Shown here: positions 1 to 64,000 of the stretch, in pieces | How positions within the stretch are numbered: position 1 is the stretch's first letter | Layout: each line of letters opens with the position of its first letter | Source: Candidatus Aquiluna sp. IMCC13023 | Lineage (GTDB): Bacteria; Actinomycetota; Actinomycetes; Actinomycetales; Microbacteriaceae | Assembly: GCF_000257665.1 (NCBI RefSeq) | Contig: NZ_AJKR01000003.1 | Location: forward strand, 372,001-436,000 | DNA: 64,000 nt | Reading direction: 5' to 3' | Program-made: the position numbers and the translations under genes | The notes under the pieces: generated by a model | What the model was told of the DNA's origin: nothing | The model's database searches: none | The model's input: only the letters and a program-made list of their open reading frames with translations

Positions 1-66
1 TTCTTTCGGCGAACGAATTCATCCATCGATGTCTTCGCCGTATTCCCCAAGAACTTGGGCTCAAAA

Positions 67-83
67 GTGATGCGTCGCATCAC
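67..83. promoter_or_regulatory. Perfect 17-nt palindrome upstream of the helicase gene
   Basis: The sequence GTGATGCG-T-CGCATCAC is a perfect inverted repeat with 8-bp arms around one central base, ending 17 bp before the helicase start at 101. No U-run follows it, so it does not look like a terminator. Its size suits a dimeric repressor operator, but the regulator is unknown. The rest of 1-100 shows no certain gene; a short - strand reading frame starting near 22-26 and leaving the window is possible but unsupported. Confidence 0.4.
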
Positions 84-100
84 ATGAAAGTAATTACATT

Positions 101-1462
101 ATGTCTTCAAAGACCTTTATTGACCTTGGCGTGCCAGCCGAAATTGCGGCTGTGCTAAGTGCTCAAGGCATTGATACACCGTTCCCCATCCAAGTAGATT
201 CGCTACCGGACACCCTGGCGGGCAGAGATGTTTTAGGTAGAGGTAAAACTGGATCTGGCAAAACCTTGGCTTTTGGCATCCCAATGGTGGCCAGGCTTGC
301 TGTTTCCTCAAACAGTAACCATGGAATGCTTAAGCCAAGAGGCTTGGTACTCGCACCAACCCGTGAACTAGCCACGCAGATTACAAACGCGCTCCAACCA
401 TTGGCTAACGCTATGGACCTAAGAGTGACAACAATCTTTGGAGGAGTTCCTCAAAAGAAGCAGGTTCAAGCACTCAGGGATGGTGTCGAGATTATCGTCG
501 CGACCCCCGGCCGACTCGAAGACCTAATGGCTCAGGGCATTTTGAAGTTAGATGCGATTGAGATCACAGTGTTGGATGAAGCTGACCACATGGCGGACCT
601 TGGTTTCTTGCCGGGGGTTACCAGGATTTTGAATGCCACTCCGAGAGGCGGCCAGCGCCTATTGTTCTCGGCGACCTTGGATAACGGAGTAAAAAAGCTC
701 GTAGATAAGTTTTTGCAGAACCAGGTTATGCACGCAGTTGACGAAGCCAACTCCCCGGTTACCCAGATGACCCACCACGTGCTTGAAGCTTCTGACGCGG
801 AAGCAAAGAAGCGATTGGTTTACGCCCTGGCTTCCGGAACAGGAAGAAGAATCTTGTTCATGCGAACCAAGCACCACGCCAAAAAACTTGCTAAAGCACT
901 GACTCAAGCCGGCATACCGGCCGTTGATCTACACGGCAATCTTTCCCAAGCCGCTAGGGATCGAAATCTAGAGGCTTTTAGCTCTGGTCGGGCCAAAGTA
1001 CTAGTGGCTACAGACGTTGCAGCAAGAGGTGTTCACGTTGACGGAGTAGACCTCGTAATTCACGTTGATCCACCTGCTGAGCACAAGGCATACCTTCACC
1101 GCTCTGGCAGAACAGCAAGGGCTGGAGCATCGGGTGATGTGGTGACGATATCTCTGCCGACCCAACGCAAAGATTTATCTGACTTGCTAAGCAAAGCCAA
1201 GATCTCCGTGAAGCCAAGGTCCGTCACTGAAAAGTCACCGGAAGTAATAGCTCTCATTGGAGAAGTTGCCGAATATGTGAAGCCAACTGCTCCAGTAGTC
1301 CAACCCAAAAAGACTGGCACATCGACTGGTCGAAATGCCCAGCGAAAGCGAGCACTGAGCGAATCTGGGAAGCCTCAAAATCAGCAGTCAAGAGCACCCG
1401 GTTCGAGACCCCATTCGCAAGGCGCAACAAATGGATCGCGTCGCCGCCAAAATTCGAGATAG
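101..1462 (+). CDS. DEAD-box ATP-dependent RNA helicase
   Basis: Superfamily 2 RNA helicase expected to unwind RNA duplexes in ribosome assembly or mRNA turnover. All core motifs are visible: Q-motif region (FPIQ near 28-31), Walker A GKTGSGKT (48-55), PTRELA (86-91), DEAD (159-162), SAT in the middle, and HRSGRTARAG (333-342). The protein ends in a basic, Arg/Gln/Ser-rich tail from about residue 400, typical of RNA-binding extensions of this family. The length (453 aa) is normal. The ATG at 101 has only a weak Shine-Dalgarno sequence. The specific paralogue (RhlE, DeaD and so on) cannot be assigned from sequence alone. Confidence 0.93.
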   Translation: MSSKTFIDLGVPAEIAAVLSAQGIDTPFPIQVDSLPDTLAGRDVLGRGKTGSGKTLAFGIPMVARLAVSSNSNHGMLKPRGLVLAPTRELATQITNALQPLANAMDLRVTTIFGGVPQKKQVQALRDGVEIIVATPGRLEDLMAQGILKLDAIEITVLDEADHMADLGFLPGVTRILNATPRGGQRLLFSATLDNGVKKLVDKFLQNQVMHAVDEANSPVTQMTHHVLEASDAEAKKRLVYALASGTGRRILFMRTKHHAKKLAKALTQAGIPAVDLHGNLSQAARDRNLEAFSSGRAKVLVATDVAARGVHVDGVDLVIHVDPPAEHKAYLHRSGRTARAGASGDVVTISLPTQRKDLSDLLSKAKISVKPRSVTEKSPEVIALIGEVAEYVKPTAPVVQPKKTGTSTGRNAQRKRALSESGKPQNQQSRAPGSRPHSQGATNGSRRRQNSR

Positions 1463-1485
1463 GTCGAGTGCCCGCTAAATAAAAA

Positions 1486-1519
1486 GTGCCCTCGGCAGGA
1501 ATCGAGCCTGCGACCAAGA
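1486..1519 (-). repeat. Partial tRNA-Arg copy (3' half), direct repeat of 2425-2458
   Basis: These 34 bases match the 3' end of tRNA-Arg at 2425-2458 with a single difference (position 1506). They cover the 3' acceptor strand, T arm and variable region, in the same orientation as the intact tRNA. The match stops before the anticodon stem, and the CCA-encoding bases are not preserved. An intact tRNA plus a direct repeat of its 3' part is the usual footprint of integration at a tRNA 3' end. Here it encloses one SDR gene and no integrase, so this is a remnant or a simple duplication. Confidence 0.75.
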
Positions 1520-1557
1520 ACTCTTGTCACGCCATTTCAGCCTGCTAGCCTGAAAAC

Positions 1558-2349
1558 ATGTTCGATCTATCTGGAACCACCGCCCTGGTAACCGGAGTTG
1601 GCGCAAAAGGTGGCATTGGCTTTTCCATCGCGCAGCACCTACTGCTTCAGGGTGCCTCGGTGCACATCACCTCAACAACCAAAAGGGTTCATGAACGTGC
1701 CGACGAACTAATAGAACTGCTGCAAGAAACTTCAGGAACAGGTATTTCTAGAGTCAGCGCCACGATCGCTGATTTGACGGACTCAGACCAGGTCCAACAG
1801 CTGTTTTTCGGCCTTAAAAAACTCGACATTTTGGTAAACAACGCGGGCATGACCTCGGCCAAGGCTCCACTTGGCGATGACGAGACTACCGACCTAACCC
1901 AAATCAGCGATGAGTCTTGGGCATTGGGCACTTCTCGAAATCTGGACACGGTTTTCAAAGTCACTCGAGCCGCACTCCCGCTTCTTCGAGTATCCACCAG
2001 GGGCCGTATCATCATGGTTTCATCTGTGACTGGCCCACGTATGGCAATGAAACATCAACCCGGTTATGCCGCGGCAAAGGCCGCAGTGGTTGGACTGATG
2101 AGGTCTCTGGCGTTGGATGAAGCCAGGCACCAAGTCACCTGCAATGCCATCCTGCCGGGATGGATAGCCACGGACACCCAGTTGAAGGATGAGTCCCGCC
2201 AGGGCCTCGGAACACCGCTTGGTCGCTCTGGAACGCCTGCAGAGATTGCTGCCACCGCGCTTTGGTTAGCGTCCAAGGAGTCCGCTTACCTGACCGGCCA
2301 AGAAGTAGTGGTTGACGGCGGTAATTCGATCGCAGAAGAGCGTAGCTGA
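1558..2349 (+). CDS. SDR family NAD(P)-dependent oxidoreductase (FabG-like)
   Basis: Classical short-chain dehydrogenase of 263 aa that would reduce or oxidise a carbonyl/alcohol substrate with NAD(P)(H). Visible signature: glycine-rich nucleotide loop TGVGAKGGIG (12-21), NNAG (94-97), catalytic serine at 155/156, and the YxxxK pair Y170/K174. The C-terminal TGQEVVVDGG motif is typical of 3-oxoacyl-ACP reductase relatives. Substrate is not predictable. The gene stands alone between a tRNA-Arg fragment and intact tRNA-Arg, which suggests it arrived by integration at the tRNA, although composition looks like that of the neighbours. Confidence 0.9.
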   Translation: MFDLSGTTALVTGVGAKGGIGFSIAQHLLLQGASVHITSTTKRVHERADELIELLQETSGTGISRVSATIADLTDSDQVQQLFFGLKKLDILVNNAGMTSAKAPLGDDETTDLTQISDESWALGTSRNLDTVFKVTRAALPLLRVSTRGRIIMVSSVTGPRMAMKHQPGYAAAKAAVVGLMRSLALDEARHQVTCNAILPGWIATDTQLKDESRQGLGTPLGRSGTPAEIAATALWLASKESAYLTGQEVVVDGGNSIAEERS

Positions 2350-2422
2350 AACGCATTCGTTGTTTTGCGTCCGGCGGCAAGAAAACGGGTGTGCCGCAGA
2401 TCAGAAGCTTTCGGTATTAACT

Positions 2423-2498
2423 TGGTGCCCTCGGCAGGAATCGAACCTGCGACCAAGAGATTAGAAGGCTCCTGCTCTATCCACTGAGCTACGAAGGC
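2423..2498 (-). tRNA. tRNA-Arg (anticodon TCT)
   Basis: On the - strand a full cloverleaf of 76 nt including encoded CCA can be folded: acceptor GCCTTCG pairs with CGAGGGC (one G-U), D stem GCTC/GAGC, anticodon loop CTTCTAA, T arm GCAGG/CCTGC. The anticodon TCT reads AGA/AGG arginine codons. The anticodon stem is imperfect (a C-U mismatch next to the loop and a G-U at its base). A 34-nt copy of the 3' part lies at 1486-1519. Confidence 0.92.
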
Positions 2499-2653
2499 GG
2501 AGTTGGCTTTGAAGCCTTCCTCAGTCTACAAGCTCGTGTCAAGAAAGGTTTTGGTATGGCCGAAACTCGGCCCTAAAAAAATTGACTAACTCATGACAGA
2601 TCTGGGCCACCAAACACACCTTTTTGAGCAATAGAATGATGTTGTAAATCCCA

Positions 2654-5600
2654 ATGAGAGCCGGCCAGCCAATGACGCTTAGCACGACCCAGATTCCAAT
2701 CGTTCCCGCAAAAGATGAACTATCCGCGGCAGTGATCGAGCAGGTGCAGCACTGGGTACTAGATGCCTCTCAGCAAAAAAATTCGCAAGCGGCCGATCGA
2801 CTGTCCGGTCTACTCCAGGACGCGAACGGGCTGGATTTCGCGGTCGGTTTTGTGGACGGAGTAATCAGGCCCGAGAGCCTCAAGGTCGCAGCGAAGAACC
2901 TGTACCGCCTCCGAAAAATCACACCAAAATTTTTACCTTGGATCCTTCGAGCCATGGTGTCTCTTGGGGCCAACCTAGCCAGGCCTTTTCCATGGATTGT
3001 TATTCCAATTGCCCGTAAAGTCTTGCGCTCGTTTGTTGCGCACCTAGTTATTGATGCAACTCCAACCAAATTGAGTAGAAGCATCTCCCGTCTTTCGAAG
3101 CAGGGCTCGACTCTGAATGTGAACCTTTTGGGTGAGGCAGTCCTTGGAGACAAAGAAGCAGACCGCAGACTGCAGAAAGTCAAAGATGTTCTTTCCCGGC
3201 CGGATGTTAGTTATGTGTCGGTAAAAGTGTCTGCGATCGTTTCGCCCCACTCGCCATGGTCGTTCAATGAAACCGTAAGCGACGTGATTGAGCGCCTCAC
3301 CCCGCTATACCGAATTGCTTCAGAGTCAAAAAAGCAAAAGTTTATAAACCTAGACATGGAGGAGTACCACGACCTCGATATGACCGTGGCGGTCTTCAAG
3401 GGCATATTGTCAAAACCAGAATTTGCTAACCTTCAGGCCGGCATCGTCTTACAGGCCTACTTGCCGGACGCAGTAAGAGCGATGATAGACATTCAGCAGT
3501 TCGCTGCCGGTCGCGTCTTAGCTGGGGGTGCTCCGGTCAAAGTCAGGGTCGTAAAGGGCGCTAACTTGCCGATGGAGCGAGTGGATGCAGAATCTCACGG
3601 CTGGCCACTTGCAACAGTGGAATCCAAAGCGGCAGCGGATGCCAACTACAAGAGGGTGCTGAACTATGCGCTGACTGAAGAGCGCGTGGCAAACGTTCGG
3701 ATTGGCGTGGCGGGACACAACCTATTTGATCTTGCCTTCGCCTGGCTGTTGGCTTCGCAGCGAAATGCTCAAACCGGCATGGACTTTGAGATGCTGCTGG
3801 GGATGGCTGAGGCTCAGGCAAACGTCATCAGGAAAACAGTTGGCACTCTAGTTCTATATACGCCGGTAGTTCACCCACAGGAATTCGATGTTGCCATCGC
3901 CTATTTGATTAGACGATTGGAGGAGGGCGCCTCTAAAGAGAACTTCCTTTCAAACGCGTTTAGGTTAGCCGACCCGGACATTTTCCAAGTTGAAGAGGAA
4001 CGCTTCAGGGTGTCTCTAACCATGCTTGATTTGGAAATCCCGATTCCTAACCGACTACAAGACCGTCGCAACGACGTAGTATTTCCGCCTGCGGGCGGCT
4101 TCGCGAATGCCGCAGACACTGATCCGTCTTTAGCCGGCAACCGAGTCTGGGGCTACGAAATCATTGCTCGCGCCGGTACCAGTGATATCGGTTTAGCCCT
4201 GGTAGCGAGACAAACAATCTCCAGCGAGGCCGAGCTTCAAGAAGTTATCGACAGTGCTGTCCATGGTGGAGCGCGATGGGGTAGCGAGTCTCTGCAGACT
4301 CGCGCCGCAAAGCTCCACGAAATCGGTGTGGCACTGGAAGCCAATAGAGGCAGCCTAATAGAAGTCGCCATGGCCGAGGCCGGCAAGACAATTGATCAGG
4401 CCGACACCGAGATATCAGAGGCCGTTGACTTCGCTCACTACTACGCTCAGCGGGCGCTTGAGCTCGACAGCATAGATGGTGCAAGCCCAATCCCATTTGG
4501 CCTCACCGTTGTGACTCCCCCGTGGAACTTTCCAATTGCTATTCCGGCCGGTGGTGCGTTAGCAGCTCTCGCTGCAGGCTCTGCAGTAATTTTCAAGCCT
4601 GCGGGCGCCTCGGCGAGATGCGGTGCGGTTCTTGCAGACATAATTTCCAAAATTATCGACGAAGATATATTTATTCCGATTCAACTAAGTGAGTCTGGGC
4701 TCGGCAAGCAGCTACTGTCCCATCCTAAAGTCGACCAAGTGATCCTGACCGGTGGTTACGAGACGGCCCAGTTGTTCAAGAGCTTCCGCCCTGACCTGAG
4801 ACTGCTAGCAGAAACCAGCGGCAAGAACGCAATTATTGTTACCGAGAGCGCTGACTACGATCTGGCGGCTAAAGACATTGCCTACTCCGCCTTTGGTCAT
4901 GCTGGTCAAAAATGTTCGGCTAGCTCGCTGGTTATCTTGGTCGGATCCGTCCACAAATCAAAGCGATTCCTGCGCCAGCTTCATGATGCGGTGAGTAGTA
5001 TGCACGTCGGCCATGCCAACGACCCCAGGACACAAATGGGGCCCATGATCGCTGCCCCTTCAGGAAAGCTACTCGAGGGCCTGACAAAGCTTGGCCGGGG
5101 AGAAAAATGGTTACTTGAGCCTTCCCAGCTGGATGACTCCGGAAAACTGTGGTCACCAGGAATCCGAGTTAATGTCGTGCCGAATTCGACCAGCCACCTG
5201 ACCGAGTACTTTGGTCCAATTCTGTCCATCATGATCGCACCCAATCTAGAGGCGGCAATCGCGCTTCAGAACTCAGTGGACTACGGATTGACAACCGGGA
5301 TCCACTCCCTGGATGCAGTCGAAATTGAAAAGTGGCTTGCCACAATTCAGGCCGGAAACCTCTACGTAAATCGCGGCATCACCGGAGCTATCGTCCAGCG
5401 TCAACCCTTCGGGGGCTGGAAACGCTCGAGTGTAGGCCCCAGCACAAAGGCTGGCGGGCCAAACTACATTCTTAGCCTTACCAACTGGGAGAGCTCGCAT
5501 TCGACTGCTAGCGCCGAGATTATGAACAAGAGTGTTAATGAACTGCTTGCTATTGCTCAGTTGACGGACTTTTCTGACACCGAAATGGAATCGCTTGTTC

Positions 5601-6103
5601 GCGCTGCCAAATCTGATCAGGCGGCGCTAACGGAGACCTTCAGTAACGCAACCGATCCTTCCGGCCTAGACAGCGAGCGGAATGTTCTTCGATATCGAAG
5701 AAGCGATTGCGTGCTTCGTATTGAAAAGACTGCGACCAGTCAAGAGACCATGAGAGCCCTTTCGATTGCGCTGGTGCTAGGAAACCTCGACATCAGTGCT
5801 TTTGAACTGAAAAAAAACGTAGCCTCACTTCTAAAAAAATCTGGTTTGCGCGTTGCCCTAGAAGACCAGGCCGCTTTCGAACAGCGGCTAGCGGCGAGCC
5901 CGCGGCGAGTTCGACTGGTCGGCGGCGCACCACAAATTGATGCCGACAGCGCTTTTTCCAACTGCGACGTGGCTATTTACGGCAATGAGCTGACCGAATC
6001 TGGACGAATTGAACTGTTGCCATATTTCAAGGAGCAGTCAGTGACTGTGACCGGTCACAGGTTCGGAACCCCGGTTCAGTTTGTTGCCGAGCTCAGTATC
6101 TAA
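2654..6103 (+). CDS. putA: Bifunctional proline dehydrogenase / delta-1-pyrroline-5-carboxylate dehydrogenase
   Basis: Converts proline to glutamate in two oxidation steps: an FAD-dependent proline dehydrogenase barrel (about residues 60-470, with VRVVKGANLPMER) followed by an NAD-dependent aldehyde dehydrogenase (about 500-960). The ALDH catalytic pair is present: E720 in LAETSGKN and C754 in GHAGQKCSAS. About 180 further residues form a C-terminal PutA-type extension. There is no N-terminal ribbon-helix-helix DNA-binding domain, so it should not repress its own gene as E. coli PutA does. The ATG at 2654 lacks a clear ribosome-binding site; a second in-frame ATG at 2672 is an alternative. 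Length 1149 aa fits the actinobacterial family. Confidence 0.93.
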   Translation: MRAGQPMTLSTTQIPIVPAKDELSAAVIEQVQHWVLDASQQKNSQAADRLSGLLQDANGLDFAVGFVDGVIRPESLKVAAKNLYRLRKITPKFLPWILRAMVSLGANLARPFPWIVIPIARKVLRSFVAHLVIDATPTKLSRSISRLSKQGSTLNVNLLGEAVLGDKEADRRLQKVKDVLSRPDVSYVSVKVSAIVSPHSPWSFNETVSDVIERLTPLYRIASESKKQKFINLDMEEYHDLDMTVAVFKGILSKPEFANLQAGIVLQAYLPDAVRAMIDIQQFAAGRVLAGGAPVKVRVVKGANLPMERVDAESHGWPLATVESKAAADANYKRVLNYALTEERVANVRIGVAGHNLFDLAFAWLLASQRNAQTGMDFEMLLGMAEAQANVIRKTVGTLVLYTPVVHPQEFDVAIAYLIRRLEEGASKENFLSNAFRLADPDIFQVEEERFRVSLTMLDLEIPIPNRLQDRRNDVVFPPAGGFANAADTDPSLAGNRVWGYEIIARAGTSDIGLALVARQTISSEAELQEVIDSAVHGGARWGSESLQTRAAKLHEIGVALEANRGSLIEVAMAEAGKTIDQADTEISEAVDFAHYYAQRALELDSIDGASPIPFGLTVVTPPWNFPIAIPAGGALAALAAGSAVIFKPAGASARCGAVLADIISKIIDEDIFIPIQLSESGLGKQLLSHPKVDQVILTGGYETAQLFKSFRPDLRLLAETSGKNAIIVTESADYDLAAKDIAYSAFGHAGQKCSASSLVILVGSVHKSKRFLRQLHDAVSSMHVGHANDPRTQMGPMIAAPSGKLLEGLTKLGRGEKWLLEPSQLDDSGKLWSPGIRVNVVPNSTSHLTEYFGPILSIMIAPNLEAAIALQNSVDYGLTTGIHSLDAVEIEKWLATIQAGNLYVNRGITGAIVQRQPFGGWKRSSVGPSTKAGGPNYILSLTNWESSHSTASAEIMNKSVNELLAIAQLTDFSDTEMESLVRAAKSDQAALTETFSNATDPSGLDSERNVLRYRRSDCVLRIEKTATSQETMRALSIALVLGNLDISAFELKKNVASLLKKSGLRVALEDQAAFEQRLAASPRRVRLVGGAPQIDADSAFSNCDVAIYGNELTESGRIELLPYFKEQSVTVTGHRFGTPVQFVAELSI

Positions 6104-6136
6104 TTGACAGGAGCTTCTAAGGTGACGGCTCGTTAT

Positions 6137-6157
6137 TTTAGGGACTAATCTCCTAAA
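6137..6157. promoter_or_regulatory. Inverted repeat TTTAGG-N9-CCTAAA before the RND gene
   Basis: An imperfect 21-nt palindrome with 6-bp arms lies about 45 bp before the TTG start at 6201, in the only intergenic gap between putA and the RND permease. Efflux genes are often controlled by TetR or MarR repressors binding such sites, but no regulator gene is adjacent. Function is inference. Confidence 0.28.
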
Positions 6158-6200
6158 CTGTTGAGTTCTCCGTAAAGCCAATAATCAAAGAGGTAATTAG

Positions 6201-9200
6201 TTGTCAAATATTTCCAGACTTTCGCTAGCAAATCGCGCTGTTGTTGCGCTAATTACTTTGATTATCGGTGTATTTGGCCTGCTGTCCGTTGGAAACCTAA
6301 AACAGGAGCTCATTCCATCCATCGAGATTCCGTCGGCAGCAATTGTGACCTCCTACGCTGGAGCATCACCCGAGGTAGTAGACAGTCAAGTTTCCATAAT
6401 TATCGAAAACGCCGTTATTGGGCTTGAGGGCCTGGAATCAACTAGCGTCACTTCATCAACTGGACTATCGGTGCTAAGAGTATCTTTCGAGTTTGGCACC
6501 AGCACCTCTGATGCGACCGAAAGGCTCAATAACGCTATTAGCGCGGTCGAGGCTTTGCTTCCTTCAGATGTGAATCCTCAAGTTATCTCGGGCAGCTTCG
6601 ACTCGGTTCCAATCATCGTCCTTGCGATTTCGGCGAATAATGGTGACAACGAGAGCCTCAGTGCAGAACTTGACAAGATTGCACCTTCGGTTTTCCAGCA
6701 AGTAGAAGGCATTAGAGACATTGCCGTGTCCGGAGGTAAGCAAAAAAGACTCAATTTAGAACTCGACCAGGTAGCTCTTGCTCAAAATGGTCTCAGCCAA
6801 CGAGACATCTCCACAGCCTTGCGTGCTAACGGACTGGTTTTGCCAGTTGGTTCTCTGACTGACGCAGATGGCAGCATCTCGATTCAGATGGGAAATGCTG
6901 TTGACACAGTTTCCTTGATGGAGTCACTTCCTCTAATCTCGGCAACGCCGAATCCAAGCGCACTTGGTGTTGTGACAATCGGCGATGTTGCAACAGTCAC
7001 TTACGAAGATGCTCCAATCACCTCAATTGCTCGAACCAATGGCAACGAAACCCTAGCTATTTCGATAACGAAGACTCCGGACGGCAACTCGGTTGACGTA
7101 TCGGGAGGCATCCAAGACTTGATCCCCGATCTAAGAGCGGCTCTAGCCACAGACGTTACTGTGGTCACGATTTTTGACCAGGCGCCATTTATTGAAGAAA
7201 GCATCAAAGACTTGACAGTCGAGGGCCTACTCGGTCTTGGATTCGCAATCCTAGTGATTCTGATTTTCCTATTGAGTGTTAAATCCACGATCATTACTGC
7301 TATTTCGATTCCGACATCATTGCTTATAACTTTTATCGCTTTGGAATTTGCGGATTACTCCCTAAACCTATTGACGCTTGGTGCTTTGACAATCGCGATT
7401 GGACGAGTAGTCGATGACTCGATTGTGGTTATTGAGAACATAAACCGACACCTGAGCTATGGCGAGGAACGCGTGAAAGCGGTTCTCTCCGGAGTCAAGG
7501 AAGTCGCCCTGGCGATCACATCTTCTACCCTGGCCACCGTTGCAGTCTTCCTCCCAATCGCGTTAGTTTCTGGATTAGTCGGCGAGCTATTCCGCCCCTT
7601 CGCATTCACCGTTGCAATAGCCTTGCTCGCCTCACTACTTGTATCACTAACCATCGTTCCAGTGCTGGCGTACTGGTTCCTTCGCATGCCAAAGCGTCTT
7701 TTGGCAGCTCAAGCCGCTGACCCAGTCGCCTTCGAGGCGAACCAGCGCGAAGTAGAGGAGCAACGCGAAAAGCGGAGCCTGCTTCAGCGCGGTTACATTC
7801 CGATCCTCAAGGGCACCAAGAATCACCCTTGGGTCACTCTGACAGCTGCAGTATTGATCTTGGGCTACACGCTCTCACTTGTTCCACTTCTAAAAACCAA
7901 CTTCATCGATGGTGGCGGGTCAAACCAGTTCGACGCCTCGCTGAGCATGCCAAGCAACGTGACGCTCGAGGAACAAGACAAAGCCTCGGCTCTTCTTGAA
8001 AATCAAATCATGGCTCTCGACGGTGTCGAAGTAGTGCAAAGCACTATCGGATCATCTGGAGCTGATGGCAGGGTCGCCTTTGGAAGAGCCGCCTCCGGTG
8101 TACGCCTGACAATAACCGCAGAAGATGGCGCGGACGTGGAAATCCTTCAAACAGAGGTCCGTCAACTTGAAGTACCCTCGGGAAGCGAAATCACAGTTTC
8201 GACTGGAGGAGGCTTTGGTTCCAGCGAGACAATCGACATTGAGGTATCAGCAAGCGATCCCGCACTTCTCCAGGAATCCGTTAATAATCTTGTTACGGGA
8301 CTAGCCGATGTTCAAAATGTAAGCTCGATCACGACGACCCTGGACGCGGATCAAAGAGTTCTAGAGGTAGTTGTAGACAGGCAGAAGGCCGCAAGTTACT
8401 TGTTGACTGAGACCACAGTTACCGGAATAGTCGCCTCCCAACTTCGCCCTTCGTCGCTTGGTACCTTGAACATCGAGGGTAAGGACGCTGATGTTTATAT
8501 CTCGGGCGCCCAAGCTCCAGAATCCATTGACGAGGTGAAAGCTTTGTCAATACCGACCCTTCAGGGGCCTGTCCGTCTGGACAGCATTGCTACTATCACT
8601 GAAGTTCTGAAGCCGACCTCGATAACATCTGAGCGAGGCAACCGCACCGCAACAGTTTCGCTAGCCCCAATTGGAGAGGACCTGGGCGCTATTTCGGCGG
8701 ACATCACCGAGACCCTAGAGCTCATTGAACTGCCGGCCGGTGCGGAAGCAATCGTTGGTGGAGCAGCGGCCGATCAGGCCGAGAGCTTCAGCCAGCTGGG
8801 CACAGCCGTGCTCGCGGCGATTGCCATTGTCTACATTGTCATGGTTGCAACATTTGGCAGCCTAATTCAGCCGCTATTGCTGCTGGTCTCAATTCCGTTT
8901 GCCGCGATTGGAGCCCTAGGGCTCTTGCTAATCACCGACACTGCTCTTGGAGTTCCCGCCCTAATAGGAATGCTGCTGCTGGTTGGGCTGGTGGTCACCA
9001 ACGCAATTGTGTTGTTGGACTTAGTCAATCAGTATCGGAAGAAGGGCGTAAGCGTCGAGGAGTCTCTGATTGCTGGAGCACGGCAAAGGCTGAGACCAAT
9101 CCTGATGACGGCTTTTGCGACGATCTTCGCCCTTACTCCCCTAGCACTTGGCGTGACTGGGAACTCCGGCTTTATTTCTAAACCACTAGCGATAGTGGTA

Positions 9201-9803
9201 ATTGGTGGGCTTGTCTCATCGACTCTTTTGACACTCATTCTTGTTCCGGTTCTTTACTGGCTTGTAGAGGGTCGGAAGGAACGGAAGGTGATTAGAGTAA
9301 ACCGCCGCCTAGGTAAGAAAGAGGCTCGTTTAGCCAAGAAGGCAGCCTCGGGTAAAAGCGCGATTTCGGCTTCAGAAGCAACCCCAATTGCATCAGCCGC
9401 GGTCATGACAGACACTTTGCCAAATCCTGAAGCTGTTCAAGAAGTACCTGATGTTATTACTCCTGATGAGGAACTTACTTCCCCAGATACCTCGGAAGAA
9501 CAAGCTCCTGAGCAAACCTTCCAGCCAGCACCGGCAGCTACCACGCCAGAACTAGCTTGGACAGAAGAACCCATCGAGGTTGAGCTGGATGATGAGTCCA
9601 GCATCGCGTGGGACGAACCTAAGGCCCCGATTGAGCCGGCTGCGGCCGTCACTGGATTGGCGGCTGAAATGCCTGCAGGTCAAGATGACAGTGCAACTGC
9701 GCCTCTAACCAAGAGGGAAATCAAGGCAGCCAAGAAAAAGGACAAGCAGGACCGCAAGGACCAACTTAGAGCCGCCAAAAACCCTCGACACTCGAACGAC
9801 TGA
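6201..9803 (+). CDS. RND superfamily efflux permease (AcrB/HAE1-like)
   Basis: Proton-driven inner-membrane exporter of the resistance-nodulation-division type. It has the duplicated 12-helix layout: a first membrane segment near residues 10-30, a large extracytoplasmic loop, helices around 340-490, a second loop, and helices from about 870 to 1030. The TM4 proton-relay aspartates are present (D405 and D406 in RVVDDSIVV). From about residue 1040 a 150-residue hydrophilic tail follows, rich in Glu/Ala/Pro and ending in a Lys/Arg-rich stretch; this is unusual. It starts at TTG preceded by AAAGAGG. No membrane-fusion or outer-membrane partner is adjacent, as expected in a monoderm. Substrate unknown. 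Confidence 0.9.
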   Translation: MSNISRLSLANRAVVALITLIIGVFGLLSVGNLKQELIPSIEIPSAAIVTSYAGASPEVVDSQVSIIIENAVIGLEGLESTSVTSSTGLSVLRVSFEFGTSTSDATERLNNAISAVEALLPSDVNPQVISGSFDSVPIIVLAISANNGDNESLSAELDKIAPSVFQQVEGIRDIAVSGGKQKRLNLELDQVALAQNGLSQRDISTALRANGLVLPVGSLTDADGSISIQMGNAVDTVSLMESLPLISATPNPSALGVVTIGDVATVTYEDAPITSIARTNGNETLAISITKTPDGNSVDVSGGIQDLIPDLRAALATDVTVVTIFDQAPFIEESIKDLTVEGLLGLGFAILVILIFLLSVKSTIITAISIPTSLLITFIALEFADYSLNLLTLGALTIAIGRVVDDSIVVIENINRHLSYGEERVKAVLSGVKEVALAITSSTLATVAVFLPIALVSGLVGELFRPFAFTVAIALLASLLVSLTIVPVLAYWFLRMPKRLLAAQAADPVAFEANQREVEEQREKRSLLQRGYIPILKGTKNHPWVTLTAAVLILGYTLSLVPLLKTNFIDGGGSNQFDASLSMPSNVTLEEQDKASALLENQIMALDGVEVVQSTIGSSGADGRVAFGRAASGVRLTITAEDGADVEILQTEVRQLEVPSGSEITVSTGGGFGSSETIDIEVSASDPALLQESVNNLVTGLADVQNVSSITTTLDADQRVLEVVVDRQKAASYLLTETTVTGIVASQLRPSSLGTLNIEGKDADVYISGAQAPESIDEVKALSIPTLQGPVRLDSIATITEVLKPTSITSERGNRTATVSLAPIGEDLGAISADITETLELIELPAGAEAIVGGAAADQAESFSQLGTAVLAAIAIVYIVMVATFGSLIQPLLLLVSIPFAAIGALGLLLITDTALGVPALIGMLLLVGLVVTNAIVLLDLVNQYRKKGVSVEESLIAGARQRLRPILMTAFATIFALTPLALGVTGNSGFISKPLAIVVIGGLVSSTLLTLILVPVLYWLVEGRKERKVIRVNRRLGKKEARLAKKAASGKSAISASEATPIASAAVMTDTLPNPEAVQEVPDVITPDEELTSPDTSEEQAPEQTFQPAPAATTPELAWTEEPIEVELDDESSIAWDEPKAPIEPAAAVTGLAAEMPAGQDDSATAPLTKREIKAAKKKDKQDRKDQLRAAKNPRHSND

Positions 9804-9809
9804 TCGCTA

Positions 9810-10412
9810 ATGTCTTCTTTTATTGTTTGGGTCGACTGCGAAATGACCGGACTGGAGGTCGGCGTTGACGAAATATGTGAAATTGCAGTTATCGTCACAG
9901 ACGAAGACCTGAAGCCAGTTCACGAAGGTTTTCAGGTGGTTGTGAAGCCGTCGCGCAAAGCCATGAAGAACATGGGTGCGTTTGTGACCAACATGCATAC
10001 CGTTTCCGGTTTGATAACTGAGATCCCCAAGGGCATTTCAATCAAGAAGGCCGAGCAGCAGGTGCTTGGTTATGTGAAGCAGTGGGTCACTGACAAGGGC
10101 ACGGCACCTCTTGCAGGAAATTCAATCGGCACTGATCGCATGTTTCTGAACCGTCAAACCCCGGAGTTTGACTCGTTTTTGCATTACCGAAACATCGACG
10201 TGAGCTCTTTCAAGGAAATGGCCAGACGGTGGTATCCCAAGATTTACTTCCAGCTTCCGAAAAAAGACGTCAGTCACCGAGCGCTATCGGACATTCAAGA
10301 GTCGATCATGGAGCTTCGTTATTACCGCAAAGTATTTCTAGTTCAGGCACCGGGGCCTTCAGTGAAGGAACTAAAGGAAGCAGTTTTGGCTCTGGAGACT
10401 GATACACTCTAA
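9810..10412 (+). CDS. orn: Oligoribonuclease
   Basis: 3'-5' exoribonuclease of the DEDDh family that finishes RNA degradation by hydrolysing dinucleotides and short oligonucleotides. The first acidic pair is seen in WVDCEMTGL (D9, E11), and the late HRALSDI motif supplies the catalytic His and Asp. At 200 aa it has the standard length. It begins 6 bp after the RND gene and is followed by tRNA-His, so it probably shares the upstream transcript. Confidence 0.95.
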   Translation: MSSFIVWVDCEMTGLEVGVDEICEIAVIVTDEDLKPVHEGFQVVVKPSRKAMKNMGAFVTNMHTVSGLITEIPKGISIKKAEQQVLGYVKQWVTDKGTAPLAGNSIGTDRMFLNRQTPEFDSFLHYRNIDVSSFKEMARRWYPKIYFQLPKKDVSHRALSDIQESIMELRYYRKVFLVQAPGPSVKELKEAVLALETDTL

Positions 10413-10436
10413 ATCGTTCTGGCTAGTCCAGACATG

Positions 10437-10512
10437 GTGGGTATAGCTCAGCTGGTAGAGCACCTGGTTGTGGTCCAGGGGGTCGCGGGTTCAAGTCCCG
10501 TTACTCACCCCA
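10437..10512 (+). tRNA. tRNA-His (anticodon GTG)
   Basis: Cloverleaf with acceptor GTGGGTA paired to TACTCAC, anticodon loop containing TTGTGGT (anticodon GTG), T loop GGTTCAAGTCC and encoded CCA at 10510-10512. A G at 10436 provides the extra G-1 opposite C73 that histidyl-tRNA synthetase requires. It ends 4 bp before the convergent gatB stop. Confidence 0.95.
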
Positions 10513-10516
10513 GTAG

Positions 10517-12016
10517 TTACTTGGCTCTTTCTAAAATGAGTTCTCGTACTCTGGCTGCGTCGGCTTGACCGCGCATTTCTTGCATCACAGCTCCGATTAC
10601 GGCTCCAGCTGCCTGAAGCTTTCCATCCCGAATCTTCTCCATGACATCCGGTTGACTCGCTAATGCTTTGTCAATTGCCGCAATGAGGGCCCCTTCGTCA
10701 GTAACAATCTTCAAGCCACGGCTTTCAATGACTTCGGCCGGCTCGCCCTCTCCTGCAAGGACACCCGCAACAACATCTCTTGCTATGCGGTCGGTTAGGT
10801 CCCCGGAGTCGATTAATTTCTGAATACTGGCGACTTGCTCAGGAGTGATTGGGAGGTCCTGCACAGCTACCTCTTGAAGGTTGGCCAATCTGGCAAGCTC
10901 TCCGGTCCACCATTTTCTGGCCGACTGTGGGCTCGCCCCTGCAGAAACAGTTGCCTCAATCTCATCTAGCAAATCAGAATTCAAAACATCTCTGAATTCA
11001 AGATCCGCAAAGCCCCAGGCTTCCTGAAGGCGCTTTCGCCTAATAGAAGGCTTTTCAGTCAGAGTCAGCCGAATCTCTTCGATCCACTCTTTGCTTGGCT
11101 GCACCGGCACCAAATCTGGCTCTGGGAAATAGCGGTAGTCATCAGCGTCGGACTTTGGTCTGCCGGCAGATGTGTGGCCGCGGTCTTCGTGCCAATGCCT
11201 GGTTTCTTGAATGATTTTTCCACCGGCAGCAAGAATGAAGGCCTGGCGCTGAATTTCGTAGCGAACAGTATTTTCAATGCTCTTCAGTGAGTTCACGTTC
11301 TTAGTTTCGGTTCTGGTTCCGAGCTTCTCCGCGCCCTTTTCACGCAGTGAAACGTTTGCGTCGCAACGCACGTTTCCGCGCTCCATCTTGGCGTCGGATA
11401 CGTTCATGCTCTTTACAATGTCGCGGATAGCTCTGACATAGGTCGCAGCCAGCTCTGGAGCTTTGTCAAGCGCTCCGTAGATGGGCTTAGTGACAATCTC
11501 TACCAGTGGCACTCCGGCGCGATTATAGTCCACCAGAGAATACTCGGCCCCTTGAATTCGGCCGGTGGCTCCACCAACGTGTGTCAGCTTTCCAGCATCC
11601 TCTTCCATGTGGGCCCGCTCAATCGGAACCATGAACACTTCGCCGGTTTCTAGTTCAATCGAAATCTCGCCCTCGAACGCAATTGGTTCGTCAAACTGCG
11701 AGGTTTGGAAGTTTTTGGCTAAGTCGGGATAGAAATAGTTTTTTCTAGCAAATCGACCATTGGAGGCAATCTGACAATCCAGCGCTAGTCCGATAGCAAT
11801 TGAGGACTCCACGGCCTTGCGGTTTACCGCTGGCAACGAGCCAGGCAGCCCAAGACAAGTTGGACAAACATTGGTGTTTGGCTCAGATCCAAAGTTGTTT
11901 GCACAGCCGCAGAACATTTTGCTCACGGTATTTAGCTCAACGTGGACCTCGAGTCCAATCACTACCTCAAAACGCTCAATGGCGTCTTCGTAGGACATTA
12001 GTTGTTCTTTAGCCAT
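10517..12016 (-). CDS. gatB: Asp-tRNA(Asn)/Glu-tRNA(Gln) amidotransferase subunit B
   Basis: Subunit B of the GatCAB complex, which phosphorylates mischarged Glu-tRNA(Gln) or Asp-tRNA(Asn) and passes it to ammonia made by GatA. The N-terminal cradle motif GLEVHVEL with following CGC and CPTC cysteines and the C-terminal helical/YqeY-like tail are recognisable; 499 aa is normal. Its ATG overlaps the gatA stop by one base (TAATG), indicating translational coupling. Order on the - strand is gatC-gatA-gatB. Confidence 0.96.
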
Positions 12017-13518
12017 TACAACGCCTCCAAATCAGGCACTCTTGCAATTAGCGAGGCACCCCATTGATCCACATAAAGCTTCTCCACGATGCTTGCAACT
12101 CGATACATCCGACCATCCTGCATCGCTGGCGCGAGAATCTGAACGCCGGACGGCAATCCGTCTTCTGAGGCGAGCCCATTTGGCACTGAGATTCCCGGGA
12201 TACCGGCCAGATTGGCAGGGATGGTAGCTATGTCGTTTAGATACATCGCCAGTGGGTCGTTGACCTTCTCGCCAATCTTGAATGCAGTTGTGGGTGCTGT
12301 GGGGGTTAGCAAGACATCAGCCTGGGTAAATGCTTTAGCCAGATCTTGCTGGATAAGGGTTCTTACTTTTTGGGCAGAGCCGTAGTAAGCGTCGTAGTAA
12401 CCAGAAGAAAGCGCGTAGGTGCCGAGGATTATTCTTCTTTTGACCTCTGGTCCGAAGCCCTGTTCACGCGTGGCAGCCATAACGTTTTCTATGGTTGGGT
12501 TTCCGTCCGGAGTGACTCTAAGTCCGAATCTCACCGAATCAAATTTCGCAAGGTTTGAAGAAGCCTCTGCGGGCAAGATCAAGTAGTAGGCGGCGACAGC
12601 GTATTCAAAGCTTGGGCAATCAACCTCAATGATTTCGGCGCCTGCGGCAGCAAGTTTCTTGATGGTGTCATCGAAGCAGGCCTTTACCCCTGGCTGGAAG
12701 CCGTCCGAGGACAGTTGCTTCACAACTCCCACCCTGAGGCCCTTGACATCCGCTTCTTTCACAGACTGAACCATGGAGCCCAGGCTATTTGGCAAAGATG
12801 TTGAATCATTAGGGTCATGCCCACCGATTACATCCTGCAACAAGGCCGCATCCATGACGCTGTTTGTCACTGGCCCTATCTGATCTAATGAGCTAGCTAG
12901 GGCGATCAGCCCATAACGAGAAACGGCTCCGTAGGTCGGCTTTGCACCAACAGAGCCAGTCATGGCTGCGGGGAACCTTATTGAGCCTCCAGTGTCGCTA
13001 CCTATCGCAAGCGGGGCAAGGTGGCCAGCAATAGCGGAACTGGAGCCTCCCCCGGAACCACCTGGGATCCTGGTTAGGTCCCAAGGGTTCTTGCTGGGTC
13101 CGTATGCCGAAAACTCAGTTGAGGAGCCCATTGCAAATTCGTCGAGATTAGTTTTTCCAAGAATAGGCATTGAAGCCTCTCTTAGTTTTCTAACCACGGT
13201 TGCGTCATATTGGGGCACCCAACCCTCAAGGATCTTCGAACCGGCGGTGGTTGGAGCATCGGTCGTAGTTAGGTTGTCCTTGACTGCAATTGGGACGCCG
13301 TGAAGTGGGGAGACGGTCTTTCCTTCAGCTAGCTGCTGGTCGGCCCTTTTGGCCTGAGCCAGGCTGTTTTCACGATTGAAATAAAGGTAGGAGTTGGTCT
13401 TTGGGTTCAACTTTTCAAGACGATCTAAAAACGCAGTAGTTATTTCAACCGATGAAGCCTCTTTGCTTGAGATAAGACCGGCGAGGACCGCCGCGCTGGA
13501 AGAAGTTATTTCAGTCAT
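12016..13518 (-). CDS. gatA: Asp-tRNA(Asn)/Glu-tRNA(Gln) amidotransferase subunit A
   Basis: Amidase-signature glutaminase of GatCAB that releases ammonia from glutamine. The Ser-cisSer-Lys triad is present at K80 (AVKDNL), S155 (PGGSGGGSS) and S179 (SDTGGSI). Length is 500 aa, close to the usual 480-500. It starts two bases after the gatC stop, and its stop overlaps the gatB start, so the three subunits are made from one message. Confidence 0.96.
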
Positions 13519-13520
13519 GT

Positions 13521-13817
13521 CTAGTCCTCATCCAAGATTGCGTTTACTTTGAACCGGCCTTCAGCGCTGTCTGGAGCGCTAGACAGGGCCTGCAACTGGG
13601 AAAGGGACGGCAAGATGACATCCTCGCGATAGACATTTGCCATTGGAATTGGGTGGCTTGTCGCAGCGACATCTCCGGAAACAGCCTTGGTGACAGTGGC
13701 AACCGAATCCACGATTATGCCGAGCTCGCCGGCTAGTTGCTCGACCTCTTGATCGGTGACCAAGATGCGGGCCAAAGATGCGAGATGGCGAACCAAATCG
13801 GGTGTAATTTCAGACAT
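13521..13817 (-). CDS. gatC: Asp-tRNA(Asn)/Glu-tRNA(Gln) amidotransferase subunit C
   Basis: Small subunit that stabilises the GatA-GatB interface. It shows the family pattern: an N-terminal helix ([12 protein letters not shown]) and the later PLSP-like linker replaced by [13 protein letters not shown]. The ATG at 13817 (protein starting MSEIT, 98 aa) matches family N-termini better than the in-frame GTG at 13829. First gene of the gatCAB set, 36 bp or more after ligA. Confidence 0.92.
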
Positions 13818-13865
13818 ACGGTTTCTCACTTCATCAATTGGTATTAATAACTCAGTCTAGTTCCG

Positions 13866-17058
<3,193 letters not shown>

Positions 17059-17087
17059 GGCTACAAGTCTAATTTGCCTTTGAGGAT

Positions 17088-18254
17088 TTATGCAGGAGTT
17101 GCCTGGAGGGCCACTGGATGAACTTGCTCTAACGCAGTCAAAAACACCTGTACATCCTGAAGTGTCGACGTTTTACCAAGTGTCACCCTCACGCAAGCAG
17201 ATGCCTCTGAGTGACTAAACCCCATGCCCAATAAGACATGCGAAGGTCCTAGGACTCCGGCCTGACAAGCCGAGCCAGCAGAGACGCAGACTCCTTTTTG
17301 ATCCAACAGAAATAACATCGCGTCTGACTGCGTTCCAGGGAAAACGAAGTGAGCGTTGTAGGCAGCTCTATTCGCCCCTTGAGCTGTGATTATTGCGGAA
17401 GGGACAGCCTCCATTACAGCGGCTTCCAGCTGATCTTTTAGCGCGCCTAAACGTGCCACCTCATGATCCAGTTCGGCGATGGCTTCTTTGGCCGCGGCGG
17501 CAAAGCTGGCAGCAAGCGGGTAATTCATGGTTCCCGATCTAAGTGAACGCTCTTGACCCCCACCATGCACCAGGGAAATCGGCTTGGCGCTTCTGGCAAC
17601 CACAAGAGCTCCGACGCCTATTGGGGCACCAACCTTATGACCAGACAGCGTCATTGCGGTCAGGCCACTGGATTGAAAATCGATCGGAATATGACCAAAG
17701 GCCGCCACGGCATCGCTGTGGACAGGAATATCAAACTCGGAGGCAATTTCGGTAATCGCTGGGATATCGCTAATCACGCCGGTCTCGTTGTTTACCCACA
17801 TCAAACTAATTAGAGCAACCCTTTGACCGTGCTTTTTCACTAGGGACCTCAAAGAATTCAAATCGATCATGCCGTTGGCTAAGTGCTCCACGAATACAAC
17901 CTCGGCATTTTGATTCCCCCCAAGCCACTGGACCGGGTCGATTACAGCGTGGTGCTCGGTTCTGGAGGAAATAATTACCTTGCAGTCCGGATCTTTTTTG
18001 ACCCGATCCCAGAAAATGCCCTTGATCGCGTGATTATTGCCCTCGGTGCCACCGGAGTTAAAAATTATTTCGCTGCGGTTTGCCCCGCAGGCCTTTGCTA
18101 CTTTGTCCCGTGATTCCTCTAACAATTCTCGCGTGGCTCGCCCTTGGCTGTGAACGCTAGAAGGGTTACCAACAAAATCCAGCGCATCGCTGAGGGCTTC
18201 CTTGGCACAAGACCGAAGCGCCGTGGTCGAGGCATGATCAAGGAAAACTGACAT
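17088..18254 (-). CDS. Cysteine desulfurase (NifS/IscS family)
   Basis: PLP enzyme that removes sulfur from cysteine as a persulfide. The PLP-binding lysine lies in SGHKVGAP and the persulfide cysteine in SAGSACQAG (about residues 207 and 330). The neighbouring mnmA, 29 bp downstream, suggests the main task is sulfur supply for tRNA thiolation. The ATG at 18254 is chosen over an in-frame TTG six bases upstream. No IscU, SufB or other Fe-S scaffold gene is next to it. Confidence 0.93.
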
Positions 18255-18326
18255 AACCAAATCTTAGTTCTGGCGCTCGCTAATAAAGTGCCGCAATTTG
18301 AACAAATGTCCCAAAAAGACTGATGC

Positions 18327-19169
18327 CTAGAACAGCAGCGTTGCCAGTCTTCGCCTGGCTTGCACGACTTCTGGGTCGCTATCACCGATCAGGATAAACA
18401 TTTCTAGCAACCGGTCGCGAATTTGATCGCGAGCATCGGATTCGATTTCAAAGCTATCAAGCAGCAGCGCAAGTGAGCCGCGAGCATCTCCAGCAATCAG
18501 CAACTGATCGGCTTCATAGAACAGCGGACCCAGCGTCCCAGTTTGATCTTTTGCCGCAAGTCTCAGCATGAGATTCACCTGGGCAAAGCCTGCCGTGGCA
18601 TCTGAGTCATTTGGGTATTCAACAATTAGCTTTTCGTATAGCCTCTTGGCTTCTGGTAGGTCACCTCTGTCAATTGCCGCGACTGCATCTAAGTGCTCCG
18701 GGGCAAGTGGTTTTTCAGGTGCCGCACCGCCCTGGACGCTGACGGTCTGGGTTATGTTCTTTTCCCCAGCCAGCTCCAACACCTGGCCCAGCACGCTTAG
18801 TAGCTGCTCTTTAGTCGCCTCACCCTGAAACAAGGGCGCCGGTTGCCCCGCCAAAATAGCGAGCATCGCGGGTGCCTTGTCAACAGCAACGGCCTGAGCC
18901 AGCTGAGGGCTTGAAGTGATATCGATGTCTATGCCGGCGAAACGGCCTTGGCTGGACTCAAGGACCGCTAAAACGGCAGCTCTTAGCCTCACAGAAGCCT
19001 CAGACTGGTCAGAGACCAGCATCAACACCGGAGTGGTTTCAGACAGCGTTAGATAGCGCCTCAGCGTTGGCTCATCACCGGGGACGAGCCAGCCGGTAAT
19101 AGCAGTGCCAGCCGGTGGCGTTGCCTTATTGGCCAGACCCGAAAGATCCATAGCTCCGAAATTACTCAT
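18327..19169 (-). CDS. YbbN/CnoX-like thioredoxin-fold TPR protein
   Basis: 280 aa with an N-terminal thioredoxin-like domain (about 45-140) lacking a CxxC redox pair, followed by tetratricopeptide-like helices (from about 155: LDAVAAIDRGDLPEAKRLYEKLI). This is the architecture of YbbN/CnoX co-chaperones that hold unfolded proteins for GroEL/DnaK. It overlaps the stop of the upstream membrane protein gene by one base, so the two are probably co-expressed. The chaperone role is inferred from the family. Confidence 0.82.
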   Translation of the reverse strand: MSNFGAMDLSGLANKATPPAGTAITGWLVPGDEPTLRRYLTLSETTPVLMLVSDQSEASVRLRAAVLAVLESSQGRFAGIDIDITSSPQLAQAVAVDKAPAMLAILAGQPAPLFQGEATKEQLLSVLGQVLELAGEKNITQTVSVQGGAAPEKPLAPEHLDAVAAIDRGDLPEAKRLYEKLIVEYPNDSDATAGFAQVNLMLRLAAKDQTGTLGPLFYEADQLLIAGDARGSLALLLDSFEIESDARDQIRDRLLEMFILIGDSDPEVVQARRRLATLLF

Positions 19170-20878
19170 TACCCGCCCAAGGTTAGCGCTGAGAGAAGCT
19201 GCTGGGTGGCACCGAGCAGAGTTGCGCGTTCATCAGAGCCAGACGCTGGGACGTTGAATAGCAGCATCGCACCGTATTTAGTCTCAATCCCAGTTGCACT
19301 GCCGCCAGTGCCCAGCAAAATCGACTCATCGCCAGTGATTGCAACGGCGTCACCGGGCTCCTTGGGAATAATCGTGTAGGTGTCGATCATGTAAAGCGCT
19401 ACCAGCGCGCCGCCCTCGGAGTTCGCCAGAATGACGGGCTGGCTTTCAGACAAAGCATGCTCAAAGCTCAAATTCGCATTGCTCAAAGTTTCTTGGAGGC
19501 CTAGCTGAACAGCTGAAACATCTGAAACATACTGATTGTCCGGATCTATCAAAAGTGCCCACGGAGAATCAAAACCGCGATTCAAAAGATTACCTAGGCC
19601 CTCAACAAGGGAAGCCGGGTCCATAGACAAGAACTTGTTATCTTCCTTGAGGGCATTAGCCCCGACTATCTCGGCCGGCACCTCCGGGAAGCTGATGTTC
19701 GGAAGCAAGTCGGAGTATTGATAGAGCTTGTAATCATCTCGCGGAGACTCTTGACGTAAGACCATGACCTGTAGGGAGTCTTCTCCTGTCACAACAATGG
19801 TATTTCTTGGCCAAGTGTCGGTTGCCCCGGGCAAAAATAGTTGCACTGGGCCAGAAAGAATTTTCGTTGGAGCAACTGAAGAGTCCGTGCTCTTCGCTGC
19901 CAGTGCATAGGCGGCTCTGCGAATTTCCAGAGCGGGGCCCGTAACCCTAACCTCGAGGGACTCTCTATCCAGAGTGGCATCTGCAACCGCGACTACCTCG
20001 GAGATCTCGCTCAAAATTCTTTCAAGCTGAGAACTATCAAGAGTTGCAGTCAGGACACCCGGCTGCTCGAGAGGTTTGGGCGAAATGATTGGGTTTTGAT
20101 AATCCGGCACGCAGCCGGCTAGCATTCCCACCGACAAAGCTAAGCCAACATATTTCATGCCCCTTTGAGCTCTTCTACTCGTCAAAGGCCCATTGCCCGC
20201 CTGAGACGCTGCCCTCTTGGGCTTGGGAGGCTTGGGCCTTTTAGGGCCTCGAGTATTTCTTCGACTTCTAAACTTCTTTCCGTAGACAAATGCTGCGTAA
20301 AGTCCTAACAGCGCACCCACGAGCATGATCACTAGACCTATGCCAGTAATTGGCGCGATCGGAGCTTCAGTTTCCTCTAATTTCCAGGTAACGCGAAGTG
20401 TCCTAGGAGCCAGCTCTATTCCGGTTGATGCCACTAGGACCGCAACTTCGTTGTTCAACTCAATGGGTAAAAGAGCGGTTCCATTACTCAAAATTTCTGT
20501 TTTCCAAATGTCCGCACCAACTGGATCATCCAACTCGCCGGCCCCTGGTCTCTCAATTTCCACCAAGCTTGCGATTTGGTTTGTCTTATCCACGGATAGC
20601 CTCATCTCCACGTAGGCAGAATCACCGAGCCAAGCCACGATGTCTGACTGTCGACCAGCTGCCATAAACACAGCACCGTCGCCAATTGCAAACACCGAGT
20701 TCTCGCCCTCATAAGCGCTAAGTACAGCGTTTGGGATTAGAACGTAACTGGCCGGCTGAGTAAGCGAGGCGGACGCATTGATAACGCTAATTGGCTGATT
20801 TTCAAGTTGGTTGGTGAACCCGATGGCGCTGGAAACCAGCCCTGTCACAAAGACAAATAGGGCGATCCAAAAACGCAT
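19169..20878 (-). CDS. Membrane protein with internal lipobox, unknown function
   Basis: Not assigned to a named family. The 569-aa product has a signal-like first helix (residues 1-22), an extracytoplasmic region of about 160 residues, a helix near 180-205, a very basic Lys/Arg/Pro cytoplasmic stretch, and then a second helix that reads exactly as a lipoprotein signal: it begins at M241 and ends in the lipobox LAGC with C256. The remaining 310 residues would be outside the cell. The ATG at 20878 is chosen because GGAG precedes it by seven bases; longer upstream reading has no such site. It is divergent from the coiled-coil gene at 20940 and coupled to the YbbN-like gene. Confidence 0.75.
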   Translation of the reverse strand: MRFWIALFVFVTGLVSSAIGFTNQLENQPISVINASASLTQPASYVLIPNAVLSAYEGENSVFAIGDGAVFMAAGRQSDIVAWLGDSAYVEMRLSVDKTNQIASLVEIERPGAGELDDPVGADIWKTEILSNGTALLPIELNNEVAVLVASTGIELAPRTLRVTWKLEETEAPIAPITGIGLVIMLVGALLGLYAAFVYGKKFRSRRNTRGPKRPKPPKPKRAASQAGNGPLTSRRAQRGMKYVGLALSVGMLAGCVPDYQNPIISPKPLEQPGVLTATLDSSQLERILSEISEVVAVADATLDRESLEVRVTGPALEIRRAAYALAAKSTDSSVAPTKILSGPVQLFLPGATDTWPRNTIVVTGEDSLQVMVLRQESPRDDYKLYQYSDLLPNISFPEVPAEIVGANALKEDNKFLSMDPASLVEGLGNLLNRGFDSPWALLIDPDNQYVSDVSAVQLGLQETLSNANLSFEHALSESQPVILANSEGGALVALYMIDTYTIIPKEPGDAVAITGDESILLGTGGSATGIETKYGAMLLFNVPASGSDERATLLGATQQLLSALTLGG

Positions 20879-20939
20879 AAACCAGCTCCGAGTACACTTG
20901 GGTAGCCACGAAAGTTTACTATTCAACCGAGGATTCAAC

Positions 20940-22007
20940 TTGCCATCTGATTTTAATCGCTTCGAGACCAGCAAGCGAGGCTATGACCCGGAGGCAGTCG
21001 AGCGCGAGCTAAACGCCCTCAACTCGGAACTTGTCCGTGTCAAAGAGCAGGCGGCAGAAAACTCAGAGGCACTTCAACGGGCTCTTGCTCAACTTGCACA
21101 GTCCGAAGCAAAGCTGATCGGAACGATGGCCCCGAGTTTTTCAAGCCTTGGAGCCGAGGCCGCAGAGCTTCTTATTCGTGCAGAGACCACTGCCCGAGAG
21201 ATTGAGAGCGCAGCGGCTGAGACAGCCCAGGAGCTCATCGAATCTGCCACTCAGGAAGCCAAGCGGATTGCGCAAAATGCCGAAGATGTTTATCAAGATC
21301 AAATTACAGCCGCGGAAAGACGAGTAGCCCGAAGAATTGCCGGTGCAAAACACGACGCCGAACTGCTTCTAATGAAGGCAACCACCGAGGCTAAGGACAA
21401 GCTGCGGGACATTGAACTAGAGGTTGCGAGGATGCGCGGACAGGCCGCCACGGAAGTTGCTTCTCTCAAGACAACGGCAAGGCGCGAAGTTGAGGCCAAG
21501 AAGGCCGAGCTAGATGCAAAAATTGCCGGGCAAGGACTTCTTAATCTTGAACAACTTGGAATAGAGCAAGCGGCAAAGGATCTGGCTATAGCGGATTTGG
21601 AATCGAAATTCAAAACCCGCAGAAGAGTTGCCGAGAAAGAATATTTAGAAAAGCACAACGAGGCCGTTCACCAGACCGAGAGCTATCTAGAGTCTGCCAA
21701 GAACGACCTGACTGAGTTGAAAAAAACGATTTCTACTATTCGACTGGAAATTCAAGCCCTTGAGATGGAAGCCGGTCAAGCCCAGAGTCGGATTCTTTCT
21801 GATTCAAGGAGTAAGGCCGAGGCAATAGTTCACGCCGCCGATCTAGAGGCGGCTGAGATAAATGCCAAGGCCCTTGACAGCATCGCCGAGCTTGAGAAGG
21901 CCAGGGAACTGCACATGAAGAATATTGAGAATCGTGTGCGTTCAGGTGAGCTTTATTTGAAAAACCTGCGTAGTTTGGTAACCAACACTGATTCTCCGGA
22001 GGAATAG
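20940..22007 (+). CDS. Coiled-coil protein, DivIVA-like
   Basis: 355-aa protein dominated by long Ala/Glu/Lys heptad-rich coiled coils after a short N-terminal segment (FETSKRGYDPEAVE) that resembles the DivIVA domain entry motif, where a Gly-Tyr pair is followed by a helix. Such proteins organise cell poles or septa in actinobacteria. The TTG at 20940 is the likely start because CGAGGA lies six bases upstream; earlier starts would run into the divergent gene. Its stop codon directly abuts the ATG of the AI-2E family permease, implying coupled expression. Confidence 0.75.
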   Translation: MPSDFNRFETSKRGYDPEAVERELNALNSELVRVKEQAAENSEALQRALAQLAQSEAKLIGTMAPSFSSLGAEAAELLIRAETTAREIESAAAETAQELIESATQEAKRIAQNAEDVYQDQITAAERRVARRIAGAKHDAELLLMKATTEAKDKLRDIELEVARMRGQAATEVASLKTTARREVEAKKAELDAKIAGQGLLNLEQLGIEQAAKDLAIADLESKFKTRRRVAEKEYLEKHNEAVHQTESYLESAKNDLTELKKTISTIRLEIQALEMEAGQAQSRILSDSRSKAEAIVHAADLEAAEINAKALDSIAELEKARELHMKNIENRVRSGELYLKNLRSLVTNTDSPEE

Positions 22008-23060
22008 ATGGAACAGCGCGCAAGAGTAACCAACTCATTCCAGATTGGACTGACCGGCGGACTCGGGGTGCTCACGGCAATAATTATCGGCGCCGCTATT
22101 TCTCAGACTGCCACGGTTTTGACCTACATAGGCATTGCATTATTCCTAGCGCTAGGTCTTGATCCGGTCGTAAGGTCCTTGACCAAGCGCAAGGTTCCTC
22201 GCCCGCTTGCGGTTGGCCTAGTTGTCATTGTGTTTTTGGGAGCTGTCGCACTAATACTTTGGGCGATCATCCCAACGGCCGTGAGAGAAGCAGCAAAGCT
22301 AATCGAGCAGATACCAGATATTGCAACCAGCCTGGTTACGACTGATCTGATAACCCGTTGGGATAGCCAGCTGGGTGGCGCAATCACAACCGCCACGAGC
22401 TCAAGCCTCGATTTCATAAGTAATTCCGCAAACTGGCCGGTGCTTCTTGGAGGAGTACTGCAGGTTGGAATCGGAGTCATATCCGGCGTGGTCGGCGTCG
22501 TCGTTGTAGTTATTCTCACCCTCTACTTCATGGCCTCGCTTGAAGGAATGAAGGACTACCTTGCAAAGCTTTCCTCGGCTTCTAAGCGCGAGCGCTTCCG
22601 TAAAATAACCGACCAGATCGCCTACTCGGTCGGTCGCTGGGTTATGGGCCAAACATCCGTCAGCCTGATTCACGCGACCAGCCTATTTATATTTCTGACC
22701 ATAATCAATGCACCGTTCGCCTTACTTTTGACCCTTTTGGCCTTTACGATCTCCCTAATCCCACTAATTGGACCACTTTCATCGGCCATTATCGTCATTA
22801 CGGTGACCCTGATTGAAGGCCCGCAGCTGGCACTTATTGCGGTTATTTACTACTTGATTTACCTGCAGCTAGAGGCATATCTAATAGCTCCGAGGATCAT
22901 GAAGAAAGCTGTTTCAATCCCGGCAGCCCTCGTTGTTATCGCTGCCCTAATGGGAGGAACACTCATGGGTGTTCTAGGAGCGGTTATTGCTATCCCGGTT
23001 GCGGCATCAATCTTGCTAATCGTTCGTGAGGTTTGGATGCCTAGGCAGCAACTGCGCTAG
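22008..23060 (+). CDS. AI-2E family transporter
   Basis: Integral membrane protein of 350 aa with about eight predicted helices in the order of the AI-2E/PerM (DUF20) family. The first pair lies at about 20-45 and 60-85, a soluble loop at about 90-145, and a hydrophobic C-terminal half contains the conserved LIPLIGP motif. The family was named for autoinducer-2 export, but many members are Na+/H+ antiporters or of unknown substrate, so no signalling role should be assumed. GGAGGAA lies just before the ATG within the end of the preceding gene. Confidence 0.88.
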   Translation: MEQRARVTNSFQIGLTGGLGVLTAIIIGAAISQTATVLTYIGIALFLALGLDPVVRSLTKRKVPRPLAVGLVVIVFLGAVALILWAIIPTAVREAAKLIEQIPDIATSLVTTDLITRWDSQLGGAITTATSSSLDFISNSANWPVLLGGVLQVGIGVISGVVGVVVVVILTLYFMASLEGMKDYLAKLSSASKRERFRKITDQIAYSVGRWVMGQTSVSLIHATSLFIFLTIINAPFALLLTLLAFTISLIPLIGPLSSAIIVITVTLIEGPQLALIAVIYYLIYLQLEAYLIAPRIMKKAVSIPAALVVIAALMGGTLMGVLGAVIAIPVAASILLIVREVWMPRQQLR

Positions 23061-23071
23061 GGACAGAAAAA

Positions 23072-23779
23072 TTAGAAACTAGTGGGGAGTGGAGAGCTTC
23101 CTGGAACTGTGACTTCGGCTAATTTATCCAAGACTCTCTTTGTCGCTTTTTCTCCGACCCAAAGATGCTTTTCCTGATCAAATCCAAAAACCTCAGCGTG
23201 ATCAACAATGGCGAACCTGGAAGCAGCAGCTACTGGATCGAGGTATTCGTCTAGTTCAGGAACCAGCGCAATAAGTGGTCTTCCAAACTCATTCCAACGC
23301 AAAAGGTCACTATCGGTTGCTCGATGAAGCGGTGGCGAGAGCAATATTGCTCCCATGATCTCAAAATCTGGTCCGTATTTGATTGCAAGCTCAGTTCCAA
23401 ACGACCAGCCGACCAGCCAAGGTGTCGGAAGGCCCCGATCTAGACAGAACTTCACTGCGGCCGATACATCCGCACTCTCTGACACGCCATCCGAAAACTG
23501 GCCCGAAGAGGTGCCCCTGGGCGATGAGGTGCCTCTGGTGTTGAATCTAAGCACAGCTGCCCCAATTAGCGCTGGCAAACGGTTGGCTGCCTTCCTAATC
23601 AAATGCGAGTCCATGAAACCGCCGTGAGTAGGTAATGGGTGAAGCATTATCAAAGTCGTCACCGGCTTGCCGACAGCAGGAATGGACAATTCTCCGACAA
23701 GCACTTCAGAATCGCTGGTATAAAGCTCAATGTCTTCGCGAAAGCCCGGAAGAACGGTCGAGGAGCGAATCTCTTCCAC
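23072..23779 (-). CDS. Alpha/beta hydrolase
   Basis: 235-aa serine hydrolase. The nucleophile elbow is GWSFG in the middle of the protein; HPLPTHGG near residue 47 supplies the oxyanion region typical of the dienelactone-hydrolase-like/YtfL group, and a late EVFGFDQEKHLWVG segment carries the acid/His part. Substrate is unknown. Its start touches the stop of the small zinc protein gene upstream (shared base 23779), so it belongs to the same short - strand operon. Confidence 0.85.
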   Translation of the reverse strand: MEEIRSSTVLPGFREDIELYTSDSEVLVGELSIPAVGKPVTTLIMLHPLPTHGGFMDSHLIRKAANRLPALIGAAVLRFNTRGTSSPRGTSSGQFSDGVSESADVSAAVKFCLDRGLPTPWLVGWSFGTELAIKYGPDFEIMGAILLSPPLHRATDSDLLRWNEFGRPLIALVPELDEYLDPVAAASRFAIVDHAEVFGFDQEKHLWVGEKATKRVLDKLAEVTVPGSSPLPTSF

Positions 23780-24075
23780 TAGGTCAGCATCCCATCAAAC
23801 AACTTCCAGCAGTGCTTGTGAAAGTGCCTTCTGGTCTCCACTCCACGATGCAGATCCCAGGCAACCGTGTGGGCAAGACCTTGCTCAATCTCAATTTGAC
23901 AGACGGGACACTTCCAGCTTTTGCCCTCCTCAGCGTTCGCACCCGAGCTCTGCTGAACTTGAAATTCCACGCCGCGCTTTATTTCCGAGTGCGGCAAGGT
24001 AGTGCGAATCGTTGAAAAATCTAACTCACGATACTCCCGCTTGGCAGCATTTCGACGAGGTCTACGACCAACCAT
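23779..24075 (-). CDS. Small conserved zinc-binding protein ('ATP/GTP-binding protein' family)
   Basis: 98-aa protein with an Arg-rich N-terminus (MVGRRPRRN), then CPVCQIEI, H-x6-H and a terminal RHFHKHCW. These form a probable zinc site of Cys and His ligands. It matches a small actinobacterial family commonly labelled ATP/GTP-binding, although no nucleotide-binding motif is visible here. The ATG at 24075 overlaps the preceding stop (TGATG), which decides the start over the upstream in-frame codon at 24117. Biochemical role unknown. Confidence 0.8.
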   Translation of the reverse strand: MVGRRPRRNAAKREYRELDFSTIRTTLPHSEIKRGVEFQVQQSSGANAEEGKSWKCPVCQIEIEQGLAHTVAWDLHRGVETRRHFHKHCWKLFDGMLT

Positions 24076-24665
24076 CAGTACCAGTTGTGACTGTCGGAGT
24101 GGGCAAGGGCAGCACAAGGTGAGCCGTAGCGCCCCTCAATGTAGCCCAAGCCCCACTTAATCTGAGTCTCAGCGTTTGTTCGCCAATCGGCACCAGCCGA
24201 TGCCATCTTGGAAGCAGGCAGTGACTGCGGAATCCCATAGGCGCCAGATGATTTATTGGTGGCGGTTAGTCTCCAATTGCTCTCTCGCTCCCAGAGCTTT
24301 ACCAAGCAAGAGAATTGCGTGTATTCCCAGCCCCTGGCCTTAGTTTCTCCTAGGGCGAACCCCTTTGCGCTATCAGGATCCGGAGTCGGAGCGTTCCTAA
24401 CTACGAGCCTGAGCGCGGTCGCTCCATCTACAAGCTCGAACTCACCTCGACCAAAACCGTCGCCGGGAATGGACTGAATTGTGAGCTGCTGGTACTCCAT
24501 CTCTTCGCTCTCGAAACTCTGCATTGAACTAGCAGAGGCAAAGGCACCCGAGTAGGGATCAACCGCTGTCACCATGACCAGTGCGGACACGAAAACAAAA
24601 CCCATGCCGACGCTTGTCAGCGGGTATGTTGCCTTCGATCGATGTTTTGCCAATTTGCTCCTCAA
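24075..24665 (-). CDS. Secreted lytic-transglycosylase-like protein
   Basis: 196 aa with a short basic N-terminus and a membrane/signal helix at about residues 17-37. The C-terminal 75 residues form a goose-lysozyme/transglycosylase-like fold seen in actinobacterial 'aggregation-promoting factor' proteins: LWERESNW (catalytic Glu), GAYGIPQSLP, then a terminal HSDSHNWY. It would cleave or bind peptidoglycan outside the cell. The downstream gene is coupled through TGATG. Confidence 0.82.
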   Translation of the reverse strand: MRSKLAKHRSKATYPLTSVGMGFVFVSALVMVTAVDPYSGAFASASSMQSFESEEMEYQQLTIQSIPGDGFGRGEFELVDGATALRLVVRNAPTPDPDSAKGFALGETKARGWEYTQFSCLVKLWERESNWRLTATNKSSGAYGIPQSLPASKMASAGADWRTNAETQIKWGLGYIEGRYGSPCAALAHSDSHNWY

Positions 24666-24703
24666 GGAAAGACAAGCCTATTAGGGGTTTGGCTTTGGGG
24701 CAA

Positions 24704-25246
24704 TTAGCCCAGAGCGATTTGCCGGTGGCCAGCGCTAGCAACCAGGTCGCAAAAAGCGTTCACTTCTGACCTCGAGACGCCCGATCTAGCTGACCCAAGT
24801 GACCAAGTTCGGACTTCTAGGGGCAATGGTGAGACCAGTTTGCCCCGGTTTACTCTGATGGAGTTCATTAGCTCAGCTACTTGAGATTTCGAGTAGCCGT
24901 TTTTCTGCCCTGAGAAACGCTCATTGGGGTTCTTGCCCAACACCTGAGCAATCTCGAAAAGCAAGTGATTTAGTTGAGTCAGAACAGGGGATTTACCAAA
25001 CCTGAGCATTCTTTCAGCTACCTCCCTTGCCTCAAGAGAGTCGCCGAGCCTAGCCAAAGTGTTATCTACAGCCATAATTTGGTAGCCCCCAGGTACAAGA
25101 TCAAATCTCGACACAGAGACGATGGAAGAAGTAATGAGACTTCTGCCGGCGGCTTCAAACTGAATCTTGATCCGCGTTAGCAGCGCGTCTACTTGATCAG
25201 GCTGATACCCCATTAGATCTGACTGGCTCTTTGGAAACATAGTCAA
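24704..25246 (-). CDS. DivIVA-domain protein
   Basis: 180 aa. The region GYQPDQVDALLTRI at about residue 13 is the DivIVA-type membrane/pole-targeting start, and LVPGGYQIMAVDNTLARL near residue 55 repeats the pattern. This family member usually lies next to cdsA in actinobacteria, and here it overlaps the cdsA stop by four bases. It lacks the long coiled coil of Wag31. The actual function is not known; a role in envelope growth is inferred. Confidence 0.8.
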   Translation of the reverse strand: MTMFPKSQSDLMGYQPDQVDALLTRIKIQFEAAGRSLITSSIVSVSRFDLVPGGYQIMAVDNTLARLGDSLEAREVAERMLRFGKSPVLTQLNHLLFEIAQVLGKNPNERFSGQKNGYSKSQVAELMNSIRVNRGKLVSPLPLEVRTWSLGSARSGVSRSEVNAFCDLVASAGHRQIALG

Positions 25247-26064
25247 AACACTAGCTGACTCATGAGATAAGCCACAAAGGAGGATGGAATCAAAGAGTCA
25301 ATGCGGTCCAGCACTCCACCGTGACCGGGCAGAACTTTACCCATATCTTTCACATTCAAGTCCCGCTTTATTAGCGACTCGGAAAGATCGCCCAACACAG
25401 AACTCAATAAAATTGCTGCTCCAAAGACAAGGCCAAACAAAAATGATGCCGGTGTGATTAACACAAGAACTTGTCCACCCACAAAAGCCCCAAAAATTGA
25501 AGCCGCAAGGCCCTCCCAAGTTTTCTTTGGGCTAATTTCAGGAGAAAGCTTGGTTTTTCCAAAAAACCTTCCAATTAGATAGCCAAAGGTATCGATTATG
25601 GCAACCGTGAGGACAAGCCCGAGAACCCACTGCACTCCAACTGGCTCCAAGACAAGCTGGATTGAGAAGCTCAAAAGCAGGGGCACGTAGACAAGAACAA
25701 AAGCAGTACCCCCAAAATCTCGAAGGGTCTGCTTGAAAGACTGCTTGTTGGAGGTGTAAATCAGAGTCGCTATTCTCCAAACGACCAAAAGAGAAGTCGA
25801 AATAAGCAACCCGAGCCACTGGCCTTCAGCGCTCAGGAAATAAGTGCTGATAACTATCCCCGGTGCCAAGAGAGCAACCAACCTCGGTACATGCCAACCG
25901 GCTGAACGCATTGCAACGCTCAATTCTGCCGCAGCGAACCCGGATGCGACCGCCACCAGCAACGTAAAAGCTAGGGGATGAAGCAAAGACAGCAATAGAA
26001 CCGCGCCAAGGCCAAAACCGACCGCTAACCGCGGCCCTAAGGTTCTAGTTTTAGCCGATGCCAT
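25243..26064 (-). CDS. cdsA: Phosphatidate cytidylyltransferase
   Basis: Makes CDP-diacylglycerol from phosphatidic acid and CTP, the branch point of phospholipid synthesis. A 273-aa membrane protein with about seven or eight helices. The signature region is clear: DTFGYLIGRFFGKTKLSP, SPKKTWEG, and a terminal LPGHGGVLDRIDS. It begins one base after the frr stop (25243-26064 versus 26065), continuing the pyrH-frr-cdsA operon. Confidence 0.95.
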   Translation of the reverse strand: MASAKTRTLGPRLAVGFGLGAVLLLSLLHPLAFTLLVAVASGFAAAELSVAMRSAGWHVPRLVALLAPGIVISTYFLSAEGQWLGLLISTSLLVVWRIATLIYTSNKQSFKQTLRDFGGTAFVLVYVPLLLSFSIQLVLEPVGVQWVLGLVLTVAIIDTFGYLIGRFFGKTKLSPEISPKKTWEGLAASIFGAFVGGQVLVLITPASFLFGLVFGAAILLSSVLGDLSESLIKRDLNVKDMGKVLPGHGGVLDRIDSLIPSSFVAYLMSQLVF

Positions 26065-26625
26065 CTAAACCTCTAGCAGTTCTGCTTCCTTGTTCTTCAA
26101 CGCATCATCAATCTTGTCGGTGTGGGCTTTGGTTAGTGCCTCCAGTTCTTTTTCAGCACGATCAACCTCGTCCTCACCGGCACCGCCGTCTTTCTTGACT
26201 GCCTCTAGGGCTTCCTTTGCAGTTCTTCTAATTCCTCGAACTGAAACTCGACCGTGCTCTGCTTTGTCGCGAGTCAACTTAACGTATTCTTTTCTTCGCT
26301 CTTCGGTTAGCTCCGGGAGGTTGATCCTAATAATTTCGCCGTCGTTATTTGGCTGTGCTCCAAGATTCGGCATCGCCATTAGGGCCTTTTCAATGGCTGG
26401 TAACGCGGTCTTGTCGTAGGGATTAATGATTATTGAGCGAGCTTCTGGGTTTTGGATACCGCAGAGCTGCGTCAGTGGAGTTGGAGTTCCGTAATAGTCG
26501 ACCATCACCTTCTGGAACATTCCGGGGTTGGCCCTACCCGTCCTGACCGATGCAAAGTCATCCTTGGTCGACTCCAAAGCCTTGTCCATCTTGTTTGTGG
26601 CCTCTGCCAAAATTTCTGAAATCAT
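26065..26625 (-). CDS. frr: Ribosome recycling factor
   Basis: Splits post-termination ribosomes together with EF-G. The 186-aa protein has the usual length and the conserved [28 protein letters not shown] and RRTAKEAL motifs. The ATG at 26625 is used because AGGAG lies eight bases upstream; reading further upstream would overlap the end of pyrH without conserved sequence. Confidence 0.96.
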
Positions 26626-26644
26626 CTCATCTGCTCCTATTTGC

Positions 26645-27346
26645 CTATGCTCGAACCCGGGTGCCGACTTCGCTTCCCAAGAGCGCAGCCGAAATATTAT
26701 CCATTCCAAATACTCGCATCGGCATTTTATTGTCCATGCAGAGCGAAAATGCTGTCGAATCTACAACCTTTATTCCTTGAACCAGCGCATCCTGATAGCT
26801 GATTTCCTTAAGCTTCTTGGCCTCTGGGTTCTTGTGTGGATCAGATGAGTAAACGCCATCTACGCCGTTTTTAGCCACAAGCACCTCGTCCGCAGAGATC
26901 TCAAGAGCACGTTGCGCGGCAACAGTGTCAGTGGAGAAATACGGCAAACCCGCTCCCGCACCAAAAATAACTATTCGACCCTTTTCCAAGTGCCGGATTG
27001 CTCGCAATGGTAGGTAGGGTTCAGCGACTTGAGCCATGGAAATGGCAGTCTGGACCCTAACATCGGCACCAGCCTGTTCTATAAAATCTTGAAGGGCTAA
27101 CGCGTTCATAACAGTGCCGAGCATGCCCATGTAGTCAGCTCGCCCGCGATCCATGCCGCGGTTAGAAAGCTCAGCACCCCTAAAGAAGTTTCCGCCGCCA
27201 ACGACAATTGCAATCTCTACTTCTTTAGCCGCGTCTGCGATTTTCTTGGCAACTGCAGCAACCACGTCTGGGTTTACCCCCAGTCCACCGCCTCCGAAGG
27301 CTTCTCCGGAAAGCTTAAGAAGAACTCTTCTTTTCTTAGTCTCCAA
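26645..27346 (-). CDS. pyrH: UMP kinase
   Basis: Phosphorylates UMP to UDP in pyrimidine nucleotide synthesis; bacterial amino-acid-kinase fold. Motifs visible are [10 protein letters not shown] at the N-terminus, [23 protein letters not shown] and the C-terminal MRVFGM. 233 aa is normal. It is followed 19 bp later by frr, the standard pair in bacteria. Confidence 0.96.
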
Positions 27347-27402
27347 TTAGCCCTCCAGGTATCACGACGTTTTTCCTTTCCAATACTAGGGCGCAAACAA
27401 GA

Positions 27403-27431
27403 AACGGGCCCGGTCATTGACCGAGCCCGTT
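27403..27431 (-). terminator. Intrinsic terminator after tsf
   Basis: A 29-nt inverted repeat with 14-bp arms (AACGGGC...GCCCGTT; perfect in - strand RNA when one G-U is allowed) lies 14 bp past the tsf stop. On the - strand it is followed by a U-rich stretch (TTTCTTGTTTG). It separates rpsB-tsf from pyrH-frr-cdsA. Confidence 0.85.
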
Positions 27432-27445
27432 GATCATTTCTTGAA

Positions 27446-28273
27446 CTAAATGCCTACGCGCAACCTTAGGAAGCCAGTCACGGTCAATCCGGCAGCCTTA
27501 GCCACCTGAGCAACGCTCTGCTTGTTGTCCTTTGCGAAAGGCTGGTCGAGCAGACAGGTCTCCTTGAAAAAGCCGGTTACTCGCCCTTCAACTACCTTCG
27601 CCAGAGCTGCCTCAGGCTTACCCTCATTACGAGCGGTCTCCTCGGCAATTTCGCGCTCCTTGGCCACAACTTCAGCCGGTACATCCTCGCGTGAAAGGTA
27701 AGTTGGGCTAAAAGCGGCAATGTGCACGGCGATATCATGAGCAGTGTCTGCATCGCTGCCCTCGTAGCCAAGTACAACCCCAACCTGCGGCGGAAGATCG
27801 CGACTAGTGCGGTGCATGTAGGTATCGAGACCAGGTGCTGAGATGACCTCAACCCTTCTAAGCTCTACTTTTTCACCCATGATTGCCGCCTTGTCGATGA
27901 TCGACGCAGAAACTGTGCTGTCGCCAAGCGGTGCCTCTAGAGCAGCCTCAATGGAGGTTGCGCCAGCAGCAGAGATCGCATCTGCAACCTGGTCGGCAAG
28001 GGTAACGAAGTTCTCCGCCTTTGCAACAAAGTCGGTCTCGCATGCAAGCTCAATCATCACTGCTGTTCCACCAGCAATTCGAGAAACGACAAGACCGTTT
28101 GAGGTCGTTCGACCTTCGCGCTTTGACACTCCCTTGAGACCCTTGAGTCTCAGGACTTCAAACGCCTTCTCGATGTCTCCGTCGGCCTCGTCTAGAGCGC
28201 CCTTGCAATCCATCATCCCGGCTCCCGATTTTTCTCGCAGAGCCTTTACGTCCGTGGCTGTGTAGTTCGCCAT
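27446..28273 (-). CDS. tsf: Elongation factor Ts
   Basis: Guanine-nucleotide exchange factor for EF-Tu. The N-terminal UBA-like segment contains LREKSGAGMMDCKGAL, followed by the TDFVAKAENF motif in the core domain. 275 aa is the usual size. It starts one base after the rpsB stop, forming the universal rpsB-tsf operon, and ends before a strong terminator. Confidence 0.97.
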   Translation of the reverse strand: MANYTATDVKALREKSGAGMMDCKGALDEADGDIEKAFEVLRLKGLKGVSKREGRTTSNGLVVSRIAGGTAVMIELACETDFVAKAENFVTLADQVADAISAAGATSIEAALEAPLGDSTVSASIIDKAAIMGEKVELRRVEVISAPGLDTYMHRTSRDLPPQVGVVLGYEGSDADTAHDIAVHIAAFSPTYLSREDVPAEVVAKEREIAEETARNEGKPEAALAKVVEGRVTGFFKETCLLDQPFAKDNKQSVAQVAKAAGLTVTGFLRLRVGI

Positions 28274-28274
28274 G

Positions 28275-29312
28275 TTATGCGTCCTTCTTGTCTGTGTCTG
28301 CCTCTACGGCTGGGGTTGGCTCCTCAGTTGAAGCTGGTGCCTCTTCAGTCTCAGCGGCAGCTGGTGCCTCTTCAGTCTTAGCGGCAGCTGGTGCCTCTTC
28401 AGTCTTAGCGGCAGCTGGTGCCTCTTCAGTCTCAGCGGCAGCTGGTTTCTTGGTCTCTGCCTTCTTAACTGCTGGCTTCTTGGCCTCTGCCTTTGGAGCT
28501 TCGGTTTCTGGAGTTTCAGTCACTGGAGCCTCGGCCACAACTTCGGTGGCTTCTGCCTTACCCTGCTCTAGCAATTCGCGTTCCCACTCAGCTAGAGGCT
28601 CAGCCTGAGCCTCGTCCTTCGAGTGACGAGCAATCATGCCGTCGGCTGCTGCGTCAGCAATCACCTTGGTCAAGATCTCGATTGAGCGAATAGCGTCGTC
28701 GTTACCTGGAATTCCGATGGTTACATCATCCGGGTCACAGTTGCTATCAAGAATTGCGATCACAGGGATGCCTAGCTTCTTGGCCTCTGTGATTGCTAGG
28801 TGCTCCTTGATGGTGTCAACCACCCAAAGTGCACTCGGAGTCTTCGCCATGTTGCGAATTCCACCAAGTGACTTCTCTAGCTTGTCGCGCTCACGACGGA
28901 AAATTAGTAGTTCTTTTTTGGTGAATGACGACTTGCTGGCGTCTTCAAAATCCATGGTGTCAAGCTCTTTTAGACGCTGGATACGCTTGTTTACAGTGTT
29001 GAAGTTTGTTAGTAGTCCACCCAACCAACGCTGGTTGATGTACGGCTGCCCAACGCGAATAGCCTCGGCGGAGATAACTCCCTGAGCCTGCTTCTTAGTT
29101 CCAACGAACATCACGGATCCGCCATTAGCAACTAGATCGCGAACGAAGTTGTAAGCATCGTCAATGTGCTTGACCGACTGCTGCAGGTCGATGATGTAAA
29201 TGCCGGAACGGTCCGTAAGGATGAAAGGCTTCATCTTTGGGTTCCATCGCTTGGTCTGGTGACCGAAGTGGACTCCCGCGTCCAAGAGTTGACGCATTGT
29301 GATCGTGGCCAA
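28275..29312 (-). CDS. rpsB: 30S ribosomal protein S2 with extended repeat tail
   Basis: Primary-binding small-subunit protein. Conserved blocks: [35 protein letters not shown] and the DTIKEHLA region. The start is TTG at 29312, placed five bases after AAGGAGG; upstream reading lacks conservation. The S2 domain ends near residue 250. Some 95 further residues are Ala/Glu/Lys/Pro-rich and include a tandem repeat (see 28333-28440). Two UUCG hairpins lie in the leader. Confidence 0.96.
28333..28440. repeat. Four tandem 27-bp repeats inside rpsB
   Basis: Four copies of a 27-bp unit (28333-28359, 28360-28386, 28387-28413, 28414-28440), almost identical, encode a nine-residue Glu/Ala/Pro/Thr motif in the C-terminal tail of S2. 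The copies differ only at a C/T position that changes Glu to Lys. The near-identity suggests recent slippage expansion. Confidence 0.9.
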
Positions 29313-29326
29313 TTGGCCCTCCTTTT

Positions 29327-29342
29327 GGACACCGAAGCATCC
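29327..29342 (-). promoter_or_regulatory. UUCG-capped hairpin next to the rpsB Shine-Dalgarno
   Basis: In - strand RNA, GGAUGC-UUCG-GUGUCC forms a six-base-pair stem closed by the very stable C(UUCG)G tetraloop. Its 3' end touches the AAAAGGAGG ribosome-binding site (29317-29326). It could control access to the site or serve as an S2-binding element for autoregulation. Confidence 0.5.
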
Positions 29343-29446
29343 ACTCAGTTTCATGATTCGACCGGTTGGCCTCATCCCTGGCATTCCATTTGACAGCACC
29401 TATTTCTAGGACCGAGTTATCAAATTGATTGGAACACGCGAATTCA

Positions 29447-29466
29447 CTCAATACCGAAGCATTGAG
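29447..29466 (-). promoter_or_regulatory. Second UUCG-capped hairpin in the rpsB leader
   Basis: In - strand RNA, CUCAAUGC-UUCG-GUAUUGAG makes an eight-base-pair stem, again with a C(UUCG)G loop. It sits about 135 bp upstream of the rpsB start, in the 245-bp gap to the divergent secreted-protein gene, and could be part of a structured leader. A -10-like TATGCT occurs about 15 bp further upstream. Confidence 0.5.
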
Positions 29467-29557
29467 AGTGTTACTAGCATACCAAACAAAGTCCTTGTTT
29501 TTCCAGTGCAATTAGGCATTCATCAATCACTGCGGACCTTTTTGCCAATCTCGAGTC

Positions 29558-30025
29558 ATGTTTAGATTATTGGCAATTCTTTCGACCTTGATAACCCTCG
29601 CAAGTCAAGAGTTTCGTCCTCCAGAAATCTGGGCAAAACCCATTCCCTTTTTCCAAGTCGAACACCAATTTTCAGCTCCGGTCTCTCTTTATGGCTCGGG
29701 ACATCGAGGGCTGGATTTCGTCCTGGAAGCTGAGCAAAGTGTTTTGGCACCAACTTCAGGACTGGTAACTTTCTCGGGGCCAGTAGTAGATCGGAACATC
29801 ATAACTAGCAGTGGGTACCTGCTTAGCTTTGAGCAAATATGCTCCTCATTGCTGCCGGGAGATTTCGTTCGACGAGGACAGGAGCTTGGCAAGTTTTGCT
29901 CAATCAACGAAGACTTTGAATCTCACTGTGAAAGCTGCGTGCATTTTTCTGTGAGAAGTGACCGCGGCTACCTAAACCCGGAGCTCTTTCTGGGCACTCT
30001 TATGCCCAGCTTTCTGAAGTTATAA
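29558..30025 (+). CDS. M23/LytM-like secreted protein
   Basis: 155 aa with a short hydrophobic signal (residues 2-15) and a LytM-type metallopeptidase fold: HRGLDF near residue 49 supplies two metal ligands, and CVHFSVR near residue 130 the late His. The first His of the usual H-x-H is Cys, which is common in the actinobacterial group found at this locus. It could be a peptidoglycan endopeptidase or a non-catalytic activator. Divergent from rpsB, as often in actinobacteria. Confidence 0.78.
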   Translation: MFRLLAILSTLITLASQEFRPPEIWAKPIPFFQVEHQFSAPVSLYGSGHRGLDFVLEAEQSVLAPTSGLVTFSGPVVDRNIITSSGYLLSFEQICSSLLPGDFVRRGQELGKFCSINEDFESHCESCVHFSVRSDRGYLNPELFLGTLMPSFLKL

Positions 30026-30091
30026 CTACTGCCCGGTTGCTGTCTTCACGGAAGCAGTGACTCATGAGCAACGACTTTCAAATACCTTTTT

Positions 30092-30110
30092 CTCCCTAAG
30101 GATTAGGGAG
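30092..30110. other. Perfect hairpin between convergent genes
   Basis: CTCCCTAA-GGA-TTAGGGAG has 8-bp perfect arms and lies in the 129-bp gap where the M23-like gene and xerC converge. Neither strand has a U-run directly after the stem (on + the T-run precedes it), so it is not a standard intrinsic terminator, though it may still mark transcript ends. Confidence 0.35.
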
Positions 30111-30154
30111 CATAAACTTTGGTAGTACTTTGCCAAGTTTGCTTTCGAGCCGAG

Positions 30155-31090
30155 CTATGCGCGAGGGTGCGCTTGTTCAAATGAGGAACGCAACCGCTCA
30201 ACTGAAACGTGCGTGTAAATTTGAGTGGTGGCCAAGGAAGCGTGCCCAAGTATCTCCTGCACGGCCCTCAAGTCGGCCCCGTGGTCTAAAAGGTGAGTCG
30301 CAGCCGAGTGCCGAAGTGTGTGTGGGCCTGCGGACCCGAGGTTGGTGGTCTCCAGTTGACTTGCGACAACGTCATAAAGCTGGCGAACTCCAACTCTTCT
30401 GCCCCGCGAGCTCAAGAGCAGAGACTCTGGCGAGGTCGGTGCTTCAACAGCCGGTCTTCCAAACCTGATCCAGCGTTCGATCGAGTCCTTCGCTCTCAGA
30501 CCGTAGGGCAGCATTCGCTGCTTATTACCCTTACCGGTGACCCTCAGTAGCTGTCGCTCGTGGTCTATGTCCGATAAATCCAACCCTGCTAGCTCGCTCA
30601 CTCTCATGCCGGTTGCATACAAAAGCTCGACAGCACAGTGGTTCATTAGACCGACTGGATTGTCTTGAGTTGCCTGAGACGCCATTCGATCAAATACCGC
30701 GCTCAATGAGAGCTCTGACGCCACCTTCGGCAATGGCCGGTCTAGCTTTGGAGAACGAAGCCTCAATGCCGGGTCTTGATCAGCGAGGTCAGAATCAGCC
30801 CTCCAAGCAGTGAAGTTTTTAATCGCCGAGGTTTTTCTTGCCAGTGTTGCCTTCGACCCGCCCGCTTCGGAAATTCGATAAAGCCAGCTTCTGAGTGCCT
30901 CAAGGTCTAGGGACTGTTTTGTGTCGGACAAAAAAACTAGCAAGTCGTTGATGTCAGAGCTGTAGGCCTTCTGGGTGTTTGCAGAAACCCCACGCGCCTT
31001 TAGCTGCTCTAGAAACTGAGCTAGGTCCTGGTTGAGATTCTGCATGCCTCCAGAGTAAAGGGAGAATCTCGAAACACTACTCCCGCTCAC
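30155..31090 (-). CDS. xerC: Tyrosine recombinase XerC
   Basis: Site-specific recombinase that, with a partner, resolves chromosome dimers at dif. It has the N-terminal SAM-like core-binding domain and all catalytic residues: R in ATGMRVSELAGL, K in GKGNKQR, H-x-x-R in HTLRHSAATHLL, H in LGHAS and the nucleophile Y in TQIYTHV. The order dprA-xerC is standard in actinobacteria. The GTG start at 31090 is uncertain; an ATG at 31045 is an alternative, and both have Shine-Dalgarno-like sequence too close to the start. Confidence 0.92.
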   Translation of the reverse strand: MSGSSVSRFSLYSGGMQNLNQDLAQFLEQLKARGVSANTQKAYSSDINDLLVFLSDTKQSLDLEALRSWLYRISEAGGSKATLARKTSAIKNFTAWRADSDLADQDPALRLRSPKLDRPLPKVASELSLSAVFDRMASQATQDNPVGLMNHCAVELLYATGMRVSELAGLDLSDIDHERQLLRVTGKGNKQRMLPYGLRAKDSIERWIRFGRPAVEAPTSPESLLLSSRGRRVGVRQLYDVVASQLETTNLGSAGPHTLRHSAATHLLDHGADLRAVQEILGHASLATTQIYTHVSVERLRSSFEQAHPRA

Positions 31091-31128
31091 ACCTTTTCAG
31101 AGGGTTCTTGGACGCCAAAGATCTGCGC

Positions 31129-32166
31129 TTAACTGTAAGTCTTCGCTGCCATCGACATACTGGCTTTTACTTGCTTGAGGTCGAGTCCAGACTCCATCGC
31201 TATTTCACTTGGAGTTTTTGCTCCTGCTCGAATGGCATCTTCAACTCGCTTTTCAATCCACGAGGGCTCAATTTCTATGAGTTCATCAAGAACATGCTGC
31301 TTAGCCAACCCCTCTTGAATCATTGTGTTGCAGCCTTGACTTTGCTCGCTCGCCCAAGAACCCGCCAAAGCATAGACCTCTCGTCCTAGAGCTCTGGCGT
31401 GATTGGCAGTGTTCCTGGAGCCAGACCTAAAGGCAGCCTCAACTACGAAGAGTTCCCTGCACATGGCAGCTATGAGGCGGTTGCGCTGCAAAAACCTAAA
31501 CCTTGTGGGAGCTGTTCCGGGAGGCATTTCGCTCATAAGCACTCCCCCGGATCGCACTATCCGGTGAAACAGTTCCCAGTTTTCCATGGGGTACGCCTTG
31601 TCTAGACCGCCGGCCATAATTGCGACCGTTGGAAGTCCAATTTCAAGAGCTGCTTCATGAGCTGCTCTGTCAATTCCCTTGGCGCCACCTGACACTATGG
31701 GCATGCGCAAGCTTGCAACCAAACGCCTAGCATTTGATGCCCCCTTTGCTGAAGGCTTTCTGGTTCCTACAATCCCGGCGAATTCCTGCTCCAACAAGCC
31801 CTCATCCCCTGCCACCCACAATAAAAGTGGTGCGTGATTCCCAAGATCGGTAAACCTGCCATGGACACTCGGTAGCGATGCGACCGCAACTGGTTTGGCG
31901 TTCCAACGGATTCCGCGCTCGACAAGCTGATCAGGATTGACCGAAGGTAACCGAAGACAAACTCGCTCTTCCATGGATCCAAGGTCACTCCCATACTCGG
32001 GGAAGCTTTCAGAAATAAAAGCCCGCCACGTTTCGAATTTCTGCTCTTTTACGCTTTCTAGGGCTTTCGGTCCGAATTCATTCCAGATCAAATTGCTCAA
32101 AGCATCGCCGGGCTCCGACAGTGAACACCAGGAAATTAGATCTAATTGATCTTGGCTTAGATGCAT
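31129..32166 (-). CDS. dprA: DNA-processing protein DprA
   Basis: Binds incoming single-stranded DNA during transformation and loads RecA. The Rossmann-like core shows GIVGTRKPSAKG, SGGAKGIDRAAHEAAL and RNRLIAA, with a C-terminal winged-helix-like segment. The ATG at 32166 is chosen because AAGGAGG lies five bases upstream. That ribosome-binding site is inside a small hairpin (32172-32187). The usual partner genes yraN and comM are not next to it. Confidence 0.93.
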   Translation of the reverse strand: MHLSQDQLDLISWCSLSEPGDALSNLIWNEFGPKALESVKEQKFETWRAFISESFPEYGSDLGSMEERVCLRLPSVNPDQLVERGIRWNAKPVAVASLPSVHGRFTDLGNHAPLLLWVAGDEGLLEQEFAGIVGTRKPSAKGASNARRLVASLRMPIVSGGAKGIDRAAHEAALEIGLPTVAIMAGGLDKAYPMENWELFHRIVRSGGVLMSEMPPGTAPTRFRFLQRNRLIAAMCRELFVVEAAFRSGSRNTANHARALGREVYALAGSWASEQSQGCNTMIQEGLAKQHVLDELIEIEPSWIEKRVEDAIRAGAKTPSEIAMESGLDLKQVKASMSMAAKTYS

Positions 32167-32171
32167 GGACC

Positions 32172-32187
32172 CTCCTTTTGAAAGGAG
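32172..32187 (-). promoter_or_regulatory. Hairpin enclosing the dprA ribosome-binding site
   Basis: CTCCTTT and AAAGGAG are complementary and separated by two bases. In - strand RNA the AAGGAG of the ribosome-binding site is the 3' arm, so folding would hide it. A realistic fold is a 5-bp stem with a 6-base loop. Confidence 0.35.
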
Positions 32188-32239
32188 AGTCTCATTCAAA
32201 ATGCCAAAGTTCTGGGGACTCCTTGAAAACTGTTGATAA

Positions 32240-32569
32240 CTAGGGCTGATCGCCCACTGCTAATTCTTCCGGTAGTTCAAATTCTTGACTGCCGATTTCC
32301 TCAACATTGACATCTTTAAATGTCATGACTTTAACCTGTTTTACAAATCGATCGGTGCGATAAATGTCCCAGACCCAAACATCGGTCATTGCAAGTTCAA
32401 AGTAGAAATCCGTTGCAGTGTCTACTCGTTTTAGTTCCACATCGTTGGCAAGATAAAATCTGCGCTCAGTCTCAATTACGTAGCGGAACATTTTCACTAC
32501 GTCTCGATACTCGCGATAGAGAGCTAGTTCAGCTTCCCTGTCGTAGTCCTCAAATTCGTTCTCATCCAT
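32240..32569 (-). CDS. DUF2469 family protein
   Basis: 109-aa acidic protein starting MDENEFEDYDREAELALYREYRDVV, the hallmark of the actinobacteria-specific DUF2469 family found beside rnhB. No catalytic motif is visible and function is unknown. It lies 18 bp after rnhB and in the same direction as lepB-rnhB. Confidence 0.9.
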   Translation of the reverse strand: MDENEFEDYDREAELALYREYRDVVKMFRYVIETERRFYLANDVELKRVDTATDFYFELAMTDVWVWDIYRTDRFVKQVKVMTFKDVNVEEIGSQEFELPEELAVGDQP

Positions 32570-32587
32570 AGGGCTAAATCCTAACCC

Positions 32588-33220
32588 TCAAAACAAGCCG
32601 TTGTCATCCGCAAGAATCTTCGTTAGCCAACTGAGACGGTGATAATGACTCGGTCCAATTTCACGCAGTGCTGCTATGTGGGCAGGTGAAGAATATCCTT
32701 TATTCCCTTCCCAGCCGTAAGCCGGGAACTCCTGACCAAGCTTCATCATCAAAGAATCACGCTCGACCTTAGCGCTAATTGCACCGCCCGAAACCGAACC
32801 GCAATCCCGGTCCGCTTTAACAATTACTCGCACCTCAATGCCGATATCCCCTAGCCAGTTATGGCTGCCATCGAGCAACACAACCGCCTCCGTAAGGTCA
32901 AAGTTTTCTAGGGCACTTAGAGCGGCCTTTTGAAGAGCAAAGTTGATTCCCATTGTCTCAATCACTTGAACATCGGCGTATCCAACGCTCGGCTGCCCCC
33001 AGCTAGCGACCTCTAGGGCTAAAGGGGCTCGCCTTCTCTCTGTTACTAACTTCGAGTCACGTAAATCGGCTGGCATTGAGTCAAGACCCTCGGCCTTTAG
33101 ACCAAAGGCGCCGACGGCAACTGGTCCGGCAAGCGCTCCGCGACCGACTTCATCAATGCCGATTACAAGGCGATGAGTTTTTAGGAGCTCACGCTCGAGG
33201 TCAAGGCTTGGGTAAGACAT
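32588..33220 (-). CDS. rnhB: Ribonuclease HII
   Basis: Removes ribonucleotides from DNA and the RNA of RNA-DNA hybrids. The type-2 active site is visible: GIDEVGRGALAGP (Asp-Glu), a later LLDGSHNW Asp and the VERD segment; the GYSSPAHIAAL motif is the family's C-terminal signature. 210 aa is normal. It overlaps the lepB end by 20 bp, so the two are translationally linked. Confidence 0.95.
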   Translation of the reverse strand: MSYPSLDLERELLKTHRLVIGIDEVGRGALAGPVAVGAFGLKAEGLDSMPADLRDSKLVTERRRAPLALEVASWGQPSVGYADVQVIETMGINFALQKAALSALENFDLTEAVVLLDGSHNWLGDIGIEVRVIVKADRDCGSVSGGAISAKVERDSLMMKLGQEFPAYGWEGNKGYSSPAHIAALREIGPSHYHRLSWLTKILADDNGLF

Positions 33221-33950
33221 CGAACGTGTTCGAGTAGTTGTCCAGGTAACTCCAGTTTTCCACTGGCCAGCTAACCAACATGGCTCGACCTACGACCACA
33301 TCAAGCGAAACAAATCCTTTGGAAGGGAGATCCTGATGAAAACGAGAATCAGTTGAATTTCCCCGGTTGTCGCCCATGACCCAGAGGTAACCTTCGGGAA
33401 CTGTTATAGAAAATTCGATGTCGGAGGGGTTTGCCCCATCCCGAATATATGATTCGTCAATAGCAATGCCATTGACCATTAGTCTGCCGTCGGCATCACA
33501 GCAAGTAATTACGTCTCCGCCAACGCCGATGACGCGCTTAACAAGGTGCTCTGCTGAATCTGGAGCAGTTATCCCAAACGTTCCTAGAACAAAGTCCCCA
33601 AGCTCCTCAATGGCGGGCTTCTCAATCGAGGTGACCACGCCAAGCCAGCCCCCGGGGTCCTGAAAGACAACGACATCACCGCGTTGAACAGTAATCACTT
33701 CTGGAACCAACACGTTCACGATAATTCGGTCATTTATCTGGAGAGTCTCCAGCATTGAGCCAGAGGGTATGAAGAATGACCTAATTAGAAAGGCTTTTAT
33801 AAGAACTGAAAGCAGGAGAGCCACACCCACAATGGCGACAAAGTCGACAAGGAAAGCTAGGACCGGATTTTTTCGTAAACGGCGAGACCTGCGCCTGAAA
33901 GCGTTCATGGCACCAAGCTTCCGAGGTCGAAATTCCCCGTCGAACGACAT
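33201..33950 (-). CDS. lepB: Signal peptidase I
   Basis: Cleaves signal peptides of exported proteins at the outer face of the membrane. One membrane helix (about residues 30-55) is followed by the catalytic Ser in IPSGSMLETL and the Lys in HLVKRVIG; MGDNRGNSTDSR is the box-E motif. 249 aa. The in-frame ATG at 33908 is an alternative start with a GGAAG upstream. It sits between rplS and rnhB as in most actinobacteria. Confidence 0.94.
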   Translation of the reverse strand: MSFDGEFRPRKLGAMNAFRRRSRRLRKNPVLAFLVDFVAIVGVALLLSVLIKAFLIRSFFIPSGSMLETLQINDRIIVNVLVPEVITVQRGDVVVFQDPGGWLGVVTSIEKPAIEELGDFVLGTFGITAPDSAEHLVKRVIGVGGDVITCCDADGRLMVNGIAIDESYIRDGANPSDIEFSITVPEGYLWVMGDNRGNSTDSRFHQDLPSKGFVSLDVVVGRAMLVSWPVENWSYLDNYSNTFDVLPKP

Positions 33951-33961
33951 GGGGGCTTTTT

Positions 33962-34315
33962 CTACTTGACGTTGTCGCGCTTCTCGCGAACCTTTGCGGC
34001 CTTGCCGCGAAGCTTGCGCAAGTAATAAAGCTTTGCGCGTCGAACATCTCCGCGCGAAACTAGCTCAATCTTTTCTAGAACTGGAGTGTGAACAGGCCAG
34101 GTGCGCTCTACGCCAACCTGGAAGGAAACTTTGCGGACTGTGAAGGTCTCGCGAATCCCATCGCCGGAGCGACCGATTACGATTCCCTGGAAAAGCTGAA
34201 CACGGCTGCGGCTACCCTCAACGATGTTTACGTGAACCTTTACGGTGTCACCGGCTCGGAAGTCTGGAATATCGTGCCTTAGGCTCTTGGCATCTAAGTC
34301 ATCAAGAATGTTCAT
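33962..34315 (-). CDS. rplS: 50S ribosomal protein L19
   Basis: Large-subunit protein at the 30S-50S interface; 117 aa. Conserved blocks: [28 protein letters not shown] and [15 protein letters not shown]. The ATG at 34315 is used because AGAGGAA precedes it and the family starts there; a longer reading to 34345 lacks similarity. It follows trmD after about 125 bp of leader. Confidence 0.96.
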
Positions 34316-34441
34316 TTTTATTCTTTCCTCTTGCACGCAGGTCAAAATGGCTAGTTTCTAATAATGTGTTTGTTCCGACTCCCCTGCGGCAGAGCTGATT
34401 GGAACATCTAGAAGTCTCTCACAGGCAAAGACTATTGGCAA

Positions 34442-35128
34442 CTATTCAGCGAGTAAATCAGGCCTATTTACTTTGGTCCGACTCAGTGATTGTTCTTTGC
34501 GCCACTTCTCAATCTCGGCGTGATGTCCAGAAAGCAACATTTCCGGAACGTCGAGGCCACGCCAACTTGCCGGCTTTGTGTAGCTGGGGTACTCAAGCAG
34601 TCCTGAGTTATGCGATTCTTCGTTCAATGATTCAGCGTTTCCGATCACACCTGGAATAAGGCGACAGATCGCTTCTATCATTGCTATTGCCGCGACCTCC
34701 CCGCCATTCAGGACATAGTCACCTATTGAAACTTCCAAAACCTCTGCCTGACCGCCGGCATGATCCACAACTCTTTGATCAATGCCCTCGTATCGGCCGC
34801 AAGCAAAAACCAAGTGCGATCTTGTGGCCAGATCAGCGGCAAGCTTCTGAGTGAAAGGGATACCGGCAGGAGTGGTGAAAATTATTGTTGGCCTTTGATC
34901 TTTTGGAATGATTTCATCAAAAGCATCACCCCAAGGCTCGGGCTTCATTACCATTCCGGCCCCTCCTCCATAAGGAGAGTCATCGACCGTTCGGTGCCTA
35001 TCGTTGGTCCACTTGCGTAAGTCATGTGCTTCAAAGCCGATTATTTTCTGATCCTGCGCCTTACCCAACAGCGATAGCCCAAGGACGTCAAAAAACTCCG
35101 GGAAAATGCTTATCGCGTCAATCTTCAT
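34442..35128 (-). CDS. trmD: tRNA (guanine-N1)-methyltransferase
   Basis: Methylates G37 of tRNAs with a G36, preventing frameshifting. The SPOUT trefoil-knot residues are visible: [25 protein letters not shown] and the [11 protein letters not shown] knot loop. 228 aa. The ATG at 35128 overlaps the rimM stop by 11 bp and is the family start. Confidence 0.96.
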
Positions 35129-35648
35129 TCGCTGGGGTCTCCAACTGTTCGAAAAGCCCTCCGGGCGGAGTGATTTCCACCATACCCGAATCAATATCAA
35201 CCTTTGGAACAAAAATCTTTAGAAAAGGCAACAGCACTTCGCCATTCTCGGTTGTAATTGCGAGTAAATCCTGCGCTGGCTTGTGCTCGACCCGGTCAAT
35301 AAAACCGATCTCGATGGAGTCTCGAAACACCTTTAGCCCCGTTAGTTGATGATCGAACCACGCCTCGGGTTCTTGAGGGAGTTCATCTAGAGGCTGATCA
35401 ACAAGAAGAATTGCACGGATAAGGCCCTCGGCATCTTCGCGGCTTTCTATGCCTTCAATAAACAGGACGGGCGAACTGTTGTACATGCGAAGCTCTTTGA
35501 CAACGATGGTCTTACCAAACCAAGAAGAATCTTCTGGTACCTGAAGTTTTATTTCGGCGCCCGGTGTAAAACGCTGCTCGGGACTGTCAGTGTAAATTTC
35601 GAGCTTTATAGCTCCCTTGAGACCGTGAGCTTTTAGCAATCGCCCCAC
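35118..35648 (-). CDS. rimM: Ribosome maturation factor RimM
   Basis: Binds S19 and aids 30S head assembly. N-terminal beta-barrel with [20 protein letters not shown] and a PRC-barrel-like C-terminus ([12 protein letters not shown]...). 176 aa. The only usual start after the preceding gene is GTG at 35648, which makes the N-terminus slightly short and has no obvious ribosome-binding site; translation is probably coupled to the KH-domain gene 17 bp upstream. Confidence 0.93.
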
Positions 35649-35664
35649 TCGGAGCTCAGTGGAA

Positions 35665-35901
35665 CTAGAAATCGGTGTCCACCACGTCTACTCGAACGCG
35701 CTTGCCCTCTGCAAGAGCATTTACGACTGTCCTAAGAGCGGTCGCAGTCCTGCCATTTTTCCCAATTACACGACCCAGGTCGTCGGGGTGCACGCGCACC
35801 TCCAGTAGGTCGTTCGGTCCCACCTTCCGCGTTGCCACGGTGGCGTCGTCAGGGTTGCTGACAATCGAACGAACTAGAAACTGGAGGGTCGCCTGCAACA
35901 T
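35665..35901 (-). CDS. khpA: KH-domain RNA-binding protein
   Basis: 78-aa protein of the KhpA/YlqC family. A single KH domain with the RNA-binding GxxG loop in VIGKNGRTATALRTVV. Its place between rpsP and rimM is conserved across Gram-positive bacteria. It starts two bases after rpsP ends. Confidence 0.93.
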   Translation of the reverse strand: MLQATLQFLVRSIVSNPDDATVATRKVGPNDLLEVRVHPDDLGRVIGKNGRTATALRTVVNALAEGKRVRVDVVDTDF

Positions 35902-35903
35902 GC

Positions 35904-36566
35904 TTATTCGGCCTTTGGCTCTTCGGCTTCGGCTACTGGAGCCTCGGCTGGAGCTTCTTCAGCAACAACTTCTTCTGCTTCTGCCGCAGGAGCCTCTTCG
36001 GCTACTGCTTCGGCTGGAGCCTCGGCTGGAGCTTCTTCGGCAACAACTTCTACTGCTTCTGCCGCAGGAGCTTCTTCGGCTACTGCTTCTGCCGGAGTCT
36101 CTGCCTCGGTTACTGGAGTTTCGGCCACTGGTGCTTCTGCTGCTGGTGCATCAGATGGTGCCTCTGCTGCAGGAGCTTTTACTTCCTTGGCGGCAGGCGC
36201 ATCTTCAACCGGTGCCTTCTTCTCGACCTTTGGAAGAAGAACTGACTTCTTCTTTGCGTCTGGCACGAAAGGAGTCTTGGCAACCTGAGGCTTGATGGTG
36301 TTCTTGAACTCACCATTCTCATTGGCCATGTCACCGCTGAGCTTTAGTAGAACTGCAGCCTGCTCGGTTGGCTGAGCGCCAACTGATAGCCAGTACTTGG
36401 CTCGTTCAGACTGAATCTCAATGATTGACGGGTGGTTAGTTGGAACATAGCGCCCAATCTCTTCGATTACTCGACCATTACGGTGAGTACGAGAGTCGGC
36501 TACCACGATGCGGTAGTGAGGGCTGCGCTTTTTACCAATGCGCTGAAGTCTTATCTTTACGGCCAC
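35904..36566 (-). CDS. rpsP: 30S ribosomal protein S16 with long repeat tail
   Basis: The first 80 or so residues are a normal S16 ([32 protein letters not shown]). The GTG at 36566 is preceded by AGGAG and is the family start. Unusually the protein runs to 220 aa because of an Ala/Glu/Pro/Val tail of about 130 residues containing two copies of a 26-residue unit. S16 is normally 80-140 aa. The tail is acidic and presumably disordered. Confidence 0.95.
35937..36092. repeat. Two 78-bp direct repeats inside rpsP
   Basis: Two adjacent units of about 78 bp (35937-36014 and 36015-36092) encode a nearly identical 26-residue Ala/Glu/Val/Pro segment in the S16 tail. Boundaries were set from the protein repeat. 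Confidence 0.75.
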
Positions 36567-36647
36567 AATTCTCCTGTGAGTTTCTGGGACGAGTTTCACC
36601 GTGAGCGTGGGGACACACTCTGGTGTTTCTCTAAGGTTTTTCGATTA

Positions 36648-36670
36648 CGTCTCGTTAGAGGGTCGAGACG
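36648..36670. other. Inverted repeat in the rpsP leader
   Basis: CGTCTCG and CGAGACG form a 7-bp stem with a nine-base loop, in the 140-bp gap between ffh and rpsP. There is no U-run downstream on the - strand, so it may be a leader element of rpsP rather than a terminator of ffh. Confidence 0.3.
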
Positions 36671-36709
36671 CTCGAACTGTCAAAGTCTGCCAGAAAACAT
36701 GAAGTTTCG

Positions 36710-38212
36710 CTAGTTTCGGAGACCAAAAGCACTACCGGGTTTTGATTCGGGGGGTTGCGAGACGCTCAAACCTTGATTTTCAGCCGCTCTTTTAGCCGGA
36801 TTTCCGCTTTTAGAGCCCTGCTTTTTCTTGCTGCTTTTTTTCCCGCCGATGTAGCCTCCGCCAACGGCTCCGCCCATCGCGACCGGATTTGTGCCAGGAA
36901 TATTTGGCATTCCGCCCTTTGACATGGTCTTCATGACCTTGGCAGCTTGCTCGAATCTATTCACGAGTTGATTTACTTCTGTGACCGATGTGCCAGAGCC
37001 TTTTGCTATCCGCATTCGCCTTGATCCATTTAGCACCTTGGGGCCATCTCTTTCCAAAGGAGTCATTGAATAGATAATTGCTTCGGTCCTAGCGATTTCG
37101 GATTCGTCGAAGTCCTCGAGCTGTTGCTTCATCTTCCCTGCACCCGGAAGCATGCCCAACAGGCTCTTCATGCTGCCCATTTTTCTGAGTTGCTGCATTT
37201 GCTCTAGAAAATCCTGGAGTGTGAATTCCTCATTGGCTATCTTGTCGGCAAGCTTTTTTGACTCTTCCTCATCGAAGGTCTTTTGAGCCTGCTCGATGAG
37301 ACTGACAACGTCACCCATATCAAGGATTCGACTTGCCATCCGCTCCGGATAAAAGGGCTCAAATGAATCGAGGTCCTCACCCGTGGAACTAAAGAGAATT
37401 GGAGCTCCGGTTATGTTTGCAACCGAAAGTGCCGCACCTCCCCTGGAATCGCCATCGAGTTTCGTTAGAACGACTCCGGTTACCCCAACGCCATCCTTGA
37501 ATGCCTTCGCCACGTTTACGGCATCCTGACCCAGCATCGAGTCGACGACAAACAAAATCTCGTCTGGAGTCACGGCATCGCGGATGCCGATGGCCTGCTG
37601 CATCATTTCCTCGTCGACGCCCAGGCGACCAGCCGTGTCCACGATGACAACCGAAAATTGCGCCTTCTTGGCATGGGCAATGGCGTCTTTGGCAACTTTT
37701 ATCGGGTTGCCCACCCCGTTTCCGGACTCCGGGGCAAAGACCGGTACGCCAACCTTTTCGCCCAAAACCTGCAATTGGGTGACAGCGTTTGGTCGCTGTA
37801 AATCAGCCGCCACCAAAAGTGGAGTTTGGTTCTGCTCTTTTAGCCACTTTGCAAGCTTGCCTGCCAAGGTGGTTTTTCCGGAACCTTGAAGACCCGCCAG
37901 CATGATCACGGTAGGAGGGGACTTGGCAAATTGAATTCTTTTATTTTCTTTTCCAAGAATCTTGGTCAGTTCGTCATTGACAATCTGAACCACCTGCTGA
38001 GCTGGATTCAGGGCCTTAGAAACCTCATCACCGAGGGCGCGCTCACGAATGGCAGCTATGAAGTCCTTTACGACCTCAAGGGCTACATCAGCCTCCAGAA
38101 GAGCCCTGCGGATATCCCTGAGCGTGGCATCGATGTCACTTGCCGAAAGCCTGCCCTTGCCTCGCAGGTTCTTGAAAGTGTCTGATAACCGATCAGAAAG
38201 ATTGCCGAACAA
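36710..38212 (-). CDS. ffh: Signal recognition particle protein Ffh
   Basis: GTPase that with 4.5S RNA delivers nascent membrane proteins to FtsY. NG domain with P-loop GLQGSGKT (107-114), DTAGRLGVDE and TKLDGDSRGG, followed by the Met-rich M domain (MQQLRKMGSMKSLLGMLPGAGKM) that binds signal peptides and RNA. The C-terminus has a Lys-rich extension. It starts 8 bp after ftsY. Confidence 0.96.
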   Translation of the reverse strand: MFGNLSDRLSDTFKNLRGKGRLSASDIDATLRDIRRALLEADVALEVVKDFIAAIRERALGDEVSKALNPAQQVVQIVNDELTKILGKENKRIQFAKSPPTVIMLAGLQGSGKTTLAGKLAKWLKEQNQTPLLVAADLQRPNAVTQLQVLGEKVGVPVFAPESGNGVGNPIKVAKDAIAHAKKAQFSVVIVDTAGRLGVDEEMMQQAIGIRDAVTPDEILFVVDSMLGQDAVNVAKAFKDGVGVTGVVLTKLDGDSRGGAALSVANITGAPILFSSTGEDLDSFEPFYPERMASRILDMGDVVSLIEQAQKTFDEEESKKLADKIANEEFTLQDFLEQMQQLRKMGSMKSLLGMLPGAGKMKQQLEDFDESEIARTEAIIYSMTPLERDGPKVLNGSRRMRIAKGSGTSVTEVNQLVNRFEQAAKVMKTMSKGGMPNIPGTNPVAMGGAVGGGYIGGKKSSKKKQGSKSGNPAKRAAENQGLSVSQPPESKPGSAFGLRN

Positions 38213-38220
38213 TGAAACTC

Positions 38221-39381
38221 CTATTTCTTAGCGACTAGGCCTTTGGCGAATTCTTCCGGTGAGAAAAACGCGAAGTCGTTGATTTGCTCGCCAACACCAA
38301 CAAGTTTAATTGGCAAATTCAATTCTTTTTGCAATGCGTAGAGGATTCCGCCCTTTGCGGTCCCATCCAGCTTGGTCATAACAATGCCGGTCACCTCTGC
38401 AACCTCGGTGAACGCCCTGGCCTGACTCATGGCGTTTTGACCGTTCGTTGCGTCTATCACGAGCAGTACCTCTGAGATCTTTGTTTGTTTCTCAACTGCC
38501 CTTCTGATCTTTCCAAGTTCGTCCATCAGGTCTTTTTTGTTTTGCAACCTGCCTGCGGTGTCAATGATTGCAATGTCAGCCTGAGTCCTGATTGCCATTT
38601 CTACCGTTTGGTAAGCAACCGAGGCAGGGTCAGCTCCTTCTTTGACCGGCTTGACGATTGGGGAATCAGCTCTCTTGGCCCAAGTTTCCAGTTGATCGAC
38701 CGCGGCTGCTCGATAGGTATCGGCCGCTCCTAGAACAACCTCCCAATCTCCATCCTTGAGCCATCTTGCAAGTTTCCCGATTGTTGTGGTCTTTCCAGCA
38801 CCGTTCACACCCACTACCAAAATCACGTATGGCAACGTTCCGTCACCTAGGTTCAGAGCTGAATCAGTTCGGCTTAGCCTTTTTGCCAACAAGTCTTTGA
38901 GCAATAATCGCAATTCAGGGTCGGTTGTTGCGCCCTGTCTACTTGCCTCACGCTTTAGTTCAGCGGCAATCTCCTCTGCTGTCTCGACACCAAAGTCAGC
39001 CAGAATCAAAATTTCTTCAAGCTCATCGATGTCCATTGATTCGCTGAATAGTGACCTGATTCCGGTGCCGAGTGAGCGCTTGGGGAGCTCTACTGAAACA
39101 AGCGCAGGTTCCAAAACTTCTTTTTTATTTTTACTATTGTCTAACTCAAGCGCTGTGGTTTCAGTTCTAGTTTCAGCTACTGGCCTTTGCTCATCCTTTG
39201 AGTCCGGTGCTTCGTCGAGAATCGATTGCCCAGTTTCGAGCTCTGGTTCCACCGGCGCAACATCCTTCGCAGGCAGATCAAGCTCGGGCAAAACTTCAAC
39301 GACGGCTTCAGGCTGATTTTCTTGCTCTGGCGTTGAGGCGTCCACATCTTTGCCGCGAAGCCGCTTTAGAAATTTGAACAT
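38221..39381 (-). CDS. ftsY: Signal recognition particle receptor FtsY
   Basis: Membrane-associated SRP receptor GTPase. An acidic Glu/Pro-rich A domain (about 15-95) is followed by the N domain and a G domain with P-loop GVNGAGKTTT (191-200), DTAGRLQNK and TKLDGTAKGG. 386 aa. Its ATG overlaps the smc stop (TGATG). It is adjacent to ffh, its functional partner. Confidence 0.96.
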   Translation of the reverse strand: MFKFLKRLRGKDVDASTPEQENQPEAVVEVLPELDLPAKDVAPVEPELETGQSILDEAPDSKDEQRPVAETRTETTALELDNSKNKKEVLEPALVSVELPKRSLGTGIRSLFSESMDIDELEEILILADFGVETAEEIAAELKREASRQGATTDPELRLLLKDLLAKRLSRTDSALNLGDGTLPYVILVVGVNGAGKTTTIGKLARWLKDGDWEVVLGAADTYRAAAVDQLETWAKRADSPIVKPVKEGADPASVAYQTVEMAIRTQADIAIIDTAGRLQNKKDLMDELGKIRRAVEKQTKISEVLLVIDATNGQNAMSQARAFTEVAEVTGIVMTKLDGTAKGGILYALQKELNLPIKLVGVGEQINDFAFFSPEEFAKGLVAKK

Positions 39382-42300
39382 CAGTTTGCCAACTCGACCC
39401 TCTGGCCGACAACCTGCGTGATGCCGTCTTGACGCATCGAGACGCCGTAGAGAGCGTCGGCGATTTCCATTGTGCGCTTCTGGTGAGTCACAACAATCAG
39501 CTGCGAGCTGTCTCGAAGTGACTTGATCACGTTCAATAAACGACCCAAGTTTGAATCGTCGAGCGCGGCTTCAACCTCGTCCAGAACATAAAACGGGCTT
39601 GGTCTCGCCTTGAAAATTGAAATGAGCAACGCAACTGCAGCTAGAGAGCGCTCGCCGCCGGAAAGAAGAGACATACGCTCAATTCTCTTGCCAGCAGGCT
39701 TGACCGAAACCTCAAGTCCGGTCGCGAGCAAGTTATCGGGGTCGGTCAGACTCAGTGAGCCAGTACCTCCGGGGAATAGAAGTGGGAAAACTTTTTCAAA
39801 TTCCTTTTTTGTGTCCTCGAACGCACTGGCAAAAATATGCTGCATCTTGCCGTCAAGGTCGCCAATGATTCCGGTTAGGTCAGCCCTAGCGGCAGTTAGG
39901 TCAGCTAGCTGATCACTCAGATACTTGTGCCGCTCTTCAAGTGCTGAAAATTCCTCAAGTGCAAGTGGGTTGAAGGCCCCCAGTTGTGCCAACTTGGCTT
40001 CAGCCTGTCTTAGCAGCTTCTGCAGTTCTTCAACCGGCTGATCAACCTCGGCATTTTCCTCGAGCAACTCCTCGATGCTCATCGATAACTCAGACTCGAC
40101 GCGCTCCTTTAGGTTTTGCAGGGTTAGGCGAAGCTCGTAATTTTGCATCTCGACTTCGTGAACAGAAGAGTTCAGGCTGGTAAATCGAGCCTCGAGTTCA
40201 ATCGCTTGAGACCTCAGCTGAGCTAAGCGCTCGCTTCGTTGCGACCGTTTGGCTTCCAGATCCAAAAGTTCAACGCGCAGCTTAGAAGAAAGAGCCTGGG
40301 TCAGCGTCATAACTTGAGGTAGTTTCGAAAGAACCTCTCTAGCGCTTGCCAGCTGGCTCTCTCTAGCCAGGCTCGCATCATTAGCGGCAAGCTTTGCCGA
40401 AACAGCCTCGGCCAATCGACCCGTCAAAACTGCCAACTGCTTGGAAGATGCGCTGCTTCGCTCGGCAAGGGTTCCAGCCTCAATCCTGGCTTCTAGCTCT
40501 TGCTGCCTAGCCGAGTCTAGATTCTTTGAAAGCCCCAAGCGCGCCTCTATGGAAACTTCGACTGAGGACTGCTCAGGGAAGTCTGCAACTTTTTTGGACA
40601 GGGCCTCAAGTTCCTGACTGGCGGTGACGGCCAACTTGTCTTGAAGTTCAATTTCGGCCTCAAACCTTGCGATTTCAGCGCGACCGGAATCTAGTTGCGC
40701 TATGAGCCTTCCAGCGCGCTCAGCACTTGCCGCCAGACGAGCATCGTGTTCTTGCAGCTCAGACAGGCTTGTCTTAACGGCTGCGGTCGCAGCCACCGAA
40801 CCGGCCTCGGCATCGCTGAGCTTGTTCGCGAGATCTTGAATTTCAGACTCAAATTTAGTTAGGCCCTTAGCTGCAAAATCTCTTTCAGCACTTAGTTCCA
40901 GTTTGGATGCAAGCTTTGTTCCGCCACCTCGAACCGAATACTCAGAAACCAAGTCGCCGTCTTTGGTGATGACGGTTATTTCAGGATCTATTTCTAGGGC
41001 TCTCTCGGCATCATCGAGGCTTGCTGCCACGTAAAAATGTTCGAGCAGTGCCAGAACCGACTTTGGTGCGCTCACCAGTGTGCTGGCGTTTACAAGCCCT
41101 GCCCTTTGGGCAAGCTTTCCAGTTTCAACTTCGGAGCTTGTTATAAGAAACTCTGCGCGACCGAGGTCTTGAGCCTTGAGAAACCGAATAGCTTCGATTG
41201 CCTGGGCCTTGGTGTCTACGACTATTGCGTCCGAAAGGGCTCCGAGTGCAACAGCAATGGCCTTCTCAAAGCCTTTTTCAATGCTCACGCTTTTTGCTAG
41301 CAGACCTTTGATGCCTTGAAGTTTCGCCCTAATTGCTTCGCCGCCGCCGTCCGATTGATCGAGGGTCAGGCCAAGTGCGGCATGTCTTGCGGCCAGAGCA
41401 TCGCGCTCTCGCTCGGCAAAATGCAACTGCTGGCGAGACTCGTCAACAAGCTTTCGGGCTTTTGATTCAGCAAGCTGAGCTAATTCATAACCCTTTCGAA
41501 GCGCATCATCTGAGGTCGATAGGCCCTCCGTTGTCATTGCCGACTGCTGCCTAGTCAACTCGGTCACGCGAGACTCAGCCTGGGAGATGCTGTCCTGAAG
41601 CTTGAGTCGGGCTTGGGCTATAGATTCAATTCTTGCTTCTTGGACAGAAACATCCCCGGTTGCCTGATTTCTTTCTCGGACCTGAGACTCTTGCTGGCTT
41701 CGCTGGCGAATCGCGTCTGCGTCAAATAAGTTCATGGCTTCTGCAGCCAATTGCCTGGCCTGCTCAAATCCGGCAAGCTTTGAGGCGCTGGCCTGTATCT
41801 CAAGTTCGATTTCTCTTAGCGAATCTGTCGCCGCTGAAAGCTCTGTTTCTAATGACTCAATTTCCAAACCGGCGGATTCGGGCTGATTACCCGCCAAGAG
41901 ACTTACGCGTTGATCGGCAAGGTTTTTTAAGTTTCTGAGTTTTTGCTCGATGGCTTCGAATCGAAACAGCTTCGACCTAGCTTGATCTAATTCATCCGAA
42001 CTTAGTTCGGATTCAATTTGCGCAATGGCGGTTCTAGCGCTTGCTAGCTGTTGTTGAGCGAAAGACGATTCGGCTTTGCGCTCGTTTTCGGACTTAGAAG
42101 CAACTTCTAGCTGTTCTTTGGCGTTACGAACCTGAACGCTAAGAAGTTGAGACTTGGCATGCCTTGCCACGGCGCCTATTTCCTGGGCGCTTCTTGCCAC
42201 CTCTGCTTGCCGTCCAAGTGGTTTTAGATTGCGCCTAATTTCGGCGATCAGGTCATGCAATCTGGTGAGGTTTGACTGCATTGCTTCCAGCTTGCGCTCT

Positions 42301-42836
42301 GTCTTTTCTTTGCGGCGACGAAACTTTAGGATTCCCGCAGCTTCCTCGATAAAAGCGCGACGCTCAAGTGGTGTGGCTCGAAGCACGGTGTCAAGCTGCC
42401 CCTGGCCCACGATTACATGCATCTCCCTTCCAAGACCGGTGTCGCTTAGCAGTTCTTGAACATCCAATAAACGACAAGGTTGCTGGTTGATCGAATATTC
42501 CGAGGCCCCGTTTCGAAACAAGACTCTTGAAATAGTGACCTCGGCATACTCAATCGGCAGAGCGCCGTCCGAGTTGTCGATGGTTAGTGAAACTTCTGCA
42601 CGACCGAGCGGAGCCTTGGTTGAGGTTCCCGCGAAAATGACATCTTCCATCTTGCCGCCCCGAAGGGTCTTTGCGCCCTGCTCTCCCATCACCCAAGCTA
42701 GAGCGTCGACGATGTTGGACTTACCGGATCCATTCGGTCCGACCACGCAAGTTATTCCGGGTTCCAGCTCAATCGTGGTGGCCTGGGCGAAAGACTTAAA
42801 GCCTTTCAGGGTGATGCTTTTTAGATGCAAGCTCAA
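39381..42836 (-). CDS. smc: Chromosome segregation protein SMC
   Basis: Condensin ATPase that compacts and separates chromosomes. Walker A is GPNGSGKS (33-40). Two long coiled coils flank a hinge at about 490-630, and the C-terminal ABC signature LLSGGERSLAAVALL precedes Walker B (FYVLDEVEAALDD). 1151 aa, slightly short of the typical 1190. The order smc-ftsY-ffh is standard. Confidence 0.96.
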   Translation of the reverse strand: MSLHLKSITLKGFKSFAQATTIELEPGITCVVGPNGSGKSNIVDALAWVMGEQGAKTLRGGKMEDVIFAGTSTKAPLGRAEVSLTIDNSDGALPIEYAEVTISRVLFRNGASEYSINQQPCRLLDVQELLSDTGLGREMHVIVGQGQLDTVLRATPLERRAFIEEAAGILKFRRRKEKTERKLEAMQSNLTRLHDLIAEIRRNLKPLGRQAEVARSAQEIGAVARHAKSQLLSVQVRNAKEQLEVASKSENERKAESSFAQQQLASARTAIAQIESELSSDELDQARSKLFRFEAIEQKLRNLKNLADQRVSLLAGNQPESAGLEIESLETELSAATDSLREIELEIQASASKLAGFEQARQLAAEAMNLFDADAIRQRSQQESQVRERNQATGDVSVQEARIESIAQARLKLQDSISQAESRVTELTRQQSAMTTEGLSTSDDALRKGYELAQLAESKARKLVDESRQQLHFAERERDALAARHAALGLTLDQSDGGGEAIRAKLQGIKGLLAKSVSIEKGFEKAIAVALGALSDAIVVDTKAQAIEAIRFLKAQDLGRAEFLITSSEVETGKLAQRAGLVNASTLVSAPKSVLALLEHFYVAASLDDAERALEIDPEITVITKDGDLVSEYSVRGGGTKLASKLELSAERDFAAKGLTKFESEIQDLANKLSDAEAGSVAATAAVKTSLSELQEHDARLAASAERAGRLIAQLDSGRAEIARFEAEIELQDKLAVTASQELEALSKKVADFPEQSSVEVSIEARLGLSKNLDSARQQELEARIEAGTLAERSSASSKQLAVLTGRLAEAVSAKLAANDASLARESQLASAREVLSKLPQVMTLTQALSSKLRVELLDLEAKRSQRSERLAQLRSQAIELEARFTSLNSSVHEVEMQNYELRLTLQNLKERVESELSMSIEELLEENAEVDQPVEELQKLLRQAEAKLAQLGAFNPLALEEFSALEERHKYLSDQLADLTAARADLTGIIGDLDGKMQHIFASAFEDTKKEFEKVFPLLFPGGTGSLSLTDPDNLLATGLEVSVKPAGKRIERMSLLSGGERSLAAVALLISIFKARPSPFYVLDEVEAALDDSNLGRLLNVIKSLRDSSQLIVVTHQKRTMEIADALYGVSMRQDGITQVVGQRVELAN

Positions 42837-42970
42837 ACACCCCTTTCGCTTCTACATAAAGCCTATCCGAGCCAGCAGTTTAGCGATTTTCTTGCCGTTT
42901 GACTTGGCATGCACGTCGAAGGCTGGTGTGGGACAGGCTGCGGCGTGCACTTAGGTTCTAGGCTCAAGAT

Positions 42971-43354
42971 GTGAAAAGCAAAAAAAGAGTCGTTGGCAAA
43001 AATCTTTCCGCGGTCATGAAAGCTGCAAGCGTAGTAATTTTTGGAACGATCCTGCATCAAAGCTTTCTATTCGACCAGTTCCCAATAGGGTCAGTCCTCA
43101 GCCTCAGCCTGGTGCTGCTAGTCGCCCTCCAAATCAGAATTGCATCGGGCTTCAGAAGTCCAAATCTATTTTTTGCCGTCGTGATTCTCGGACTGCTTTT
43201 TTTATTCAGCCAAGGCTTTTGGCAAGACAAGATGATTCCAGCTAATCAAGCCGGATTTATTTGGTCCTACGGTGCTGCGGTCGTGGCCTCTGTGGTGGCG
43301 ATGTGGCCAAGAATCTCCGCCAAGCAGTGGCGAGGAGCTTCACAAACTAGCTAG
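42971..43354 (+). CDS. Small membrane protein, unknown function
   Basis: 127 aa with four likely membrane helices (about residues 18-35, 40-58, 65-82 and 92-110) between charged ends. Not recognised as a named family. It starts at GTG, divergent from smc, and its stop overlaps that of mutM on the other strand by eight bases at a CTAGCTAGCTAG palindrome. Confidence 0.65.
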   Translation: MKSKKRVVGKNLSAVMKAASVVIFGTILHQSFLFDQFPIGSVLSLSLVLLVALQIRIASGFRSPNLFFAVVILGLLFLFSQGFWQDKMIPANQAGFIWSYGAAVVASVVAMWPRISAKQWRGASQTS

Positions 43355-44249
43355 CTAGCCGCTGACAGTTTGGGCAGAAATGACTCCCCCTGTTTGCCCA
43401 AGCGACTCGCTTTATTTCCTCCCCGCATCTTGGACACGGCTTTCCAGCTTGCCCGTAGGCATTTAGAGACTGTGCAAAATAACCGCTTTCGCCGTTTACA
43501 TTTTTGTACTGCTCGTCAAAAGAAGTCCCGCCTTGGATCACTGCACGCTCGAGGACTCCGGTTGCGATCGATATCAGCTTCGTCAACTTCTCAGGAGCGA
43601 TGCTGTTAGCGGGTTGGTCATAGTGAAGCTGGGCAAGCCAGAGCGATTCATCGGCGTAGATATTGCCTATGCCGCTCAGCAAGTTCTGGTCGAGTAGCAC
43701 GCGCTTTATGCCAGAAGAGCGAGCCTGCATTTTACTTACGACGCTATCGATGTTGAAATGCTGATCCAGCAAGTCTCTAGCGATGTGCGCAACCACACCG
43801 GGAATGCTGCTGCCCACAGGACTCTCGGGGCTAAAGCCTCCTGGTGCGCCATCCGAAGTTGGCACCAAATCCTCAATTGCCAGGGAGCCAAAAATTCTTT
43901 GATCGACGAATCTGACCTCCAGCTGTTCACCAGACTGGGACTCAACGGATAAAACCACCCTGGTCTGGGGATCCGAGTCGTAACCCTTGTCGCGCAAAAG
44001 CATTTGCCCACTCATGCCTAAGTGACCGACAAGTGCTCGAGAATCTGACAGGGGCAGCCAGAGAAACTTGCCCCTTCGAACAACTGCCAGAAGGCTCTGC
44101 CCTAAAAGTTCATCGACAAAGTGCTTGGGGCCTAAGACATGCCGCTTCAAAGATCTGGCGTCACTGATTGAGACATCTACTACTCGAGCGCCGATTATCT
44201 TGGAGGCAAGCCCAGCACGAACCGTCTCCACCTCAGGAAGTTCTGGCAT
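43347..44249 (-). CDS. mutM: Formamidopyrimidine-DNA glycosylase
   Basis: Excises 8-oxoguanine and other oxidised purines. The catalytic N-terminus is PELPEVETVRAGL (P2 nucleophile, E3), the helix-two-turn-helix carries QNLLSGIGNIYADE, and the C-terminal zinc finger has CPRCGEE and CPNCQRL. 300 aa. The start overlaps the rnc stop by one base. Confidence 0.95.
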   Translation of the reverse strand: MPELPEVETVRAGLASKIIGARVVDVSISDARSLKRHVLGPKHFVDELLGQSLLAVVRRGKFLWLPLSDSRALVGHLGMSGQMLLRDKGYDSDPQTRVVLSVESQSGEQLEVRFVDQRIFGSLAIEDLVPTSDGAPGGFSPESPVGSSIPGVVAHIARDLLDQHFNIDSVVSKMQARSSGIKRVLLDQNLLSGIGNIYADESLWLAQLHYDQPANSIAPEKLTKLISIATGVLERAVIQGGTSFDEQYKNVNGESGYFAQSLNAYGQAGKPCPRCGEEIKRVAWANRGSHFCPNCQRLAS

Positions 44250-44923
44250 TAGGACTCTTGAAGCAACCTGAGGGCTTGAATAGCGGCCTCAGTCTCTGCG
44301 TTGCGCTTAGTTCTACCTTCGCCGACAGCAAGCAATTTGCCGGCCGAAAAACACTCCGCGCGATAGACCCGCTCGTGCTCGGGTCCAGTGGCGGTTATTT
44401 CGTAGGAAGCGGGTTGTCTTGATAGCCGCTGAAGTTTTTCGATCAATGAAGTCTTTGGGTCACTGGCTTCTCGGACCGCGTCCGGGTCATCCAAAAGCGG
44501 AAGGATAAATTTTTGGACAATTTTGCTGGCGCCCTCGAGGCCGTTTGAAAGATATGCCGCCCCAAGGACTGCTTCAAAAGTATCGGCAAGAATGTTGGTT
44601 TTCTGTCGACCATCGGTCTGCTCTTCACCTTTTCCAAGGTAGATATAAGCACCCAGGTTCATTCGATTAGCAGCCGTGGCAAGGGCGTTAGCAGACACTA
44701 CGGCATTTTTAAGCTTTGTGAGCTCGCCCTCTTGGAGGTCAGAATGAGTTTGATAAACAAAGGTTGCAACTAAAAAGCCGAGGACAGAGTCGCCGAGGTA
44801 CTCGAGACGTTCGTTGTCTTTGGAGCCGTTTTCGTATGCGTAAGAAGAATGCGTCAGAGCAAGCGTAAGCAGCTCGGGATCAATCTCGATGCCGAGCGTT
44901 TGTGACAGCTCGTCAAGGGGCAT
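44249..44923 (-). CDS. rnc: Ribonuclease III
   Basis: Cuts double-stranded RNA, including rRNA precursors. The signature NERLEYLGDSVLGF is in the RNase III domain and a dsRNA-binding domain forms the last 70 residues (RKRNAETEAAIQAL). 224 aa. It lies two or three bases after rpmF, in the order coaD-DUF177-rpmF-rnc-mutM. Confidence 0.95.
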   Translation of the reverse strand: MPLDELSQTLGIEIDPELLTLALTHSSYAYENGSKDNERLEYLGDSVLGFLVATFVYQTHSDLQEGELTKLKNAVVSANALATAANRMNLGAYIYLGKGEEQTDGRQKTNILADTFEAVLGAAYLSNGLEGASKIVQKFILPLLDDPDAVREASDPKTSLIEKLQRLSRQPASYEITATGPEHERVYRAECFSAGKLLAVGEGRTKRNAETEAAIQALRLLQES

Positions 44924-44926
44924 TGG

Positions 44927-45130
44927 TTATGCGTCTGCTACCTTGCGGCCCTTGTATTCCATGTAAAGAGCGGTGCCGACGGAGTCGGTAACCACCTTGG
45001 CACGGTGAGGCAAGCTGTAGACGGTCTCGCCATTTTCAATGGTCTTTACCAATGTTATTGGCGCAGCCTTCCACTGAGAGCGACGTGAGCGTGTGTTCGA
45101 GCGAGACTGTCGACGTTTTGGTACTGGCAT
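44927..45130 (-). CDS. rpmF: 50S ribosomal protein L32
   Basis: 67-aa large-subunit protein starting MPVPKRRQSRSNTRSRRSQWK, the typical L32 N-terminus. No CxxC zinc motif is present, so this is the zinc-independent form. It begins two bases after the DUF177 stop, a near-universal pairing. Confidence 0.95.
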   Translation of the reverse strand: MPVPKRRQSRSNTRSRRSQWKAAPITLVKTIENGETVYSLPHRAKVVTDSVGTALYMEYKGRKVADA

Positions 45131-45132
45131 CT

Positions 45133-45639
45133 TTACTCTTCCTTATTCGCGAAATCTTGTAGCGCACTGAAACGCGGATCAACCGGTTTTTCGTGGCCGT
45201 GTTCTTCATCTTGCTTCAACCTTATTCCGCAGTCTGGGCACAAGCCAAGACAAGTCTTGGAGCACACGGGCTGGAAAGGAAGATTCAAGACTATCGAATC
45301 AATGAGGACCTGTTCTAAATCGATGTGTTCGCTAAGAACTACAAAATCTTCATCCGAGCTAGAAGAATAGGCGAAAAGTTCCTGAAAATCCACCTCAACC
45401 GCAAGGTTGATCGGATCCAGGCATCTCGAACACTGAGCTTCGGCATCTGCAAAGACTTCGCCGGTGGCTAAAACGCCCTCGTGGACTGACTCCAGCTTCA
45501 GAGAAATCTCCACGGTTGACTTGGCTGGAACCTCAACAACCGAGGTCCCGATTCCCATTTCCGGCAAGTGATCAATCTGAATCTCCCGCATTTGACCGGG
45601 TCGTTTCATTAGATCGTGGACTGCAACCAGCAGGGTCAT
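45133..45639 (-). CDS. YceD/DUF177 family protein
   Basis: 168 aa with a central CSRCLDP and a later CSKTCLGLCPDCG cysteine cluster, then DPRFSALQDF near the end: the YceD/DUF177 pattern. Members are linked to 23S rRNA accumulation and are encoded ahead of rpmF. The start overlaps the coaD stop by four bases (ATGA). Confidence 0.9.
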   Translation of the reverse strand: MTLLVAVHDLMKRPGQMREIQIDHLPEMGIGTSVVEVPAKSTVEISLKLESVHEGVLATGEVFADAEAQCSRCLDPINLAVEVDFQELFAYSSSSDEDFVVLSEHIDLEQVLIDSIVLNLPFQPVCSKTCLGLCPDCGIRLKQDEEHGHEKPVDPRFSALQDFANKEE

Positions 45640-46124
45640 TCTTTTCCTTCTTGCATCTTCTTGAGAACCGATGGAGTTACGTATTTGGATATGTCTCCAC
45701 CAAGGGCAAAGACCTCCTTGACCAAACTTGAAGAAACGTGTCCGTAGTTTCCATCGGAGGCGATGAACACCGTCTCAATTCCAGCTAGGTCGTGATTAAC
45801 CTTGGCCATCGGCAATTCGTAGTCAATGTCTGCGGAGTTGCGGAAGCCTTTTACGATGGCATTCGCACCTAGTTCTTCAGCTTTTTTCACAAGAAGACCA
45901 CTGTGCAGAGACTGAACTGAGCACTTAGCTTCGAGGCCAGCCTCAGCTATAACATCTTCAGCCATCGCCACGCGGGTCTCAAGGTCCATAGCAGCTGTTT
46001 TGGAGCTGTTATGGACTATCAGCAGGTAAACCTGGTCAAAGACAGTCGCAGAGCGTGCAAGGACCGACAGGTGCCCCTTTGTTATCGGGTCAAAGGACCC
46101 CGGATAAATAGCTACAGAACTCAC
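45636..46124 (-). CDS. coaD: Phosphopantetheine adenylyltransferase
   Basis: Penultimate step of coenzyme A synthesis. N-terminal YPGSFDPITKGHLSV with the nucleotidyltransferase GH motif, then KGFRNSADIDYE and the C-terminal VSSSLVKE. 162 aa is standard. It follows recG by 9 bp. Confidence 0.96.
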   Translation of the reverse strand: MSSVAIYPGSFDPITKGHLSVLARSATVFDQVYLLIVHNSSKTAAMDLETRVAMAEDVIAEAGLEAKCSVQSLHSGLLVKKAEELGANAIVKGFRNSADIDYELPMAKVNHDLAGIETVFIASDGNYGHVSSSLVKEVFALGGDISKYVTPSVLKKMQEGKE

Positions 46125-46133
46125 AGCAATAGG

Positions 46134-48263
46134 TTAGCCGCGAGCCAGCTGCCCCGCATCCTGTATTTGCAAAACCAACTTCAATTCTTCAGACATGTCA
46201 GCTTTTTCAAGGGCTACAGCAAGAGGCCTTACCTCTTGAATCAGTTTGGCATCCCGGACAACTCTAAGAAGCTGCAGCGATGAGCGACCTCCGGATTGAG
46301 TGTCACCCAAAACATCGCCCTCGCCTCGAAGATCAAGGTCGATCTCCGAAAGTTCAAAACCGTCGCTGATTCGACTCAGAGCATCTAAGCGCAAAAACGC
46401 CAAGGTTTCAGGCTCTGCCCCTGAAACCAAGAGACAAAGCCCGGCATGCTCTCCCCTACCAACGCGACCACGAAGCTGATGAAGCTGAGAAAGCCCGAAG
46501 TGATCTGCATCCAGCACCACCATCGTTGAAGCATTTGGAACATTCACGCCGACCTCAATTACTGTGGTGGCCACAAGCACCTGAAGTTGACCAGATTCAA
46601 ACTGATCCATGACCTCGTCTTTTTCCTTCGAGCTCATGCGTCCGTGGAGTGAGCCAATGCGAATACCTGCCAGCATCTTGTTGTTTTCCAGGGAAGCAAA
46701 AACACTTGTCACGCTCGCAGGCTCAGGACCGGGCTCGGGTTCAAGATTTTCAGGTTCCGGAACCATTTCTCCAGTGTCTTCCAAATGCTGAGGGTCAATT
46801 TTTGGACAAACGACAAAAGCCTGCCTGCCTGCCGAGACTTCCTCGGAAACCCGTTCCCATACCCTAGCGACGAGGTCCTTGCGAGAGATGTCCACGACGT
46901 GAGTAACAATTGGCTGGCGGCCCTTTGGCAGCTCCCTCAGGGACGAGACATCAAGATCGCCAAAGACCGTGACCGCGAGAGTCCTGGGTATTGGCGTTGC
47001 TGTCATTACCAAGCTGTGCGGGGAGTGTTTCGCCTTGGATTTGAGCGCTTCACGCTGGCCAACTCCGAATCGATGCTGCTCGTCGATAATCACCAAGCCG
47101 AGGTCGAAAAACGAAACATTCTCGCTCAGTAGCGCGTGAGTTCCGATTACAAGACGGCAATTACCTGATGCCATATCGAGCAAAGTCTTTTTGCGCACGG
47201 CCAGGGGCTGCTGACCAGTCAGCAGCCTGACTCCAAGCTCCTTGGTTACAGCTGGTCCAAGCGCTTGAGCTATTGAACGAAAATGCTGTGATGCCAGAAC
47301 CTCGGTTGGAGCCAATAGAGCGCTCTGCCCGCCCGACTCGGCGACCGCCAGAACAGCTCGAAGCGCCACAACCGTCTTACCCGAACCCACCTCACCCTGA
47401 AGCATCCGGTTCATTGGGTGACCTTTAGATAAATCAGCCGCGATTTGGTCTCCCGCGACAACCTGTCCCGGGGTCAGCTCAAATGGAAGAGCTTCATCAA
47501 ATTTAGAAAGCAGCGCCCCGGACCTGTAGACGGCAGCCTTTTCCAACTCGGCATTTTTTCTGCGTTCCAGCAATCCAAGCTGCAAGAGCATGGCTTCATG
47601 AAACTTCAAAGACTTAGTTGCCCGCTCCCAGTCCGAGTCTTTTTTGGGGCGGTGAATCATTTCTATTGACATAAGCAATGGCATTAGCTTCTGCTGTTCT
47701 AAAAGGTCTGCTGGAATAACTTCTTGAGCCTCATGGCCGGCATCAAGCACTTTTTCTATGGCTTTTTGAATCCTCCAGCTCGATAGAGTTCCGGTGGCCG
47801 GGTAAATCGGAATCGGGAGCTCGGCCCAAGCCTTAGCCTGCTGATCAATAATTTCGGCGTCGAACAACTCATAGTCAGGATGAGTTAGTTGCAATCTGCC
47901 CGAGAACGCCCCGATTTTTCCGGAAAATAACCCTTGCACGCCGGCATGCAACTCGGCTTGCCGCCAGGTTTGATTAAAAAACGCAAGCGTCAGCTGACCA
48001 TTTCCGTCCCCGAGAACCACCTCAAAGATGCTGCCCTTACGGCCCTTCATGCTGCGCTGGTTAGTGCTTTGAACCTGACCAACCACGGTTACCACTTCCC
48101 CGATTGGTAACGATGCAAAATCGGTGAGTTCGCCGCGCTTTGAGTAGCGCCTTGGAAAATGCAAGAGCAGGTCTGCAACTGTTTTGATTCCAAACTGCTT
48201 ATCGAGAGCCTTGGCAGTTTTATCGCCAAGAACTCCGGCCAATGGCGTCAGATCAGTAAGCAC
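46134..48263 (-). CDS. recG: ATP-dependent DNA helicase RecG
   Basis: Remodels stalled replication forks and branched DNA. N-terminal OB/wedge domain, Walker A GEVGSGKT, the DEQH motif (IIDEQHRFGV) and the C-terminal QLRGRVGRG motif VI. 709 aa. First gene of the - strand block; divergent from rsmD with about 50 bp between. Confidence 0.96.
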   Translation of the reverse strand: MLTDLTPLAGVLGDKTAKALDKQFGIKTVADLLLHFPRRYSKRGELTDFASLPIGEVVTVVGQVQSTNQRSMKGRKGSIFEVVLGDGNGQLTLAFFNQTWRQAELHAGVQGLFSGKIGAFSGRLQLTHPDYELFDAEIIDQQAKAWAELPIPIYPATGTLSSWRIQKAIEKVLDAGHEAQEVIPADLLEQQKLMPLLMSIEMIHRPKKDSDWERATKSLKFHEAMLLQLGLLERRKNAELEKAAVYRSGALLSKFDEALPFELTPGQVVAGDQIAADLSKGHPMNRMLQGEVGSGKTVVALRAVLAVAESGGQSALLAPTEVLASQHFRSIAQALGPAVTKELGVRLLTGQQPLAVRKKTLLDMASGNCRLVIGTHALLSENVSFFDLGLVIIDEQHRFGVGQREALKSKAKHSPHSLVMTATPIPRTLAVTVFGDLDVSSLRELPKGRQPIVTHVVDISRKDLVARVWERVSEEVSAGRQAFVVCPKIDPQHLEDTGEMVPEPENLEPEPGPEPASVTSVFASLENNKMLAGIRIGSLHGRMSSKEKDEVMDQFESGQLQVLVATTVIEVGVNVPNASTMVVLDADHFGLSQLHQLRGRVGRGEHAGLCLLVSGAEPETLAFLRLDALSRISDGFELSEIDLDLRGEGDVLGDTQSGGRSSLQLLRVVRDAKLIQEVRPLAVALEKADMSEELKLVLQIQDAGQLARG

Positions 48264-48313
48264 AAGCCAATCATGACCGATGTTCTGAAAAAAGTTTCAC
48301 TAGGCTCACTTGC

Positions 48314-48883
48314 GTGAGCAGAATCATTTCAGGAGACGCCGGGTCAATTAGATTGCACTCTGTGGCTAAGGCCACCCGACCGACAGGGGATCGAGTCAAG
48401 GAATCTGTCTTCTCGGCCCTAGAGGCCCGAGGGCTAATCGAAGATAGCGCAGTGCTTGATTTATTCGCCGGCACCGGAGCGCTGGGTCTTGAATCGCTAT
48501 CTCGCGGCGCAACCAGCGTTATCCTCGTCGAAAAAGACCCCGAAGCTCACGAGATTTGCCAAAAGAACTCGGTTCAGGTCCTAAAAACGGTTCAGAAAAT
48601 TCGCCCGGGCACAGCAGTGTCAAACAAAAACCTAGATGCTTTTAGGTATCTCAAGAGCGCAACCCAAGTGTTTGACCTGGTGTTTCTGGATCCGCCCTAT
48701 GAATTTGCCAATAGTGACCTTCTGAATATCTTGGCATCGCTGAGAGACCTCTTGAGTACTGGCGCGACAGTAGTAATCGAGCGCTCGGATAAAACAGGTG
48801 ACTTGGATCAACAGGATTGGCTAGAAGTAATTTCCGACAAGAAATTCGGTAGCACCAAGGTGCGGATATACCGAAAAATCTAA
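48314..48883 (+). CDS. rsmD: 16S rRNA (guanine966-N2)-methyltransferase
   Basis: Class I methyltransferase acting on the small subunit. SAM-binding DLFAGTGALGLE and catalytic DPPYEF are visible. 189 aa starting at GTG. Usually next to coaD/recG, as here. Its end overlaps the convergent citrate synthase gene by four bases. Confidence 0.92.
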   Translation: MSRIISGDAGSIRLHSVAKATRPTGDRVKESVFSALEARGLIEDSAVLDLFAGTGALGLESLSRGATSVILVEKDPEAHEICQKNSVQVLKTVQKIRPGTAVSNKNLDAFRYLKSATQVFDLVFLDPPYEFANSDLLNILASLRDLLSTGATVVIERSDKTGDLDQQDWLEVISDKKFGSTKVRIYRKI

Positions 48884-50151
48884 AGTGAGCGCTCGGCTGG
48901 ACCCGTGTAAAGCTGCTGAGGCCTGCCGATGCGAGTGCTTGGATCTTCCATCATCTCGCGCCAGTGGGCAATCCAACCTGGAAGGCGTCCAACTGCGAAC
49001 AGCGGTGTAAACATCCGAGGAGGAAAACCTAGAGCCTTGTAAATCACGCCGGTGTAGAAATCAACGTTCGGGTAAAGCTTGCGCTCCACAAAATACTCGT
49101 CCGAAAGCGCGACCGCCTCGAGCTCCTTGGCAATTTCCAGCATCGGATCGTTTATGCCCAATTCATTTAGAACCTGATCTGCAGTCTGCTTGACGATCGT
49201 CGCCCTGGGGTCAAAGGACTTGTAGATACGGTGGCCAAAGCCCATGAGCCGGATTCCGTCTTCTTTGTTTTTGATTCGATCTACGTACTGACTAACGCTC
49301 TCGCCTGAATTTTGAATGGAGCTCAGCATCTCTAGAACTGCTTCATTTGCGCCCCCGTGTGATGGACCGGAAAGAGCGTTTATGCCGGAGGCAACCGATG
49401 CGAACAAGTTGGCATTTGAAGAGCCGACTAGTCGAACAGTTGAGGTGCTGCAGTTCTGTTCATGATCAGCGTGAAGCAGCAGCAATGTGTCTAGCGCTTG
49501 AGTGACTACCGGGTTCTGAGAGTAGTCTTCGGCGTAGTTTCCAAACGTCATCTTCAGAAAATTTTCAACCAATGAATAAGAGTTATCCGGGTAAACAAGA
49601 GCTTGTCCGATAGAGGACTTGTATGCGTATGAGGCAATTACCGGAAGTTTGGCCAACAGCCGAAGCGTTGAAATTTCAACCTGCTCAGGGTCTTTGGTGT
49701 CAAGCGAGTCTTGGTAGAAAGTCGAGAGCGCGCTAACCCCAGCCGAAATAACCGACATCGGGTGAGCGTTCTGAGGGAAAGCCTTGAAAAAGTCTTTCAT
49801 GCCCTCGTGAATCAGGGTGTGGCGTCTCAGGCTCTGATCGAACTCTTCTGCTTCTGCAACTGTTGGCAACTCGCCGTGGATTAGCAGATAAGAGGTTTCA
49901 AGGAAGCTTTTGTTCGCAGCTAGCTGCTCGATCGGATATCCGCGATAGCGCAGGATTCCCTTGTCTCCATCGATGAAGGTAATTGCGGATTTTGTGGATG
50001 CGGTGTTTACGAAACCTTGGTCAAACGCGGTCAAACCGGTGTTGGTGATTAGATTTGAAATGTCAATGCCCGAAGGACCTTGAGTCGCAGGAATTACTTC
50101 ATACTGTTCAACTTTGCCATCTATGTCGATGGAAACCTTGTCCGCACTCAA
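48880..50151 (-). CDS. gltA: Citrate synthase
   Basis: Condenses acetyl-CoA and oxaloacetate at the entry of the TCA cycle. Catalytic segments: LLHADHEQNCSTSTVRL, GPSHGGANEAVL and GFGHRIYKSFDPRA; the Asp lies in YPNVDFYTG. 423 aa matches the type II hexameric form with an N-terminal extension. Confidence 0.96.
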   Translation of the reverse strand: MSADKVSIDIDGKVEQYEVIPATQGPSGIDISNLITNTGLTAFDQGFVNTASTKSAITFIDGDKGILRYRGYPIEQLAANKSFLETSYLLIHGELPTVAEAEEFDQSLRRHTLIHEGMKDFFKAFPQNAHPMSVISAGVSALSTFYQDSLDTKDPEQVEISTLRLLAKLPVIASYAYKSSIGQALVYPDNSYSLVENFLKMTFGNYAEDYSQNPVVTQALDTLLLLHADHEQNCSTSTVRLVGSSNANLFASVASGINALSGPSHGGANEAVLEMLSSIQNSGESVSQYVDRIKNKEDGIRLMGFGHRIYKSFDPRATIVKQTADQVLNELGINDPMLEIAKELEAVALSDEYFVERKLYPNVDFYTGVIYKALGFPPRMFTPLFAVGRLPGWIAHWREMMEDPSTRIGRPQQLYTGPAERSL

Positions 50152-50222
50152 TTGCTACTCCTAGTCATGCCTTTTGCCCAGCCTAGGGCACTTGTGATTA
50201 CCACCAGAAAAAGTTGTGAAAA

Positions 50223-50546
50223 CTACTCCTGCAACTGCGGAGGCAGAGCAGCGACAATTGGGTGATCTCCGGCGATTGGGCCTACTTTTGCAGCGCCCCC
50301 AGGGGAGCCAACTTCGTCGAAGAAGTCAACATTTACCTTGTAGTAATCGCTCCACTCGGCTGGGATGTCATCCTCGTAGTAAATAGCCTCGACCGGACAA
50401 ACTGGCTCACAGGCACCACAGTCAACGCACTCGTCTGGGTGAATGTAGAGCATGCGGTCGCCCTCATAGATGCAATCAACAGGGCACTCATCAATACAGG
50501 CCTTGTCCTTCACATCTACGCATGGCAACGCGATCAAATAAGTCAC
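50223..50546 (-). CDS. fdxA: 7Fe ferredoxin
   Basis: 107-aa electron carrier with one [3Fe-4S] and one [4Fe-4S] cluster. Cysteine motifs are CVDVKDKACIDECPVD and CVDCGACEPVCPVEA. The C-terminal half is the usual extension of actinobacterial FdxA. The gene dapC, often next to it, is absent. Confidence 0.94.
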   Translation of the reverse strand: MTYLIALPCVDVKDKACIDECPVDCIYEGDRMLYIHPDECVDCGACEPVCPVEAIYYEDDIPAEWSDYYKVNVDFFDEVGSPGGAAKVGPIAGDHPIVAALPPQLQE

Positions 50547-50569
50547 AGCTAGCTCCTCAAAACTAAAAT

Positions 50570-50590
50570 AAGTCTAACCCGATAAGACTT
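50570..50590 (-). terminator. Possible weak terminator between smpB and fdxA
   Basis: AAGTCT and AGACTT form a short stem; on the - strand it is followed by ATTTTAGTTTT. The stem is AT-rich, so termination strength is doubtful. Confidence 0.35.
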
Positions 50591-50603
50591 GAGAGAAAAA
50601 TCC

Positions 50604-51077
50604 TCACCACTCTTTACCAAGAGTTGCAACGGCTCTAGCGACCTCTCGGGTGTCCTGAGCCTCTTTAAGGCTCTGACGCTTGTCATATTCTTTTTTACCT
50701 TTGGCCAAAGCAATCTTTACCTTGGCCTTGCCGTCCAAAAAATACAACGACAGCGGAATCAATGTCATTCCTGAGCCACTGATTTTTCCGGCTAGCTTTT
50801 CTATTTCAGCCCTATGCATCAGCAACTTTCTGCGACGCCTTGTGCCGTGATTTGTCCAAGACCCTGCTAAAAACTCCGGAATATGAACATTCTCTAGCCA
50901 AGCTTCGCCGCGATCGATGACCGCATAGCCGTCCACCAGAGACGCTCGCCCCTCGCGCAGCGATTTGACCTCGGTTCCAGTCAACACCAAGCCGGCCTCG
51001 ATCTCGTCCTCAATGAGGTAATCGTGGCGAGCTTTGCGGTTTGTCGCTACCGCTTTTTGACCGCGTTCCCGTGGCAC
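50604..51077 (-). CDS. smpB: SsrA-binding protein SmpB
   Basis: Partner of tmRNA in rescuing stalled ribosomes. N-terminal [29 protein letters not shown] and the basic C-terminal tail ([11 protein letters not shown]) are diagnostic. 157 aa. The tmRNA gene lies 1.3 kb upstream with prfB between them. Confidence 0.96.
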
Positions 51078-51138
51078 TTGTGCTCCTAATTGGTGTTGGT
51101 TTTACTAAGCCTAGGCGGAGTAAAAGAAAACTGCAGGG

Positions 51139-52242
51139 CTAGTTTGCCTGCCCCATTTTGCGCCACCTGATTCCAGAGGCGATAAAGCCCTCGAGTTTTC
51201 CATCAAACACGTCGTCGGGGTTGTTCTCTTCGTAGTTAGTTCTCAGGTCCTTGACCATCTGATACGGGGCTAGAACGTAGGAGCGCATCTGCTCTCCCCA
51301 GCTGGCCTTCACATCACCGGCAAGCTCTTTCCGTTTCTCGTTATCCGCCCGACGCTGGGCATCAAGAAGCTTGGATTGTAAGACCCTCATGGCAGAGGCC
51401 TTGTTTTGCAGCTGGCTCTTCTCGTTTTGGCAGGACACAACAATGCCGGTAGGTGTGTGGGTAATCCTCACGGCCGAGTCAGTGGTGTTAACCGATTGAC
51501 CGCCTGGACCGGATGACCTAAAAACGTCTATTCGGATATCTGAATCCGGGATTTCTACCGACTCAGTTACTGCCATGACAGGCACAACTTCGATTGCAGC
51601 AAAAGATGTCTGTCTCTTTCCAGCCGCATTAAAAGGGCTCATACGCACCAGTCGGTGAGTTCCAGACTCAATCGACAACTGCCCGTATGCATAGGGGAAA
51701 TCCATTTCCACGGTCGCGCTCTTGATGCCCGCGCCCTCGGAGTGAGAAATTTCCAAGACCTTAGCCTTGTGGCCATTTTTCTCGGCGTAGCGTAAATACA
51801 TACGCATTAGCATTTCGGCAAAGTCCGTGGCATCATCGCCGCCCGCACCAGAGCGGACAGAGAGAATTGCCCCTCTCGGGTCGTATTCGCCGTTCAACAA
51901 GGTCTGGGTCTCGAGTTGGTCGAGTTCGCTTGTTACCCTTGCTAGCTCAAGGGCGAATTCGTCTGCCGCGCTTTTGTCCTCGAGGGCCATTTCCTTAAAA
52001 GCTTCTAGGTCTTTTATATCCTGACCGAGCGCCTCGAGTTGGGTAAGTTGCGCCTTAGTTCTGGAAAGTTCGGTAGTTACAGCCTGGGCATTTACCTGGT
52101 CGTCCCAAATATTCGGATCGGTTGCTTGCGCCTCTAGGTCACTGACTCTTGCCCTTAGGCCCTCGGGGTTTAGGACTTTGGAGATGCCTTGAAATAGAGA
52201 CTCGAGGTCTCTAATCTGTCTTCCAATATCTAACTCAGCCAT
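51139..52242 (-). CDS. prfB: Peptide chain release factor 2
   Basis: Terminates translation at UGA and UAA. The PSF-like tripeptide region and the GGQ motif (SSGPGGQSVNTTDSAVR) are present. 367 aa in one uninterrupted frame; there is no programmed +1 frameshift, as usual for actinobacteria. ftsE and ftsX, usually found between prfB and smpB, are missing. Confidence 0.96.
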   Translation of the reverse strand: MAELDIGRQIRDLESLFQGISKVLNPEGLRARVSDLEAQATDPNIWDDQVNAQAVTTELSRTKAQLTQLEALGQDIKDLEAFKEMALEDKSAADEFALELARVTSELDQLETQTLLNGEYDPRGAILSVRSGAGGDDATDFAEMLMRMYLRYAEKNGHKAKVLEISHSEGAGIKSATVEMDFPYAYGQLSIESGTHRLVRMSPFNAAGKRQTSFAAIEVVPVMAVTESVEIPDSDIRIDVFRSSGPGGQSVNTTDSAVRITHTPTGIVVSCQNEKSQLQNKASAMRVLQSKLLDAQRRADNEKRKELAGDVKASWGEQMRSYVLAPYQMVKDLRTNYEENNPDDVFDGKLEGFIASGIRWRKMGQAN

Positions 52243-52307
52243 TTGGCTAAGTCTATTGGGCAGGGCCAGAACAGCTCCCAGTTAGGCACTAAGGCGTCCT
52301 ATTAAAT

Positions 52308-52341
52308 AACTAAAGGCCCCTGATTAGAGGGGCCTTTAGTT
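52308..52341. terminator. Strong hairpin terminator after tmRNA
   Basis: Perfect 14-bp arms AACTAAAGGCCCCT / AGGGGCCTTTAGTT with a six-base loop, 12 bp past the tmRNA 3' end and before prfB. On the - strand the stem ends in TAGTTATTTAAT. Because it is symmetrical it could act on both strands. Confidence 0.85.
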
Positions 52342-52353
52342 ATATGGGGGTTG

Positions 52354-52721
52354 TGGAGATGGGGGGAATTGAACCCCCGTCCATGACATCGATTATGGCT
52401 CTTCTACGGGTGTAGCTTCAGAATTCGTTCTACTCGGCTCCGGCATTTGTTTGAAGCAACTACGCCGACAAGCCCAGTCAAAGTGAAAAGTCCCAACCGC
52501 ACCTTTGACGCAAGCGGTTAGCTAGATTTCTAAATGACGTCTGGAGCTAGATCGAAATCAAACCTAGTCAGACGGACCTCGAGGCTAGCTATGCAGCTAG
52601 GGCGAAGTCGGCGCGCTTTGTTTTGGCACCTATAGTTTTGAACACATCGTTTACGAGATAAGTGCTCATCCTCGACCCGCTTCATCCACGCAGCAATGCA
52701 ATGTCGAAACCGATCATCCCC
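52354..52721 (-). ncRNA. ssrA: tmRNA
   Basis: Transfer-messenger RNA. Its 5' GGGGATG pairs with 3' CATCTCC; a T-arm (GGGGGTTCAATTCCCCC) lies near the 3' end. The tag reading frame is 52589-52627 and encodes AKTKRADFALAA followed by TAG, with the ALAA protease-recognition end. The 3' CCA is not encoded (CAA follows the discriminator), so it must be added. Length is 368 nt. Sits beside prfB and smpB. Confidence 0.95.
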
Positions 52722-52744
52722 ATGTTTAGTTACTTAGTACCTCC

Positions 52745-52760
52745 TCGGAAAACTCCGAGC
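52745..52760. promoter_or_regulatory. Inverted repeat upstream of tmRNA
   Basis: CTCGGA-AAAC-TCCGAG, 6-bp arms, lies 24 bp upstream of the tmRNA 5' end and about 80 bp before the divergent EamA gene. It may belong to the promoter region; no consensus -35/-10 pair was convincing. Confidence 0.25.
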
Positions 52761-52841
52761 ACCTAAAGGTATCAAACATGAGCGACAATTTGTAATAAGA
52801 ATCCAGAACTCACAGCCGATTACAAGCCCTAGAATCAGGAA

Positions 52842-53702
52842 GTGCGAAGCGACTTGGCTGCCCTCGGGGCGGTCTTACTCTGGGGATCCCTAGCAAGTTT
52901 GGCAATTTTATTGGACACGGTGCCGCCGCTTTTGATGACCGGAATAGGTCTTGTGGTTGGCTCCCTAATTGCATTGCCCGTTTCAGGTTTCAGGATCCGA
53001 AGGCTGCTGCCTAGAAAACGAGTCCTATTAGTTGGCGTTTATGGGCTTCTGGGCTACCACTTTGCGCTGTTCGCTGGGCTCCAAAACGCTCCCAGCGTTC
53101 AGGCTAACCTGGTGAATTACCTCTGGCCGATATTGGTTGTGCTTCTGGCCCCACTGTTTATTAAGGGCACGAGCCTTACCTACAAGCACTGGATTGCCGG
53201 GATTCTGGGCTTTTCGGGTGCAGCACTGGCTATTTTGTCCGGGACCGAATTGGTCGGCGGATTTTCAGTCGGATATGTCTACGCGGGAATCGCGGCCCTG
53301 ATATTTTCAAGCTATTCACTGATGAGCAAATCCCTTGCCGACTCACCAACGGCCGCGGTTGGTGGTTACAGCCTCGTGGCCGGAGTGCTTGCAATTGGGG
53401 CCCATTTCATCTTTGAGCCGCCCGCAACAATTGACTCTGTCCAGTGGCTGTGGCTGGTCCTCATGGGACTGGGGCCTCTGGGTGGCTCTTTCTACCTTTG
53501 GGACTACGCACTGAAACACGCTCCAGCTCAGCGGGTGGGCACAATCGCCTTTTCTACTCCTCTTATTTCCACCATCCTGCTTCTCACGGTGACCGGCCAG
53601 CGACTAACGCTGACGCTCGGGCTGTCCGCTGCCCTGATACTTCTGGCTGCCGCATTTGGCTCCAGGGTGAATAATAAGAACCATGACATCTGGAGAGTTT
53701 AG
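52842..53702 (+). CDS. EamA family transporter (DMT superfamily)
   Basis: 286 aa with ten hydrophobic segments and the two-repeat arrangement of EamA exporters; the first repeat contains NLVNYLWPILVVLLAPL. Likely exports amino acids or other small metabolites; substrate unknown. GTG start. The downstream MFS gene overlaps by 20 bp, so they form an operon. Confidence 0.88.
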   Translation: MRSDLAALGAVLLWGSLASLAILLDTVPPLLMTGIGLVVGSLIALPVSGFRIRRLLPRKRVLLVGVYGLLGYHFALFAGLQNAPSVQANLVNYLWPILVVLLAPLFIKGTSLTYKHWIAGILGFSGAALAILSGTELVGGFSVGYVYAGIAALIFSSYSLMSKSLADSPTAAVGGYSLVAGVLAIGAHFIFEPPATIDSVQWLWLVLMGLGPLGGSFYLWDYALKHAPAQRVGTIAFSTPLISTILLLTVTGQRLTLTLGLSAALILLAAAFGSRVNNKNHDIWRV

Positions 53703-54894
53703 AAAGCGCCAGTTAGTCACAGCCATTTATCTACCCTCGCTACTAATCACCGCCGCCGAGGGAGCGCTGCTTCCGATTTTGCCGGTTTCGGCGGTGGGTT
53801 TTGGTTTTAGCTTGGCTGAAGCCAGCATCGTAACCACTGTCTTGATGGTCTCAACAATGGTTTTTGAAGTGCCGGCCTCTTGGCTGAACTCAAAAATTGG
53901 CGAGCGTCAAGCCATGATTGCCAGTGCGGTTTTGGGTTTTGCCATGACAATGTTGGCTTTTTTCCACCTCGGTTATCCGGCACTTGTTCTGAGCGCTCTC
54001 GGGTTCGGTGCGGCGCATTCTTTATTTGGTTTAGCGCGACACAGCCTGCTTGCCGAAATAGTTCCCGAGCAGCACCGACCAAAATCGATGTCACTTCTTG
54101 GAGGCATGTTTCGCGGTGGCATGGCGATTGGACCGGTGCTGGGTTCAGCGTTCATAGTTTTATACGGTGTCGAGTTTGGTTACTTAGCCGCTGCGATTTT
54201 GTGCTTGGCGGCCGGCGCTTCGGTAATGTTTGCGCCCAAGGGTCGACTGAAAACAACGCCTTCTGGGCAAAACGGAAATGTTTGGAAAGTGGCTAGACGA
54301 GAGGCTCCGAAACTGGCCACGCTCGGTGTTGCATCGGCAATCATTTCAGCCGGAAGAACAATCCGGCTCATCGGGTTACCGCTGCTGGCGATTCAACTTG
54401 GAATCTCTCCGGGTGAAACTTCGTTTATTTTTGGTCTCACTGGATTTATAGACTTTGCCCTGTTTTACCTGTCCGGCATCATTATGGATCGATATGGCAA
54501 GTTCTGGTCCTCGGTTCCCACCTTGTTAGCCCTTGGAACGACCTATCTGTTCTCGTTTTTGGTCACCGACGTATTCACCTTCTGGATCTTGGCGGCCGTC
54601 ACCGCGCTTGCCAATGCGCTTTCGGCTGGCATAAACATGATTCTGGGAGCGGATTTGGCTCCTCCGGGCTCGAGAAGTGAATTCTTGGCGGCATTTAGGA
54701 TGCTTACCTCCGGGGGCGTGGCATTGGCCCCGGCAATGATTACCGTACTGACGGCATCGGTGGGATTGGCGAGCGCTCTTGCAGCAACCGGTCTTCTGAA
54801 CTTCGTTGGGGCATTCTTGTTTTGGAAGTATTTGCCGATCTATGCACCGGACTACAAAGCGCCTGCTCCTGAGAAACCAGCGCCAGAAAATTAG
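53683..54894 (+). CDS. MFS transporter
   Basis: 403 aa with about twelve membrane helices. The loop between helices 2 and 3 holds a degenerate MFS motif A (NSKIGERQAM). A drug or sugar efflux role is possible, but nothing points to a substrate. It ends overlapping the convergent ABC ATPase gene by four bases. Confidence 0.87.
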   Translation: MTSGEFRKRQLVTAIYLPSLLITAAEGALLPILPVSAVGFGFSLAEASIVTTVLMVSTMVFEVPASWLNSKIGERQAMIASAVLGFAMTMLAFFHLGYPALVLSALGFGAAHSLFGLARHSLLAEIVPEQHRPKSMSLLGGMFRGGMAIGPVLGSAFIVLYGVEFGYLAAAILCLAAGASVMFAPKGRLKTTPSGQNGNVWKVARREAPKLATLGVASAIISAGRTIRLIGLPLLAIQLGISPGETSFIFGLTGFIDFALFYLSGIIMDRYGKFWSSVPTLLALGTTYLFSFLVTDVFTFWILAAVTALANALSAGINMILGADLAPPGSRSEFLAAFRMLTSGGVALAPAMITVLTASVGLASALAATGLLNFVGAFLFWKYLPIYAPDYKAPAPEKPAPEN

Positions 54895-56555
54895 CCTTTA
54901 GATCCGAAACTCCGCTTGGCATCTTCTCTACGCTTTGCTTGAGCCTCCGGATCCGGCACCGGCACCGCGGCGATCAACCTCTTGGTGTAGTCCTGCTGAG
55001 GATTTCGAAGGATTTGGTCTTTTGACCCCTGCTCAACGATGACGCCATGCTGCATGACTGCGATGTGGTCGCTCAATAGGTCTACCACCGCAAGATCGTG
55101 TGAGACAAAAAGCGTTGCAAACTGCTGCTTCTTTTGAATTTCCTGCAAGAGCTCAAGAACCCGTGCTTGCACCGACACGTCTAGGGCACTTGTCGGCTCA
55201 TCAGCAACCAGCAGTTTTGGGTTGAGAGCCAAAGCCCTTGCGATACCAACTCGCTGACGCTGCCCCCCGGATAATTCGTGCGGATACCGATTCCGGTAGG
55301 ACTTTGGAAGCTCAACCATGTCAAGGAGTTCACCGACCCTGTCGTTTCGCTCCTTAGGGCTTTGGCTCGCGAGCAGGAGAGGCTCTTGAATGGACTGGCC
55401 GATTGGCCAACGAGGGTTTAGGGACGAGCCCGGGTCTTGAAAAACAATTCCAATATCTCTGCGAACAGCCTGAAGATCCTTTTTCGATACCCCCACCATC
55501 TTTTGGCCCGCAACTTCAAGTTGCCCGCTCTTGATTGGCATAAGCCCGACAACAGCTCTAGCAATTGTGGTCTTTCCTGAGCCTGACTCTCCGACTAATC
55601 CAAGTACTTCCCCCGGGTAAATCTCTAGAGTGGCATCTTGCACGGCAAGGAAAGCTGGCACTTTACCGCGCTTTGGATATTCGATATTGAGGGCTTCCAT
55701 CTTGAGCGATGGCTCAGCCCTTCCGTCTCTTGGTCTTAGCTCTGCAACACTAACTGTCCCCAAATGAGGAACGGCTGCAAGCAGTTCTTTGGTGTACTGG
55801 TGGGAAGGCCGTTTGAAAATATCAATTGTTGATCCAGCCTCGACGACCAGACCATCCTTCATGACAATCATGTGATCTGATAAATCTGCCACCACGCCCA
55901 TGTCGTGGGTGATCAGAATAATGGCCGAATTAAGTCTCTTATTGAGTTCTCGCAGGAGGTTCAAAATTTCGGCTTGGACTGTCACGTCAAGCGCCGTAGT
56001 TGGCTCATCCGCAATGAGCAAAAGGGGGTCACATGAGATGGACTGCGCAATCATTGCGCGCTGCCTCTGTCCTCCGGAAAGCTGGTGAGGATACGAGTTA
56101 AATGCTTTTTCCGGGTTCGGCAGCTCAACCATTGCCAGCAATTCAAGTGCCCTGCTCTTCGCCTGAGCATTTGTCATTCCAGAATTATGAACTTGAATTG
56201 CCTCGACAATTTGAAAGCCGATCGTGTAGACGGGATTTAGCGCAGTCATCGGCTCTTGAAAAATCGCCGCGATTTCCTTCCCCCGAATTTGTCTCAGGCG
56301 CGCTTTCTCAGCCCCCACCAGCTCTTCGTCTCGCAGCTTCACCGAACCTGCTGATCTGCCGTTCACTGGCAATAGGCCCAGGAGGCTCATCGCCGATGTC
56401 GACTTTCCGGATCCGGATTCACCAACGATGGCCAGAACTTCGCCCGGGCCAACGCTGAAATTGACTCCCGAGGCGGCCATAACCCATTCACCATCAACCC
56501 AGAAGTCAACCGAAAGCCCTGCGGCCTCGATAATGGTTTGCTTGTCTTCACTCAC
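54891..56555 (-). CDS. Oligopeptide/dipeptide ABC transporter, fused double ATPase
   Basis: 554-aa fusion of two ATP-binding subunits (DppD/OppD-like then DppF/OppF-like). First Walker A GESGSGKS (45-52) and signature LSGGQRQRAMIA; second Walker A GESGSGKT after residue 300 and LSGGQRQRVGIA. Drives uptake by the permeases encoded at 57160-59792. Starts at GTG with AGAGG seven bases upstream. It is separated from the rest of the locus by an opposite-strand gene. Confidence 0.93.
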   Translation of the reverse strand: MSEDKQTIIEAAGLSVDFWVDGEWVMAASGVNFSVGPGEVLAIVGESGSGKSTSAMSLLGLLPVNGRSAGSVKLRDEELVGAEKARLRQIRGKEIAAIFQEPMTALNPVYTIGFQIVEAIQVHNSGMTNAQAKSRALELLAMVELPNPEKAFNSYPHQLSGGQRQRAMIAQSISCDPLLLIADEPTTALDVTVQAEILNLLRELNKRLNSAIILITHDMGVVADLSDHMIVMKDGLVVEAGSTIDIFKRPSHQYTKELLAAVPHLGTVSVAELRPRDGRAEPSLKMEALNIEYPKRGKVPAFLAVQDATLEIYPGEVLGLVGESGSGKTTIARAVVGLMPIKSGQLEVAGQKMVGVSKKDLQAVRRDIGIVFQDPGSSLNPRWPIGQSIQEPLLLASQSPKERNDRVGELLDMVELPKSYRNRYPHELSGGQRQRVGIARALALNPKLLVADEPTSALDVSVQARVLELLQEIQKKQQFATLFVSHDLAVVDLLSDHIAVMQHGVIVEQGSKDQILRNPQQDYTKRLIAAVPVPDPEAQAKRREDAKRSFGSKG

Positions 56556-56584
56556 GACAATACCTCTGAGGATAGATTGGAGTT

Positions 56585-57157
56585 ATGCAAGTTTTCAGGT
56601 CTACTTTCGGCAGGGTAATTACCGTCCTCGTCGGACTCGTCATGGCCTTGGCCCTGGTTATTTTTGCAAGAGATTTTGGGGTAGCTAGCGCACTCGAGTC
56701 TGTTCCACTGGCGGCCCTGTTGGTTTATGGGAGCGCGGTAATGTTTTGGCTGCCTCGAGTGGAAGTCGACGATGGCGGAGTGAGAATCGTTAACTTGATT
56801 CGAAGTCATTACATCTCTTGGGGCGCAATTGATCGAGTTGACACTCGCTATGCGCTCGCAGTTTTTGTTGGCCAAAAGAAATACACCGCATGGGGAGCGC
56901 CGGCTCCTGGACGCCACGCAGCCTTCTTTGCTACTAAGGATCAAGGGCAGCATCTCCCCGACTCCACTTACCTCGCTGGCACCGTAAGGCCGGGAGATCT
57001 TGTAACCAGCGAGTCCGGGGCGGCGGCGGCTGTAATTAGAAGCCGTTGGGAAAAAACTCAAGGGCAGGATTTGATTTCTAGCGTCAACACAGCCTGGCAC
57101 TTCAGGACTATTTCTGCGCTCATCGCGCTTACCCTGCTTGCTACCTTGGCGTTCTAG
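56585..57157 (+). CDS. PH-domain membrane protein, inserted in the opp locus
   Basis: 190 aa: two helices at about 8-28 and 38-55, a bacterial PH-like domain (VEVDDGGVRIVNLIRSHYISWGAIDRV), and a third helix at the end. This resembles small actinobacterial PH-domain membrane proteins of unknown function. It runs opposite to the surrounding transporter genes: 29 bp from the ATPase start on one side, two bases from the permease stop on the other. Confidence 0.8.
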   Translation: MQVFRSTFGRVITVLVGLVMALALVIFARDFGVASALESVPLAALLVYGSAVMFWLPRVEVDDGGVRIVNLIRSHYISWGAIDRVDTRYALAVFVGQKKYTAWGAPAPGRHAAFFATKDQGQHLPDSTYLAGTVRPGDLVTSESGAAAAVIRSRWEKTQGQDLISSVNTAWHFRTISALIALTLLATLAF

Positions 57158-57159
57158 CT

Positions 57160-58248
57160 TCACTTACCGGCCCTACGCTTTCCAATCAAGCGCTTGAGGT
57201 CTTGCAGTGCGCCATCTGTTCTTGGCAAGCGCCTTTGTCTAGGATCAAATGCATCCCTCAAGCCATCACCCACGAAATTAATGGCGAGCGCTATCACGAC
57301 AATGAACAACCCCGGATACCAAAAAAGCCAAGGTCTGGTTTTGAACGCCTCGTTGTACTCGGAAATAATCTGACCCAAAGAAATATCGGGTGACGTTATG
57401 CCAAACCCGAGGAAACTTAGCGAAGTTTCGATCAAAATCGCGGCTGACATCAGCAGAGTTGCGTTTACGACAATCACTCCGATTGAGTTCGGGAGTATGT
57501 GCCTGAATATGATTCTAAAATTTGACGCCCCTGCAACCCGAGCCGCATCGACAAATTCTCTTTCTCGAAGCGCCAAGAACTCAGCCCTCACAAGCCTGGC
57601 GAGTCCAGTCCAGGCAATCAGACCAAGGAGGATTCCCAGTGACCATGCGTTACCGCCAAAAGTCCGGCCAAGAACGGCACCCAAAACCAAGGTAGGGATA
57701 ATAATTATGGTGTCAGTAAAACGCATCAAAAGGCTGTCCAGCCATCCGCGGAAAAATCCAGCCACCGATCCTATGACCACACCCAACACTGTCGAAATTA
57801 GGCCAACAAGGAAAATCACAGTTAGGGACTGCTGGGTGCCGCGCATGACGCGGGCAAAAATGTCCTTGCCCAAGGTGTCTTGACCAAATGGATGCTCCCC
57901 TGGACTGAATGGCCAGAGGGTCATAGTCGGAGTTCCGCCAGGATTTAGGATGTCGTAGTTCTCATACCAGTTGTAAGTCCACCAGCCCGGAACCCGAAAA
58001 CCGTCGACGGCCAGTCTGCCTGTGTTCGGGTCGGTAATTAGCGATCCGTTTCCGCCAATTACGATTCCGACAGAAGTGAATGCAAGCAGGGTAATTACTG
58101 CCAGCGCGATTAGCGAAGCAATGGCGGCCCTATGCGCTAAAAACCGCCTGCGGACTATTGTTCCGAGAGACAGTCCTTCAGTCTCTCGCTGCTCGATCGA
58201 AATTTCGCTGTTGAGCTGAGCATCCTCATTACGCTTTTTCTTCGCCAT
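57160..58248 (-). CDS. Peptide ABC transporter permease (OppC/DppC-like)
   Basis: 362-aa permease with an N-terminal cytoplasmic segment, one helix (38-60), a long loop containing HPFGQDTLGKDIFARVMRG, and five more helices with the EAA-loop ASNFRIIFRHILPNSIGV. Partner of the permease encoded immediately upstream, whose stop shares base 58248 with this start. Confidence 0.93.
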   Translation of the reverse strand: MAKKKRNEDAQLNSEISIEQRETEGLSLGTIVRRRFLAHRAAIASLIALAVITLLAFTSVGIVIGGNGSLITDPNTGRLAVDGFRVPGWWTYNWYENYDILNPGGTPTMTLWPFSPGEHPFGQDTLGKDIFARVMRGTQQSLTVIFLVGLISTVLGVVIGSVAGFFRGWLDSLLMRFTDTIIIIPTLVLGAVLGRTFGGNAWSLGILLGLIAWTGLARLVRAEFLALREREFVDAARVAGASNFRIIFRHILPNSIGVIVVNATLLMSAAILIETSLSFLGFGITSPDISLGQIISEYNEAFKTRPWLFWYPGLFIVVIALAINFVGDGLRDAFDPRQRRLPRTDGALQDLKRLIGKRRAGK

Positions 58249-59792
58249 CAGTTCACCCTAATTCTTGGGTCCAGAGCGGTATAAAGCAGATCGGCAACCA
58301 GGTTGCCGATAACCGCCAGTAGGCCAGTTACCAGGAAGAAGCCCATCACTAGGTTCACGTCAACGGCATTGAGTCCCTTCGAGAAAAGGGCGCCCATGCC
58401 ATCCCACGCAAATACTCGCTCGGTAATAATCGCACCGCCAATAAGACCGGAAATGTCAAAGGCGATAATTGTCGCGATTGGAATCATTGCGTTTCTAAAA
58501 GCATGCCGAACAATCACAGTTCGCTCATTGAGGCCCTTGGCTCTAGCCGTTCTTATGTAGTCCTGGTTCAAAACCTCAAGCAAAGACGCGCGCGCGTATC
58601 GCGTATAACCAGCAACAGAAACAATCATGAGAGCTGCTGTCGGCAGAATCAAGTGAGCATATGAGTCCAACAAACTCAGCCACATGTTCTCCTCTCGCCC
58701 AATTGTGGGAGTAACAGCGCCAATCGTGGAGACGAAGCCCGTCTTCAAGGGGATAAGTTCCAAATAAGTACTCCAGTACTGCATTGCCTCATCGATGACT
58801 AAAACCAGACCGCCGAGGCCACCTACGAACCCAGCAATTTTCGCAATTTGCACCCGAGCCTCTCCACCGAATGCCAGAGCAAGCCCCACGCCGATGGCTG
58901 CCATAATCGAAATCATCGCCACTATTCCGAGTGGACCCTCAAGGTAGTAAAAAAGATATTGTCCAGGCAGCCACATGGCCCCAGTTGCAAGAGCCATGGA
59001 GCCAACGACATAAACTGCCCTGCGTTGACCAAACCCTGTGGACAGCAGGAGCGCTACTCCGGCTATCAGAGCCGTCAAAAGCACCACGCCAACCACCCCA
59101 ATTGATGGAGACGTGAGCCATCCGGTGACATTTAAGCTGACCAGCAGGGTGGTCGATAAGACTAGGGACATAAGAAAAACACGGACACGAGTTTTGAGCC
59201 TTCCGCCAGCTATCCCGGTAATTATCAGCGCAAGCAAAAGCGGGATCAGAGTTAGTGCCCAGGGGCCAAAAGTGGGATCCGCTAAAAAGCGATTGAACCT
59301 GATTGCGCCGTACTCTTTTAGCAAAACTGCCACCCAAAAAATGGGCAGGGAGTAAAAAACAAACGCGAAGAAGGTGACGGAGTAGTCATACCCCGAGTAT
59401 TGACGGAGCGCAGTGGTCATGCCGACAGCAACCCCCACCAGAATTGAGAGGACAGTTGCCAAAATAATCAGCTGCAAGGTTGAGGCAATCGCTCCGGCCA
59501 GAGCGTCTGTCACAAGACTTTCGCCCTTAGCTATGGACACTCCAAGATCGCAACGTCCAACCAGACAGCCAGCAGCACCACCTAGCCAATAGAAATATCT
59601 CAGAAAGGGAGGGACGTCCAGATCGAGCATCCCAGTTAGGTAGCGCAGACGATCTTGTGTGTTTGGGTCTCGGGAGGCGCGGATTTCCGCTAAAGGGTCG
59701 CCAGATATGGCGGTCAGTTGGTAGACAATGAAAGATGCCACTAGCAGAACGACCAGAGTCGCCGCAAATCTCCGCACAATAAAACCAAGCAT
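58248..59792 (-). CDS. Peptide ABC transporter permease (OppB/DppB-like), with extra membrane segment
   Basis: About 514 aa. The N-terminal part (MLGFIVRRFAATLVVLL, SFIVYQLT) and C-terminal half (RYARASLLEVLNQDYIRTARAKGLNE) match OppB-type permeases, but an extra hydrophobic region of roughly 190 residues (about 185-340) lies between, giving five or six additional helices. Typical members are 310-340 aa. The ATG at 59792 is preferred (AAAAAGGG upstream); 59810 is an alternative. Confidence 0.9.
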   Translation of the reverse strand: MLGFIVRRFAATLVVLLVASFIVYQLTAISGDPLAEIRASRDPNTQDRLRYLTGMLDLDVPPFLRYFYWLGGAAGCLVGRCDLGVSIAKGESLVTDALAGAIASTLQLIILATVLSILVGVAVGMTTALRQYSGYDYSVTFFAFVFYSLPIFWVAVLLKEYGAIRFNRFLADPTFGPWALTLIPLLLALIITGIAGGRLKTRVRVFLMSLVLSTTLLVSLNVTGWLTSPSIGVVGVVLLTALIAGVALLLSTGFGQRRAVYVVGSMALATGAMWLPGQYLFYYLEGPLGIVAMISIMAAIGVGLALAFGGEARVQIAKIAGFVGGLGGLVLVIDEAMQYWSTYLELIPLKTGFVSTIGAVTPTIGREENMWLSLLDSYAHLILPTAALMIVSVAGYTRYARASLLEVLNQDYIRTARAKGLNERTVIVRHAFRNAMIPIATIIAFDISGLIGGAIITERVFAWDGMGALFSKGLNAVDVNLVMGFFLVTGLLAVIGNLVADLLYTALDPRIRVN

Positions 59793-59865
59793 CATCGCCC
59801 TTTTTTGCATTGTTTGGGGCCATCACTGATAAACAATGATGGCCCCTCACAATTATGTTTCTAGA

Positions 59866-61665
59866 CTAGCCCGCGGTTGGGGCCCAGTTCCAGAAGTTCC
59901 AGTAGAAGTAAGGAACAAGTAGGTTTGGCGATACGCCAGTGACCTCTTTGTCCCACCAGGTTAGACCTGGGAACTGGAACAGAGTGATGTTGTATGCATC
60001 CTTTGCTAGCTCTGCCTCAATTGCAAGGCGGATACGAAGCTGCTCAGCTGGATCTACGGCCACATTTAACTCGTCCAACAGACCCTTTGCGGCTGCGTTA
60101 TCAAAGCCAGTCCAGTTAGAAGGTCCGCCCAGTACTAGGTACTGGTCGTCACCCGAAACTGATAGCGATGTTGCGGCCCAAGCGAATATAGTTGCATCGT
60201 GTGGGTTGAGGTCTGGGAACACCGTCTCGGTGAACGCCCAGTTTGGCTCAGACTCGTCGATCAAGTTGAAACCAACCGAATCCGCGGATAGCTTGAGAAG
60301 CTCGTACTCCTGGCCGCGACGAACGTTGCCCTCTGGGTACCAGAACTCAACGTCGATTGGAGTAGAGACTCCGGCCTCTGCGAGCAGAGCCTTGGCCTTG
60401 ACGCGATTTTCATCGTCAGTGCCTAGGTAATCGGAATAGTAAGACTCAGCCTCGTCGTAACCTTCAGCACCCGGGATGAATAGCACCGAGGTTCGGACCT
60501 TTGCATCTGGGTTCAGAGGCTTGATCAACTTTTCGATGATTTCGTTTCGAGGAACTGACAGCAGGAATGCCTGTCGAACCTTGAGCGCTGTATCAGCGTC
60601 TCCGCCGTAGCTGGCTGGGTCGAATGGGCCTCCGTTGTTAACTGTGAGGTCGATGTGCTCGTAGGCTGCTTCCTCGCTGGACGCATACTCTGCGTTTGCA
60701 AGGGCCTGGACTAGAGCCAAGACGTCTGCAGTTGGCTGACCCGAGGCAATCTGGATTTCTCCATTGTCAACAGCCTGGATGGCGGCAGTTGAGTCTTCAA
60801 TCTGACGAATAGTGACTCGCTCATATTGAGGCTTTGGGCCCCATGTGTATAGCGGGTTCAGAACGTGAGTTGAGTACTGCTCCTCAACAAGCTCCTCAAG
60901 AACGTATGGGCCTGAGGACAAGTAGACAAGTGGGTTCTCAGGCGTGTTGACGGACGAGTAGCCCTCGTTCCAGACGGTTGCAACCGCAGCAAGCCACTCG
61001 GTGTCTTCGTTCATAATTGAGTCAATAAGCTTGCTCTTGGCATCCGCGATACTTAGATCAGGGTAGGCCATCTGAACAGCTCCGTGAGCGGCAACTCCGA
61101 CGCCGAAAGCAAGCTCCCAGTCAACGTACTGAACGTCATACTCAAAAGTAATCGTGCTTCCACTAATTGTTGGAAGTTTCGAAGCTACGTTGTCTTTAGG
61201 TGCAGCGTGGGAGAACATGTAAACCTCGTCAGCATCCTTGAACTTTCCAAAGATGGTCGCCCATGCCAAAGCAAGGTCGGCTCCGTCGATTGCTGTCCCA
61301 TCCGACCAGACAACTCCATCGTTGACGGTGTAAGTAACAGTAAGTGGGTCTTCGCTAACGACTTCGTAGGTACCAAAATCAGTGTTCTTCACGAGGGCCG
61401 GCGAGTTGTCGTAATAGTTGAAGCTTGAGCTGGTCAAGTAAGTAGTCAATGAGTTGGCCACATTGTTGCCAGCGGCGGAACTGGAATTGAAGGTGTCAAC
61501 AATATCGTTCCAGCCGACGGTGATCAGAGGCGCAAGAGTAGCCTCTTCAGTCACAGCAGCTGGAGTAGATGTTGGAGTTAGTTCTTCAGTAGCCGCACAA
61601 CCCGCGAGGGTTAAGGCTAAAACACTCAGGCCAGCAACAGCTGCTGATCCGCGGAAATTCTTCAT
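59866..61665 (-). CDS. Extracellular solute-binding protein, family 5 (lipoprotein)
   Basis: 599-aa lipoprotein that captures peptides for the adjacent ABC transporter. N-terminal signal MKNFRGSAAVAG with lipobox LAGC, then a Thr/Pro/Ala linker and the family-5 domain (VVWSDGTAIDGADLALAW). The ATG at 61665 follows GAAGGAG. First gene of the operon; an AT-rich promoter-like stretch lies in 61705-61760. Confidence 0.93.
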   Translation of the reverse strand: MKNFRGSAAVAGLSVLALTLAGCAATEELTPTSTPAAVTEEATLAPLITVGWNDIVDTFNSSSAAGNNVANSLTTYLTSSSFNYYDNSPALVKNTDFGTYEVVSEDPLTVTYTVNDGVVWSDGTAIDGADLALAWATIFGKFKDADEVYMFSHAAPKDNVASKLPTISGSTITFEYDVQYVDWELAFGVGVAAHGAVQMAYPDLSIADAKSKLIDSIMNEDTEWLAAVATVWNEGYSSVNTPENPLVYLSSGPYVLEELVEEQYSTHVLNPLYTWGPKPQYERVTIRQIEDSTAAIQAVDNGEIQIASGQPTADVLALVQALANAEYASSEEAAYEHIDLTVNNGGPFDPASYGGDADTALKVRQAFLLSVPRNEIIEKLIKPLNPDAKVRTSVLFIPGAEGYDEAESYYSDYLGTDDENRVKAKALLAEAGVSTPIDVEFWYPEGNVRRGQEYELLKLSADSVGFNLIDESEPNWAFTETVFPDLNPHDATIFAWAATSLSVSGDDQYLVLGGPSNWTGFDNAAAKGLLDELNVAVDPAEQLRIRLAIEAELAKDAYNITLFQFPGLTWWDKEVTGVSPNLLVPYFYWNFWNWAPTAG

Positions 61666-61864
61666 TCTTTCTCCTTCTATGTTGAACGTGACATTGGGTC
61701 TCACACCCGATGGACGTTTTTATTACTCTAGGGGTTTGATTTGCCCGGAGACGCCGTACGTGTTTCGGTTTGATAACAAATCAGATTCGCGAGTAACCTG
61801 TCTTTTTTTGCCCCTCAGCACTTCGATGTTTCGGGCGGAACTGCGTCACTTTTGCAACTAACGA

Positions 61865-62257
61865 CTAGGGAAGAAGAAAGCTTTTGGCTTTCGATTCTCG
61901 ACAAATAATTGCGCTGTCGACACCAATGCCCAGGGGATTTTGATACCTGGCACACATCCTGAGCGTCGAAGTATCCGCATTCACCTGACCTGCCGCCGAA
62001 ACAATGATCAGCCTCTGGGCACTTGGTGCTCTTTGAAGAAACAGCACAATCTCATTGGACAGCTTGGCCTGGTTGGGGATGCCCGCCGTTACCGACCTGT
62101 CGTGGGCATAGAGAATGGCCATGTCGGCAACCCCCTGAACTCGGTTCGATGCGACTAGAGCTGCTATAACCGAGACTGAACCGAATGCGGCAAGCAAGAT
62201 TATTGATAGATAAATTGCGACCAGGGGAGCAATTGTCCCCTTATCGGATCGAATCAA
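61865..62257 (-). CDS. Tad pilus-like secreted protein (Rv3654c/TadG-like)
   Basis: 130 aa with an N-terminal signal-like helix at about residues 8-35 (DKGTIAPLVAIYLSIILLAA) and a VQGVADMAILYAHD region, the pattern of actinobacterial Rv3654c-type TadE/TadG-like proteins. The TTG at 62257 overlaps the preceding stop as TTGA, which decides the start. The stop is followed by no visible terminator. Confidence 0.72.
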   Translation of the reverse strand: MIRSDKGTIAPLVAIYLSIILLAAFGSVSVIAALVASNRVQGVADMAILYAHDRSVTAGIPNQAKLSNEIVLFLQRAPSAQRLIIVSAAGQVNADTSTLRMCARYQNPLGIGVDSAIICRESKAKSFLLP

Positions 62258-62595
62258 GGCTCCAATCCTGCCGTTTGTATCGCCCAGGCAGCACCCACAT
62301 GAACCCGAAGAGATAGCAAATCCCCGGCCTGGCATGAATCCAAGCAGCTGACCGAAAAACTCGAAATGTCCTTGCCCCAACTTACGGCTAGGGGCTCTAT
62401 GACGGCACCGAGCTGTCTAGGGACCTCCCCTTTTTCCTGCGATAAAACAGCTGACCTGAGACCATGCCTAGCAATTGATTCTGCGGCCAGAGAGTCACTC
62501 AGGTGTTGATACAAGCCAAGCGCAGGAGCAATCGGTAAAACCAGCACCAACAGGAGCGCAACGGCTTCCAGCGGGCTTGAGCCGGCGTCATCCAA
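62254..62595 (-). CDS. TadE-like pilin-associated protein
   Basis: 113 aa beginning LDDAGSSPLEAVALLLVLVLP: a short polar leader and a hydrophobic helix, typical for TadE minor pseudopilins. TTG start with GAGGG six bases upstream. In other actinobacteria tadA, tadB, tadC and a Flp pilin gene come before it, but here the upstream sequence is the mobile-like region. Confidence 0.72.
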   Translation of the reverse strand: MDDAGSSPLEAVALLLVLVLPIAPALGLYQHLSDSLAAESIARHGLRSAVLSQEKGEVPRQLGAVIEPLAVSWGKDISSFSVSCLDSCQAGDLLSLRVHVGAAWAIQTAGLEP

Positions 62596-62715
62596 CTGTT
62601 TCCCTCGCTGCGAGCGCCGAGTAATTCATCATTGGAGGCTCAATAAAGCCGAAACCAGGAAGCTTGCTTGGCACATACGAGGTAATTCTTCGAGGCTTGC
62701 GCTGGGAGTTTACTC

Positions 62716-63351
62716 ATGGGGGTGCTAATGAGCGCCTTTGATTCCCTACCTCGCTTTGACTATCTACAAGACCTCCCCCCTATCAGTTACCTGGTCGAGG
62801 ACTTGATTACCGAAGGAACCGTGACATTCGTCGCAGGTCTTCCGGGTGCAGGTAAATCTTTGCTCGCTCAATCAATTGCTGTCTCTGTTGTTTCCGGTCA
62901 ATTATGGTTCGGGCGTGAGGTGGAAAAGGGCCCGGTCCTCTATGTCACAACCGACGCATCGGCGCGACAGACCCACGAGCGTTTTAGGGCTTGGGAGGCC
63001 TCAAATTTCAAGAAACTACCCCACCCAAACCTCAGATATCTAGACCGCCTGGATCTCACTAACAAGCAAGACCAGGCAACGCTCAAAGAGATTGCTAAGT
63101 GTGGTGTTCGGCTCTTGGTCATCGATGTTCTCGCTACTTCAATTGCGGGCATGAACCTTATGGAGCAAGCCCAGGTTGCGACGCTGCACCTCCTCTTCAG
63201 AGACTTGATCGCGCTGTCCGAAGGCAAACTTTCCATCATTGTCTTAGCTCACTCCCCCAAGGCCACAGATTCTCTGGCAACTTCAACAACATGGAGTTCA
63301 GGGGCCAATTCTGTCCCGAATGCGAAAAACGGCAAGCGAGAAAGACCATGA
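62716..63351 (+). CDS. RepA-like AAA ATPase, C-terminally truncated
   Basis: 211 aa. Walker A GLPGAGKS (about 41-48), VLYVTTDAS, and Walker B LLVIDVLA are those of RepA/RAD25-like ATPases carried by phages and plasmids (AAA_25). Up to SIIVLAHSPK it fits the family; after that (about residue 181) the final 30 residues are low-similarity and read across the zinc-repeat gene in a different frame, so the true C-terminus is lost. The ATG at 62716 follows GGGAG; 62728 is an alternative. Confidence 0.72.
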   Translation: MGVLMSAFDSLPRFDYLQDLPPISYLVEDLITEGTVTFVAGLPGAGKSLLAQSIAVSVVSGQLWFGREVEKGPVLYVTTDASARQTHERFRAWEASNFKKLPHPNLRYLDRLDLTNKQDQATLKEIAKCGVRLLVIDVLATSIAGMNLMEQAQVATLHLLFRDLIALSEGKLSIIVLAHSPKATDSLATSTTWSSGANSVPNAKNGKRERP

Positions 63352-63713
63352 CAGAAAAGCAGGCCCGCACATACCTAGAGTCGAGAAACTTGTCGCTTGC
63401 AGGCCCATACATTAGCAAGACAAAAACGGTCCTGATCGCCTGCACGAAATGCAAAGTAAAAAGGGAAACCTCGGTCAAGAAAGTTATCGACACTGCCGCG
63501 GACTGCCAAAATTGCGCCAACTTGGATTATTCCAAGAAGGCCTCTGGCATCATGCGACAGGCAGGTGTGGAGCCTTTGGTGCCCTATCCAGGCTCTTTAT
63601 CTGAATGGCTTTGCAGGTGCACGACTTGCGGCAAAGAGATAACTCCAACTTATGCGAACGTGTCTAAAGGACAGGGCGCTTGCAGTTTCTGTCGAAGCGG
63701 GCCTTGGAAGTAA
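63291..63713 (+). CDS. Zinc-repeat protein fragment
   Basis: 140 aa with four-cysteine repeats: CPEC (half of a repeat), CTKC-x18-CQNC and CTTCGKEITPTYANVSKGQGACSFC. This treble-clef-like type occurs in phage and mobile-element proteins. Similarity continues upstream of the ATG in the same frame (QGHRFSGNF), so the 5' end of an originally longer gene is lost. An ATG at 63348 overlaps the ATPase stop as ATGA and is a possible real start. Confidence 0.6.
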   Translation: MEFRGQFCPECEKRQARKTMTEKQARTYLESRNLSLAGPYISKTKTVLIACTKCKVKRETSVKKVIDTAADCQNCANLDYSKKASGIMRQAGVEPLVPYPGSLSEWLCRCTTCGKEITPTYANVSKGQGACSFCRSGPWK

Positions 63714-63791
63714 TTCTGGTTAGCAATTGGCACCGAAGGTTCTAGCAATTAGGCAGTCGGAATAAGCCTAGAGACGCCCCTGAAGTCTTAG

Positions 63792-64000
63792 CTAGAAGCG
63801 TTCTTTTATCTCAAGCTGAATTGCTTCCGCTTCCTTGTCGGTTAGAAGACCAGCAGCCTGAAGTGAATGCGCGCTTTTTACAAGGCCGGCCTTGGTAGGC
63901 GCCTTCCCTAATGTCCTCTGCGTGGCTTTTGCATCCTTCATTAGTAGTTGCATTTTGTGTACAATTTCACGGTAGTGGATATCGGGGAGCTTTCCCCAGA
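63792..64000 (-). CDS. C-terminal part of a gene that continues past the window end
   Basis: A - strand frame is open from the window edge to a TAG at 63792-63794 and encodes at least 68 residues, mostly helical and charged (ending EAIQLEIKERF). It is not recognised. The 78 bp between it and the zinc-repeat gene hold no clear feature. Confidence 0.45.
   Translation of the reverse strand, partial: WGKLPDIHYREIVHKMQLLMKDAKATQRTLGKAPTKAGLVKSAHSLQAAGLLTDKEAEAIQLEIKERF

Follow-up and report, generated by a model that had tools for sequence, protein, structure and literature searches.

The window analysed here (a 64,000-nucleotide stretch of an Aquiluna genome) carries on its minus strand the gene for ribosomal protein S2, rpsB, followed by further genes and preceded by a structured leader, whose elements are collected in Table 1. 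The genome falls into the Aquiluna group within the Microbacteriaceae, and the encoded S2 is 98% identical to that of the nearest named record. Judged from the promoter letters, the rpsB transcription start would be expected at approximately 29469–29471, and rpsB-tsf transcripts would carry a leader of ~145–160 nt, a good match to the coordinates 29317–29466 that the first-pass annotation had given for it. A transcription terminator or attenuator in the leader was rejected, as no terminator-like site is found within 29200–29700.

Several features in the surroundings of the leader were also recorded. The TTG start of rpsB is held in a perfect palindrome, GGCCAATTGGCC (29306–29317, minus strand), which could form a mini-hairpin over the start; most congeners exhibit an ATG start for rpsB and are without the palindrome. 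S2 ends in a repeat-containing C-terminal tail of low complexity that is rich in Ala, Glu and Lys (28275–28560, minus strand), and open-frame lengths vary among close relatives. A divergent gene on the plus strand (29558–30025) encodes a short protein resembling an M23-type peptidase domain, with its promoter region abutting that of rpsB, and a tmRNA gene (Rfam RF00023) is present at 52351–52721 (minus strand).

Table 1. Coordinates of the rpsB locus and of the elements of its leader.
Feature	Position	Strand	Details and basis
rpsB (ribosomal protein S2)	28275..29312	minus	TTG start 29312-29310; start agrees with congener alignment and genome-search match
tsf	28273-27446	minus	directly after rpsB; pyrH and frr come next, likewise on the minus strand
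Shine-Dalgarno AAGGAGG	29318..29324	minus	sequence
Predicted extended -10 promoter element TGGTATGCT	29476..29484	minus	sequence and class-wide TANNNT spacing
H1, 5'-terminal hairpin	29447..29466	minus	CTCAATGC-TTCG-GTATTGAG in DNA, CTCAATGC-UUCG-GUAUUGAG in RNA; 8 pairs including one G-U
Unpaired GAAUUCGC, class consensus GAYUWCGC	29438..29445	minus	5' of P1; alignments A3, A5 and 158-sequence alignment
P1 5' strand GUGUUCCA	29430..29437	minus	partner 29381-29388
P3 5' strand UUUGAUA	29418..29424	minus	partner 29389-29395; double changes at all 7 pairs in A3
Pseudoknot 5' strand CUCGGU	29411..29416	minus	partner 29344-29349
P3a apical hairpin CCUA-GAAA-UAGG	29399..29410	minus	covaries in A3 and A5
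P3 3' strand UGUCAAA	29389..29395	minus	covariation in A3
P1 3' strand UGGAAUGC	29381..29388	minus	covariation in A3, A5 and 158-leader alignment
CAGG, conserved, 3' of P1	29377..29380	minus	A5: AGG invariant, C at least 90%; t44-type leaders have GGAGG
P4 hairpin GAUGAGGCC-AACC-GGUCGAAUC	29355..29376	minus	double changes at 7/9 pairs in A3
Pseudoknot 3' strand ACUGAG	29344..29349	minus	covariation in A3, A5 and 158-leader alignment
P5 hairpin	29326..29343	minus	UGGAUGC-UUCG-GUGUCCA; 6 pairs, 7 with outer U-A, including two G-U

The two cUUCGg hairpins

The first-pass annotation had centred on two cUUCGg hairpins in the rpsB leader, with 8 and 6 pairs and the second beside the Shine-Dalgarno sequence, and we were able to confirm both on the minus strand: the 3' end of P5 lies 1–2 nt from AAGGAGG, and H1 and P5 are both present in the MFE and centroid folds of the leader. 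The 64-kb window contains 48 CTTCGG sites, of which H1 and P5 are the only ones exhibiting at least 6 uninterrupted stem pairs (8 and 7, respectively), and against these 2 hairpins shuffled windows contain a mean of 0.27. The folding energy of the whole leader is barely better than that of shuffles (z -1.24), so that single-sequence energy is insufficient for the case, which is made by the comparative evidence instead.

Compensatory changes, which the annotation had named as support for its proposal, are seen in congeners for both hairpins, with both stems preserved; a structured rpsB leader is borne out, and a candidate S2-responsive leader remains the best reading. Each of the 19 Aquiluna-group leaders listed has P5, its stem maintained by compensatory changes (stem variants in the genus: GGAUGC/GUGUCC, GGGCGCA/UGUGCCC, GGGCAU/AUGCCC and UGGACAC/GUGUCCA), whilst class-wide P5 is present in 53% of leaders versus 25% in shuffles: P5 is kept in the genus but not across the class, and was rejected as a universal element. 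A hairpin directly 5' of GAYUWCGC is found in 92% of 202 class leaders versus 11% in shuffles, the H1 stem sequences varying between genomes through paired changes and the loop being variable. The UUCG loop is rare across the class (H1, 3/202 leaders; P5, 6/194), and since the loops vary freely the UUCG tetraloops were rejected as a functional signature. The first-pass reading is therefore supported in part: the structured leader and the stems preserved in congeners stand, but the UUCG loops are incidental and P5 is not kept across the class. The annotation also overlooked the conserved core that lies between H1 and P5 and consists of P1, P3, P4 and a pseudoknot; it is this core that carries the resemblance to the known S2 leader.

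The position of H1 relative to the promoter was compared across the same set: TANNNT is present 22–36 nt 5' of GAYUWCGC in 93% of 202 class leaders versus 9.6% in shuffles, with the distance mostly 24–27 nt (peak 26–27 nt class-wide; 30 nt in the Aquiluna leader). This spacing indicates that, across the class, the mRNA probably begins with H1 at its extreme 5' end.

Covariation in the core between the hairpins

Alignment A3 comprises the rpsB leaders of 20 genomes from the genus and nearby genera. Here, the structure consisting of P1, P3, P3a, P4 and the pseudoknot has 93.2% of its cells paired, compared to 79.7% when shuffled and 32–48% when slid; 21 pairs show changes on both sides (0/500 shuffles) and the covariation score is 0.456 versus 0.186 (0/500 shuffles). 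RNAalifold recovers the nested helices of the Aquiluna group unaided, with double changes at 20 of 27 pairs. The pseudoknot strands are near-invariant within this group, exhibiting A-U and G-U at one pair, and given so little variation the genus alone provides no proof of the pseudoknot.

Leaders from the class Actinomycetes were drawn from ~190 further genomes and 80 GTDB loci, chosen by the 5' sequence anchor only (GAMUWCGC, occurring once and at a plausible distance) and aligned using MAFFT without structure. In the 158 non-redundant leaders the three outermost P1 pairs are 100% standard, with exchanges between GC/AU, CG/UA/UG and GC/GU/AU, and the four inner pseudoknot pairs reach 99–100%, the variable one among them occurring as GC, AU or GU. 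In the class-wide alignment A5 (83 sequences), 82.7% of cells are paired versus 68.1% shuffled and 43–46% slid by one, and there are 348 double-change cells versus 130 shuffled; the shuffle control ignores relatedness, so these are counts rather than probabilities, and we place weight on the slid controls and on the many independent exchanges. In A5, pairing amounts to 98% for P1 and to 99–100% for the four inner pairs of the pseudoknot, with P3 pairing in 63% of cells and P4 in 74%: this weaker pairing is due at least partly to variable lengths and poor alignment. P4 is missing from some Streptomyces leaders (L058 and L101 in A5) and from the t44-type leaders discussed below. The class consensus reads GAcUuCGC-P1-(P3 arm with UCGGUC)-P1'-CAGG-P4-AACcGa-...-aGGag.

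Distribution of the element and searches with published models

The genus model R1 found matches in 11 of 296 genomes and, being too narrow as a class-wide probe, was replaced by R2, a covariance model built from the class-wide alignment. Using stricter filters, R2 had matches in 97 of the 148 class genomes searched; of its 100 matches, 97 lie immediately 5' of rpsB, the remaining three having E above 0.04. R2 also matched 76 of 80 named rpsB loci, mostly from Streptomyces and Nocardioides and with some loci in the training set, gave one match in the Aquiluna genome itself, and in the phylum sample matched a single genome outside the class at E up to 0.1. Some class genomes gave no R2 match, including five of the f75 genomes listed. 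The f75 leaders L228–L231 (genomes of 1.2–2.2 Mb) parse poorly, and a reduced or lost form is possible in f75, where several genomes are without a match.

In E. coli, S2 represses rpsB-tsf via the 5'UTR with S1 assisting, the operator excludes the ribosome-binding site, and the recognition of mRNA by S2 has been termed mechanistically unclear (PMC10931766). The rpsB motif of Meyer et al. 2009 combines a long P1 with P2 and P3 helices that vary or are missing, and its P2-P3 junction forms a pseudoknot with the 3' extension of P1; its range covers Alpha-, Gamma- and few Beta-, Delta- and Epsilonproteobacteria, Cyanobacteria and some Firmicutes, with Actinobacteria unlisted (PMC2704228). The E. 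coli leader, ACACACGUAUC...CCGGGGUGCCC...GGGAUACGU-GGAGG-CAUAACCCC, has the order P1 (ACGUAUC/GAUACGU), P3, and GGGGU before the apical hairpin, which pairs with ACCCC after P1. Neither RF00127 (t44; gathering score 44 bits) nor RF01815 ('rpsB'), which we take to be the motif of Meyer et al. 2009, gave a relevant match when the window was searched as far as E = 10. Other actinomycete leaders, searched as far as E = 5, were likewise without a relevant match, and RF00127 gave none above its cut-off in 149 phylum genomes, with sub-threshold matches upstream of rpsB only outside the class. With RF01815, all 98 class genomes searched were without a match (E up to 1), and R2 gave no match to the E. 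coli leader or to most t44-type leaders. A known Rfam family was rejected both at the gathering score and at permissive E-values, as was membership in t44, no match reaching 44 bits and the letters beside P1 being GAYUWCGC and CAGG in place of CACAC and GGAGG. In the literature searched we found no description of an actinobacterial rpsB leader, an earlier mention in other papers being possible.

In several classes of the phylum other than Actinomycetes, sub-gathering t44 matches are present directly upstream of rpsB (L136–L142, L149 and others), which indicates that the t44 cut-off misses real leaders in those classes. Mixed forms from other actinobacterial classes are L323, L326, L328 and L332, in which UUCGC/UACGC or UCGGUC occurs together with GGAGG and P4 is absent; these intermediates were identified by eye, and the models bridge statistically only L328. 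The latter reads GACUACGC...UUCGGUCC...GGAGG-UCU-AACCGAG, without P4, with AAAUUCGC...CACGGUCC...GGAGG...AACC in L323 and CCACACGC...CUCGGUCC...GGAGG-UCG-AACCGA in L332.

Candidate function and comparison with known systems

The leader probably belongs with the S2 (rpsB) autorepression leaders, as a divergent subtype of the actinomycetes, and S2 would bind to it. Its knotted fold is kept in most actinomycetes sampled, including Streptomyces, and probably represents the lineage's own S2 switch. Topology and gene are the same as for the known S2 leader but the published models do not see it, and we therefore regard it as an unannotated variant and not as a t44 member.

The mechanism that we infer, including the transcription start, S2 as ligand, repression and the mode of ribosome blocking, would proceed as follows: transcription would begin just 5' of H1, with H1 capping the mRNA end, and the core would fold into P1, the asymmetric P3/P3a arm and the pseudoknot between CUCGGU (internal loop 5' of P3a) and ACUGAG, the latter strand lying just upstream of the ribosome-binding site with P4 inserted between it and P1. 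When S2 is in excess over 16S rRNA, S2 (perhaps together with S1, as in E. coli) would bind the P1/pseudoknot core, presumably contacting the conserved unpaired GAYUWCGC and CAGG, and binding would lock the pseudoknot. Located at or near the 30S landing site, the locked pseudoknot would lower translation of rpsB, and also of tsf via coupling; initiation would be hindered without covering the Shine-Dalgarno sequence, in line with the E. coli case (PMC10931766). The pseudoknot 3' strand ends at most 12 nt before the Shine-Dalgarno sequence in 41% of parsed leaders (median 22), numbers that are descriptive only since the anchor parse picks its anchors using pairing, the statistics resting on A3, the 158-leader alignment and A5. 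In the Aquiluna leader, P5 separates the pseudoknot 3' strand from the Shine-Dalgarno sequence.

Functionless UUCG hairpins arising by chance would be in keeping with the unconserved loops and the unremarkable folding energy (z -1.24), but the compensatory exchanges that both stems show among congeners, the frequency of H1 compared to shuffles (92% versus 11%) and the covarying core leave this reading with negligible probability: the comparative sequence data already refute it for H1 and the core, although P5 could still be dispensable. The locking of H1 to the promoter and the free variation of its loop and stem, together with a P5 that leaves the adjoining Shine-Dalgarno sequence unpaired, could also indicate that the leader serves mRNA stability or transcription start without any ligand, by means of a hairpin capping the 5' end and a spacer that together hold the ribosome-binding site open; we consider this very unlikely, as it accounts for H1 and P5 but leaves unexplained the conserved unpaired letters (GAYUWCGC/CAGG), the pseudoknot and the covariation of P1. 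A regulatory leader of the same fold might instead sense a signal other than S2, be it another ribosomal protein, EF-Ts, S1 alone or a small molecule: the recognition letters are unlike those of t44, and tsf (EF-Ts), pyrH and frr lie downstream of rpsB. This appears unlikely given that 97 of 100 model matches precede rpsB, that no good match precedes another gene, and that the S2-responsive leader of E. coli has the same topology and precedes the same gene.

The resemblance to t44 could also have arisen by convergence, with an independent S2 leader in actinomycetes, which we judge distinctly unlikely. Covariance models detect nothing across the two groups in either direction and pseudoknots are a common solution; against this, the gene and the order of P1, P3, pseudoknot strand, apical hairpin and 3' strand are all shared, as is the GGU/ACC pseudoknot core, and mixed forms exist in other classes of the phylum. 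The presence of t44-type leaders and mixed forms outside the class favours common descent over convergence. On balance, we favour, with moderate confidence, a class-specific S2 leader of actinomycetes with its own letters (GAYUWCGC/CAGG) and P4 that would have derived from the t44 type via intermediates surviving in other actinobacterial classes, the fold being kept and the contact letters replaced.

Almost no information is available on ribosomal-protein autoregulation in actinobacteria (PMC8470358). If the S2 reading is true, most actinomycetes, including Streptomyces, have an unannotated regulatory RNA before an essential ribosomal-protein gene; the series from the t44 type to the actinomycete type would then allow one to ask how an RNA switch can exchange its conserved letters and still respond to the same ligand, and the natural leader variants would be a ready set for mapping S2-mRNA recognition.

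Comparison with t44 (RF00127) reveals that both leaders lie directly upstream of rpsB, have P1 capped by the P3 arm, form a pseudoknot with a GGU/ACC core between a strand preceding the apical hairpin and one that follows P1, and exhibit conserved short unpaired stretches flanking P1 on both sides. The differences lie in the letters beside P1, which are CACAC/GGAGG in t44 but GAYUWCGC/CAGG in the actinomycete leader, and in the addition of P4 (between P1 and the 3' pseudoknot strand) and of H1 at the mRNA end. The rpsB motif of Meyer et al. 2009 is likewise a leader of rpsB, and its architecture of P1 and pseudoknot is matched here, with both covarying. The mycobacterial rpsO leader (PMC8470358) differs in gene, protein and structure and is a precedent only: it too is an actinobacterial ribosomal-protein leader, and its autoregulation is pseudoknot-dependent.
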